Shown piece by piece: positions 1 through 45,775 of a stretch of DNA of 45,775 bases. Source of the stretch: Lachnospiraceae bacterium (GTDB lineage Bacteria > Bacillota > Clostridia > Lachnospirales > Lachnospiraceae); assembly GCA_017437065.1 (NCBI GenBank), contig JAFSBX010000093.1:1-45775 (forward strand), read 5' to 3'. The notes below the pieces were generated by a model. It searched no databases. It was not told the DNA's origin and worked only from the letters and a program-made list of their open reading frames with translations. Position 1 is the first letter of the stretch. Each line of letters begins with the position of its first letter. The position numbers and the translations under genes were made by a program.

Positions 1-299
1 CAAAAGATTATGAAGTGCAGGAATATGTTCAAAAATACTATTTCAGTTTGAAATTCAGTCCGGCTGTTGATACTGTTGTAAAGGATATAAAAAGAAATCC
101 GAAAAGGATGCAGCGTGAAGCGAAAAAGCAGATGCAGGAAATAGGCATTGGCACAAAATCGCAACAAGCCTTGAAATTACAACAGGAACAGAACAAGCAA
201 GAGCGCAAGTTAAGAAGCCAAGAGAAAAAAGAAGCGGAAAAACTGCGAATGTTTGAACTGAAACAGCAAAAGAAGAGAGAAAAGCATAAGGGGCATTAA
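1..299 (+). CDS. YjdF-like (DUF2992) protein, C-terminal part
   Basis: The reading frame is open from the left edge, so the start lies outside the window and only about 98 residues are visible. What remains is a very basic, charged C-terminal tail rich in K, Q and E, with an 'NPKRMQREAKKQM' segment, a 'TKSQQALKLQQEQ' segment and the terminal 'KHKGH'. I recognise this order from the C-terminal half of Bacillus YjdF (DUF2992) proteins. In several Firmicutes yjdF sits under an azaaromatic-sensing riboswitch; any such element here would be upstream of the window. The molecular function of the family is not established. A GTG at base 15 is in frame, but it has no ribosome binding site and falls inside the conserved region, so I do not take it as the start. 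The stop codon lies inside a terminator-like hairpin. Confidence 0.75.
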   Translation, partial: KDYEVQEYVQKYYFSLKFSPAVDTVVKDIKRNPKRMQREAKKQMQEIGIGTKSQQALKLQQEQNKQERKLRSQEKKEAEKLRMFELKQQKKREKHKGH

Positions 300-316
300 T
301 GTCCCTTGGGCTTTTT
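288..316 (+). terminator. Hairpin terminator overlapping the yjdF-like stop codon
   Basis: An 8-bp stem (288-295 with 300-307, one G-T pair, loop TTAA) is followed by GGGC and five T residues at 312-316. The TAA stop at 297-299 lies in the loop. The T-run is short and offset from the stem by four bases, so termination may be partial and the next gene, 33 bases on, may be reached by read-through. Confidence 0.5.
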
Positions 317-348
317 GTTCAAATCGGTATTTGTGGAGGAAATGATTT

Positions 349-1149
349 GTGGATATTACAATGTTAGGTACAGGAAGTGCACTCGTTACTGAGTGTTATA
401 ATACTTGCTTTGTTTTACACGAAGATAGCCAATATTTTATGATAGATGGTGGTGGAGGAAGTAGAATACTTCATCAATTAAAACATGCTGGGATTGATTG
501 GAAAAGCATAAGAAATATTTTTGTGACACACAAACATATCGACCACATTACAGGCGTATTGTGGATAATCCGTATGGTATGCCAATATATGAACCAAGGA
601 GAATATGAGGGTGAAGCAACAATATATGCACATGATGAAGTAATTGGTCTATTGCAGGATTTGTCAGAAAAATTATTACAAAAGGAAGAAACAGATTTTA
701 TCAATAAACGACTTCACCTTGGATCTGTTGAGGATGGCGAGACAAAGGAAATCCTTAAAAAAAAGGTTACTTTTTTTGATATACACTCTACAAAAGCTAA
801 GCAGTTTGGATTTTGCATGGAATTAGAAAATGGAGATAAAATAACATGCTGTGGTGACGAACCATACAATTCTTGTGAAAAACGATATGTCGAGAATAGC
901 AAATGGTTATTACATGAAGCCTTTTGCATGGATAGTCAAGCAGATATATTTCATCCGTATGAAAAACACCATTCAACTGTAAAAGATGCTTGTGAAATAG
1001 CACAGAAACTCAATGTACGAAATCTGTTGTTATATCATACAGAGGACAGAAACCTTTCGTGTAGAAAGGAACTTTACGAAAATGAAGGCAAGAAGTATTT
1101 TAATGGGCATCTTTTTGTTCCAAATGATTTAGAAACATTTGCTCTCTAA
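349..1149 (+). CDS. MBL-fold metallohydrolase, RNase Z-like
   Basis: This 266-residue protein has the metallo-beta-lactamase fold signature: GTGSA at residues 7-11, the zinc motif HKHIDH at 61-66, a downstream metal-bridging aspartate in 'CCGDEP' (D170), and candidate histidine ligands H189, H207-H208 and H230. The N-terminus and the 'GTGSA...DGGGG' arrangement are closest to RNase Z (ElaC) and its hydrolase relatives. Known RNase Z enzymes trim tRNA 3' ends, but many relatives are phosphodiesterases of unknown substrate, and I would not assign tRNA processing here. The start is GTG at 349, set by GGAGGA at 335-340 with 8 bases of spacing. It sits between a YjdF-like tail and an XRE regulator on the + strand, in a short accessory-looking block. 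No signal peptide, so cytosolic. Confidence 0.8.
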   Translation: MDITMLGTGSALVTECYNTCFVLHEDSQYFMIDGGGGSRILHQLKHAGIDWKSIRNIFVTHKHIDHITGVLWIIRMVCQYMNQGEYEGEATIYAHDEVIGLLQDLSEKLLQKEETDFINKRLHLGSVEDGETKEILKKKVTFFDIHSTKAKQFGFCMELENGDKITCCGDEPYNSCEKRYVENSKWLLHEAFCMDSQADIFHPYEKHHSTVKDACEIAQKLNVRNLLLYHTEDRNLSCRKELYENEGKKYFNGHLFVPNDLETFAL

Positions 1150-1212
1150 ATTCCAGTCTTGCGGAGAGATTGAAAGCAACAGAAGATTTGAAGTTTGGTG
1201 ATAGAAAGTGAG

Positions 1213-1232
1213 ATGAGACAAAGGTGTCTCAT
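1213..1232 (+). repeat. Perfect 8-bp inverted repeat ahead of the XRE gene
   Basis: ATGAGACA (1213-1220) and TGTCTCAT (1225-1232) form a perfect stem with a 4-base loop about 90 bases upstream of the XRE regulator start. No T-run follows directly. It could be an operator for the downstream regulator or a weak transcript-end hairpin for the MBL gene; the sequence does not decide. Confidence 0.4.
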
Positions 1233-1319
1233 TTGAAAAAATAGGGCTTTGCTCGCTCTGTGTCCTGTTATTTTTTTGACTCTATATGTAAGATGTTCTT
1301 GAAAGGAGGTCAAAGACTG

Positions 1320-1841
1320 ATGAATCAGATTAAAATCGGAGGATTTCTAAAGGAACTCCGTAAAGAAAAGGGGCTTACGCAAGAACAACTTGCAGAACAG
1401 TTTAATGTATCTCGTAGGTCTGTATCAAGATGGGAAACGGGTAGCAATCTTCCAGATGTAGATATTCTTATTGAAATGGCAGATTATTATGAAGTTGATT
1501 TGCGAGAATTAATTGATGGAGAAAGGAAAAGCGAGAAAATGAATGAAGAATTGAAAGAAACTGTATTGAAAGTTGCAGAATACAGTAATGAAGAAAAGAA
1601 GAGGAGTACAAGAATTGTCCTGATTTTCTTTGTACTTGGAATCATAGCTTTGATTTTGAATATCGCAATAAAGTTTATGGAGTTGCAGGAAAACTTTTTT
1701 GTCGGTTTTTTGGAAGGCAGTACAATCAGTTTTGCGATAGGGGCAATGGTTTTGGGGATTCTGTATGCGACAGGAATCTTATGTAAAGTCTTTGCATTTA
1801 AAAGAAGATTGCTGGGAAAAGAAGATATGTATGAGAGATGA
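1320..1841 (+). CDS. XRE-family regulator with two membrane segments
   Basis: This is a predicted DNA-binding membrane protein of 173 residues. Residues 6-61 form a classic helix-turn-helix of the Cro/XRE type ('GLTQEQLAEQFNVSRRSVS', then RWETG). A charged linker follows and then two hydrophobic helices at about 98-118 and 134-158, so the DNA-binding part would be tethered to the inner face of the membrane. I set the start at ATG 1320 rather than an upstream in-frame codon at 1260 because a perfect AAAGGAGGT lies at 1302-1310 and the HTH begins directly after it. The stop is 27 bases before the start of a small membrane protein, and the two genes look co-transcribed. Such XRE-TM proteins often pair with a small membrane partner that modulates them; here that is inference from position only. 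Confidence 0.8.
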   Translation: MNQIKIGGFLKELRKEKGLTQEQLAEQFNVSRRSVSRWETGSNLPDVDILIEMADYYEVDLRELIDGERKSEKMNEELKETVLKVAEYSNEEKKRSTRIVLIFFVLGIIALILNIAIKFMELQENFFVGFLEGSTISFAIGAMVLGILYATGILCKVFAFKRRLLGKEDMYER

Positions 1842-1868
1842 GTTACAATTTTGTGGAGGAAAGCAACC

Positions 1869-2066
1869 ATGAAAAAGAGAAATGACTTATTATGGAGCAT
1901 AAGTTTGTTGGTAATAGGACTAGCAACAATTATTTTAACCGGTTTAAATATTATTGGAATTGACGTACCTGATATTGTTGTAAGAATAATAGGAGTAATT
2001 GATTTGCTTGCTCTTCCTGTTTTAGCGTATACGACTGTAAAAAAATTTAAGAAAGATAGCGAGTAA
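1869..2066 (+). CDS. Small two-helix membrane protein
   Basis: This 65-residue protein has two hydrophobic helices, about residues 7-30 and 37-58, and a lysine-rich C-terminus (KKFKKDSE). The start is ATG 1869, chosen for GTGGAGGA at 1853-1860 with 8 bases of spacing; an upstream TTG at 1851 lies inside that ribosome binding site. It follows the XRE-TM regulator in the same operon, and the simplest guess is that it works with it as a membrane partner. I do not recognise a named family. Confidence 0.7.
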   Translation: MKKRNDLLWSISLLVIGLATIILTGLNIIGIDVPDIVVRIIGVIDLLALPVLAYTTVKKFKKDSE

Positions 2067-2110
2067 ACTTTCAGTTTTCCGATTAAAAAGTTTATACTAC
2101 TATTATAAAA

Positions 2111-2148
2111 AAGGAGCCGTCCATTCATTTTACTTTGAATGGACGGCT
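2111..2148 (-). terminator. Strong intrinsic terminator for galE
   Basis: A 13-bp perfect stem (2115-2127 with 2136-2148, 8-base loop) is followed on the - strand by TCC and six T residues. It lies 143 bases beyond the galE stop and also faces the + strand small membrane gene. On the + strand it has no T-run, so it acts chiefly on the - strand transcript, with some barrier effect on the convergent one. Confidence 0.8.
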
Positions 2149-2291
2149 TAACTTAATACATAAAACTCTTAACAAAATGACATTATGTAACAGCCCTTCC
2201 TCTTTGCCATTAACTGATTTATATGGATTTGCTATTCAAAAATTCCATAAACCATCCACATTTTCTCCCTGTGTATCAAATCCAAATACTT

Positions 2292-3308
2292 TTACTCTTC
2301 ATACCCATTCGGATTATTGCTCTGCCATCTCCACGAATCCGCACACATATCTTTGATTCCATACTGTGCTTCCCATCCAAGCTCTGCTTTTGCTTTGGAA
2401 GCATCAGAATAGCATGTGGCAATATCTCCTGCACGTCTTTCTTTAATGACATATGGGATTTTCACCCCATTAGCCTCTTCAAAATTCTTTACGATATCAA
2501 GAACACTGTAACCTACACCTGTTCCTAAATTGTAAATGCAAAGACCTGCTTTTTCCTCTATCTTCTTTAAGGCTTTTACATGCCCCAAAGCAAGATCAAC
2601 TACATGAATGTAATCCCTTACTCCCGTTCCGTCCGGTGTATCATAATCATTTCCGAATACACCAAGCTCTTTTAACTTTCCAACGGCAACCTGTGTGATG
2701 TAAGGCATTAAGTTGTTCGGAATTCCGTTCGGATTTTCACCCATGGTTCCGCTCTTATGTGCGCCGATAGGATTAAAATAACGAAGCAATATTACATTCC
2801 ATTCCGGGTCTGCTTTCTGCATATCCATAAGAATCTGCTCCAGCATGGATTTTGTCCAGCCGTATGGATTGGTACACTGACCCTTCGGGCATTCCTCTGT
2901 AATCGGAATCATTGCAGGGTCACCGTAAACAGTAGCTGATGATGAGAAAATAATATTTTTCACATTGTGTTTTCTCATAACGTCTACCAAAGTAAGTGTT
3001 CCTGTAATGTTATTGTTATAATATTCCCATGGTTTCTGAACAGACTCACCTACCGCCTTTAAGCCGGCAAAATGAATACAGGAATCTATCTTCTCTTTCT
3101 CAAAAATTTCTTCCAGTGCTTCTTTGTCCAAAATATCTGCCTTATAAAATTTCACCGATTTTCCTGTGATTTTAGCTACACGGTCTAAAGATTTTTCACT
3201 CGCATTGCTTAAATTATCCAAAACGACCACATCATATCCTGCATTTTGCAGCTCTACTACGGTATGGCTGCCGATATAACCGGCTCCACCTGTTACTAAA
3301 ATTGCCAT
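2292..3308 (-). CDS. galE: UDP-glucose 4-epimerase
   Basis: GalE interconverts UDP-glucose and UDP-galactose in the Leloir pathway, using tightly bound NAD+. The protein has 338 residues, the same length as E. coli GalE. It shows the Rossmann NAD motif GGAGYIG at residues 7-13, the catalytic serine in 'FSSSATVYG' (about S124), and the YxxxK pair Y149/K153 in 'NPYGWTK'. The C-terminal 'NPNGYEE' is typical of the family. I chose ATG 3308, which directly precedes the 'AILVTGG' strand and has GGAGGA just upstream, over an in-frame codon at 3362. It lies 86 bases downstream of a UDP-sugar pyrophosphorylase gene on the same strand, so both steps needed to make and recycle UDP-hexoses are adjacent and probably co-transcribed. 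Confidence 0.96.
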
Positions 3309-3394
3309 AAATTCCTCCATCCTGCCACATCTGCTTCTTAACTGCAGTTCAATTTCTTTCACTTAAATTCTGTGGCTTATGCTTTATTCCCCTA

Positions 3395-4624
3395 TTACAA
3401 AGTAATTCCGTTTTCTTTTAAAAGCTCTCTTGCACTTTCCACGGAATCCACACCTGTTTTGTTTTTAATTGGAGCAAATTCTTTATTTCTGACTACCTCA
3501 AATGGCAGACAGCTGTCCAGTTTATGAATCATATCCAATACCAAATTTTCGAATTTGAAGCCGTTTGGCTCTTCCGGTTTCACCAAATTTGCATCTTCAT
3601 CAATATATGGAATTTTCTTTTCTACAATATGAAGTGGCAGCTCTTTCGCCAAAAGATCCTCCAAATCTTTCTCACGGAATAAATAATTCAGAATAACACC
3701 ATAATTGTATGCCGGTTCTCCGTTTTCATCTTTGGCATTCATCAGTTCTTCTGTCAACTCATAATATTCCACGATAGACGGTTTTCCGTCTTCCAGACAC
3801 ATTACACCTACTTTTTCATCCGGTGCATTTTTCTTAACTACTTTAGAGCCAACCGCACAATCTGCCGCAATAGTTGCACCTACAAAGCAAGGATCTGCAA
3901 TACGCTGTAATACATTATCTACGGCAAATACATTCAACCATTCAATACCGCTTTCCTGAATCTGTTTCAACACACCACAGCTGTTCATGGATGCAAACCA
4001 GCCACCGTTTCCGTTCGGTGAAGTAGAAATTTTATTTTTTGCTTCCATATATACTTTTCCGCTATAATCTGCCGCAGGTGCCATTTCCTGTTTAAAGAAA
4101 GTAACATAATCTGCATTGTAACCAAAAAAGTCATGCTCATTCATAAAACTGATGGTAGCATCATTGTTTTTGTCACTTGTCATAATAAAAAGCGGAACCC
4201 ATGCGTCTGCTCTTTTTACAACATCCATCAGATTTTCAATGAGTCTCTGGAAAATATAAACATCCTTTGTAAGACCGATATTGTACATTCCTTTCGGATC
4301 ATCAGAGCCAAGTCTTGTTCCCATTCCTCCGGCAAGAAGTACTGCACCTACTTTTCCTGCTTTAATGGCATCCAGTCCTATTTGCTCAAACATTTCCCTA
4401 TTTTTCTCAATGGTATCCAACTGCATTGCTGCAAGCGGTTCAATCGTTCCTTTTTCCGCTAACTGTTCTTTTTTATCACAGTATTTCAAAACCTCAAAAT
4501 CTGTTTCTTCAATCTGCTTTAAAAGTTCTTCTTTTTCTCCTTCTGTTAATTCTTCATAATACTTCAACACATGGAGCTGATCATATTTTTCCAGTTTACA
4601 TTTTGCTTCTTCAAAATTCATCAT
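3395..4624 (-). CDS. UDPGP type 1 UDP-sugar pyrophosphorylase
   Basis: This 409-residue enzyme belongs to the eukaryote-like UDPGP type 1 family (UDP-glucose and UDP-GlcNAc pyrophosphorylases), which makes UDP-sugar and pyrophosphate from UTP and a sugar 1-phosphate. The nucleotide-binding loop is 'LLAGGMGTRLG' at residues 96-106 followed by PKG (K111), and the uridine/sugar-binding region has 'SPNGNGGWF'. The adjoining galE favours glucose-1-P or galactose-1-P as substrate over N-acetylhexosamine, but the sequence alone does not separate them. The first two codons are both ATG (4624 and 4621); either could start. A candidate promoter lies at 4815-4843, giving a leader of roughly 190 bases. 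Confidence 0.88.
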   Translation of the reverse strand: MMNFEEAKCKLEKYDQLHVLKYYEELTEGEKEELLKQIEETDFEVLKYCDKKEQLAEKGTIEPLAAMQLDTIEKNREMFEQIGLDAIKAGKVGAVLLAGGMGTRLGSDDPKGMYNIGLTKDVYIFQRLIENLMDVVKRADAWVPLFIMTSDKNNDATISFMNEHDFFGYNADYVTFFKQEMAPAADYSGKVYMEAKNKISTSPNGNGGWFASMNSCGVLKQIQESGIEWLNVFAVDNVLQRIADPCFVGATIAADCAVGSKVVKKNAPDEKVGVMCLEDGKPSIVEYYELTEELMNAKDENGEPAYNYGVILNYLFREKDLEDLLAKELPLHIVEKKIPYIDEDANLVKPEEPNGFKFENLVLDMIHKLDSCLPFEVVRNKEFAPIKNKTGVDSVESARELLKENGITL

Positions 4625-4814
4625 TTTCCACTCTACCTTTCCCTATTTAGTTTTTGCTTTCAAAATTACAAGTTAACTCACTGTAAATGTTACCATATTT
4701 CATGTTTTAATACAATTAGGCAGTTATTTAACTTGCTATTAACTATTTATGAAGTATTTGTAAACTATTTTTATTCACTTTGCAACCATTACTTTGTGAA
4801 TTTTCTTTTATTTT

Positions 4815-4843
4815 CTTATATATAGACAATAGTTTTATGTAAA
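4815..4843 (-). promoter_or_regulatory. Candidate sigma-A promoter for the UDPGP-galE unit
   Basis: On the - strand TTTACA (4843-4838) and TATAAG (4820-4815) are separated by exactly 17 bases. The 284-base gap between UDPGP and the next gene upstream is otherwise very AT-rich. I saw no riboswitch fold in the leader. Confidence 0.5.
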
Positions 4844-4861
4844 AAGTTTGAACGGCTAAAC

Positions 4862-4903
4862 AAAAAAGGAATCAGCCTTTAAAAATCTGCCAATCCCTTT
4901 TTC
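4862..4903 (-). terminator. Intrinsic terminator after the small DSNGLRG protein gene
   Basis: On the - strand a stem of about 13 bp (three G-T pairs) with an AT-rich loop is followed by six T residues. It begins just after the stop of the 79-residue protein gene and is the first good terminator downstream of the promoter at 16.4 kb. Confidence 0.75.
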
Positions 4904-4908
4904 ATCTT

Positions 4909-5148
4909 TTATAAGATAGAATCCTTATCCACCGGTGCTCCTAACGTTTCATTATCCACAATAGAGTTCACAATCCGCTGCATCTCCGCTTTCGATTTTG
5001 CATCACGGCTTCTGTTAATCAACTCTTCCTTTTGTGCCTCTGTCATTTTCGCATAGCCATCCAGTGCTTTTTCATTCATAGCAAGTGCCATACTGAATCC
5101 TAACGGAACTCCTGCAAAGGGAACTCCTCTCAAACCATTACTGTCCAT
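4909..5148 (-). CDS. Small conserved-looking protein of unknown function
   Basis: This 79-residue soluble protein begins MDSNGLRGVPFAGVP, then has a short alanine-rich stretch and a predicted helical, charged second half ('KMTEAQKEELINRSRDAKS'). I do not recognise a named family. Its start is uncertain: a GTG at 5160 lies only one base from AGGAG, too close to be used, whereas ATG 5148 is 13 bases away, which is long but workable, so I prefer ATG. It is the last gene before the terminator at 4862-4903 and follows an LRR protein by 76 bases. Confidence 0.65.
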   Translation of the reverse strand: MDSNGLRGVPFAGVPLGFSMALAMNEKALDGYAKMTEAQKEELINRSRDAKSKAEMQRIVNSIVDNETLGAPVDKDSIL

Positions 5149-5224
5149 CGTAATATCCACACTCCTTTATCTTTTTTATTTAGTATGGATTTTTTTTTGA
5201 AAATTATAAGAGTGATTTCCTACT

Positions 5225-6175
5225 TTAGAAATCCAGAGACAACGTATCGAAAAAATCCTGTTTTTTCATATTTTTTTCTTTATAACGAATAAAAAATGCT
5301 TTCATTTCTGCATGATACTGTCCCAAATCCTCCAGTACTGCATCAAAGTTCTCCTCTGTCATACATCCCGTTTCCGTAAAAATTTCAAAGTAAGCTTTCT
5401 CGTCCCCGTGCCGTTTTACCACTTCCCATGCCGCCTCTGATTCACACCCTCTGGTATGCTCACGAACATATGAAAGCAACTGTTTTTTAATTTCTTCTCG
5501 CAGACCATACGGATTCATCAGACGAATAAATGCAAGCTGCGCCTTCATCTGCCGCTTCTTCTCTACAAATTCCTCGTAGCTTGCACTTAAATCCTCTTCC
5601 CCGCAAAGCACCTCTTTGCTGTATCCTTCGTCATCCTCTGCATTCAGAATATTCAGCATTCTTGCATCCCATTTTTCTATCCACTGAGTTTCTTCTGCCT
5701 CCCAAGGGGTCAATAGGTATTCTGCATTCATCAACACAGGAACAACTCCTAACAGTGTCCACGGATGCAAATTATTTTGCAGGTTTTCCACATTTCCATC
5801 CGAATTGACTGCAACTTTTCCACGATAAGCAGTTTCTTTTTCCCCCTCTGTTACAGCACAAATCTCTTGCAGGCTGTCGCAACGAGAAAAAATGCCCTTA
5901 CCAAACTCCATCTTCTTTTTGGGCAACACCACCTTCTGAAGATTACTGCAATTAGCAAATGCCCATTCTTCTAATACTTCTATGGTTCCCGGCAATGTTA
6001 TCTTTAAAAGATTTTTCCGACTTAAAAATGCTTTTTTCCCAATTTTATTCACTGGTTTTCCTTCTATAAAAGCCGGAATTTCAATTTCACTTTCTCTTCC
6101 GTCATAGCCCGTAATGGCAATCATTTCTCCCGTTATACGATAAGTAAAATCCCCTTGCCGTTTATCATATTTCAT
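5225..6175 (-). CDS. BspA-type leucine-rich repeat protein
   Basis: This 316-residue protein has three or so LRR_5 (BspA-like) units in its first 110 residues, including 'IPAFIEGKPVNKIGKKAFL' and 'LPGTIEVLEEWAFANCSNL'. The rest is a helical, charged domain without recognisable motifs. It has no signal peptide or anchor, so unlike secreted BspA adhesins it is probably cytoplasmic and used for protein-protein contact. Its start is 5 bases beyond the stop of the REC/HD-GYP/GGDEF regulator gene, which suggests translational coupling and a role in the same signalling route; that role is inference. Confidence 0.8.
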   Translation of the reverse strand: MKYDKRQGDFTYRITGEMIAITGYDGRESEIEIPAFIEGKPVNKIGKKAFLSRKNLLKITLPGTIEVLEEWAFANCSNLQKVVLPKKKMEFGKGIFSRCDSLQEICAVTEGEKETAYRGKVAVNSDGNVENLQNNLHPWTLLGVVPVLMNAEYLLTPWEAEETQWIEKWDARMLNILNAEDDEGYSKEVLCGEEDLSASYEEFVEKKRQMKAQLAFIRLMNPYGLREEIKKQLLSYVREHTRGCESEAAWEVVKRHGDEKAYFEIFTETGCMTEENFDAVLEDLGQYHAEMKAFFIRYKEKNMKKQDFFDTLSLDF

Positions 6176-6180
6176 ATTAT

Positions 6181-8199
6181 CTACTTCTCCGTCTTCATTT
6201 GATTTATCTTCAACAAATCGGCTATGTCATAATTCATCTCTATTAATTTACTATCATATGTTTTGTAGAATTTATCAAATATACGATTCGTTATCATATC
6301 AATATCCTCTTTTTGTGCATTGAGAAGAACAACTAAAAATTGTTTACTGCTAAATCTTGTGCTTACATCTACCGTTCGCAACGATGCTTTAATCGCATTT
6401 TCCATACAATTCATCGCATTTTCCTGTTCATCAATATCAAACTTCTCTTCTTTCACAGGTTCTAACGTAAACATAATCAGCTGCATATTATGGTCATAAC
6501 GTTCTACCAAATGTCGGATAAAATCATAAATTTTAGCAAATTCCCGGTACTCCACACTTAATGAACCTGTATAAGCTCCCTGCTTCTCTAAATTATTTAC
6601 AAGCCTGTCTAAGTCTATAGAAGATTTATGACCACTGCCGTTCAGCATATTCGTATAAAAATAGTAACCTGCTTTCCCGCTTTGCTTCATATGATATAAT
6701 GCTTTATCCGCTTTCTGTAACACGTCCCCATACGAATCTTTTGGAGTTGAAATACACAGACCAATCGAGAGAGAAGATACCGAAAGATATGCATTATTTT
6801 CTTTTCTTCCTTCAAAAGAACGAATAATCCCTTCGATAATATCCGTTGCTTCTTCTTTATTAGCACCAATCATATAATATAGGAATTCGTCACCGCCCAC
6901 ACGTGCTATAATGGCATTATTTTTATACTCAGAGAGAACCTCTCCCACATTTAACAATGCATAATCACCGGCCAGATGTCCCATGGTATCATTTGTCCTT
7001 TTCAGGTTATCCAAGTCTACAAAAGCAAGACAGCCCGGTTGCTCTTTCATTGCCTGTACAATTTTGTTTTCACCTATTTTTCGATTTAAAAGCCCGGTTA
7101 AATAATCGTATTCTTCATTTTTTTGTGACTCTTCTTCAATATTTTTTATAATCTGACTAAGTAACATGGAGCTTTCACCAGAAATTGTCTTTTCCTGCCC
7201 CTTCTCCTCTATATTCAGTTGCAACTTTCCATCATCAAGTAATTGAACAAAAATATCCAAAAAATCCGGATCAAACTGCGTTCCTCTTCCGGCAATCAAT
7301 TCCTTACGAATGACATCCTTAGATAAATTATTCCTATAAATTCTTTTGCTATTCATCGCATCATAAGCATCTGCAATACAGATAATGCGGGCAACCGTCG
7401 GAATTTCTTTACCTGAAATTCCACAAGGATATCCTTTGCCGTCATATCTCTCATGATGATATTTTGCTCCCTCATCTACGCCGGCAATCGTCTCAATATC
7501 CTTTAAAATATCACCGCCTATCGTCGTATGTGATTTGATAATATTAAATTCAATCTCCGTCAATTTTCCCGGTTTATTAAGAACATTATCAGGAATACCC
7601 ACTTTTCCGATATCATGCAATAAAGCTATGTACTTTATATTTTTAACCTCTTCCTCCTGCCATCCCAGTGCCTTGGCAACCAAGGCACTATATTCTGCCA
7701 CACGTACAGAATGACCTTTGGTATAACTGTCTTTTGCTTCAATCATACTCGCAATCGTAGCAATAATTTCAAAAGAAAGCCGTTCAATCTGTGCTGTCTT
7801 CTCCTCCACTTTATGTTCAAGACTTTTATTGAGTTCCTCTAATTGTAATATACTCCTTATACGATTCAGCATAACCTCCGGAACAAATGGCTTTCTGATG
7901 AAATCTTTCGCTCCCATTTTCAGACCTTTTATCTCACTGTCAACATCTACATCGGCAGTCAAAAATACCACCGGTACGTCCTGATTCATTTCTAACTGTC
8001 TGATTTTCTCAAAAGTTTCAAAACCATCCATCTCAGGCATATGTAAATCCAGTAAAACTAAATCCACCGGATTTTTTGACAAATACTTTAATGCCAGCTG
8101 TCCGGATTTTACCAAAGCCAATTTATACTCATCCATTAAAACATTCTCCACAAATTTTAAATTTGTTGTAGAATCGTCCACTACCAATATACACTTCAT
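6181..8199 (-). CDS. Response regulator with HD-GYP and GGDEF domains
   Basis: This is a predicted cyclic-di-GMP regulator of 672 residues. The REC domain at about 1-120 has the acidic pair D8-D9 and phosphoacceptor D51 ('LLDLHMPEMDG'). An HD-GYP phosphodiesterase domain at about 150-340 has 'LLHDIGK' and 'HHERYDGKGYP'. A GGDEF cyclase domain at about 370-520 has an intact 'RVGGDEF' near residue 438. The last 150 residues hold 'STRFSSKQFLVVLL', resembling a degenerate GGDEF core. Both synthesis and breakdown modules keep their key motifs. The start is ATG 8199, with AAGGAGAG and 8 bases of spacing; an upstream in-frame ATG at 8232 would overlap the kinase gene. The hybrid kinase gene ends 23 bases upstream and is the obvious phosphodonor. 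Confidence 0.93.
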   Translation of the reverse strand: MKCILVVDDSTTNLKFVENVLMDEYKLALVKSGQLALKYLSKNPVDLVLLDLHMPEMDGFETFEKIRQLEMNQDVPVVFLTADVDVDSEIKGLKMGAKDFIRKPFVPEVMLNRIRSILQLEELNKSLEHKVEEKTAQIERLSFEIIATIASMIEAKDSYTKGHSVRVAEYSALVAKALGWQEEEVKNIKYIALLHDIGKVGIPDNVLNKPGKLTEIEFNIIKSHTTIGGDILKDIETIAGVDEGAKYHHERYDGKGYPCGISGKEIPTVARIICIADAYDAMNSKRIYRNNLSKDVIRKELIAGRGTQFDPDFLDIFVQLLDDGKLQLNIEEKGQEKTISGESSMLLSQIIKNIEEESQKNEEYDYLTGLLNRKIGENKIVQAMKEQPGCLAFVDLDNLKRTNDTMGHLAGDYALLNVGEVLSEYKNNAIIARVGGDEFLYYMIGANKEEATDIIEGIIRSFEGRKENNAYLSVSSLSIGLCISTPKDSYGDVLQKADKALYHMKQSGKAGYYFYTNMLNGSGHKSSIDLDRLVNNLEKQGAYTGSLSVEYREFAKIYDFIRHLVERYDHNMQLIMFTLEPVKEEKFDIDEQENAMNCMENAIKASLRTVDVSTRFSSKQFLVVLLNAQKEDIDMITNRIFDKFYKTYDSKLIEMNYDIADLLKINQMKTEK

Positions 8200-8222
8200 T
8201 CTTTTCTCTCCTTGTACTTTCA

Positions 8223-11081
8223 CTACCGCCATTCCTGTATCAGCTCTACCACTTCATCATAATCGTACTGATTTACATATTCTTCTATTTTCTTTACCAG
8301 TCTGTTCTCATCGTCTGAAAACCTCTTTCCACGGATTTCATCTAATAACACAGATGCCTTGAATGAATCCATATCCTCACAAGCCTGACTAATATCATGT
8401 AACCACTTTTTATCAATTTCACTTAACTCTGATTCTTTCACTTCTTCCTCATCTTCTGAAAATATATTCCTCAATACATGAAGCATATTCTCACAACTAT
8501 TTACAAAATCATCCATGTGTTCATCAATATACCCAATATTTTCTTCTTTTCCTGCATATTCCAATTCTTTTGCAAGCTCAGACAAATCCATAGCTCCAAT
8601 CCCTGCACTTGATGATTTAATTCCATGAACATCTGTCACAAACTCTTTTATTTCACCTTTACTTTTTGCAGATATAATACGATTTAAAGCTGCACCTAAA
8701 TCATTATAATATGTTTTTAATATTTTCAGGTAGGTTTCTTCATCCAAATGCATTTTCTGCATTGCATATGCCGAGTCAATCCCTTCAATCACAATAGTTG
8801 TATCCGATGTTGCCGCCTTTTCTTCCTTTATTTGATTACTCTGACTTACCATACCATCCATCAAACCTCTTCCAAGGTATTTACGAAGAACCGCTTCTAA
8901 TTGTTTCACTTCTATCGGCTTTGCCACATAGTCATCAAATCCTGCTGCCAACAGTTCCTCTCTGGAACCGTACACTGCATTTGCCGTCAAAGCAACAATA
9001 GGAACTTCCTTGCAATACGCCATATCCAATCCCCGAATTATGTTTGTTGTTTCAACTCCATCCAATTCCGGCATCATATGATCCATGAAGATAAGTTCAT
9101 ACTCATTTTCTTTCACTTTGGCAATTGCCGCATATCCTCCCGAAGCAGTGTCCACTACCAATTGATATGGCTCCAATAATTTTTTTGCAATAGCTAAATT
9201 GGTAGAATTATCATCCACCACCAGAATTTTCTTTCCCGAAACACTCTTTATAACTGTAGGTTTAAACATTTTTTTCATTTCACCCACTCGTACACTATTG
9301 ACATTGGATAAATTCACAGGCTCCCTGCTTACTACTGTTTGTACCACAGTCATAGTAAATGTTGTACCTTCACCATAAGTACTCTCTACCTCAATACTAC
9401 CGCCCATAAGTTCGCACAAATTCTTGGAAATTGCAAGTCCTAACCCCGTTCCCTGCACAGAACGGTTCCTTTTTGTATCTACCTGATTGAATATACCAAA
9501 CAGCTTCCCTAAGTCTTCTTTCTTAATTCCTATACCTGTATCCGAAACCTTAAAAACTATTTTGTCCTTTGCATCTTCAAGCAGTTCATTTTCAACAGAA
9601 AACTTAATATGCCCTTCTTTTGTAAATTTTACGGCATTTCCTAAAATATTAAGCAGAATCTGTTTTACACGGATGGCATCTCCATAAAGAACACTTGGAA
9701 CATTTTTTCCGACTTCTACTTCCAGTCGCACTGTACTTTCCATTAATCTTGTGCTAATCATATTAACTACATCCAAAATTACAGAATCCACTTTATACTC
9801 ACTGTCAATAATTTCAAACTTACCTGATTCAATTTTAGAAATGTCCAATATATCATTAATTATCCCCAGAAGACCATGACCTGCCGTATAAATTTGCATA
9901 ATATCACTCGCTGTCTGCTCATCCAAATTGCCACGAAGTAAAACCTCGCTCATCCCGATAATGGAATTCATTGGTGTTCTTATTTCATGACTCATATTAG
10001 CTAAAAATGCACTTTTTGCTTCGTTCGCTTTAATGGCTTCCTCTTTTGCAATATTCAACTCTTCTATAATGTTATAAGTTTCTGTCATATCATTTACAAC
10101 AATAATGTCACTTAAAAAATCATTATAACTGTCCTTAATATGACTTATCTGCAATTTACATGTTTTTTGATTATTGATACATACGCATTCAATGGTTTCC
10201 AAATTTGTTCCACTACCGCCTAATTCTCCGGTAGAGATATCAAATAAATCATCTAATTTTTTTTGCTTCAAAAGCTCATCCGGCATATCAAAAAACTGAA
10301 TTGCTGTTGCATTGCAAATCTTCAGATAACGCTGCTCGTCAATAATAAGCATAGGTACATTTACAGATGCATAAATATAATCTGACAGATTTTGTATACT
10401 TATATTGTTAATTTTCGTCTTTCTGGACATTGTATATGCAAATATAACTGCCAACGGCTGTAAAATGGCACTTGAAGGAAATGCCGGACGTTTTGGACCA
10501 ATCATATATGTATCCAGCAAAAGACTGAAACCTATTATCACAAGAACCAGCATACAGGATTTTGCCATTACTATTTCTCTTTTTTTCGAATTGCGTAATA
10601 AACAGTACGATATTTCCAAACATACCATCACAAGAAGACCTGCCAAATATACATTATAAATTACACGTCCAATATAGCTCTCCGCAATATAGGTCATACC
10701 ATATTCTGTCACTACAAACTCACATGCCTTTGGTATGCTCATTACCGGATATGCCAACAAGGCTCCAAACACAAAATATGTATCAGCTATATTTCTTAAC
10801 ACATGTGGAATATCCAGCCACACCCCCACAAGTAACCCGGCTGTTACCACCACTCCAAGAACACCTGTCAGATAAAAGGCTCGCCAAAATGCTGCTCCTT
10901 CGCTTGTTGTCTGCAGTGTAAAAATCCCCATACCTAAATCCCACAGAAAACTAAACAAGCCCAAAAATAAAAAATACCAGTTTCCTAAAATATGCTTATC
11001 TTCCTGAATAATATTATTTACGGCTAATACAAACGAAACTGTCCCGAACGCGATAAAAAAAACGGAAAGAAATAAATTCAT
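8223..11081 (-). CDS. Hybrid sensor histidine kinase (7TM-PAS-HisKA-HATPase-REC-HPt)
   Basis: This 952-residue membrane kinase has about seven hydrophobic segments in its first 230 residues, a PAS-like region at about 245-350, and HisKA with the phosphorylated histidine near 364 ('[14 protein letters not shown]'). An ATPase domain follows with N, G1 and G2 boxes ('DTGIGI', 'GTGLGL'), then a receiver with its aspartate near 667 ('[11 protein letters not shown]') and an HPt domain with histidine near 819 ('DVHGIKSSS'). It therefore carries a full phosphorelay in one chain and could pass phosphate to the REC domain of the next gene product. Start ATG 11081 lies 12 bases after the permease stop and has AGGGGGACAG ahead; an in-frame codon at 11150 would overlap the permease. 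The sensed signal is unknown, but the permease neighbour hints at purines. Confidence 0.93.
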
Positions 11082-11092
11082 CCCCTGTCCCC

Positions 11093-12448
11093 CTACACTA
11101 TATAATTCAACAAAATATGAACTGTTGCAAAAATCAACATAATCCACCAATAAGAGACTGCTTTTTTCTTTTCAAAAAACATCTTCATTATTGTATAAAT
11201 AATCAAGCCAAACAATACTGCATTACCAATATTGAATGTGATTCCAACATAAGCAATAATGCATAAACCAAACACAAAAAATATTTTCTTACTTCTGTCA
11301 AATTCTCTAAAACGCAATGTAAGTGCCAAACCAACATAAATCAATGCCGGTGCTGCAACATATGTTGACATGGACGTAAATAGTGGTGAAAAGAAAAAGC
11401 ATAATAAAAACAGACAACCTGTGGTAAGTGCTGTAATACCTGTCTTTCCTCCACTGACAATACCTACCAGTGACTCGCCATATGTTGTTACCGTTGAAGT
11501 TCCCACAACTCCACTAACGATATTTCCCACACCATCCACTGTAATAGCTCTCTTTAAACTGACCGTATCCTTAATTCTTATATCAATACCCGTATTTATG
11601 GCATCAAAAGCAGAGGTGTTTGTACCAATCGCATCAAAAAAATGTCCCATGGTAAAAACAAATACTGCATTGATAAATGCGAAAAATATATCCTTATTCG
11701 AAATTATCTCTATCACATCAGGAAACGCAAACATTACTTTCCTTATATCCCGAAAATTATAAGACATACTAAATATTTCTTTTAAATAATCTTTTACCGT
11801 AATACCTGTAGCCTGAAATACTTCATAATAATTCACACAAATACTCAGACAGTAAGCCACAAACATACCTATTAATACAAAGCCTTTTATGTTCAGTTTC
11901 TTCATCAGATAAATTACACCAAGACTAACTACACAAATTATGACCGGAACAGCTTCCATTTTCCCCCAAACATACAAACCATTTTGCTTTTTAATGAGCC
12001 CCATTGTACTGATTCCATACAGAAATAGTGCAAAACCTATTCCGGACATAATCATTCTCCTGAAATCCCCGTCCATAATTTCCATGATTTTATCATAGAC
12101 TCCAAACTTTACAAAGCTGCTTATAAGAATTCCTGATACATAGGTTGCTAACAATAAACATGTCCAATGAATCTGTTTTTCCCCTGTTGCCAGACCAAAA
12201 AACATACTGGTTATACCTAATCCCGGTGCTAACGCTATAGGTAGCTTTGTATAAAATGCGGAAACTATGGTAGTAAATCCCGACACACATACCGTAGCAA
12301 GAAATACTCCGTTATAATCCATCCCTGCTTGTGAAAGCACCGTTGGGTTAACCACCAAAATATAGGACATTGCCATAAACATGGCAATCCCCGCAAATAT
12401 TTCATTTTTCACAGTAGTATTGTGAAATTTCAGGTTAAAATAATCCAT
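11093..12448 (-). CDS. NCS2-family purine permease (AzgA/PbuG-like)
   Basis: This 451-residue polytopic membrane protein has the NCS2 nucleobase permease start ('[20 protein letters not shown]', '[11 protein letters not shown]') and the conserved '[11 protein letters not shown]', '[12 protein letters not shown]' and '[15 protein letters not shown]' motifs of the AzgA/PbuG subgroup, which imports hypoxanthine, guanine or adenine with protons. The length and number of membrane spans fit the family. I saw no purine riboswitch ahead of it; the gene follows the MoxR ATPase gene by only 28 bases and precedes the hybrid kinase by 11, so it appears to be transcribed with a signalling operon rather than under its own purine control. 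Confidence 0.9.
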
Positions 12449-12476
12449 TAGTTTCTCCTTCTTTAGTACTCCAAAC

Positions 12477-14048
12477 TTATATATTCAGATTTTTTATCTG
12501 CTCCAACATATCATTTTGCCGTTCTGTCAGCATCAGTTCCTGATTATGTTTCTGATAATCTTCACTGCCAAATCTTGCAATAAACTTTGCTGCATAAGTG
12601 TTTACTGTCAGTTCTGTCACCAGCACAAGCATTTCATTTCCTTCAGCAAAAACTTCTTCCACAAAAGCAAACAAAAAATGCAGTTGTTTTTTTACCTTTT
12701 CTGTGACTTCTTTCATCTTCGTAACTTCCGCGTCAAATTTGGACTTAACCTTTGCAAAAGCATCCGCCCCGCCTGTTTCTTCTCCAAGATACAGTTCTTT
12801 TCCCATACTTTCCAAAAAGAAAATTACCTGTCTGTGCTTTCTTCTGTCACTATTAGACAAAGCATTGGCTTTTTGCATGGAACGTAGTATCTGCTCCCTT
12901 GCCTGTACTTGTTTTTCCAACATCAAGACCACATCCGCACTTGACTTTATCAAATTATCGCTACCTGCTTCTTTTGCTGTACTCTTTCCTTCCTCAGTGC
13001 TGCCTTTCTCCACAGCCTGTTTTAACGCCTTTAAAGGTGACATCAAATCGCTCAGATAATCTGAAGTCTCCATCACTTCTTTCATCCCATCTGTCACTTT
13101 ATCAAGCAACATGGAAAGAAGTGAAAGCCGTTCGTCAAATGCCGCCTTTTTCGCTTTTTCCTTAGCAGCCTCAGTCGGTTGTCCGGCAAGAATATCTTCA
13201 ATCCGATAGTCCTTTTTATATTTATTGTATAAATCATAATAAGCAGTAAATTCTTTCACAATCCGTTCATTGCGAATATACTGTCCTACCAGCGTTTCGT
13301 CTGCTTTTTTCTTTTCTGCCTCATAGAGTAACAGAATTTCCGACAAATCTTCCCAGCCTCTTGCCGTCACATAGCTTCTGCCCTTTACGGTTGTCTCCAC
13401 CGCATAGAAATATTCTTTTTTCAGCTCCAGAAAGTTCATAACCACCGGATGCACTGCCTTTTCCTGTGCATATTCTTTCCATACCTTAAAATCCGGTTCC
13501 ACTTCCATCACTCTTAGCCTGTCCAAAGTTGCCACATCAAATTCCCGCACGGACTTATTATATTCAGGCGGATTTCCCGCAGTTACAATTACCCAGCCTT
13601 CCGGCACTTTATGTCTGCCAAAAACCTTATATTGTAAAAATTGAAGCATGGATGGTGAAAGCGTTTCCGAAACACAATTGATTTCATCCAAAAATAAAAT
13701 GCCTTCTCTGACACCGCTCTCTTCCATTGTTTCATATACGGAAGAAATAATTTCACTCATAGTATATTCGGATACATCAAATTCCTCTTCTCCATATTCT
13801 TTATGACGAATAAAAGGCAGCCCTAACGCGGACTGTCTTGTATGATGAGTCATTGAATAAGAAACCAGTGCAATTCCCATTTCCTGTGCAATCTGTTCCA
13901 TCACTGCCGTTTTACCGATACCGGGAGCTCCCAGCAGAAAAATTGGTCGTTGCCGCACTACCGGTATTTTATATTCACCAAAATCGTCCTTTTTTAAATA
14001 TAGAACAACGGAATCTTTTATATATTCTTTCGCCTGTTTTATGTTCAT
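12477..14048 (-). CDS. MoxR-type AAA+ ATPase
   Basis: This 523-residue protein has an N-terminal AAA+ core: Walker A GAPGIGKT at residues 40-47, Walker B 'ILFLDEIN' (D120-E121), and a sensor-1 asparagine in 'VTAGNPPEYN' (about N158). The rest is a long helical, charged extension. MoxR ATPases act with VWA-domain partners as chaperone-like machines in assembly or metal insertion; the preceding gene encodes exactly such a partner, 42 bases upstream. ATG 14048 follows an ACGGAGG at good spacing. The client is unknown; possible clients within the operon are the permease, the kinase or an unlinked enzyme. Confidence 0.87.
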   Translation of the reverse strand: MNIKQAKEYIKDSVVLYLKKDDFGEYKIPVVRQRPIFLLGAPGIGKTAVMEQIAQEMGIALVSYSMTHHTRQSALGLPFIRHKEYGEEEFDVSEYTMSEIISSVYETMEESGVREGILFLDEINCVSETLSPSMLQFLQYKVFGRHKVPEGWVIVTAGNPPEYNKSVREFDVATLDRLRVMEVEPDFKVWKEYAQEKAVHPVVMNFLELKKEYFYAVETTVKGRSYVTARGWEDLSEILLLYEAEKKKADETLVGQYIRNERIVKEFTAYYDLYNKYKKDYRIEDILAGQPTEAAKEKAKKAAFDERLSLLSMLLDKVTDGMKEVMETSDYLSDLMSPLKALKQAVEKGSTEEGKSTAKEAGSDNLIKSSADVVLMLEKQVQAREQILRSMQKANALSNSDRRKHRQVIFFLESMGKELYLGEETGGADAFAKVKSKFDAEVTKMKEVTEKVKKQLHFLFAFVEEVFAEGNEMLVLVTELTVNTYAAKFIARFGSEDYQKHNQELMLTERQNDMLEQIKNLNI

Positions 14049-14090
14049 TTAAAACCTCCGTGTTTACCTTCAATCTCTTTTACCTGTCTC

Positions 14091-15404
14091 TCATTTTGTT
14101 TCAGCCTTTTCCTGCTCCAGTTGTTCCGGTTCCAATACTACCTTGATTGCCCAGACCGGAACCTGCGGTCTTGTATTGTCCTCATCCAAAAACACAAAAA
14201 TACTGTTATAGTCCGGCATTCTTTCAGGATAAATTCCAAATCCGTCCGTAAAATAAATCAGCCCCTTCAGATTTTCAAATTCTCCATTTTCACAAAGGCT
14301 GTCCACATAGTCAAATGCCGGTCTGAAATCCGTACCTCCAAATCCTCGAAGCTTTCCGTTTTTTAGAAACTCTTCAAAGTCACCATCACAGGTAATTTTC
14401 GTGTCACTCTGTACCTCGTTATCGCACTGAATGATATGCACATTTATTTTTTGAAAAAAATGTTCCGTACTTTTCAAAATCGAGTATGTCTTTTGGAGGA
14501 ATGCCTGCACAATTCCATTCCTACAGGATGCGGAAGTGTCCAGTACAATCGCAAAATCTCTGATTTTGTGAAGTTCCTTATACTCTAATGGCTCAATTAA
14601 AGGCATATTTCCATACCTTGCCAATCCGTAAGTATAATAAATATAGTCAAACTCTTCGTCATTGACACTGCTTTCTTCCCCCATTATGGTAAACCGTCTG
14701 AGAATGTCCGCATAGTCATATCGTTCCTTCGTTGCCTCTTGAATGTTAGCCTCCAGACTTTCGGCATTATTTTTATCTTTAGAGAAAGTTTTTAAATCCG
14801 TCTTGATACGTTCACTGATTTTTTTCCACTGTTCGGCATTTACCACAAGCTCTTCTGTTGCCCAGAAGCTATGCTCGTCCACTTTAAAAAGCGAAGTAAA
14901 CTCCGCTTTTCCATCTTCACTAAGGGGATTTATCCGAAAATACCGATACAGCTTTTCTGCCGTCAATCCTCCTGCATTTTTCTTTAAAATACGCAGTTTT
15001 TCAAGTCTTTCCCTGTCTTTTTTCATTACGGAAGCTGAAATCCCCATCTCCAATACTGTATTCTCCACAGCAATATCCACCGACAAATCCCAATACTCTT
15101 TTTCCGTTTTTCCATATTGAAATTGATGATGAAAAATGCAATGAAATAAAATATGCATGTACATATGCACAATAGAATTTGGCTCTTCTTTGTAGCTTTT
15201 TAAAATATAGCAAGGATCATAATAAAAATGAACACCATCACAATAAACACAGCCTATATTCTGCTTTACAACAGGTTTTAGTCCTGCCAATGCCACATCC
15301 ATAAAACGCATATTAACAACAATACTGTCTCTGGCAAGAGACAGTACTTTACCTGCAAGTTGTTCCATTTCTTTCTGTTTTTCCGTATGCATTTCAGTAT
15401 CCAT
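14091..15404 (-). CDS. VWA-like protein with DUF2201-type metallopeptidase-like N-domain
   Basis: This 437-residue protein pairs an N-terminal DUF2201-like region, with a histidine cluster at 80-93 including HILFH (84-88) that resembles a zinc-protease motif, with a C-terminal VWA-like domain. The latter keeps metal-site residues: DTSAS at 289-293, the threonine in 'GFGGTDFRP' (T358) and D387 in 'YFTDGFG'. Proteins of this type lie beside MoxR AAA ATPases and are thought to bind or present substrates to them; the MoxR gene is directly downstream. ATG 15404 is followed in frame by ATG 15392, and either may start. No secretion signal, so cytosolic. Whether the histidine cluster binds metal or cleaves peptides is not shown. 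Confidence 0.85.
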   Translation of the reverse strand: MDTEMHTEKQKEMEQLAGKVLSLARDSIVVNMRFMDVALAGLKPVVKQNIGCVYCDGVHFYYDPCYILKSYKEEPNSIVHMYMHILFHCIFHHQFQYGKTEKEYWDLSVDIAVENTVLEMGISASVMKKDRERLEKLRILKKNAGGLTAEKLYRYFRINPLSEDGKAEFTSLFKVDEHSFWATEELVVNAEQWKKISERIKTDLKTFSKDKNNAESLEANIQEATKERYDYADILRRFTIMGEESSVNDEEFDYIYYTYGLARYGNMPLIEPLEYKELHKIRDFAIVLDTSASCRNGIVQAFLQKTYSILKSTEHFFQKINVHIIQCDNEVQSDTKITCDGDFEEFLKNGKLRGFGGTDFRPAFDYVDSLCENGEFENLKGLIYFTDGFGIYPERMPDYNSIFVFLDEDNTRPQVPVWAIKVVLEPEQLEQEKAETK

Positions 15405-15447
15405 CCCCTGCCCGTTCCTTTCCCGCTTTTTACCTTGAAACAGCTCC

Positions 15448-16371
15448 TTAGAATTTTAAGTTTTTGAACAAATCTCCTAACGTAGTAGTTGCTTCTTCTC
15501 CGGAGCTGTACTCATAACCTTCCGCATCATCAATGGCATCGGTAGCCATTTCTTCTTCCACGGCTTTTATGCTTAAGCTGATTTTATTATCTCTCGTATT
15601 CAGTACTTTTACACGTACTTTATCCCCTACAGATAAAACTTCTGACGGTTTACGGATTCTCTTTGTACATATTTCGGAAATATGCACCAGACCTGAAAGA
15701 CCGTCCTGCAATACTACGAAAGCTCCATAATTTGTCAGTGTTTCCACAGTTCCTTCCAAAATACTTCCCGGAATAATCATGGAAATTTTATGATTATGTT
15801 CTTCTGCTGCCTTTTCCTTCTCAATGACTTTTGCGGAAAGAATCAGTTTTTCTCTTTCTTTATCCACAGTAATCACTCTTACTGCAAGATTTTTTCCACA
15901 GTAGCTTTCCAAATCCTCCACATAAGTAAGGGCAAGCTGTGAAGCCGGAATGAAGCCGCGAATGCCTTCCAAATATGCTACCACACCACCATTTACTGCT
16001 TCTTTTACTTTTACATTCAGGTCAGTTTCTTCTTCCATATATGTCTGTAATTTTTCCCAACCCAGTATTTCATTGGCTTCTTTTTTAGATAAACGAATGT
16101 TGCCGTTTCCGTCATCCATACTGATTACGGATGCTTCAATTACATCGCCGGGTTTGATTTCCTCTAAAACGGCAAAGTCGGGATCATTGCTGAAATCCTC
16201 TGCTTTTAAAATGCCTTGTGTGTAATATTTTAAATCTATAATTACCTCTTCTTCATCTACTGCGATGACGGTTCCTTTAATGATATCGCCTTCTTTGATT
16301 TTGCGGAAAGATGCTTCCAGTTCTGCTGCAAAATCCGCCATTGTTTCTTGTGTGTTTTTTATTTCTGACAT
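15448..16371 (-). CDS. S1-domain RNA-binding protein (ribosomal protein S1-like)
   Basis: This 307-residue protein has three S1 domains (OB folds), at about residues 27-95, 115-180 and 200-270; the last ('GTVETLTNYGAFVVLQDGLS') has the most typical sequence. Proteins like this in Clostridia are annotated as ribosomal protein S1 homologues that bind mRNA and may help translation initiation. It is shorter than the four-to-six domain S1 of Proteobacteria, which is usual for Firmicutes. A consensus promoter lies 35 bases upstream of the ATG, and AAGGAAGGAA precedes the start. It is first in the long - strand gene set. Confidence 0.88.
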   Translation of the reverse strand: MSEIKNTQETMADFAAELEASFRKIKEGDIIKGTVIAVDEEEVIIDLKYYTQGILKAEDFSNDPDFAVLEEIKPGDVIEASVISMDDGNGNIRLSKKEANEILGWEKLQTYMEEETDLNVKVKEAVNGGVVAYLEGIRGFIPASQLALTYVEDLESYCGKNLAVRVITVDKEREKLILSAKVIEKEKAAEEHNHKISMIIPGSILEGTVETLTNYGAFVVLQDGLSGLVHISEICTKRIRKPSEVLSVGDKVRVKVLNTRDNKISLSIKAVEEEMATDAIDDAEGYEYSSGEEATTTLGDLFKNLKF

Positions 16372-16405
16372 AGTATATATTGTTCCTTCCTTTTTTCTAT
16401 ACTTT

Positions 16406-16434
16406 ATTATACTCAGAGACTGTTTCTATATCAA
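16406..16434 (-). promoter_or_regulatory. Consensus sigma-A promoter of the S1-VWA-MoxR-permease-kinase cluster
   Basis: On the - strand TTGATA (16434-16429) and TATAAT (16411-16406) are spaced by exactly 17 bases, 35 bases before the S1 gene ATG. It is among the best promoter matches in the window, and the next convincing terminator downstream is at 4862-4903. Confidence 0.8.
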
Positions 16435-16467
16435 CAAATATCTGCTCGTTACATATTTCAACCAGAA

Positions 16468-19074
16468 TTACCCCAAAGCATTATTAGCAATATTTTCTCT
16501 CTTCTCTTTTTTTAAATATCGGGCAGGGCTAAACAGCATAATCTCATGTGCCAGTACCGGCATTGCTGAAAGAGCAATCAGCATTCCCCATTCTTTTATG
16601 GACAACGGGCAGGTTCCAAACATTTGGATGAAATATGGGACTTCTGTTACCAGAAGTTGTAATGTAAATCCTATGATAAAGGCTGCTATCATCAGCTTGT
16701 TTTCAAAATGGTTCATGCGAAAAACTGACTTTTCCACATCACGCATTCCCAACGCATGAAACAGCTGTGAAATACCGAGTACGGTAAACGCATAGGTCTG
16801 ACTGCGGTTTAAAACTGTTGCGTCTTCCAGAAGGGTACGTATTCCGGTTAGTGTAACTTCATCACCTGCAGCGCGAAGCATGGAAATTGGAAGTTGCAAA
16901 AATGCTACGGTGCTGATTGTTGCAATGAGACATCCGTAAAATAACGTACAGCTCAGTCCTCCTCCGGCAAACAGGCTTTCCTTTTTGCCTCTTGGCGGTC
17001 TGTGCATAAAGTTTTCATTTTCGTTTATATCCACGCCAAGTGCCAATGCCGGAAGAGAATCCGTTATCAGATTAATCCATAAAATATGTGCCGGTTTTAA
17101 AGGCGAAGCCAGCCCTGCAAAAATAGCGGCAAGCATGGTAATAATTTCACCAAAATTTGAAGACAGTAAAAACATTACCGACTTTTTGATATTTTCATAA
17201 ATGCTTCTTCCCTGTGCAATCGCTTTTGTTATCGTTGCAAAATTATCATCCGTCAATATGATATCCGCTGCATTTTTTGCCACATCAGTTCCACCAAGTC
17301 CCATCGCAATTCCTACATCTGCCATTTTTAAGGACGGAGCATCATTTACTCCGTCACCGGTCATTGCCACAATTTTTTCTGCGGATTTAAATCCCTTTAC
17401 AATGCGCACTTTATGTTCCGGTGAAACATGAGCAAATACCCGTACCTTCTGCAGTCTTTTTGTAAACTCTGCATCCGACATCCCCTGCATTTCTTCTCCT
17501 GAAAGACACTCTTCTCTCCTGTTTGCAATTCCCAGTTCTCTTGCAATGGCAAAGGCTGTATCAATACGGTCACCTGTAATCATTACAGTTTTCACTCCGG
17601 CACGTCGAAATTTCTCCACGGCTTCTGCTGCTTCCGGTCGCACCGGATCTGCCATTCCGACCATACCCACAAACGTAAGATTTTCTTCACTCATTCTATC
17701 CGAATCCGTCCTCATACCGAGTACCAATACCCGAAGTGCTTTTCCGGTAAAATAGGATATTGCTTTATCTATACTCTGTCTATGCGAGACACTCATCGAA
17801 ACAGCTTTTCCGTTCAAAAGTATGTATTTACAATTTCGCAATACTTCCTCCGGCGAACCTTTTGTATATGAAATAAAACCGTTTATTCCTTTATGAAAGG
17901 TTGTCATTCTCTTTCGGTCTGAATCAAATGCAAGTTCTTCCTTTCTTGGATAGGTTCTTTCCAATGCTTTTCTGGTAATTCCATACTTTTCTGCCATATC
18001 TAAAAGTGCCAGTTCCGTCGGATCACCGATTCTTTCACCACCGGAAATTTCTCCATCATTACACAGCGTAAATCCCTGTAGAAAATTCATGTTTTTTTCC
18101 AAATCCAGTGTATCCGCCCCGACAACCGCACCATTCGTATAACACTCAGTTACTGTCATTTTATTTTGTGTCAGTGTCCCCGTTTTATCAGAACATACTA
18201 CACTGACACATCCGAGTGTTTCCACGCTGGGCAGTTTTTTGACTATAGTATTGACCTTTACCATACGGGAAACACTGAGTGCAAGTACCATGGTAACAAT
18301 TGCCGGAAGTCCCTCCGGTACAGCTGCCACTGCAAGAGAAATTGCAGTAATCAGCATTTCCATAACATCTCTTTTTTGTAACACGGCAATCAAAAATAAC
18401 AAAACACATAAAAATACGGAAACACCACTAAGTACCTTTCCAAGGTCTGCCAGTCGTTTCTGTAGTGGCGTCGCCTCTTCCTTTGTATTTTGCAGCATTC
18501 CCGCTATTTTTCCTATTTCCGTATCCATACCGATTGCAGTTACCACACCCTCACCGCGTCCATAAGTCACGTTTGTCGACATGTATGCTTTATTTTCTTT
18601 CCGTGTATCCTTACACACCGGCACCGATTCTCCGGTCAGTGCAGCTTCTTCTATTTTCAGATTCACGACTTCCGTCAGCCTCAAATCTGCCGGCACCTGT
18701 CTGCCTGCTTCCAGACAGACTACATCTCCCGGAATCAAATCCGCTGCCGGTATCTCTTTTACCTCTCCATTTCGCTTCACCAAAGCATGAGGACTGGTCA
18801 TCTGCTTCAATGCATCCAGTGCCTTTTTCGCCTTCCCCTCCTGAATCACACCTATCACAGAATTCACTACAATAACCGTCAAAATAATCACCGTATCACT
18901 AACTTCCTTCAACAACAACGACACCGCCGCCGCCACAAAAAGAATATAAATCAACGGATCATTCAACTGCTCCCCAAAGCAGGTAAGCATCGACTTTTGC
19001 TCTTCTTCCTTTAAAACATTTCTCCCCCGCAACTCCTCTTCCCGCCGTACCATTTCCTTATTCCCAAACTCCAT
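16468..19074 (-). CDS. P-type cation ATPase, calcium-transporting type
   Basis: This 868-residue P2-type ATPase pumps a cation, most likely Ca2+ (or Mn2+), across the membrane using ATP. It shows the actuator motif 'AALTGES', the M4 ion site 'PEGLPA', the phosphorylation site 'CSDKTGTLT', the hinge 'MTGDGVNDAPSL' and the M6 motif 'NLITDSLPALALG', a combination shared with SERCA/SPCA-like bacterial pumps such as YloB. The N-terminus is short, only about 35 residues before the first membrane helix pair, but the family motif region ('RGRNVLKEEEQ') is present. I chose ATG 19074 over GTG 19080 because AAAGGA is 8 bases from the ATG but only 2 from the GTG. It appears monocistronic, flanked by the 386-base gap upstream. 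Confidence 0.92.
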   Translation of the reverse strand: MEFGNKEMVRREEELRGRNVLKEEEQKSMLTCFGEQLNDPLIYILFVAAAVSLLLKEVSDTVIILTVIVVNSVIGVIQEGKAKKALDALKQMTSPHALVKRNGEVKEIPAADLIPGDVVCLEAGRQVPADLRLTEVVNLKIEEAALTGESVPVCKDTRKENKAYMSTNVTYGRGEGVVTAIGMDTEIGKIAGMLQNTKEEATPLQKRLADLGKVLSGVSVFLCVLLFLIAVLQKRDVMEMLITAISLAVAAVPEGLPAIVTMVLALSVSRMVKVNTIVKKLPSVETLGCVSVVCSDKTGTLTQNKMTVTECYTNGAVVGADTLDLEKNMNFLQGFTLCNDGEISGGERIGDPTELALLDMAEKYGITRKALERTYPRKEELAFDSDRKRMTTFHKGINGFISYTKGSPEEVLRNCKYILLNGKAVSMSVSHRQSIDKAISYFTGKALRVLVLGMRTDSDRMSEENLTFVGMVGMADPVRPEAAEAVEKFRRAGVKTVMITGDRIDTAFAIARELGIANRREECLSGEEMQGMSDAEFTKRLQKVRVFAHVSPEHKVRIVKGFKSAEKIVAMTGDGVNDAPSLKMADVGIAMGLGGTDVAKNAADIILTDDNFATITKAIAQGRSIYENIKKSVMFLLSSNFGEIITMLAAIFAGLASPLKPAHILWINLITDSLPALALGVDINENENFMHRPPRGKKESLFAGGGLSCTLFYGCLIATISTVAFLQLPISMLRAAGDEVTLTGIRTLLEDATVLNRSQTYAFTVLGISQLFHALGMRDVEKSVFRMNHFENKLMIAAFIIGFTLQLLVTEVPYFIQMFGTCPLSIKEWGMLIALSAMPVLAHEIMLFSPARYLKKEKRENIANNALG

Positions 19075-19110
19075 CCTCACATTCCTTTCTCACAAAATTT
19101 AATCATTTAC

Positions 19111-19121
19111 TAATCTGATTA
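19111..19121. repeat. 11-bp palindrome TAATCTGATTA upstream of the P-type ATPase
   Basis: This is an odd-length perfect palindrome 37 bases ahead of the ATPase start, in the region where its promoter should lie. It could be a regulator site, but it is short and AT-rich, so chance is possible. Confidence 0.3.
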
Positions 19122-19141
19122 AGGAGTAAAAGTTGCCTGCC

Positions 19142-19171
19142 AAAACTGTTACCGGCAAAACTGTTGCTGGC
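19142..19171. repeat. Two tandem 15-base units at the edge of the palindromic element
   Basis: AAAACTGTTACCGGC (19142-19156) is followed directly by AAAACTGTTGCTGGC (19157-19171), differing at two positions, with a decayed third copy to the left (ending TGCC). The second unit's GGC is the first three bases of the long inverted repeat. This may be the scar or target of insertion of the element. Confidence 0.6.
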
Positions 19172-19403
19172 ATGTTGCACAAAATTGTTTCGCCATTTGT
19201 GACTTGTGCAGGATATTAGATTTTCTTAATGTTCTGTAAATATCCAGCAATCCGACAGCACGACGCTGTCGGAAGGCTGAACTGAGCCATGGATGGCGAA
19301 TTTCAGCCGTTTGCGTCCGTAAAAGAAAACTCCCTCAGAACATTTAGAAAATCTTATATCCGAAACTTGGAACAAAGGGTGAAACAATTTTGTTCAACAT
19401 GCC
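19169..19403. mobile_element. 235-bp non-coding palindromic element with 68-bp inverted arms (MITE-like or structured RNA)
   Basis: This fills most of the only gene-free stretch over 300 bases (19081-19466). The left arm 19169-19236 and right arm 19336-19403 are inverted repeats that match at 56 of 68 positions with no gaps; the outer 23 bases (GGCATGTTG to TTGTTTC) differ at one. The 99-base centre has a perfect 8-bp hairpin (19252-19259 with 19265-19272) and a 7-bp stem (19275-19281 with 19302-19308) enclosing a 5-bp stem (19286-19290 with 19293-19297). No ORF of useful length lies in it and no transposase is nearby. The ends are consistent with a miniature inverted-repeat element; the internal folds suggest a structured transcript. 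A target duplication is not clear: only a 2-base CT flanks both ends. Confidence 0.7.
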
Positions 19404-19466
19404 CTCCACAACCTCCTCCTAAATCCAATTATGTAAAGATATGAGGACAGGTTCTAAAATAGTACG

Positions 19467-22457
19467 CTAATTATTCATTTTACTTCCGCATTTCGGACAA
19501 ATATTTCCACCTCTGTAGTTATATCCACAACGATAACAACATTTCACATCATGCTTCTCCTTGGCAAGATATTCAATACTTCTGGAATCCGGTCTTTCCT
19601 GCAAATAACTCACAAACTCATTCAGAATCTTTGCAAACTCCCCACTTTCTTCCTTCATAACCGGATGTGGAAGCTTCACTTTCTTTCCGGTAAAACGCCA
19701 CAAATAGACACCCTTTCCAAAAATACTTCTGCTTTCTTCCACTTTTTCAATATCCATAATATTTATAACACCGGCACTTAAAAGTGTACGGTAGAAAATA
19801 TGATCAGGCGTAAGCACAAAACCCTCTTTTCCACTTCCGGCTTTGGTGGTATCTCCAACAATAATCGGATATTCATATGGCTCTCGTGCTGCTGCATATC
19901 CATCTACTGCACGATGCATGGCTATATGTTGCTTCTCTTCATTTCCACTTATCTTTTCATCCCTATCTTCTTCCCAACGTGTCAATTCCTGTCTCTTTTC
20001 CCGTCGCTGTTCTTCTCTGGCATCATAGAAATAAAATCCGTTAAGATTTGTCAGTTTTTCTTCCATTTCATGCATCAGTTTCCGCATTAACTGAACACTT
20101 TCATCGGTTTTCAGTTTTACCAGTCTTCTGTCAATCATTTCCAGTGCATTCGTCTTTATTTCAGGTAAAAACATTCCCTCACTGATTGTTTTATAAGCCT
20201 CCATACCTTCCCTAAAGGAAAGACTTGCAATGGACGGACAGATTCTGTCGATTTCTTCCTCATCCATTTTGCGGATTTTATCATATATTTTTTCCAGAAA
20301 CGGCTCTTTATTCTCTTTCTTATAATCCTGTTCCTGTAACTGTTCATAAACTGTCCATAATTCTGCTCTGTCTTTTTTTCCGCCTCGTTTTACAAAGGCT
20401 GCAATTTCTTCTCTTTCAGCCATATCCTTGCGCTCTTCCAGTCGTTTTCGGTATGGCGTTAAATCTACTTCCTTATACTGGTCAATTTTATCCAGATAAA
20501 CAGCCAGCTGCTTTCTGTCCACATGTAATGGAATATTTTGAATTAAATGTTCTACCTCCCTCTCGGCACGGTCTGATCGGATTCTTTTCAGTTTTTTTAT
20601 CGTTTCTTCTTTTAACTCTTCAGGACAATCCCTCTTTTCCACCTCATCAATCATACGGCCAATTTCTTCGTAAGTTTTATTTCTTCCAAGCTCTACTTTC
20701 TGCTCCAACGCTTTTTCTTCTGCACGATACAGCATATTGTCCAGCTTTTTAATATACCGTTCTCGATCTTCTTCCGGCAGGATATCTTCTTCTTTAATCT
20801 GCTTTTTTAAGTCGGAAAGCTGACGAAGGGAAAGGTTGTCCAATGCGCCCATACGTGCCTCGTATTTTGCAGTCAGCTTTTCTTCCAACACGTTCTTTAC
20901 TGTTTCCATGTATTCTGTCGGCGTTACATCTGTTTCCGAAAATGCTCCAAGACCTGACTTTACTGCCATCGTTGCACCGGCACCTTCGTTTTCACTCATG
21001 CCCTTTAACATATTTTTCAGTTCTTCCGTAGTTTTAGCTGCAAGTTTCACTGCCAGTTTATCTTTTGTCATTGTCGCCAAATCCGAAGTCTCTGATTTGG
21101 AAACATTTTGATCTGTTTTCTCCTTCTCTATACTACTATTTATCTGTTCTTTCTCACGTACCTGTTCTTCCTCATGTATCTGCTCTTCCTCACGTAATTC
21201 CTTAGTTCTGCTTTCTGCTTCCTCTGTTTCAGTCACGTTGTGTTCTTTTTCTTTCCCTGCATTTCCGGCAAATACACTTTTTACAAACCCTTTTTTCCTT
21301 ATCTTTTCCTGTTTTACAGGTGAATTATTTTCTGCCTGTGTATTTTCTATCCGGGAACTTTCTTCCTGCTCACTTTCCTTCTCTATGCTTTCTTTTTGTC
21401 CCGTCTGCTCCTGTTGTACCTCTGTCTTTTCTTTTCTCCGCTCATACTCATATTCATTAAATTTAGAATTTACCGTCTTTTGGGCTCTTTTTCCCAAAAT
21501 CCAGAGATAGTCCTCGTATGCAACCCTGTCTTCATCAAATTTCAAACCATAAACATCGCCCTCCTGTATCAGTTTTCCAGGGCGTGGCGTATAAAACAAA
21601 TTGCAAGTATTACATGTATAAACACGTGCCATAAAAACACGTGCTTCTTCCGTTTCTATCAGCAACTCTTTGTCCATAGGATACACCGCCATATACAGCG
21701 TTTCTCTACATTTTGGACACAGATATCCGGTTAAATAAAAATTATTACCGATTCTCGATTTTGCCGCATCACTTTCCGACTGTGAACATTTTTCAAAAGT
21801 ACAGGTTTCCTTCTTCCAAAGCATACTATGCCACAGACCGAGTTCATACTCCTCTTCATCCTCCCAGCTGTATGAAGCGTCCTTTTCCGAAAATCCGGCT
21901 GTCTTATTTTCCAAATCTTCTTCATTTTCTGAGGTGTCCATCCCCAGTTGCTCTTCAGCTGACGTATCTTGTTCATCCTCCGGTACTTTTCCTTCACTTC
22001 TCAGAAGCTCCATTGCCTCCTGCAATACATCTTCATATGTAATCTGCACTCCGTTTTTTAAAAAAAGAAACCGTTCATTTCCATATTCAGTTTCTACCCT
22101 AATAGGACGAAAGACATTCTGAAACAACACATTTAGTGCCACATAGTCTTTTTCCACAGTTAAACCACTTATAGCTCCCCATTTTCCAAATGCATATAAA
22201 ACTATGTTCAACATATTATTAATAAGTGCATCATTTGGAACCATATCTATTTTCTTATTTTCCAAAGAAATATCCACTATATTTGTAAGTACCGTTTGAT
22301 CATTAAAATCAAAAATCAGAGAGCGTATTTCTCCCACAAGAATCAGCTTATTATTTTTAATGGCAAATACATCTTTCCACGTAACCGGTGCTTTTACGGT
22401 TTTGATTAATTTTTCAAAGACAATCTTTAATTCCGGGTTTGCTTTCAATAATAACAC
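19467..22457 (-). CDS. Large zinc-ribbon/coiled-coil protein of unknown function
   Basis: This 996-residue protein is not one I can name. The first 160 residues look globular, followed by an acidic linker. A four-cysteine zinc ribbon is formed by 'CPKC' near 246 and 'CNTC' near 284. A very long charged, mostly helical region rich in E, K, R and Q follows, about 330-850. A domain at about 890-960 has a sheet pattern ('GKEGFVLTPDHIFYRTLL', then 'VYLWRFTGKKVKLP') recalling bacterial PH-like domains. A final zinc ribbon (CYRCGY then CPKCGSKMNN) ends the chain. There are no membrane segments. GTG 22457 is preferred to GTG 22466 because GAGGTGG overlaps the latter. The immunity kinase gene ends 32 bases upstream, so it may be the last gene of that operon. 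Confidence 0.75.
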   Translation of the reverse strand: MLLLKANPELKIVFEKLIKTVKAPVTWKDVFAIKNNKLILVGEIRSLIFDFNDQTVLTNIVDISLENKKIDMVPNDALINNMLNIVLYAFGKWGAISGLTVEKDYVALNVLFQNVFRPIRVETEYGNERFLFLKNGVQITYEDVLQEAMELLRSEGKVPEDEQDTSAEEQLGMDTSENEEDLENKTAGFSEKDASYSWEDEEEYELGLWHSMLWKKETCTFEKCSQSESDAAKSRIGNNFYLTGYLCPKCRETLYMAVYPMDKELLIETEEARVFMARVYTCNTCNLFYTPRPGKLIQEGDVYGLKFDEDRVAYEDYLWILGKRAQKTVNSKFNEYEYERRKEKTEVQQEQTGQKESIEKESEQEESSRIENTQAENNSPVKQEKIRKKGFVKSVFAGNAGKEKEHNVTETEEAESRTKELREEEQIHEEEQVREKEQINSSIEKEKTDQNVSKSETSDLATMTKDKLAVKLAAKTTEELKNMLKGMSENEGAGATMAVKSGLGAFSETDVTPTEYMETVKNVLEEKLTAKYEARMGALDNLSLRQLSDLKKQIKEEDILPEEDRERYIKKLDNMLYRAEEKALEQKVELGRNKTYEEIGRMIDEVEKRDCPEELKEETIKKLKRIRSDRAEREVEHLIQNIPLHVDRKQLAVYLDKIDQYKEVDLTPYRKRLEERKDMAEREEIAAFVKRGGKKDRAELWTVYEQLQEQDYKKENKEPFLEKIYDKIRKMDEEEIDRICPSIASLSFREGMEAYKTISEGMFLPEIKTNALEMIDRRLVKLKTDESVQLMRKLMHEMEEKLTNLNGFYFYDAREEQRREKRQELTRWEEDRDEKISGNEEKQHIAMHRAVDGYAAAREPYEYPIIVGDTTKAGSGKEGFVLTPDHIFYRTLLSAGVINIMDIEKVEESRSIFGKGVYLWRFTGKKVKLPHPVMKEESGEFAKILNEFVSYLQERPDSRSIEYLAKEKHDVKCCYRCGYNYRGGNICPKCGSKMNN

Positions 22458-22489
22458 GATAACCACCTCAAATCAGGTTTTCTTTTATC

Positions 22490-23848
22490 TTAGCATAACT
22501 TTATCTCAAATACCACAATCGCACCCTGTTGATTCTCTTTATTTTTGAAATACAAACAGCCCTCGTATTGTTTTGCAACATCATTTGCAAAATACATTCC
22601 CAATCCATAATGACCACCGCTCCGCTCCTTTCGTTCCGTATAGAGTTGCTCCGTGGCATGCTTTAATGCACTTTCCGAAAATCCGTTTCCGAAATCCTCA
22701 ATCTCTATCCGCAATACCGGATTTTCATACTGAAAACTTATTTTTATTCCTTTTCTCTTATCCGTATATTCCGTCGCGTTGGTTACCAGATTCATCACTG
22801 CTCTTTGTATCAATATACTCTCTGCCATCACCCTTTCCGTTACTTCCGGTTTGATAACTTTAATGGCAACATTTTTAGATCGGCATAAATTCCTGCATTG
22901 TTTTTCAATGTCATTTATAAAAACTTCTAACTCTGTTTCTTTCCGTTCACTTCTGTCCGCGCTCCCATTTGCTTCTTCCATCAGCATTCTTATATAATTT
23001 TGAATTTTATCCGCATTCTGAATTACAATGTCTGCCTGAGAATAAATTTCTTCTATATCATTCTCTTCCTTCAATAACTCTGCATTTCCTTTAATCACTG
23101 TTAATGGTGTTTTGATGTCATGTGCAATTGCTGAGATGTTTTCTTTTCTTCTCTGTTCCGTTTCCCACTCGGTCTGCAAGGACTGTGCTAAAGCTTTTTC
23201 CATATCATTTAATGCAGTAAGAACATCATTAAACTCTTTGATTTTAGTGCTTTTTTGAATAATTTCCAAATCCTTTTCTTTAATCTGAGCAATTTCTTCT
23301 AATAATGGATTTATTTCTTTTTTCAATTGCTTTCCGAACTTCAGGGAATTCGCCAGCACAATAAAAATTAATACCAGCAAAAATAAACAGATTGCCCCTA
23401 TTTCCGCATTTGGTATCAACCGATTCCATGTCGGATGCGCAAAATGTGCTGACATATCATACTTTACTGCGACATAGCCATCGTTTCTCTCAATTAAATA
23501 TATATTCTGTGGCTGTTTTTTTGTCCCTTCTATCACCATATGGATTATATTCTGCCATTTATTATTCAGGTTTCCACTTTCATATTTTCCCTCTTTATCA
23601 AACACTCCATAGGCGCACATATCAGGAATTAAAGAGTTATTAAAAGGCATACTTTCAGCAATATTGTCCTCTTCCTGTTTCAAATAATTTTCTGCGTAAT
23701 TTGCAGGTAAAATAAACCCCGCATTTAAACCGATACCAAATGCCGAAATAAACACAATTGCCTCTATCCCAATTGCAACAGCCATTCCGATTACCCTTCG
23801 TAAAAACATCCAGAATAGTGTAACTTCTTTCCTTTTTTTTATTTCCAT
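22490..23848 (-). CDS. Sensor histidine kinase of the LanFEG module (LanK-like)
   Basis: This 452-residue membrane kinase has two transmembrane helices (about 18-48 and 147-168) that enclose a roughly 100-residue outer sensor domain. A linker follows, then HisKA with phosphoacceptor H243 ('SAIAHDIKTPLTVI'), and an ATPase domain with 'VTNATEYT', 'EDFGNGFS' and 'HYGLGMYF'. It overlaps the regulator gene by 10 bases, so the two are coupled. Together with the upstream ABC genes it matches lantibiotic and antimicrobial-peptide sensing modules such as the Clostridioides difficile cpr system. The large outer sensor, rather than a tiny loop, fits direct recognition of a peptide. Confidence 0.88.
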   Translation of the reverse strand: MEIKKRKEVTLFWMFLRRVIGMAVAIGIEAIVFISAFGIGLNAGFILPANYAENYLKQEEDNIAESMPFNNSLIPDMCAYGVFDKEGKYESGNLNNKWQNIIHMVIEGTKKQPQNIYLIERNDGYVAVKYDMSAHFAHPTWNRLIPNAEIGAICLFLLVLIFIVLANSLKFGKQLKKEINPLLEEIAQIKEKDLEIIQKSTKIKEFNDVLTALNDMEKALAQSLQTEWETEQRRKENISAIAHDIKTPLTVIKGNAELLKEENDIEEIYSQADIVIQNADKIQNYIRMLMEEANGSADRSERKETELEVFINDIEKQCRNLCRSKNVAIKVIKPEVTERVMAESILIQRAVMNLVTNATEYTDKRKGIKISFQYENPVLRIEIEDFGNGFSESALKHATEQLYTERKERSGGHYGLGMYFANDVAKQYEGCLYFKNKENQQGAIVVFEIKLC

Positions 23849-24498
23849 TTATATCCAATCCCCCAAACCGTTTCAATGGGGCTTTCTCCACAATTTTTCA
23901 GCTTTGCCCTGATATTTTTTATATGCTCTCTGATGGTACTGCTGTCACTTTCCGCATCATAACCAAACACTTTTTCAATTATTTGTTCCAGCGAAAAAAC
24001 CTGTCCCCTGTTTTGTATCAGAAACTCACAAATGCGATATTCACTTTTCGTCAGCTTTATTAATTTATCCTCATAATACAACTCCCTTGCTGATAGATTA
24101 AAACGAAATTTACCGTTTACAAGCTGTGTATGGTGTTCTCTGGACTGTCTCCTTAAATGAGCACTTACCCTCGCCCTCAACTCCGTTATGCTGAAAGGCT
24201 TTTTTATATAGTCATCCGCACCTACTGAAAATCCAAATTCCAAATCCTTATCCAACGTTTTTGCCGTAATAAAAAGGATAGGACAGTCCACACTGTTTCG
24301 CACTTCCCTGCAAAAGGTAAATCCGTCTTTATTTGGCATCATTACATCCAATAACATCAAATCACAGGATACCAGTTTTGCCTGCTGCAGCTTTTCCAAA
24401 TCACTGCAACAGCTTACCATATGCCCTTCTTTTTCCAATGCCTTTTTTATTACCGCTAAAATCTCTAAATCATCATCTATTGCCAGAATGTTTGCCAT
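23839..24498 (-). CDS. OmpR-family response regulator of the LanFEG module (LanR-like)
   Basis: This 219-residue regulator has a receiver at 1-115 (D8-D10 acidic pocket, phosphoacceptor D51 in 'MLLDVMMPNKDGF', lysine in 'IKKPF') and a winged-helix DNA-binding domain at about 125-219 ('LTKSEYRICEFLIQNRGQVF', 'IGYKWK'). It is expected to bind DNA after phosphorylation by the kinase encoded directly downstream. The likely target is the immunity operon promoter region near 26.8 kb. The gene starts 50 bases after the last permease gene. Confidence 0.92.
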   Translation of the reverse strand: MANILAIDDDLEILAVIKKALEKEGHMVSCCSDLEKLQQAKLVSCDLMLLDVMMPNKDGFTFCREVRNSVDCPILFITAKTLDKDLEFGFSVGADDYIKKPFSITELRARVSAHLRRQSREHHTQLVNGKFRFNLSARELYYEDKLIKLTKSEYRICEFLIQNRGQVFSLEQIIEKVFGYDAESDSSTIREHIKNIRAKLKNCGESPIETVWGIGYKWK

Positions 24499-24548
24499 AC
24501 TTCATCACCTCACCCCATTTTACAATGCACAAAATCCCTCTGCAATAT

Positions 24549-25310
24549 TTATTCCTCGTTCTCTCTTGTCCCCTGCCACCTAAAACTCCAAAAACAAAAA
24601 GCTAAAAAAAGTAACACTGTAATTCCAATTACAAAGGAAAGTCCAATTCGATGTTCCTCAATTATATATCTATAAATCTCCGGTTTTAAAATTCGAAACA
24701 GCAAATAAGAACTGCAACGAATTCCATAGCTGTGCAGACAATATTTCCATATCTCATCTCCCATACCCATCGCAAACAATACACTAAGCACTACTCCCAA
24801 AATTCCGACTCCCATGGAAATACTTTTTCCCCATGTATAGCATATCATGTACTGCAAAAGATAAACTGCTATATTGGTCGCAAACAAATAACTTCCCACC
24901 ATCATATATACCGAAAGCGGCACAAGTTGGTGTCCTTCCAAGATAAGAAATACACCAAATCCGACTACGGCCAATATGCTTGCTGCCATTCCTAAAATGA
25001 GTAGTGATAACAAATTACCAAAATAGGAAACTATTTTAGAGCAGGGCACAAACAATAGATTTTGAAATTTTCCTGCTCTTAAATCTGTTTCATATGTCAT
25101 CGTAACCACAACCGCTGCCATAAGAGGAAAAACAGCTGCCAATAGCTGCACATATGATATAATTTTTTCCGTTTCCGTCCATGACGAGTATACCAGGTAA
25201 CTTCCTGCTAAACCAATTCCCACCAGTGGCATCAGTATATGCACCCATAAAATTTTTGTATGAACTGTTTTGTACATGTTAGAAACTATGGCTCTAAGAA
25301 AATATTTCAT
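24549..25310 (-). CDS. Lantibiotic-immunity ABC permease (LanG/MutG-like)
   Basis: This 253-residue membrane protein has six predicted helices in an ABC-2 arrangement, beginning MKYFLRAIVSNMYKTVH. Similar subunits (MutG, EpiG, NisG) help expel lantibiotics from the membrane. ATG 25310 is preceded by AAGGAGATTGAT. It follows the companion permease gene by 22 bases and precedes the response regulator gene. ABC-2 permeases of this type are divergent and named largely by context; the ATPase and two-component neighbours carry most of the evidence. Confidence 0.82.
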   Translation of the reverse strand: MKYFLRAIVSNMYKTVHTKILWVHILMPLVGIGLAGSYLVYSSWTETEKIISYVQLLAAVFPLMAAVVVTMTYETDLRAGKFQNLLFVPCSKIVSYFGNLLSLLILGMAASILAVVGFGVFLILEGHQLVPLSVYMMVGSYLFATNIAVYLLQYMICYTWGKSISMGVGILGVVLSVLFAMGMGDEIWKYCLHSYGIRCSSYLLFRILKPEIYRYIIEEHRIGLSFVIGITVLLFLAFCFWSFRWQGTRENEE

Positions 25311-25332
25311 ATCAATCTCCTTCTTTATCAAG

Positions 25333-26061
25333 CTATTCTTGATTGACAAATAATTTTGCCGTAAACATTGTTGCCACCACATACATTATGACGCCCACTC
25401 CTACTCCAATTCCTACAGTGCTTGCAATGACTTCAGTATTATTCAAAAGCTCTTCTTGTGGAATTGCCAAACCGTTCGGTAATACTCCTATTGCAAAACA
25501 CATTAGTTTTGCAGGAATGGCAAACGGTATCCACCAAAAACTGTTCACTGAACAAAAACAGGCAAAACCGAAATTACAAAATACACTCACTATAACAGAA
25601 AGAAACATATTGCTTTTTAAAGTAAAATACATAAAAAATGGTATTTGCCATGCAAAGGTCAATATTAACAGAACTGTAGCAACTATCACAGAAATAATGT
25701 CGATTTGTGCCCCTAAAAGGCTGCATAAAAGCACAAGAATACAGAAAATAGCACTTGTCTTTATCAAAACGATCGTACCTGTTGCCACTTTTGCATACCA
25801 GAGCTTTTTCTTATCCTCAACTAACGTAAACATGCCATGAAAGCTGTACCTTTTTTCCCTATGAATCATTTCAGCCCCTATAAAGGTAAATGTAAACGGT
25901 AAAAACAGCATATACCACCAGTTATATCCGGCACTCTGTACATACGTTGTTCCCATCAAAAAAAGTGCTGTTAATATACATACCGCCGGCATAATAAAAA
26001 TAAGTTTCATATAAAATGTTCTTTTATGTTTCAGCCACTCACTATTTATATATTTAGTCAT
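25333..26061 (-). CDS. Lantibiotic-immunity ABC permease (LanE/MutE-like)
   Basis: This 242-residue protein has six predicted membrane helices and starts MTKYINSEWLKHKRTFYMK, a charged N-terminus that resembles MutE/EpiE/NisE subunits. The ATG at 26061 overlaps the ATPase gene's stop by 8 bases, implying coupled translation and a defined stoichiometry. With the following LanG-like subunit it would form the membrane part of the heteromeric exporter. Confidence 0.82.
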   Translation of the reverse strand: MTKYINSEWLKHKRTFYMKLIFIMPAVCILTALFLMGTTYVQSAGYNWWYMLFLPFTFTFIGAEMIHREKRYSFHGMFTLVEDKKKLWYAKVATGTIVLIKTSAIFCILVLLCSLLGAQIDIISVIVATVLLILTFAWQIPFFMYFTLKSNMFLSVIVSVFCNFGFACFCSVNSFWWIPFAIPAKLMCFAIGVLPNGLAIPQEELLNNTEVIASTVGIGVGVGVIMYVVATMFTAKLFVNQE

Positions 26062-26758
26062 CCATTTCACCTTCTCTTTCCACAATATTCATAAACAATG
26101 CTTCCAGATTTTGCGAATGGAATAAACTATCCTGATACTGCAGTCGTCCGTTCACAATAATACCGACTTCATCTGCTATTTGTTCGATTTCATATAGGAT
26201 ATGACCGGATACAATCACTGTCATTCCCTGAATCGGCAGATTTTTAATTAACGCCCGTAAATCTTTGATACCTATCGGATCCAATCCATTCATTGGTTCA
26301 TCTAAAATTAACAGTTTCGGATAATTTAATAACGCTATGGCAATTCCAAGTCTTTGCTTCATTCCCATAGAAAATTTGCCGGCACATTTTTTTCCGGTGT
26401 TTTGCAGTTCTACAATTTCCAGCACTTCATCCATCCGACTTTCGGGAAGTCCCAGCATTAAGGTACGCACCTTTAAATTTTCCCGTGCAGTCAGATTTTC
26501 ATAGATTGGCGGATTTTCAATCAATGCTCCTACATACTGCAAATCTTTTCTTTTCATTTCTCTCCCGGCAAAGAAAATTTTGCCGGATGTCGGGCTTTGC
26601 ATTCCTGTTATCATTTTCAGTAAAGTGGATTTTCCCGCACCGTTTGGTCCCAAAAGTCCATATACAGAACCTTCCTTTACGCGCAGACAGATGTTTTCAT
26701 TTGCATTCTGTTTTTTGAACTTTTTACATAAGTTTTTTGTTTCCAATAAATAACTCAT
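26054..26758 (-). CDS. Lantibiotic-immunity ABC ATPase (LanF-like, with E-loop)
   Basis: This 234-residue ABC ATPase energises peptide expulsion. It has Walker A GPNGAGKST (37-45), the signature 'FSMGMKQRLGIAI', and Walker B 'LLILDEPMNGLDPIG'. The usual Q-loop glutamine is replaced by glutamate in 'VGALIENPP' (E81), the E-loop known as a hallmark of LanF proteins, which supports a lantibiotic-immunity role over a generic BcrA-type ATPase. ATG 26758 is preceded by GGAGG with a 5-base gap; an in-frame ATG at 26770 is inside that site. No precursor peptide or modification enzyme gene lies nearby, so the module appears to be orphan immunity. Confidence 0.9.
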   Translation of the reverse strand: MSYLLETKNLCKKFKKQNANENICLRVKEGSVYGLLGPNGAGKSTLLKMITGMQSPTSGKIFFAGREMKRKDLQYVGALIENPPIYENLTARENLKVRTLMLGLPESRMDEVLEIVELQNTGKKCAGKFSMGMKQRLGIAIALLNYPKLLILDEPMNGLDPIGIKDLRALIKNLPIQGMTVIVSGHILYEIEQIADEVGIIVNGRLQYQDSLFHSQNLEALFMNIVEREGEMDD

Positions 26759-26816
26759 AAAAACCTCCATACTTTATCTTTAATCAAAGTATAGAGGTCA
26801 ATTATAAGGTTTTTAT
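26757..26816 (-). promoter_or_regulatory. Leader hairpins that take in the LanF gene's ribosome binding site
   Basis: Two overlapping inverted repeats precede the LanF gene. A 13-bp stem (26763-26775 with 26786-26798, one T-C difference that still allows G-U pairing) contains the GGAGG ribosome binding site and is followed on the - strand by TTTTT. A second, perfect 10-bp pair (26757-26766 with 26807-26816) also uses part of the same site, so the two folds compete. A TATAAT lies between the outer arm and the inner stem. This could be an attenuator, a translation switch, or an operator for the OmpR-type regulator. Confidence 0.55.
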
Positions 26817-26833
26817 AAAGATTTTCTCTAATT

Positions 26834-27685
26834 TTATTTTACAAAATCTTCCAGCGTGCGGAACGTGTACCCCATCTCCTCCCACTTCGTCAACAGTTCA
26901 TCCATAATTTCTCCGTTTGTCTGAGAAGTGCTGTGCAAAAGAACAATCGCCCCCGGATGGATACGTCCTACTAATTTGTCAAATGCCTCTTCCTTACTTG
27001 GCTGTTTATCCTGATACCAGTCTACATAAGCAAGACTCCAAAAAAATGTATGATAACCAAGTTCTTTTGCCATTTTCAGATTTTCCGTACTATATTTTCC
27101 CTGAGGCGGTCGATAATACATTGTCAGTTCCTCTCCTGTAATCTCTTTAAATAAGCTTGCTACATCATCCATTTCTTTTTGAAAAGACTCTTTCGATGCA
27201 ATAGCTGACATATCCAGATGGTGATATGTATGATTCCCTACGGAATGCCCCTCTTCCACCATTCGTTTTACCAAATCCGGGGCGGATTCCAAATAGTGTC
27301 CCACTACAAAAAAAGTTGCCGAAACATTATGCTTTTTCAACGCATCCAAAATCGGTGCCGTATTTCCGTTCTCATATCCGGCGTCAAATGTCAGATAAAT
27401 AACCTTCTCACTACTGTCTCCCACATAATGTGCATCATACTCCTGCAATTTGTCTGTTGTTGCATTTCCTGTAGGCTGACTTCCTTCTGCGCCAAACCCA
27501 AGCCCCCAATTTTCTGCTGACATGATTACACCATCGGACGCCACCGAAGCACCTGCCGTTTCTTCAAAGTTGACATATGCTACTCCTCTGCCAAAGAAAA
27601 ATGCTGCCAACAATAATGCTGCCGCAAAGGCAGGTTTCTTCAATTCTTTTAATGCCACACCGTCCTTATCAAGAGCTATTTTCAT
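26834..27685 (-). CDS. pdaA: PdaA-type peptidoglycan N-acetylmuramate deacetylase
   Basis: This 283-residue membrane-anchored carbohydrate esterase 4 enzyme removes acetyl from N-acetylmuramic acid, in spore-formers a step to the cortex muramic-delta-lactam. An N-terminal helix (about 17-33) serves as anchor or signal. The PdaA signature 'YLTFDAGYENG' (97-107) replaces the TFDDG of general deacetylases. 'GNHTYHHLDM' holds metal-binding histidines, and 'YYRPPQGKYS', 'FFWSLAYVDW' and 'HPGAIVLLHS' complete the active site. ATG 27685 has AGAGGTTG ahead. The gene lies behind a strong terminator and ahead of the immunity operon. Confidence 0.85.
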   Translation of the reverse strand: MKIALDKDGVALKELKKPAFAAALLLAAFFFGRGVAYVNFEETAGASVASDGVIMSAENWGLGFGAEGSQPTGNATTDKLQEYDAHYVGDSSEKVIYLTFDAGYENGNTAPILDALKKHNVSATFFVVGHYLESAPDLVKRMVEEGHSVGNHTYHHLDMSAIASKESFQKEMDDVASLFKEITGEELTMYYRPPQGKYSTENLKMAKELGYHTFFWSLAYVDWYQDKQPSKEEAFDKLVGRIHPGAIVLLHSTSQTNGEIMDELLTKWEEMGYTFRTLEDFVK

Positions 27686-27733
27686 AAAACAACCTCTGAA
27701 TTTCCTGTTTATAAAATATATTTAAAAAATAAA

Positions 27734-27777
27734 AAAAAATGCGTATCCGTATGATTTTCATCAGATACGCATTTTTT
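27734..27777. terminator. Bidirectional intrinsic terminator between MIF and pdaA genes
   Basis: A 14-bp stem (27734-27747 with 27764-27777) with A-run and T-run on both sides. It ends the MIF-family transcript on the - strand, insulating it from pdaA; there is no + strand gene for it to stop. Confidence 0.88.
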
Positions 27778-27792
27778 CTAATAAGTTTCCGT

Positions 27793-28134
27793 TTAGAAAT
27801 TCCTTCCGTTCCAGCCCCAATCTGAAATACCTGAATAAGTAATATAGATTCCATTTCCCGGTATTCCAAGCTGTTCTTCATAAATTCTGCATATTTCCTC
27901 TGTCATTTTTTCGTATGCTGCTGAGGAAGCATTCCCAAATAATTTTACCTCTACATAAGCACCTTTATCCAGTTTCTTTCCACCCATATAAAGATCATAA
28001 TTATCTTCAAAACCAAGCATTAAAAAGCTTTCCGGTTTATTTAAAATAGAAATTGCCTTTCCCAGCTCTGCTTTTAAATTATCCCGTTTTTCCTGTGGTA
28101 CGGAAACCGTAATTTTTGAATCAATGTATGGCAT
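27793..28134 (-). CDS. MIF-family tautomerase
   Basis: This 113-residue protein belongs to the tautomerase superfamily and resembles macrophage migration inhibitory factor. The catalytic proline follows the start methionine (P2). 'LMLGFEDNYDLYMGG', 'FVEVKLF'-like 'YVEVKLFGNAS' and the C-terminal 'WGWNG' fit the bacterial MIF branch. Members catalyse keto-enol tautomerisation, for example of phenylpyruvate; physiological substrates are mostly unknown. GGGAGAG precedes the ATG by 7 bases. The protein has no signal peptide, so any effect on a host would need another release route. It stands 48 bases after the EAL protein gene and ends in a strong terminator. Confidence 0.85.
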   Translation of the reverse strand: MPYIDSKITVSVPQEKRDNLKAELGKAISILNKPESFLMLGFEDNYDLYMGGKKLDKGAYVEVKLFGNASSAAYEKMTEEICRIYEEQLGIPGNGIYITYSGISDWGWNGRNF

Positions 28135-28182
28135 GTCATACTCTCCCTTTTCTCTTTATTTTCTACATTTTGTAAATCATTA

Positions 28183-30318
28183 TTATGCTTTGGCTCTATC
28201 TACCTTAATACAGCATAAATATTCTTCTCTTCCGTTCTGAAGCTCTACTTTAAAAAACAATGCTGAAACTTCCCGTATATTTATTTCCGACTTTATTACC
28301 TTATAATGTACAGAATAACTGCCATTCTTACTTTCTTGCAGCTCTTTATCCAATAATTCTTTATTATTAATTATTTTTACAGCATTCTTTTGGTCGCCCC
28401 AATCAATATTATTATGAAACTTTTCAAAGAAATTACGGAAATAGTACATTTCTTTCACTTTCATACTCGCTTCACCACTATGAAGCACCTCTACCATTCC
28501 GGTGTCATAATCCATACGGTACACCTTATCAAATGCCTTCACCAACGCTGCACTGTAATCCAGAAGATATTTATCCTGTTCAGCTTTCTTAATATCATCT
28601 ATATTGTCTATTGCCAGATAGAACAACGATCTCTTTCCACGACTTCCGATATAACGTATTTTAGCACTTAACCAAATATACTTTCCGTCTTCTCTTAGAA
28701 AATGAATCTGTGCATACTGCATTTCATCAGTGTCTTTTGCTGCTATACACTTCTCCATCAGCACTGCTTTATCCGATTCTCTTAACTGCCTGTTCATTGT
28801 TTTTGAAAAACCGGAAAAATCCTTCTCATTCCCATAAATAACCTCGTAATATCCTCTGTTTGCCTGAATAATTTCCAAATTATCCTCAGTCATTTCAAGC
28901 ATGCCCATTCCACCAAGCATACTATAAAAAATCATACTCTCTTTAGAATTTCCGTGACTAAAGGCATCTAATATTACATCATCCAGTTCCGGTATATCCT
29001 TATCGTTATCCACATACTTTATGCCTGTCTGATTGAGCAGTTTTTCGAAATCCGCTTCCGGCATGGGACGATAAAAATAATATCCCTGTACTACATCGCA
29101 CTCCATGCTTCTTAAATATTCCCATTCTTTTTTCGTTTCCACACCTTCGGCTACAGTTCTAAGCTTCATCCATTTCGCCATACGGATAACTGCTTCCAAA
29201 ATAACTGCTGCTTTTTGATTTTTGTCAAAACTGTCCATAAACTTCATATCAATTTTCAATACATCAATAGGCAAATCCTTTAACGTATTTAAAGAAGAAT
29301 ATCCGCTTCCAAAATCATCCATCAAAACAACAAAACCGTATTCGTGAAGCTTTCTTACTGCCTCCTGCACCAATGTCGGATCATCAGCATAAGCACTTTC
29401 CGTTATTTCTATTTTAATTAAATCCGTTGGTATATCATACTTTTGCACAATATTTCGGATATCTTCACAAAGATTCGGATTGTAAAACTCCACTCTGGAC
29501 ACGTTAATAGAAACCGGAACAACTTCCAATCCCTGATCCAACCGCTTTTTCTGAAATCTGCATACTTCACTCCAGACATATCGATCCAAGACACTGATTA
29601 ATCCGTTTTTTTCGAAAACCGGAATAAATTTCCCGGGAGAAACCAAGCCCTCACCCGGCTTTTCCCAACGTACAAGAGCCTCTGCTCCTGTAATAATACC
29701 ATCTGTCGCACGGCAAAGAGGCTGATAATATACTTTGAATTGATTCTCTGCTATTGCCTTCCGGAAAGCACTGTTCATTTTCTGCTCTTCTACCATTGAC
29801 CCCCACATGCTTTCTTCATACCATGCATACGGCTTCAAATAATTATTTTTTACCGTTTCCATCGCAACACGTGCTCTGTCTACCATGTTTGCAATCGTCA
29901 GTTCCCGATTGATAATCTTATAAAGACCACAGCAGGAATAAAAATGATATTCGGAACCTTCTGCATCAAAGCTGATATCTCCCAAATGTACCCATTTTCC
30001 CTTTTGAATAATTTCCTCCGGCACGCAACATATAAAATTGTCCGATTCAAATCTTCCATAAGATGCCGTCACATTTCCAAATTCTTTTTTCAAAGAATTT
30101 GCAAGATATTTCAAAACCTTATCCCCTGATTCTCTTCCAAATAAATCATTAACCACTTTAAATTTACGAACATTCCAGTACATCAAACAAAATGAAATAT
30201 TCGGATTCTCTTTTAACAACTTTTCTGTATGCTCATAAAACCCCTGACGATTATAAATCCCCGTCAATTCATCTATTAAACAATTATATTCCTGTCCTTC
30301 ATCTTTCGCATTTCCCAT
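28183..30318 (-). CDS. Degenerate GGDEF-EAL-PAS cyclic-di-GMP phosphodiesterase
   Basis: This 711-residue soluble signalling protein begins with a GGDEF domain (about 10-170) whose catalytic motif has decayed to 'GRFESDNF' (88-95), so it is unlikely to make c-di-GMP and may bind GTP as a sensor. An EAL domain follows (about 180-430) with the motif intact: 'GAEALVRW' (E213), 'NVSRVEF', 'EITES', 'DDFGSGYSSL', 'VLKIDMKF' and 'AEGVET', consistent with active c-di-GMP breakdown. The last 250 residues contain PAS-like segments. There are no membrane helices. It is preceded by an extended -10 promoter. Confidence 0.92.
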   Translation of the reverse strand: MGNAKDEGQEYNCLIDELTGIYNRQGFYEHTEKLLKENPNISFCLMYWNVRKFKVVNDLFGRESGDKVLKYLANSLKKEFGNVTASYGRFESDNFICCVPEEIIQKGKWVHLGDISFDAEGSEYHFYSCCGLYKIINRELTIANMVDRARVAMETVKNNYLKPYAWYEESMWGSMVEEQKMNSAFRKAIAENQFKVYYQPLCRATDGIITGAEALVRWEKPGEGLVSPGKFIPVFEKNGLISVLDRYVWSEVCRFQKKRLDQGLEVVPVSINVSRVEFYNPNLCEDIRNIVQKYDIPTDLIKIEITESAYADDPTLVQEAVRKLHEYGFVVLMDDFGSGYSSLNTLKDLPIDVLKIDMKFMDSFDKNQKAAVILEAVIRMAKWMKLRTVAEGVETKKEWEYLRSMECDVVQGYYFYRPMPEADFEKLLNQTGIKYVDNDKDIPELDDVILDAFSHGNSKESMIFYSMLGGMGMLEMTEDNLEIIQANRGYYEVIYGNEKDFSGFSKTMNRQLRESDKAVLMEKCIAAKDTDEMQYAQIHFLREDGKYIWLSAKIRYIGSRGKRSLFYLAIDNIDDIKKAEQDKYLLDYSAALVKAFDKVYRMDYDTGMVEVLHSGEASMKVKEMYYFRNFFEKFHNNIDWGDQKNAVKIINNKELLDKELQESKNGSYSVHYKVIKSEINIREVSALFFKVELQNGREEYLCCIKVDRAKA

Positions 30319-30373
30319 AGGCCTACCTCTTTAACTTTAGTCATAAATACGTTTAATAATCCCACTACTTTTT

Positions 30374-30382
30374 ATTATATCA
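30374..30382 (-). promoter_or_regulatory. Extended -10 promoter element of the EAL protein gene
   Basis: TGATATAAT (30382-30374, - strand) is an extended -10 box 56 bases before the ATG. The -35 region is weak, which is usual when the TG extension is present. Confidence 0.55.
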
Positions 30383-30480
30383 TACTATTTCGAAATATAA
30401 AGTGAAGTTTTGGTAAATTTTATCATTTTTCTTCGCCTTTCAGATAATTCATCATTTATAAGACAAAAACCAAATACACT

Positions 30481-30518
30481 AAAGGTGCCGAAAGCTAAAT
30501 TTCCGACACCCTTTTTTA
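30481..30518 (+). terminator. Imperfect terminator-like hairpin downstream of the antitoxin gene
   Basis: GGTGCCGAAA pairs with TTTCCGACACC (one mismatch, one bulge), followed on the + strand by C and six T residues. No + strand gene precedes it. On the - strand, where it lies about 80 bases after the antitoxin stop, the trailing sequence is only TTTAGTG, so its efficiency there is doubtful. Confidence 0.45.
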
Positions 30519-30594
30519 TTATATTTTATTTATCATTGGTATGCCATAGCGCTCCTTTTTTCTATTCACATTATTCACACCAATATCCCTCATT

Positions 30595-31239
30595 TCATAA
30601 ATATTCAACCAAGTCTTCCACTTGGCACCCCAGTGCTCTTGCAAGCTTTACTACAGTCTCCAACTGTGCTTTATTTATATCCCGCTGTCTCTGTTCCAAC
30701 AATTGAATCTGTCGTAATGCAACATCCGCTTCTCTCGCCAATTCACTTTGGGAATATCCTGCGGCTGTTCGCATTCTTTTCAAATTCGTATCTTTATAAT
30801 ACTCTTTCATTTTTTCATCCATAATAGAAATAAACTTTGTAATATCTGCCTCATGCAATGTAAAGTACATTCCCAAAACTGTACTTGCCGGCACCGCTTT
30901 TTGAATTTTAGAAAAACTAATGGAAGAATGCCATTGATAAAATGCTAATGCCCAACCGATCCAATATTCCGGAGATTTATCGAGATACATCTCTTCTTCA
31001 CACTCCTGCCTATCCAATCCAACCTCTGCTATTACTTTCTTTGCTAATTCGCATCCGGTCATGCCAACCACATAAGTCGGGTTTCCTTTTCCAAACTGCT
31101 CGGCAATTCCTGATACAATAAACATTTCAAAGAAACGGTCAATATCATAATCAAGAGAGTTTACTGCATAATCAAGCATATTTCCAAGATTTTTCTGTGC
31201 ATTTTCCAAGTATTCTCTATCGTAAGCGTTTATCCTCAC
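30595..31239 (-). CDS. Antitoxin-like protein with XRE helix-turn-helix (DUF3791-like)
   Basis: This 214-residue protein pairs an N-terminal region resembling DUF3791 ('FFEMFIVSGIAEQFGKGNP', about 38-60) with a C-terminal helix-turn-helix at about 155-212 ('AAGYSQSELAREADVALRQ'). It is encoded by the second gene of a pair with a DUF3990-like protein, overlapping it by 23 bases. The likely job is to neutralise the partner and repress the operon. GTG 31239 is preceded by GAGGGG at 7 bases. The operator candidate is the perfect 11-bp inverted repeat at 31925-31967. Confidence 0.75.
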   Translation of the reverse strand: MRINAYDREYLENAQKNLGNMLDYAVNSLDYDIDRFFEMFIVSGIAEQFGKGNPTYVVGMTGCELAKKVIAEVGLDRQECEEEMYLDKSPEYWIGWALAFYQWHSSISFSKIQKAVPASTVLGMYFTLHEADITKFISIMDEKMKEYYKDTNLKRMRTAAGYSQSELAREADVALRQIQLLEQRQRDINKAQLETVVKLARALGCQVEDLVEYL

Positions 31240-31894
31240 TTGTCATCCCCTCTCTCATAATATCCAACATAAAAATATCATTTACATCTGCTTCCTGAAC
31301 CTTGCTCATCCGATATTCTTTTCGAGCTTCTTTATCTCGGATTGTCTTCTTTGCAAAATATTCATCCTTATCGGCCACAAAACTGTCCAAATATCTCAAG
31401 CTTTCAAACGCTTTTTCACTCTTGAGGACAACCTGTTCACCTAATTTTCCCAAACGCATAGCTTTATCCAGCTGTCTTAATGATATCGTATTAGCGACAA
31501 AATCCTGCGCAAAGGAAAAATAGGAATCATCTGCTCTGTAGCCAATAATTACATCATAACTGCAGATATCAATCAAAAAATTATCTGCTAAATATTTTTT
31601 TGCCTGTTCGGAAATACTACTCTTTTGCCAATATGTTCTATTATCCGTTAATATTGCCAACCAGTTTAATATACTATACTTCTCATCATTCAAATTCAAA
31701 ACCGACATATTTTTCATATCAAATTCATATTGATTGGCATAACCGTTTGTATTTTTAGAACACGCCCATTCTTTTGCTAATTCTATGCTTTCTGTACAAT
31801 AAAAACCTCTTCCATAATCATTAGTTAATGCGCCTTTTCCAAATACCGGAGTTTGAATAATATTTTCCGACCCATGAAATAATATTTTTTTCAA
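31217..31894 (-). CDS. DUF3990-family putative ADP-ribosyltransferase toxin
   Basis: This 225-residue protein resembles DUF3990, a branch of the ADP-ribosyltransferase fold found in toxin-antitoxin pairs. With a TTG start at 31894 it begins MKKILFHGSE, placing H7 where the first NAD-binding histidine is expected, a tyrosine in 'GRGFYCTES' (Y32) as the second position, and an E/Q pair in 'LGEQVVLKSE' (153-154) as a candidate third. GGAGG at 31905-31901 abuts an ATG at 31900 but is 6 bases from the TTG, so TTG is the better start. The target is unknown. The HTH antitoxin gene overlaps its 3' end. Confidence 0.72.
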   Translation of the reverse strand: MKKILFHGSENIIQTPVFGKGALTNDYGRGFYCTESIELAKEWACSKNTNGYANQYEFDMKNMSVLNLNDEKYSILNWLAILTDNRTYWQKSSISEQAKKYLADNFLIDICSYDVIIGYRADDSYFSFAQDFVANTISLRQLDKAMRLGKLGEQVVLKSEKAFESLRYLDSFVADKDEYFAKKTIRDKEARKEYRMSKVQEADVNDIFMLDIMREGMTSEDKRLR

Positions 31895-31924
31895 AACCAT
31901 CCTCCATTTCATCATATAAAATAG

Positions 31925-31971
31925 AAACATATCTCCACATTTATTGTATCGCTAGAGAGATATGTTTTCAA
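31925..31971 (-). promoter_or_regulatory. Promoter and operator of the DUF3990 toxin-antitoxin operon
   Basis: On the - strand TTGAAA (31971-31966) and TACAAT (31948-31943) are 17 bases apart. Perfect 11-bp inverted repeats (31925-31935 and 31957-31967) flank the -10 box, the upstream arm touching the -35. This is the layout of an autorepressed toxin-antitoxin promoter, with the HTH protein as presumed ligand. Confidence 0.72.
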
Positions 31972-32019
31972 CGTATTCTATATAATTCCTACAAAACTTT
32001 CTAAACTAATTCACTTCCT

Positions 32020-33921
32020 CTACTCTCCAAAATACAATTTCTCCCGCACTCCCCCTGTAAAGTTCTCAATTTCCTTTATAAATCTCTCACCATATCGTGT
32101 AAATTTGTTTTCTCCAACACCATTTACCTGTAACATTTCTTCCCTGCTAAATGGCAATTTCACGCACATATCCGCTAAAGTCTTATCTGAAAAAACAATA
32201 TAGGGCGGCACGCTTTCTTCTTTTGCAATCTCCATTCGAAGCTTCCGCAAACACTCAAACAAGTCCAAACCTCTTGAATTCAAAATATCCGATATACGTC
32301 CTTTCACAGAAGATGCCTTCTTTGAAGTAGCAGTTCCCCTTTCTTTCGCTACATTCGCTTTCTCCTTAATCGGGTCTTTTTTCGGCTCCTTTAAAATAAC
32401 GGTGCGAATTCCTTTTACTACTTCTTCTGCCTTATCCATCACTTTTAAAAGGGCGTACTTGTCCTTTGTCACAAACAGCAGATTTTCAATCAACATTTGA
32501 TGAATAATCTGTTTAATTCCTGCTTCGCTCATTTCCTTTAAACTTCCATAGCTGGAATAAACTGACACCCCATATTCCCTCAGCTTTGCACGGTCACTGC
32601 CTAAAAGTGTTCCCGCTACAACGTTAATTCCATATCGTCCTCGCATTTCCTCAACACAGGAAATAATTTTGACTGCTGCTTCTGTTACATCAATATACTC
32701 GAATTCTTTTTTACAATTGGAACAATTTTCACATTCTCCCATGCCAAATTCTCCAAAATAACGAAGAATATATTCCCGCAAACAGTTCCTTGTCAGACAG
32801 TAATAATTCATGGCTCGCAGTCGCTCTTCGTCTCTCTCCCGAATAGCTGCAAGCTCGTCCTCCGTAAATTCCTGATTTTGCTCTTTATTATCTATTAAAA
32901 AGCGGTTTATCATCACATCCTGTGCAGAATAAAGCAAAATACACTCTGCCGCCTCTCCGTCTCTTCCTGCACGACCTGCCTCCTGATAGTAATTTTCAAG
33001 ACTCTGCGGCATATTGTAATGGATGACATACCGTACATTAGACTTATCAATCCCCATTCCGAATGCATTTGTGGCAATCATCACCGGATATTTATCGTAA
33101 ATGAAATCTTCCTGATTCTGTTTCCGTTCCTCATTATCTAATCCGGCGTGATATTTTGTGACAGCTACACCATTTGCCGCTAATTTTTCGTAGAGAGCAT
33201 CCACATTTTTTCTGGTGGCACAATAAATGACTCCACTTTCTGCTTCATGTTCTTTCACATAATTTATTACAAAATCATCCTTCTTCCGTGGAGTTTCAAC
33301 TGCAAAATAAAGATTCTTCCTATCAAAACCGGTTACAAGCACTTCCGGATTATGTAAGCCAAGAATGCATAAAATATCATCCTTTACATTTTCTGTGGCA
33401 GTGGCTGTAAAAGCACTTAAAATAGGTCGCTTTTTCAATTGCTTTATAAATTCTACTATTTTCAAATAACTTGGGCGGAAATCCTGTCCCCACTGAGAAA
33501 TACAGTGGGCTTCGTCCACGGTAAGCATGGAGATTTCTACCTGCTTTGCAAACTCCAAAAATCCGTATGTTTCCAGCCTCTCCGGTGCCACATAAATAAT
33601 TTTGTATCGTCCTGCGGCAGCATACTGTAATGCTTTTGAAATCTGGGATTCTGTCAACGAACTGTTGATATAAGCGGCATGAATGCCTGCCTGATTTAAA
33701 GACTGTACCTGATCTTTCATGAGAGAGATAAGCGGAGAAATTACCAGCGTAATTCCCGGCAACAGCAGTGCCGGAACCTGATAGCATATGGATTTTCCTG
33801 CACCGGTAGGCATAATGCCTAAAACATCCCTGTCGCTTAAGATGGCATCTATCAGAGTCTCCTGCCCCTCACGGAAAGAATCGTATCCAAAATATTTTTT
33901 TAGTGTTTCGTATTTGTTCAT
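32020..33921 (-). CDS. recQ: ATP-dependent DNA helicase RecQ
   Basis: This 633-residue superfamily 2 helicase unwinds DNA 3' to 5' in recombination and fork repair. It has the Q-motif region ('FGYDSFREGQ'), Walker A 'MPTGAGKS', the DEAH box and aromatic-rich loop 'DEAHCISQWGQDFRPSY', motif VI 'QEAGRAGRDG', a cysteine zinc site ('CLTRNC', 'CENCSNC'), an RQC winged helix and a C-terminal HRDC domain with 'VNGVGENKFTRYG'. A lysine-rich linker joins RQC to HRDC. ATG 33921 with AGAGGA at 5 bases is preferred over an upstream in-frame codon at 33942. It has its own promoter. RecQ in this position beside toxin-antitoxin and XRE genes is not obviously functionally linked. Confidence 0.95.
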   Translation of the reverse strand: MNKYETLKKYFGYDSFREGQETLIDAILSDRDVLGIMPTGAGKSICYQVPALLLPGITLVISPLISLMKDQVQSLNQAGIHAAYINSSLTESQISKALQYAAAGRYKIIYVAPERLETYGFLEFAKQVEISMLTVDEAHCISQWGQDFRPSYLKIVEFIKQLKKRPILSAFTATATENVKDDILCILGLHNPEVLVTGFDRKNLYFAVETPRKKDDFVINYVKEHEAESGVIYCATRKNVDALYEKLAANGVAVTKYHAGLDNEERKQNQEDFIYDKYPVMIATNAFGMGIDKSNVRYVIHYNMPQSLENYYQEAGRAGRDGEAAECILLYSAQDVMINRFLIDNKEQNQEFTEDELAAIRERDEERLRAMNYYCLTRNCLREYILRYFGEFGMGECENCSNCKKEFEYIDVTEAAVKIISCVEEMRGRYGINVVAGTLLGSDRAKLREYGVSVYSSYGSLKEMSEAGIKQIIHQMLIENLLFVTKDKYALLKVMDKAEEVVKGIRTVILKEPKKDPIKEKANVAKERGTATSKKASSVKGRISDILNSRGLDLFECLRKLRMEIAKEESVPPYIVFSDKTLADMCVKLPFSREEMLQVNGVGENKFTRYGERFIKEIENFTGGVREKLYFGE

Positions 33922-33967
33922 GTTAATCCTCTCGCCTATCATAATCTGCCTGCTTTGTTATTATTAC

Positions 33968-33996
33968 AGTATTCTAAATAAGATAAACTTTTTCAA
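33968..33996 (-). promoter_or_regulatory. recQ promoter
   Basis: On the - strand TTGAAA (33996-33991) and AATACT (33973-33968) are spaced by 17 bases, about 47 bases before the ATG. Confidence 0.6.
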
Positions 33997-34069
33997 ATGA
34001 ACTTGTCCTTGACAAGACAAATTAATCATTCTATTATTTAAGTAAGAAACGAAGTTTACTACCGTACAG

Positions 34070-34810
34070 CTATTGCTCAAGCGGCTTGCTCGTTTCTTTT
34101 TTTATCCTTACGAAATCGTATAAATACAAACTGCCATCCTCATCACATCTTACTAACATTCTTGTTGTGAAAATATTGTATCTTACCAGCTCCTCATTCT
34201 CATCATATATAGGAATCCCAAAACGTGTATCATAGCGATACCATCCAAATTTAGCTTTAGATTTATGCTTGTTATTGTAGTCAGGATATTCCATCTTATT
34301 TGTTGCAATTTGTATCAGTTGATTTACTACTGGTACCATATTCGCTTTTGCTTTTTTATTAGCACCCTTTAATCCTTTTGTATCATTAGAATGACAAAAT
34401 TCATCCGGAAAATCAGTACCTATATAAATTCTTTCCGATGATTCTGCTATTTCATAATATTGCCCAATATATTCTTTTAAACAATTTTCAATATCTTTCC
34501 AGTTTATTGTACGTCTGGACTTAAATCGAACGTCGTTTATCAATACTATCTTTTTACCATCTATTTCAGTAATAATATTAATCTTACCTTGGTTTTTATC
34601 CTGCATTTTTAAACTCTCTATTCCGATTTTATATACCATAAGTCTCATCAGATACTCAGGCATTTTTCGTCTGCCGGTTTCCCAATCTTCCACCGTACGA
34701 AGAGGAATTTCAAACGACTCTGCAAACTCTCTACGATTCAAGCCTGTTTTTTTTCTTAATTCATTTAATTGGTTCATTTGTCTCTCTAATTCTAACTTTT
34801 TATTATCCAT
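34070..34810 (-). CDS. XRE protein fused to a mobile-element-type C-terminal domain
   Basis: This 246-residue protein begins with an XRE-like helix-turn-helix (about 14-55: 'LRKKTGLNRREFAESFEIP', then 'WETGRRKMP'). The remaining 190 residues include 'IENCLKEYIGQYYEIAESS', 'YRYDTRFGIPIYDENEEL' and 'LYLYDFVRIKKETSKPLE'. The last part resembles a segment I associate with polyvalent proteins of phages and conjugative elements, in some cases near nuclease-like (BECR fold) toxin domains; I hold that only loosely. ATG 34810 has GGAG at 9 bases. It has its own strong promoter followed by two palindromes, which fits autoregulation. No integrase or relaxase gene is visible in the window. Confidence 0.65.
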   Translation of the reverse strand: MDNKKLELERQMNQLNELRKKTGLNRREFAESFEIPLRTVEDWETGRRKMPEYLMRLMVYKIGIESLKMQDKNQGKINIITEIDGKKIVLINDVRFKSRRTINWKDIENCLKEYIGQYYEIAESSERIYIGTDFPDEFCHSNDTKGLKGANKKAKANMVPVVNQLIQIATNKMEYPDYNNKHKSKAKFGWYRYDTRFGIPIYDENEELVRYNIFTTRMLVRCDEDGSLYLYDFVRIKKETSKPLEQ

Positions 34811-34823
34811 TTGAAATTACTCC

Positions 34824-34850
34824 GGTAAAATTTTTACCACGCATTGCGTG
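34824..34850. repeat. Two adjacent palindromes in the leader of the XRE-fusion gene
   Basis: GGTAAAATTTTTACC (34824-34838) and CACGCATTGCGTG (34838-34850) are both perfect inverted repeats and share one base. They lie between the promoter -10 box and the gene's start, placed as operators for the encoded HTH would be. Confidence 0.55.
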
Positions 34851-34855
34851 TTTGT

Positions 34856-34884
34856 ATCGTACCAGATAAAATCTCTCTCGTCAA
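34856..34884 (-). promoter_or_regulatory. Promoter of the XRE-fusion gene
   Basis: On the - strand TTGACG (34884-34879) and TACGAT (34861-34856) are spaced by 17 bases, 46 bases ahead of the ATG. Confidence 0.7.
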
Positions 34885-34976
34885 TATAATTCCAATTATT
34901 ATATTGTTCAATGTCCGACTGTAAAATGTAATCAAGCAATCTCTAAATAAAATAACAAGACTACTCAAAAATGAAT

Positions 34977-35513
34977 TTAGCGATATTTGTTTATTGTCTC
35001 ATCACTCCAAATATGTACTTCTATATACCGTTCAGGCCCCAATGTACCATCATCGTTCCAGTCTTGTGGTAATCCATATTTATCAATTATTTTCAATATT
35101 TCATCATATGTGTACAACTTTTTTCGATACTCTTTCCCATCATTCACTTTGTCACTAAATGTAGGATGCGAATCTCCATAGGTAAATGAAAGCGTTTCTA
35201 AGTCAAATTCTTCAATGGGAATTTTTATATAAGCACAATCTTCATACCATGAACTAAGCCACGGGCTATGTTCAACTGTCATATAATGCGGAACATCCCT
35301 CTTAATTTTTCCACCTTTTTTCTTAAATTCCTCCCGTAATATGTTTTCATAATATAGCCTGTTTTGCATATATTCCGGTAGTCTTTTTGCACAAAATGAA
35401 TTTGGATTAGTTCGACGAATTTCTGCCAATAGCGAATTAGCCGCTTCTAAGCTTAAATCCGACAAGTTTAAAAATGGTTTTGTATTTTTATTGTAATAAT
35501 GATATAAATACAT
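34977..35513 (-). CDS. Hypothetical soluble protein of 178 residues
   Basis: The protein starts MYLYHYYNKNTKPFLNLSDL and is rich in aromatic residues, with the segments 'SFCAKRLPEYMQNRLYYE', 'CAYIKIPIEEFDLETLSF' and 'YGLPQDWNDDGTLGPERY'. I have the impression of a widespread Firmicutes protein of unknown function, but I cannot name it. No membrane helix is present in the form starting at ATG 35513; an upstream in-frame codon at 35588 would add a hydrophobic stretch but lacks a ribosome binding site and runs into the preceding terminator. The chosen start follows GGGGGGAAGGAA. Confidence 0.7.
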   Translation of the reverse strand: MYLYHYYNKNTKPFLNLSDLSLEAANSLLAEIRRTNPNSFCAKRLPEYMQNRLYYENILREEFKKKGGKIKRDVPHYMTVEHSPWLSSWYEDCAYIKIPIEEFDLETLSFTYGDSHPTFSDKVNDGKEYRKKLYTYDEILKIIDKYGLPQDWNDDGTLGPERYIEVHIWSDETINKYR

Positions 35514-35561
35514 TTCCTTCCCCCCTATCACACAGCACATTTGGTGTACTGAGATAAGAAA

Positions 35562-35584
35562 CAAAAAGGATACAACATGTATCC
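35562..35584 (-). terminator. Intrinsic terminator of the carbamoyltransferase-like gene
   Basis: GGATACA and TGTATCC (- strand, 35584-35568) form a perfect 7-bp stem with a 3-base loop, followed by TTTTTG. Confidence 0.75.
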
Positions 35585-35617
35585 CCACCCACTAATAGGT
35601 TATTTGAAGACGCTGCA

Positions 35618-36448
35618 CTAGCAAGTCAAACAATAAATCATAATTGCCTGCTGCACCTCAAGTAAATATTTTTTGAATTCGTATCCAACAAAATATTTTG
35701 ACTCAATCACATCATCCGTCACTTCTTCTCCTCTATAAAATGGCGGACAGGGATTTAATATTGCTCCCTCATTTGCCATTTGCATAACCTCTTTTGTAAC
35801 CTGACAATTCTTAAAATCGCCAAGAATACTTTCCGGCAAAGAATCCGTGCACACAATATCCTTCCCAATGATTGCCTCATAAATATTGTTATAAGATACT
35901 ATATTATCAATTTCATATCCTTTCCCACAACATTGTTCTAATTCAAATTCTAAAACATCGGAAGCCTCTTTCCACGCCAATCCGATATTTCCTTTTTTAC
36001 CACAAAATAAGAACTTATCTTTTATAAAATCTTTTCTCATTTTTGAAATGGCATACATATCAGAAAGTATTTCGCAAGGATGATTTACATCCGTCATCGC
36101 ATTAATAATCGGTACTGATAAATATGCTGAAAGCTTTTCCATTACTCCAATATCCTTGTGTCTTACAATTACTATATCTGCCCAATTATTCAAATACCCA
36201 CATACATCTCTTAAATCTTCTTTTTTATCAAGAACTTCTGTCGGAAACAGGATTGAGTGTCCACCCAGCAAATATATTCCTTGTTCAAAAGATACCCTTG
36301 TTCTGATACTTGAATTAGGGAAAAATAACACTACACTTTTCCCTTTTAGAATATCCTTATATTTTCCCTGCCAAACTTCATCTGTAAGCTGGAAAATGTC
36401 ATAAATATCATTAGCTGTATAATCGGTCAGTCTTATAAAATTTTTCAC
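35618..36448 (-). CDS. Atypical aspartate/ornithine-type carbamoyltransferase homologue
   Basis: This 276-residue protein belongs to the carbamoyltransferase superfamily. The carbamoyl phosphate loop is 'NSSIRTRVSFEQ' (R49, R51), followed by 'IVRHKDIG' (H97) and 'HPCEILSD' (H123, with glutamate 126 where HPTQ enzymes have glutamine). The C-terminal 'NPCPPFYRGEEVTDD' (from 232) replaces the HCLP loop of ornithine enzymes and HPLP of aspartate enzymes. It is about 30 residues shorter than usual. The acceptor substrate is therefore not predictable, and no arginine or pyrimidine genes are nearby. The GTG start at 36448 has GGAGGG at 8 bases. It may be a specialised enzyme of an accessory pathway. 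Confidence 0.75.
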   Translation of the reverse strand: MKNFIRLTDYTANDIYDIFQLTDEVWQGKYKDILKGKSVVLFFPNSSIRTRVSFEQGIYLLGGHSILFPTEVLDKKEDLRDVCGYLNNWADIVIVRHKDIGVMEKLSAYLSVPIINAMTDVNHPCEILSDMYAISKMRKDFIKDKFLFCGKKGNIGLAWKEASDVLEFELEQCCGKGYEIDNIVSYNNIYEAIIGKDIVCTDSLPESILGDFKNCQVTKEVMQMANEGAILNPCPPFYRGEEVTDDVIESKYFVGYEFKKYLLEVQQAIMIYCLTC

Positions 36449-36494
36449 TTACGAATCCCTCCCTATTTAATCGTGATTCTGGGAAGATGCTACA

Positions 36495-37304
36495 CTAATT
36501 CCCCGAACTCTTATAATACTTCAAACTCATTCTCCAAAATCCATACGCCAGCAAATACATCCCCACTCCTACCACCGGAGTAATATACATAAAAGCCTGC
36601 GGATACTGTACCATATCTGCTTTTCTAAGCAGAAACTGCGCCGGAAAATAATTCACAAACGCGAAAGGCACTATGTAAATCATGAGCATCTGAATTCCTT
36701 TATGAAAAATACTAATCGGATAGCCTGCAAATTTTCGCATATTCCAGTAAAATATCTCTTTCAGACTTCCTGTTTCCAACAAATAAATATTCAGTGTGGC
36801 AATAAACAAAAAAATGGCTCCCTGAATCAGCACACCGCCAATAATAGTAACTATCGCATACATCACATTTAATATATTCCATGTAACACCGACTTTTCCG
36901 GCACTCATAACAAATAATGTAATTCCCAGACACCCATGCCCGATTGCCGCAAACCAGTCCGCATTCACAAAAATAATCTGAAACAGCAACCCTCTCGGTC
37001 TTAAAATAAACCGGTCAAAATTGCCACTACGCACAGTATCACCAAAATCACGCAGCCCCGTAAAGAACAAAATCAAAATACCATATGTCACAAATAAAAA
37101 GCTGAACAAAAACAGCATTTCATAAATATTCCATCCGTTTAACGTATCAAATTTTAGCAAAGTAAAATAAATAACAATAATTCCCGTCGCCTCCCTCAAA
37201 AACACCGCAAGCGACCGGAGTACCGCATCCACCTTATACTGGAACCACGATTTCATAATTGTTTTCGTATACATTCCAATTAAATATAATGTATCCCCTT
37301 TCAT
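36495..37304 (-). CDS. ABC-2 permease, DUF990 type (second)
   Basis: This 269-residue protein has six predicted membrane helices and the DUF990 (ABC2_membrane_6) pattern 'GLRDFGDTVRSGNFDRFILR'. It ends the four-gene exporter set; AAGGAGGTTAAC precedes ATG 37304, and the preceding permease stop (37306) nearly touches it. In characterised pairs two such subunits form a heterodimeric pore. Substrate unknown. Confidence 0.85.
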   Translation of the reverse strand: MKGDTLYLIGMYTKTIMKSWFQYKVDAVLRSLAVFLREATGIIVIYFTLLKFDTLNGWNIYEMLFLFSFLFVTYGILILFFTGLRDFGDTVRSGNFDRFILRPRGLLFQIIFVNADWFAAIGHGCLGITLFVMSAGKVGVTWNILNVMYAIVTIIGGVLIQGAIFLFIATLNIYLLETGSLKEIFYWNMRKFAGYPISIFHKGIQMLMIYIVPFAFVNYFPAQFLLRKADMVQYPQAFMYITPVVGVGMYLLAYGFWRMSLKYYKSSGN

Positions 37305-37305
37305 G

Positions 37306-38100
37306 TTAACCTCCTTGAACCACAAGTTTTCGCTGTCCCTTTATCCACAACAGATTTCCAAGCAAATAAATCAACACAATCCAAGCAATCTGCACCGTAC
37401 ACTGAAACAGAATTTCACGAAACGAAAGCTGCCCCAGATAAATCTGAACAGGCGTAAAATAAATAGATGTAAAGGGTGTAAATTTCAATACTCCGCTCAT
37501 CCACTCCGGCATAAACCATATCGGTATCATAGAACCGGAAAGCACGTTGATAAACACCGTCTTAATTGTTGTCACACTCCAAATATTCACTATCCAAAAC
37601 GCCGTCATCTGTACCGCAAAACTAATCGTCCACAACACTCCATACCCTAAAACAGCACTCAGGAAAAACAATCCAAACATGAGCGGACTTGCAGGCAGAT
37701 TCATTCCTAATACCCAAACGCAAATAATAAGCGCCGGAATAAAATGAAAGATAAAATTAAACCCTGCATTTCCCAAATTTTCCGCAATCATCCTTCCCTT
37801 AAAACTTACCGGTCTTAAAAGCTCATTTGCAATGCTTCCATCCCATATTTTTTGTGGCAGAAAATAGTCATCCACATAGAAAACAGCACTTAATCCCATA
37901 GATAAAATAAAGTTGGTAGTCACCATCGCCATAGATATTCCATCCACTTCCGCCTTACCGCCATACAATGCCTTATAGATTCCCCAGAATATAAAAACCT
38001 GCAGGCATGTATTAAAAATGCTCATAAGATGATTAAAACGATAAGCACTTCTTTTCAAAAAACTTTTCTTAGCAAATGCCAGATACGGTTTTAAAATCAT
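37306..38100 (-). CDS. ABC-2 permease, DUF990 type (first)
   Basis: This 264-residue membrane protein has about six helices and the related motif 'QKIWDGSIANELLRPVSFKG'. Its ATG overlaps the ATPase stop as ATGA (38100-38097), so translation is coupled. It probably dimerises with the next gene's product to make the transmembrane part of an exporter driven by the upstream ATPase. Confidence 0.85.
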   Translation of the reverse strand: MILKPYLAFAKKSFLKRSAYRFNHLMSIFNTCLQVFIFWGIYKALYGGKAEVDGISMAMVTTNFILSMGLSAVFYVDDYFLPQKIWDGSIANELLRPVSFKGRMIAENLGNAGFNFIFHFIPALIICVWVLGMNLPASPLMFGLFFLSAVLGYGVLWTISFAVQMTAFWIVNIWSVTTIKTVFINVLSGSMIPIWFMPEWMSGVLKFTPFTSIYFTPVQIYLGQLSFREILFQCTVQIAWIVLIYLLGNLLWIKGQRKLVVQGG

Positions 38101-39104
38101 ACTGCAACATCCTTTCCACTGTATATTTTCCTTAAGATACTCTCTATCTCCGGTTCAGAAATATTTAAATCCCTCACATTATACTTCGACAAAAGCTCAT
38201 TCATAAGCTCGTTAATCTGCACATTTTTATTTTCAAAAATAAAACGCTTTTTTCGTCCATCCAGTTCATCCAACTGCCTTATTTCCACATTTTTTATCGG
38301 TGCAATTTCATGATTGTCATGGAACTCCACATCCAACTGTCTCGTTGTTCCATATTTTTCACGAATCCCCTGTAATGTTCCATCATACACCGTTGCTCCC
38401 TTATCAATAATAATCAGACGGTTACAAGTCTTTTCTATATCCTGCATATCATGGGTCGTAAAAAGCATGGTAACATGATCCTCAGCATTCAACTCCTTAA
38501 TAAACTCTCTTATTTTCTCTTTGCCTACCACGTCCACACCAATGGTAGGTTCATCAAAAAATACAATTTTCGGAGAATGTAATAATGCCGCCACAATATC
38601 CGCTCTCATACGCTGTCCTAAAGAAAGCTGTCTTACAGGCTGATTCATAAAACTTCCCATTTCCAGCATATCCGTAAATCGATTCAAATTTTTCTTATAA
38701 ACTTGTTCCGGTATCCGGTAGATAGCTTTCAAAAGCTCAAAGCTGTCAATTACCGGCAAATCCCACTGCAACTGTGATTTCTGCCCAAATACAACACCAA
38801 TGTTTCCAACATATTCTTTTCTCTGCTTGTATGGAACAAACCCATTTACCATTATTTCCCCGCTTTCCGGATACAAAATACCGGACAGCATTTTAATCGT
38901 AGTGGATTTTCCGGCACCATTCGGACCCACAAAGCCAACCATTTCCCCTTCTTTAATTGAAAAACTGATATCTTTTACTGCCTGCTTTTTTTCAAATTTC
39001 GGTACAAACAGATTTGCTACCATTCCCGGTACTCCATTTGCTCTTTTATTTACCTTGAAAGTTTTACTGACATTTTTTACTTCAATTAAATTTTCCATTT
39101 TCAT
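38097..39104 (-). CDS. ABC exporter ATPase
   Basis: This 335-residue ABC ATPase has Walker A 'GPNGAGKST', a normal Q-loop ('VVFGQKSQLQWDLP'), the signature 'LSLGQRMR' and Walker B 'IVFFDEPTIGVD'. It carries the N-terminal insertion ('GVPGMVANLFVPKFEKKQ') and the long C-terminal tail found in ATPases that pair with DUF990 permeases. ATG 39104 follows AGGAAGG at 7 bases; an ATG two codons earlier is possible. It works with the two coupled permeases directly downstream. Confidence 0.9.
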   Translation of the reverse strand: MKMENLIEVKNVSKTFKVNKRANGVPGMVANLFVPKFEKKQAVKDISFSIKEGEMVGFVGPNGAGKSTTIKMLSGILYPESGEIMVNGFVPYKQRKEYVGNIGVVFGQKSQLQWDLPVIDSFELLKAIYRIPEQVYKKNLNRFTDMLEMGSFMNQPVRQLSLGQRMRADIVAALLHSPKIVFFDEPTIGVDVVGKEKIREFIKELNAEDHVTMLFTTHDMQDIEKTCNRLIIIDKGATVYDGTLQGIREKYGTTRQLDVEFHDNHEIAPIKNVEIRQLDELDGRKKRFIFENKNVQINELMNELLSKYNVRDLNISEPEIESILRKIYSGKDVAV

Positions 39105-39171
39105 GACCATGCCTTCCTCTCCCTGCTAATTTAAATCATTACTGCCGTTGTTCCACTATTATGCAACACCT

Positions 39172-40056
39172 TTACTTCTTCATCTGTACAATGATATCCG
39201 CCAAATCCGGCTTGCGAATTTTCATTTCTGCCACTTTTGTTTGTGCCAAAACCAGTCTCAAAATCTCAGCTGATGTAATATGATTTGAATTATAAGTTAT
39301 CTTTAGATTGTCTCCATCCACCTGATAGGATTTCAGTGGTAAATCTTCTAAATTCGGTAATCTGCCTGCCAGCTTCAAATACAAAGAATCCATCGGAGCA
39401 TATTGTCTTCTAAGTTGTGCTTCTTCTCCGTAATAAAGCAATTTCCCTTGATCTAACAAAGCTATCCGACTACACATTTTAGAAATTTCTTCCATGTTGT
39501 GAGAGGTAAGAAACACCGTCAATCCCTCCCTTTCTTTTTCTTTAATCAACTCATAAAATGCTTGTTTTGCATCTGCATCCATGCCTATCGCAGGTTCATC
39601 CAACAATAGCAGTTTAGGACGACAAATCAGTGCTGCCCCGATTTCCACCCTTCTCCGCTGTCCCAAAGACAGATTTTTCACCTTCTGATCTTCCATACCA
39701 TCAAATCGAAGCCTTTCCGACAGCATTCTATAATCCTTGCAAAATTCTTCTGATGAAAGGCGATAAATATATTGCAATATTTCAAAGTTATCCGCAACCG
39801 TATACTCATTTTGGCAAAAAGGCTTATCCGCTAAAAGCACACTCATATCTCTTCCACATTGTAATCTTTTTGTTACCGGATCTTTTCGCATGGTGTAAAC
39901 TTTCCCCGACTTCGGTTTCAACAACCCACATGCCAGTTTTATCAACGTAGTTTTCCCAGCACCCGAAGCACCAATCAGCCCAACAGTCTTACCTTCCGGT
40001 ATATAAAGTGTCACATCTGAAACTATAAACTTACTTACATTCTCAAAACCAATCAT
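39172..40056 (-). CDS. Second ABC ATPase of the exporter set
   Basis: This 294-residue ABC ATPase has Walker A 'GASGAGKTT', signature 'LSLGQRRR' and Walker B 'LLLLDEPAIGMD'. At the Q-loop position the sequence reads 'SVLLADKPFCQNEYT', without the expected glutamine, and it has a C-terminal extension unlike its neighbour. Together with the next ATPase it could make a heterodimeric motor with one divergent site, or it could serve a regulatory role. It is first in the operon, 68 bases ahead of the other ATPase gene. The LytTR two-component pair lies upstream across about 190 bases. Confidence 0.85.
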   Translation of the reverse strand: MIGFENVSKFIVSDVTLYIPEGKTVGLIGASGAGKTTLIKLACGLLKPKSGKVYTMRKDPVTKRLQCGRDMSVLLADKPFCQNEYTVADNFEILQYIYRLSSEEFCKDYRMLSERLRFDGMEDQKVKNLSLGQRRRVEIGAALICRPKLLLLDEPAIGMDADAKQAFYELIKEKEREGLTVFLTSHNMEEISKMCSRIALLDQGKLLYYGEEAQLRRQYAPMDSLYLKLAGRLPNLEDLPLKSYQVDGDNLKITYNSNHITSAEILRLVLAQTKVAEMKIRKPDLADIIVQMKK

Positions 40057-40141
40057 ATTTCTTCCTCAATTTCTTATAAACTAAAATATCCCCTGCAACT
40101 TCCAATTGCAAGGGATTGGGATAAACAACCTTTATTGCGGG

Positions 40142-40169
40142 ATAAAAATGTGTCGCTCTGCAGCGACAC
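40142..40169 (-). terminator. Intrinsic terminator of the LytTR/GHKL two-component genes
   Basis: GTGTCGCT and AGCGACAC form a perfect 8-bp stem (40150-40157 with 40162-40169, 4-base loop), followed on the - strand by ATTTTTAT. Confidence 0.75.
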
Positions 40170-40175
40170 TTCTAA

Positions 40176-40198
40176 GAGAATTTGCCCTGCAAATTCTC
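40176..40198. repeat. Perfect 10-bp hairpin of the AGAATTTGC type
   Basis: GAGAATTTGC (40176-40185) and GCAAATTCTC (40189-40198) form a perfect stem with a 3-base loop. A related hairpin with the same core (AATTTGC...GCAAATT) and the same flank (on the - strand GAGGAGAATTTGCA) occurs at 45127-45148, so this is probably a dispersed intergenic repeat. Confidence 0.6.
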
Positions 40199-40244
40199 CT
40201 CGGATACTCACTACATTCGAGCACCTTTTGACACCCGAATCCTA

Positions 40245-40961
40245 TTACATAAAAACACTTGCACAGAAATATCCATCTTCCTCAAAAAAGTCACACAGCC
40301 CTTCATATTTCTCTACAATTTCTCTTATCTGGCAGATTCCCATTCCATGTATGCCTTTCTCCGTTTTTGTAGATTTTAATTCGGGATTTTCCTGCAAGAC
40401 GGACTTTTCAATCCTGTTCTTTACAAGTATCACTTCATAACCTCGTCTGCGTGAAACACTTATATATAATTCCGGCTGTGCCTCTTTTTCACTCGATTCG
40501 ATTGCATTATCCAACATATTTGATAATAATGCAGAAAAATCAATGCTTTTCATTTTTTCAAAAGATATATTCTCAATTTCCGCTTTCACTGATATTCCTT
40601 TTGCACGGGCATATTCCAATTTCTCGTTGACTATATGATTTAATAAAGAATTTCCGGTTTCAATATAACTATGAACTGCATTCAACTTATCCAAAATTTC
40701 AGAAGTATATGCTTTTGCCGCTTCGTACTCTTCTTTATTCAAATATGACGCAACGACCATCAGATGATTTTTCATATCATGCTTCAATTTCCGCACATTC
40801 CGGTGGAGGGCACGAATTTCTGTATCCTGTTCCCGCACCTGTTCCTCTTTAGCCTTTAATCGGGAAAGTTCATAGGTAGCCTCAGCCTGTTCTGCAAAAA
40901 GCTTCATATATTGTTCCTGTAATTCATCATATTCCTTTTTTAAACTATTATATCTTTTCAT
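40245..40961 (-). CDS. Cytosolic GHKL-type histidine kinase without membrane sensor
   Basis: This 238-residue kinase has a coiled-coil start (about 1-50), a dimerisation/phosphoacceptor helix with 'KLKHDMKNHLMVV' (H61) and a GHKL ATPase domain ('SNMLDNAIESS', 'GIHGMGICQI'). AgrC-like and NatK-like kinases normally carry a multi-helix membrane sensor in front; that part is absent here, and the start codon ATG 40961 has no long in-frame extension. It may sense an internal signal or depend on another membrane protein. The LytTR regulator gene lies upstream, separated by 120 bases. Confidence 0.85.
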   Translation of the reverse strand: MKRYNSLKKEYDELQEQYMKLFAEQAEATYELSRLKAKEEQVREQDTEIRALHRNVRKLKHDMKNHLMVVASYLNKEEYEAAKAYTSEILDKLNAVHSYIETGNSLLNHIVNEKLEYARAKGISVKAEIENISFEKMKSIDFSALLSNMLDNAIESSEKEAQPELYISVSRRRGYEVILVKNRIEKSVLQENPELKSTKTEKGIHGMGICQIREIVEKYEGLCDFFEEDGYFCASVFM

Positions 40962-41034
40962 ATAATATATCCTTCATCATCTTTACTGTCTCATGCAAGC
41001 ATTCTTTTATGTAAACCATCTTTGCATTATTCAT
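40948..41034 (-). CDS. Possible 28-residue peptide between the LytTR and GHKL genes
   Basis: In the 120-base gap, ATG 41034 opens a 28-codon frame (MNNAKMVYIKECLHETVKMM, ending KDILYEKI) whose end overlaps the kinase start by 14 bases. The peptide would be short, amphipathic and Lys/Met-rich. The ribosome binding site is weak (no AGGAGG). It could couple translation to the kinase or be chance, so I hold it loosely. Confidence 0.3.
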   Translation of the reverse strand: MNNAKMVYIKECLHETVKMMKDILYEKI

Positions 41035-41081
41035 CAGACAGCCCACTTTTTTCTTAATCAATATATCATTTTATAAACAAC

Positions 41082-41771
41082 TTATTTCAACATATACCGC
41101 ATCAGCCGTTTTTTTGCTTCCTGCGCATAATTTTTTCCAATTGGAATTTTCACGCCGTTACCCAGTTCAGCTTCTTCTGTTCCCAATCGTTTCACTGCTG
41201 CCTGATTCACCAAAAATCCTCTGTGCAGACGTACAAAACCACTCGACGACAATGTATTTTCCACCGCTGCTACAGTATCTCTCAGGCGATACTCCTGACC
41301 ATCCGTAAACAATTTCAAGTAATTTCCATCACTTTCAAAGTAAAGAATTTCCGATAGCTTAATTCGCATATTTTCCGTTCCGCTTTTAAAAGTAAAATGC
41401 CGTTCCTTTTTGGACAATTCCTTTTCACAATCCTTAAGCAGCTTCTCAATTTCACGTTCAAAATAGCTTTTGCGTATAAATCCAAAGGGATGATATTGCA
41501 GACTGTCATAGACCAGTTCATCATGACTTGTCACAAAAACAAGCAGAGGTTTTTCCGGTATTTTTTCCAGTTCCTTCGCAATATCCAGACCACTGATTTC
41601 CGGCATATCAATATCAAGAAACAAAATATTGCAGGAAGCACTTTCCAATGTTTTCAGCAGTTGCTTTCCATCCGTAAACGAAGTAATGAAACCGTCTTGC
41701 AATATATTTTTTATCTTATTTTCCATGTCTCTTACAATCTGTGGTTCATCATCACATATATAAATTTTCAT
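41082..41771 (-). CDS. LytTR-family response regulator (AgrA-like)
   Basis: This 229-residue regulator has a receiver (phosphoacceptor D53 in 'ILFLDIDMPEISGLD') and a C-terminal LytTR DNA-binding domain ('ILYFESDGNYLKLFTDGQ', 'FVRLHRGFLVNQAAVKRL'). It is likely to act with the GHKL kinase downstream and, by position, on the ABC exporter operon beyond it. ATG 41771 has AGGCAGGAA ahead. Confidence 0.9.
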   Translation of the reverse strand: MKIYICDDEPQIVRDMENKIKNILQDGFITSFTDGKQLLKTLESASCNILFLDIDMPEISGLDIAKELEKIPEKPLLVFVTSHDELVYDSLQYHPFGFIRKSYFEREIEKLLKDCEKELSKKERHFTFKSGTENMRIKLSEILYFESDGNYLKLFTDGQEYRLRDTVAAVENTLSSSGFVRLHRGFLVNQAAVKRLGTEEAELGNGVKIPIGKNYAQEAKKRLMRYMLK

Positions 41772-41800
41772 CGTTTCCTGCCTCTCAAATCTTTTTCTCC

Positions 41801-41830
41801 ATCATAAAGTGCTTCTCTTGAACATTGCAA
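41801..41830 (-). promoter_or_regulatory. Candidate promoter of the LytTR/GHKL pair
   Basis: TTGCAA (41830-41825) and TATGAT (41806-41801) are spaced by 18 bases on the - strand, 30 bases ahead of the regulator start. Confidence 0.4.
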
Positions 41831-41868
41831 CATGACGAACACAACCTAAATCAATCCCTTTTGACACC

Positions 41869-43890
41869 TTAATCAAAATCCGCTAGCTCCGTCTCCGTTT
41901 CCATCATACGTTCTAACAAACTTTCCTGCTGTCTTTCTTCTGCATCAAGCTGTGACTGAAGCTCCATCAGTTTCTCATAATCCGTTGCAAGTGCCGGGTC
42001 CATAAGCTGCATTTTTAATTCTGCTGCCTTTTGTTCGCTTTCCGCAAGCTGAGTTTCATACTTTTCTAACTGTCTGGTAAGACGGGACTTTATTTTTCCC
42101 GGATTGTAGTAAGTCTTTTTATCAAATACATCTTGTAATGTAGGCTCCTGTCCATTTTTTTGTCTACATCCGGTGCCTGTTACTCCTCTGACATTTACCA
42201 TGTTTTCTGTACCACTACTCTTCCCTGATCCCGTTTTTCCCGTACCACTTTTATTATCTGCGAATCTGTTTTCCTGTTTGGCTTTCTCCTGCAAATATTC
42301 CTCATATGTACCCTGATATTGCTTTACCTGTTCTTTACCAAACTCCAATATCCCGGTAGCTACCTGATTGATAAAATAACGGTCATGAGACACAAAAAGT
42401 ACCGTTCCCGGAAAGCCTTTCAGCATTTGCTCCAATGCTTCCTTGCCAATCATATCCATGTGGTTAGTAGGCTCGTCCAAAATCAATAGATTCGGCTTTG
42501 TCTGAAACATTTTGCACAATGCAAGCCGCACCTTTTCTCCTCCGGAAAGCTGCCCCATTTTCTTTAAAACTTCTTCCTGTGAAAACATAAAACTACCCAG
42601 TGAGCTTCTGACTTCTTCTCTTAACAGCTTCGGATATTCCTCCCAGAAATTATCCAGTACTGTCTGTTCCGGGTCTGCATCATTTACTACGGCTCTCTGC
42701 TGGTCAAAATATCCCCATTCCACATTTTGTCCGAAAGTAAATGTACCGCCAAGAGGTTCCAGCATACCAACCAGCGTTTTTAACAACGTAGATTTTCCTT
42801 TTCCATTTTCTCCTAACACAGCAACTCTGTCACCTTTTCGCAACTGAAAAGAAACTTTACTCAATTCTTCCTCATAACCAATGCTCAGATTCTTCGCCGA
42901 AATTACTTCCGTATAACTCTCTATTCTTGGAGTAAACATGGCATGAAAGGTTTTGGTATCAAATCGTCTTGGTTTTTCAATTTTCACCATATGCTCAATT
43001 GCCATTCGTTTTGACCGGGTTGCCGCAACCTTGGTAGGTGTATTTTTCCACTTTTCTATCCATTCCGTCAGCCTCTTAATTTCCTTCTGCTGTTCTTCGT
43101 AATCCTTTTCCTGCTTTATCAAATCTTCTTCCTTACGTTTCATAAAAGCAGAATAATTTCCCGGATAACGTTTTATCCTATGATACTCGATTTCATAGGT
43201 TACATCAATAATCCGGTCAAGAAACATACGGTCATGGGACACGATGATAACCGCCTTATCATAACTTTTCAAATAGCCCTCCAGCCATTCAATGGTTGGC
43301 AAATCCAAATGGTTTGTAGGCTCATCTAACAGCATAATATCCGGTCTGCTCAACAACAATTTGATAAATGCAATCTTCGTCTGCTGTCCACCTGAAAATG
43401 TTCCAATAGGACGTTTTAAATCTTCCAGCAAAAACCCAAACTGTTGGAAGATAATTTCCATGTCCTGTCGCCACGTGTATCCGCGAAGTGCTTCCATCTG
43501 TTTTTGCAAATTGTCATATTCGTAAAAAAGTTCCTGATTTTCACCCGCATGAAGCTGTTCTTCTATTTCTTTCATTCTGGCTTCACAGGCAAATACCGGG
43601 GCAAATGTTTTCTTGATTTCCTCTTCCACTGTAATGTCCCCGTCTGTGAAACTAATCTGACGCAGGAAACCAATCTGCTGTTTTCCTGCCATCGTTATAC
43701 CACATTCCTCATCACTGTCTAAATTGCTCATTTCAATATCTCCGGCAATTAACTTCAATAATGTGGTTTTCCCACAACCGTTTCGTCCAACGATTGCTAT
43801 TTTCTCTTTATCGTGAACCTCAAAGTTCACATCCTCTAATATTGTGTCCGCTGCATACTGCACCAGCGCGTGTCTTATTTGATATCTCAT
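41869..43890 (-). CDS. ABC-F family ATPase
   Basis: This 673-residue soluble protein has two ABC cassettes in tandem without membrane segments: Walker A 'GRNGCGKTT' and 'GENGKGKST', signatures 'FSGGQQTK' and 'LSGGEKVR', Walker B 'MLLDEPTNHLDLPT' and 'LILDEPTNHMDMIG'. The linker between the cassettes ('NTPTKVAATRSKRMAIE') is the region that reaches into the ribosome in ABC-F factors. A charged C-terminal coiled coil follows. ABC-F proteins act as translation factors or protect ribosomes from antibiotics; which applies here is not clear. The start is ATG 43890 with GAGGAGGAAGAG. The gene follows the double GNAT gene by 20 bases. Confidence 0.93.
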   Translation of the reverse strand: MRYQIRHALVQYAADTILEDVNFEVHDKEKIAIVGRNGCGKTTLLKLIAGDIEMSNLDSDEECGITMAGKQQIGFLRQISFTDGDITVEEEIKKTFAPVFACEARMKEIEEQLHAGENQELFYEYDNLQKQMEALRGYTWRQDMEIIFQQFGFLLEDLKRPIGTFSGGQQTKIAFIKLLLSRPDIMLLDEPTNHLDLPTIEWLEGYLKSYDKAVIIVSHDRMFLDRIIDVTYEIEYHRIKRYPGNYSAFMKRKEEDLIKQEKDYEEQQKEIKRLTEWIEKWKNTPTKVAATRSKRMAIEHMVKIEKPRRFDTKTFHAMFTPRIESYTEVISAKNLSIGYEEELSKVSFQLRKGDRVAVLGENGKGKSTLLKTLVGMLEPLGGTFTFGQNVEWGYFDQQRAVVNDADPEQTVLDNFWEEYPKLLREEVRSSLGSFMFSQEEVLKKMGQLSGGEKVRLALCKMFQTKPNLLILDEPTNHMDMIGKEALEQMLKGFPGTVLFVSHDRYFINQVATGILEFGKEQVKQYQGTYEEYLQEKAKQENRFADNKSGTGKTGSGKSSGTENMVNVRGVTGTGCRQKNGQEPTLQDVFDKKTYYNPGKIKSRLTRQLEKYETQLAESEQKAAELKMQLMDPALATDYEKLMELQSQLDAEERQQESLLERMMETETELADFD

Positions 43891-43910
43891 CTCTTCCTCC
43901 TCGCAATACA

Positions 43911-45092
43911 CTACTCCCACTGCATCGGAAAATACTGCTTTTTCAATGATGAAAAATTCTGATTGTAGTTCTCTGCTTCTTTATCATTCGATTGCTCAAA
44001 TACCTCTGATTCATAAAACTTTCCCTTAATATTTTTCATTCCTCCCGGAATCAATTCAATTCCCATAAAGGCATCAAAATTTTTGCCATCCGCTGTTGTA
44101 ATCCCAAAATTGTCGCAAGTCTTAAATCCAATTCTCGGATAATAATCAGGCTCTCCAAAAATAACAATCCCCGGATATCCTGCCTCTGTCACCAATTTCA
44201 TAGTTTCCTGCAACAACATTTCTCCAATACCGCATCCATGCCACTCAGGTTTAATACATAATGGACCAAACGTTACTATTTCATGCACCTTTTCATCGTC
44301 TTTCACCCATGCTTTAGAGTACATAATAACTCCTACAATTTCTCCATCAATTACTGCTACACGACTGAACTCTGGTAAGTAGTCTTCACTATCACGCAAC
44401 AAATGCACCAGATAATGTTCATTGCAGCCTTGAAAATGTCTGTTCCAGAATGCCTCCTGCGCCGCTCTTTCCACCTGATGATACTCTTCCGTTTTCTCTT
44501 CTCTAATCTCCACCTGTTCTCTTGCTAAGCGTGCTTTCTTTTCCCTGAAAAATCCTAATTCTATGCGTACTTCTTTTCGCTCTAAATCGTTATTCGCATA
44601 ACAGCATGTATCCATTCCAATTAAAGTAAATCCCTCATGCAGGTAAAATCCGATTGCATTTACATTACAAGACTGCGTTTCCAAAATAATCGCTCTTCTA
44701 CGCTCTAATCTCGCCTGTTCTTTTGCAATCTCCATAAGCGCATGCCCTATTCCCTGCTTTTGATATTCCGGTGCTACCCAAAGTTCTACTACACGCAGAC
44801 GATTGCTCCACTTCTCAGGTGCTGTCTCAATAACAGCAATCAATCTATCTTCCTGTACCACACCCCATGCACAGGCATCTTCCCACCAATCCTCGTACAA
44901 CTTATCCGGAAAATCATACTCTTCCGGATAATGATGCACCGGTTTTTCAAATTTCTTCTTTTCCATTTCTACAGAAAATCCGATTTCTTTTTTAGCTATG
45001 GTAACGTCAAAGTATTCCTCTGTTGTATATTCCATCGGAATGACTTTACCTTTCCACTGTTCTTTTGGTAAATGTATAATTTCAAAATTCAT
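43911..45092 (-). CDS. Fused double GNAT acetyltransferase; N-domain streptothricin acetyltransferase-like
   Basis: This 393-residue protein has two GNAT domains in one chain. The first (about 1-182) resembles streptothricin acetyltransferases such as Sat4: motif A 'VELWVAPEYQKQGIGHALM', then 'ILETQSCNVNAIGFYLHEG' and 'DTCCYAN'. The second (about 200-345) is a YhbS-like domain with 'PEWHGCGIGEMLLQE' and 'YYPRIGFK'. GNATs transfer acetyl from acetyl-CoA to amines. In most genomes I know these are separate genes, so the fusion is notable. It precedes the ABC-F gene by 20 bases. Whether the protein confers resistance is inference from domain likeness. Confidence 0.85.
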   Translation of the reverse strand: MNFEIIHLPKEQWKGKVIPMEYTTEEYFDVTIAKKEIGFSVEMEKKKFEKPVHHYPEEYDFPDKLYEDWWEDACAWGVVQEDRLIAVIETAPEKWSNRLRVVELWVAPEYQKQGIGHALMEIAKEQARLERRRAIILETQSCNVNAIGFYLHEGFTLIGMDTCCYANNDLERKEVRIELGFFREKKARLAREQVEIREEKTEEYHQVERAAQEAFWNRHFQGCNEHYLVHLLRDSEDYLPEFSRVAVIDGEIVGVIMYSKAWVKDDEKVHEIVTFGPLCIKPEWHGCGIGEMLLQETMKLVTEAGYPGIVIFGEPDYYPRIGFKTCDNFGITTADGKNFDAFMGIELIPGGMKNIKGKFYESEVFEQSNDKEAENYNQNFSSLKKQYFPMQWE

Positions 45093-45126
45093 TTTTCTCT
45101 GCCCCCTAAACTCTTCAACACTTTAT

Positions 45127-45148
45127 AATTTGCAATGCAAATTCTCCT
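45127..45148. repeat. Second copy of the AATTTGC hairpin repeat
   Basis: AATTTGC (45127-45133) and GCAAATT (45137-45143) form a 7-bp stem; the adjoining TCTCCTC matches the flank of the hairpin at 40176-40198. It lies just upstream of the double GNAT gene, where it could affect expression. Confidence 0.55.
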
Positions 45149-45181
45149 CCCACCACTTGGCACGCGTAATTTCCTACTTAC

Positions 45182-45213
45182 AAAAAAAATCGTGGTACAT
45201 AAAATACCACGAT
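45182..45213 (-). terminator. Intrinsic terminator of the 23-codon transcription unit
   Basis: On the - strand ATCGTGGTA and TACCACGAT form a perfect 9-bp stem (7-base loop) followed by seven or more T residues. It lies 44 bases after the short ORF stop and ahead of the GNAT gene, so it closes the unit. Confidence 0.88.
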
Positions 45214-45256
45214 AAATAAACATGCAGAAATTCAATTTTCCCTTATACTTCTACAA

Positions 45257-45328
45257 TCAACTATTTCCATTCGAGGTAATCACATACAATCTTAAGTTTT
45301 TATCAAGTGCTGTTCTGTTCATTGTCAT
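45257..45328 (-). CDS. 23-residue ORF in its own transcription unit
   Basis: ATG 45328 has a perfect AAGGAGG at 8 bases of spacing (sequence AAGGAGGTAATACAAA then ATG). The 23 codons (MTMNRTALDKNLRLYVITSN, then GNS) end at TGA 45259-45257. A promoter (45377-45404) and a strong terminator (45182-45213) bracket it, with no other gene between. The peptide is hydrophilic, basic and has no membrane helix. I do not recognise it. It could be a small functional peptide, a leader peptide, or the truncated first codons of a decayed gene. Confidence 0.55.
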   Translation of the reverse strand: MTMNRTALDKNLRLYVITSNGNS

Positions 45329-45372
45329 TTTGTATTACCTCCTTCCTGTTCATCAACAAATTAGTTACATGC

Positions 45373-45404
45373 ATATGGTATACCATATTTTGGCTTATTG
45401 TCAA
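45373..45404 (-). promoter_or_regulatory. Promoter with palindromic operator for the 23-codon unit
   Basis: TTGACA (45404-45399, overlapping the Rpn-like gene's stop) is followed by a 16-base spacer and TATACC (45382-45377, - strand). The -10 lies in the centre of a perfect 16-bp palindrome, ATATGGTATACCATAT (45373-45388), which would suit a dimeric repressor. Confidence 0.6.
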
Positions 45405-45694
45405 GCTATGCTTTTTCTTACCATATCAACATATTCCCGGTCACACTCTGCAATCTCACATATGTCTTCATCGGACATTTTCTTTTTTAGCATATTAGAG
45501 ACAACGCTCCTCATTTCTTGTTCCCTTCCTTGCGCCATACCTTGTTCCATACCTCTTTCTATTGCTTCTTTTTCCCGTTTTGCAATCACATCTGCCATCA
45601 GTTCTTCCAATGCTTTACACATTCCTTTATCCTCCAGTTCTATCTGCAGTCCTGCATAAAAAGCCGGATGCCACTGTAATACTTCTTTCTCCAT
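45401..45694 (-). CDS. Internally deleted Rpn-like (PD-(D/E)XK nuclease family) protein
   Basis: This 97-residue protein begins 'MEKEVLQWHPAFYAGLQIEL', the N-terminus I recognise from Rpn/transposase-like PD-(D/E)XK proteins in this group, but continues straight into the charged tail 'MADVIAKREKEAIERGMEQG' that normally ends the family, followed by 'EDICEIAECDREYVDMVRKS'. The nuclease core between, with its catalytic acidic residues, is missing, so the product should be inactive as a nuclease. GGAGGA precedes ATG 45694, but the frame is also open upstream to the window edge (27 codons), so a longer gene is possible. It may be a domestic remnant or a regulator derived from the tail. Confidence 0.65.
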   Translation of the reverse strand: MEKEVLQWHPAFYAGLQIELEDKGMCKALEELMADVIAKREKEAIERGMEQGMAQGREQEMRSVVSNMLKKKMSDEDICEIAECDREYVDMVRKSIA

Positions 45695-45775
45695 TCTTCC
45701 TCCTTCATTGTAGTATCTTTTCCTTGGTTTCTCAATTATTTCTAAAAATTTGCTGAAAGCATTGGCAGATTTGCC

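Follow-up and report, generated by a model that had tools for sequence, protein, structure and literature searches.

The window analysed here is a stretch of 45,775 nucleotides from a Lachnospiraceae bacterium, in which a palindrome occupies part of a 386-base gap between two open reading frames of the same strand. The question raised by this locus is whether such a palindrome is mobile DNA or a structured RNA, which the original prediction had set out as alternatives (a non-autonomous, MITE-like element, or an RNA whose base pairs have been kept). We propose that the palindrome is probably one member of a family of non-autonomous, MITE-like transposable elements, about 310 bp long, with a conserved and foldable centre that Rfam lists as the RNA family TwoAYGGAY.

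The palindrome and its TwoAYGGAY core

In a self-search of the genome, the left arm of the palindrome (19169..19236, plus strand) aligns with the reverse complement of the right arm (19336..19403, plus strand) with 82% identity over 68 bases, in agreement with the 56 of 68 matching positions counted originally. The further hairpins noticed in the centre are two, placed from the sequence and the model alignment: apical hairpin 1 at 19251..19273 (+), with the loop ACGAC (19260-19264) and therefore without GGA, and apical hairpin 2 at 19275..19308 (+), with the loop ATGGAT (19289-19294). Folded as RNA, the stretch 19150-19420 reaches -114.9 kcal/mol, compared to -59.8 +/- 5.2 kcal/mol for 200 shuffles, none of which is as good (z = -10.7). 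The flanking ORFs are 16468-19080 (-), the product of which we take from its motifs to be a P-type ATPase, and 19467-22466 (-), which encodes a 999-amino-acid protein with only one relative confirmed in a scan of the genome collection. Both arms of the host copies can be read by eye as short ORFs with the start ATG TTG (in the window 19172-19219, plus strand, and 19400-19344, minus strand), the peptides being alike on the two strands; these were dropped as genes, because the start is seemingly not kept by other lineages.

The centre of the palindrome (19204..19368, plus strand) matches the Rfam family RF01731, TwoAYGGAY, over the whole model (positions 1-168) with a cmscan score of 133.2 bits, where the gathering score is 43, and shares with that family the long stem enclosing two apical hairpins. 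A match in Rfam had been expected to make the element a known one, and this holds for the core; the family is, however, not called mobile in the accessible parts of the published accounts that name it, and in the literature on MITEs in Lachnospiraceae and on RNA families that are transposons the element is absent among the matches listed. The paper of 2010 in which TwoAYGGAY was discovered is said to be by Weinberg and colleagues. Rfam gives the family as an RNA of unknown function with the type label Cis-reg, while the available portion of the discovery paper (PMC2864571) treats it as a probable RNA and not as a switch, its table carrying an 'n' under cis-regulation. Going by the available excerpts, Rfam 15 and a CaCoFold paper refine its structure, and a preprint of 2025 examines its loop energies. 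A cis-regulatory RNA leader, as the Rfam label has it, could also draw on the strong compensatory change in the stems described below, but is very improbable here: apart from the mark in the discovery paper, of the 60 copies for which crude ORF calls give a neighbour on each side, only 23 have a downstream gene of the same sense. The neighbours of the 68 copies surveyed (E being the element) are arranged as -E- in 22, +E- in 15, +E+ in 12 and -E+ in 11, with no called neighbour on one side in 8. The window copy also departs from the published family in its first loop, which is ACGAC rather than AYGGAY. Loops were found by pattern in a collection of 170 cores (194 loops; none in 31 of the cores), with GG in 153 of the 194 and ACGAY without GGA in the other 41.

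Copies, unit ends and target duplications

The search for further copies, proposed with the original prediction, was fruitful. The host genome, in an assembly with 5.58% contamination, holds 15 RF01731 matches over the cut-off and one weak match, and blastn of a 271-base stretch against it yields 31 matches, many of them limited to one arm; among these, the 11 matches of at least 189 bases other than the window copy itself have 79-90% identity to it. The spread is patchy. In a set of 61 genomes that includes the host, RF01731 occurs in 8, at 2 to 20 matches per genome; it is also found in 65 of 397 genomes of the host's bacterial family (63 over the cut-off), and in 36 of 391 genomes of a class-level set (27 over the cut-off), some outside the host's family. 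The copy numbers in the 397-genome set are to be read as 'at least', since up to six candidates were scored per genome, and some weak copies may have escaped. Transport by phages or plasmids found no support, as blastn at E 1e-5 gave no match among 50,697 phage and 72,556 plasmid records. Among copies listed by hand, all six pairs lying less than 1 kb apart are divergent (minus then plus), i.e. 56141/56497 on contig C134 and 52752/53111 on C124 of the host (G000), 139778/140187 on C47 and 53805/54268 on C33 of G010, 70082/70338 on C152 of G389, and 326939/327954 on C1 of G409. At an orthologous site (L064 on host contig C134, L078 on contig C9 of G002), the host has two inverted copies and about 350 extra bases where G002 has one copy.

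The Rfam model covers just the middle of a unit of about 310 bp, which is new here. The host copies have sequence in common for about 70 nt past the model on each side, and the comparison was extended to 170 copies from 40 genomes, a subset of the known copies. In lineages with recognisable ends, the units share the terminus GATTCGGGTGTCAAAAGGT or a similar one, inside direct repeats, and terminal inverted repeats are seen in units of the host, G201, G390, G147 and G187. With at most one mismatch, the pattern TTMGGGTGTCAAAAGGT has 58 matches in G201, 32 in G390, 16 in the host, 13 in G147, 8 in G187 and 7 in G182, and 1-2 matches in four further genomes; its reversed form has none in the first six and a single match in each of three other genomes. 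It is thus present in 10 of the 64 carriers scanned (the 65 less G025), so that the remaining 54 have other or decayed ends.

Target duplications accompany these termini. In a free-offset scan, exact 9-mer direct repeats were found at 4.8% against 1.9% in the control. A positional scan placed the signal 70-74 nt beyond the core, on either side of it: direct repeats identical at 8 or more of 9 bases occur there in 10 of 165 copies, whereas swapped flanks give 0.4% (936 pairs) and the other bins 0-2.4%. The peak is not wholly blind, as its position was first noticed in the free-offset scan. A test on other units followed, anchored at the termini of 28 defined units: the 7 bases outside match at 6 or more positions in 17 units, against 62 of 756 swapped pairs, and perfectly in 13 units, against 20 of 756, in a frame picked after inspection of the flanks, other frames having been tried without comparable excess. 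Immediately outside the 7-mer, flank identity falls to the control level on both sides, which indicates a duplication of 7 bp; this replaced our first reading of 8-9 bp. The duplication is present in 10 of the 15 units with an RF01731 core, in 6 of 12 short units (69-199 bp), and in a 290-bp unit that RF01731 does not match. The targets show a preference near CTWATAG, between runs of T and A, and on account of this bias the swapped-flank control is not lower. Inverted 7-mers flank 2 of 28 units perfectly, against 23 of 756 controls, too few to build on. A scan for flank repeats of 4-6 bases gave nothing convincing in G006 or in G024, G001, G010 and G266, and was insensitive, as it missed the signal of the host too.

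The 28 units have lengths of 306-312 bp (15 units), 290 bp (one), 199 bp (one), 155 bp (two), 102 bp (five) and 69-78 bp (four), and those of 69-199 bp carry the same termini as the units of about 310 bp. Inverted termini GATTCGGGTGTCAAAAGGT, 7-bp target duplications and shorter units with the same ends are shown for relatives with intact termini. Some short units recur at one length, 102 bp in both G201 and G390 and 155 bp in G201, which suggests that nothing beyond the termini may be required for movement; these units could also have arisen by deletion after insertion, and intermediate lengths are found as well when termini are matched more loosely. The units of about 310 bp are present in many dispersed copies and contain no transposase gene. 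Among 29 loci around ends, no gene-bearing unit with these termini was seen; paired ends there are mostly 87-312 bases apart, and wider candidate pairs appear only through ends with 5 of 19 mismatches. An IS256-type partner was considered and is not supported by this survey, nor by a search for the transposase PF00872, to which neither the host nor G187 yielded a match. In the window itself, the element family is further represented by two solitary end fragments, at 40224-40240 (-) ATTCGGGTGTCAAAAGG and at 41857-41873 (-) ATTAAGGTGTCAAAAGG, the latter with adjoining arm sequence; they are remnants or truncated copies.

The window copy can be placed tentatively, via comparison of the flanks of copies, as a 309-bp unit at 19117..19425 (no strand assigned). 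The empty site and the target duplications that had been suggested as checks were both found, the duplications at the termini of relatives. The orthologous gene pair of a relative (L123; 62% and 85% protein identity) has about 70 bases and no element between its genes, compared to 386 bases in the window, in an alignment too diverged for exact junctions. The left end of the window copy has 9 of 22 mismatches to the terminus, and 25 of 450 window stretches are as good or better; the right end has 12 of 22, and the flanks hold no clear 7-bp repeat. The termini of the window copy are not recognisable beyond chance, and because its junctions cannot be read either, its mobile status rests on its relatives. 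In the mechanism that we propose, a transposase supplied in trans would cut at the termini and insert the unit with a 7-bp stagger, and the window copy would have arrived by such an insertion, its ends having decayed since.

Bacterial MITEs are miniature inverted-repeat transposable elements, and our element resembles them in being short, non-coding and present in many copies, with inverted termini, a target duplication and shorter derivatives. It differs from them in that it is palindromic over most of its length, its centre is present in several families of the class, and the 29 end loci revealed no autonomous partner. REP/BIME elements, which are moved by RAYT (Y1) transposases, are likewise dispersed intergenic palindromes; the 7-bp target duplication sets the present element apart from these, and to our knowledge Y1 transposition leaves no such duplication. 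The terminal repeats and target duplications on units in several lineages also distinguish the element from TwoAYGGAY as described.

Pairing of the stems

Across 69 of the 170 cores, 36 of the 37 predicted pairs show changes on both sides with pairing kept. The original prediction had taken such compensatory change as the property that would separate an RNA from a mobile element, and in this it failed, as covariation and mobility are seen at once. The MITE half of that prediction is supported by the many copies, the patchy spread, the one empty site, the 7-bp duplications of relatives and the short units, and the structured half by the pairs.

If the helix formed in RNA, from whichever strand, G-U wobble would be expected to be tolerated on that strand. 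The 37 pairs in the 69 cores comprise 2218 Watson-Crick, 59 G-U, 52 A-C and 198 other combinations, and hairpin 1 taken separately has 587 Watson-Crick, 5 G-U and 3 A-C in 621 cells. Under the same treatment, 16 purine riboswitches gave 14 G-U and 1 A-C in 224 cells, and 8 tRNAs gave 18 G-U and 0 A-C, a zero that is partly built in because ARAGORN seems to draw standard pairs only. The balance of G-U to A-C in the element differs from both (p = 0.004 for riboswitches and 4e-5 for tRNAs, values that serve as guides, since the rows are related and both controls are small). Around the two loops the G-U and A-C counts are 31/20 and 24/24, and in the inner stem 50/37. A count over whole arms (127 G-U, 151 A-C) mixed in conserved mismatches repeated across related copies and was for that reason redone on the outer arms and the aligned pairs. 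The outer arms of 161 of the 170 copies (4 scored too low and the others were short of flank) hold 158 G-U, 113 A-C and 227 transversions (p = 0.007 for G-U against A-C), a slight excess of G-U that points the other way and to which the outer arms of G201 contribute with 14 against 1. Overall, the counts suggest that the pairing of the stems is kept mainly at the DNA level, which could involve selection for a DNA hairpin or templated correction between the arms.

Correction of this kind might even be the whole explanation, the palindrome being perfected solely by template switching between the arms during replication and the fold having no function. The near equality of A-C and G-U mismatches in the aligned core is consistent with it, as is the behaviour of the outer arms in G024 and G010, which vary between copies while the two arms of a single copy match at 79-98% in 22 of the 24 copies. 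We nevertheless consider it unlikely, because template switching does not produce 7-bp target duplications, and because the loop residues C56, G59, G62, G89, A90 and G106 are invariant over the 69 cores while the stems turn over, for which selection or recent descent is needed. The same invariance counts against the MITE-like element that we favour, as a passive MITE leaves it unexplained; the conserved loops may be bound by some protein.

CsrA, motility and the meaning of the family

The accessible part of one report (PMC4333381) proposes that TwoAYGGAY binds CsrA, the AYGGAY loops being CsrA sites and the many copies providing dosage. That the copies act in trans as a small RNA titrating CsrA is possible, if somewhat doubtful, and such a role can coexist with mobility. 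The host has CsrA (E 2.7e-24), as do all 8 carriers in the 61-genome set (37 of 61 overall), and in the larger set CsrA is over the cut-off in 62 of 65 carriers, compared to 146 of the 332 non-carriers (p about 3e-16, in a comparison that ignores descent), the exceptions being G193, G344 and G382. Flagellin, however, co-occurs equally (64 of 65 carriers, 149 of 332 non-carriers), and only 9 of the 397 genomes have CsrA without flagellin or the reverse, so that CsrA is not separable from motility. The ACGAY loops without GGA, that of the first hairpin in the window included, and the rarity of G-U pairs for an RNA helix also argue against such a sponge. GGA in the apical loops is shared with the CsrA-sequestering small RNAs of the CsrB/RsmZ type by most copies in which loops were found, though not by those with ACGAY loops; the element is, in contrast, dispersed multi-copy DNA of mixed orientation.

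A further, rather speculative reading, to which we give limited credence, is that the RNA family RF01731 is in truth a mobile DNA hairpin. The element would then be a transposable palindrome with a conserved GGA-loop core that acts in the form of folded DNA, or else serves as a decoy for CsrA on mobile DNA thriving in Clostridia that are motile and have CsrA. If this were true, a selfish element would be tied to a global regulator. The co-occurrence of the element with CsrA and flagella makes the sponge idea directly testable. Functional RNAs are usually regarded as proven once covariation is strong. In the present family, strong covariation stands alongside target duplications and few wobble pairs, so that the balance of wobble pairs may help to distinguish palindromic DNA from RNA in screens of this kind. 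For a curated RNA family without a known function, the classification would shift from regulatory RNA to mobile DNA, and its many genome annotations would be read differently.
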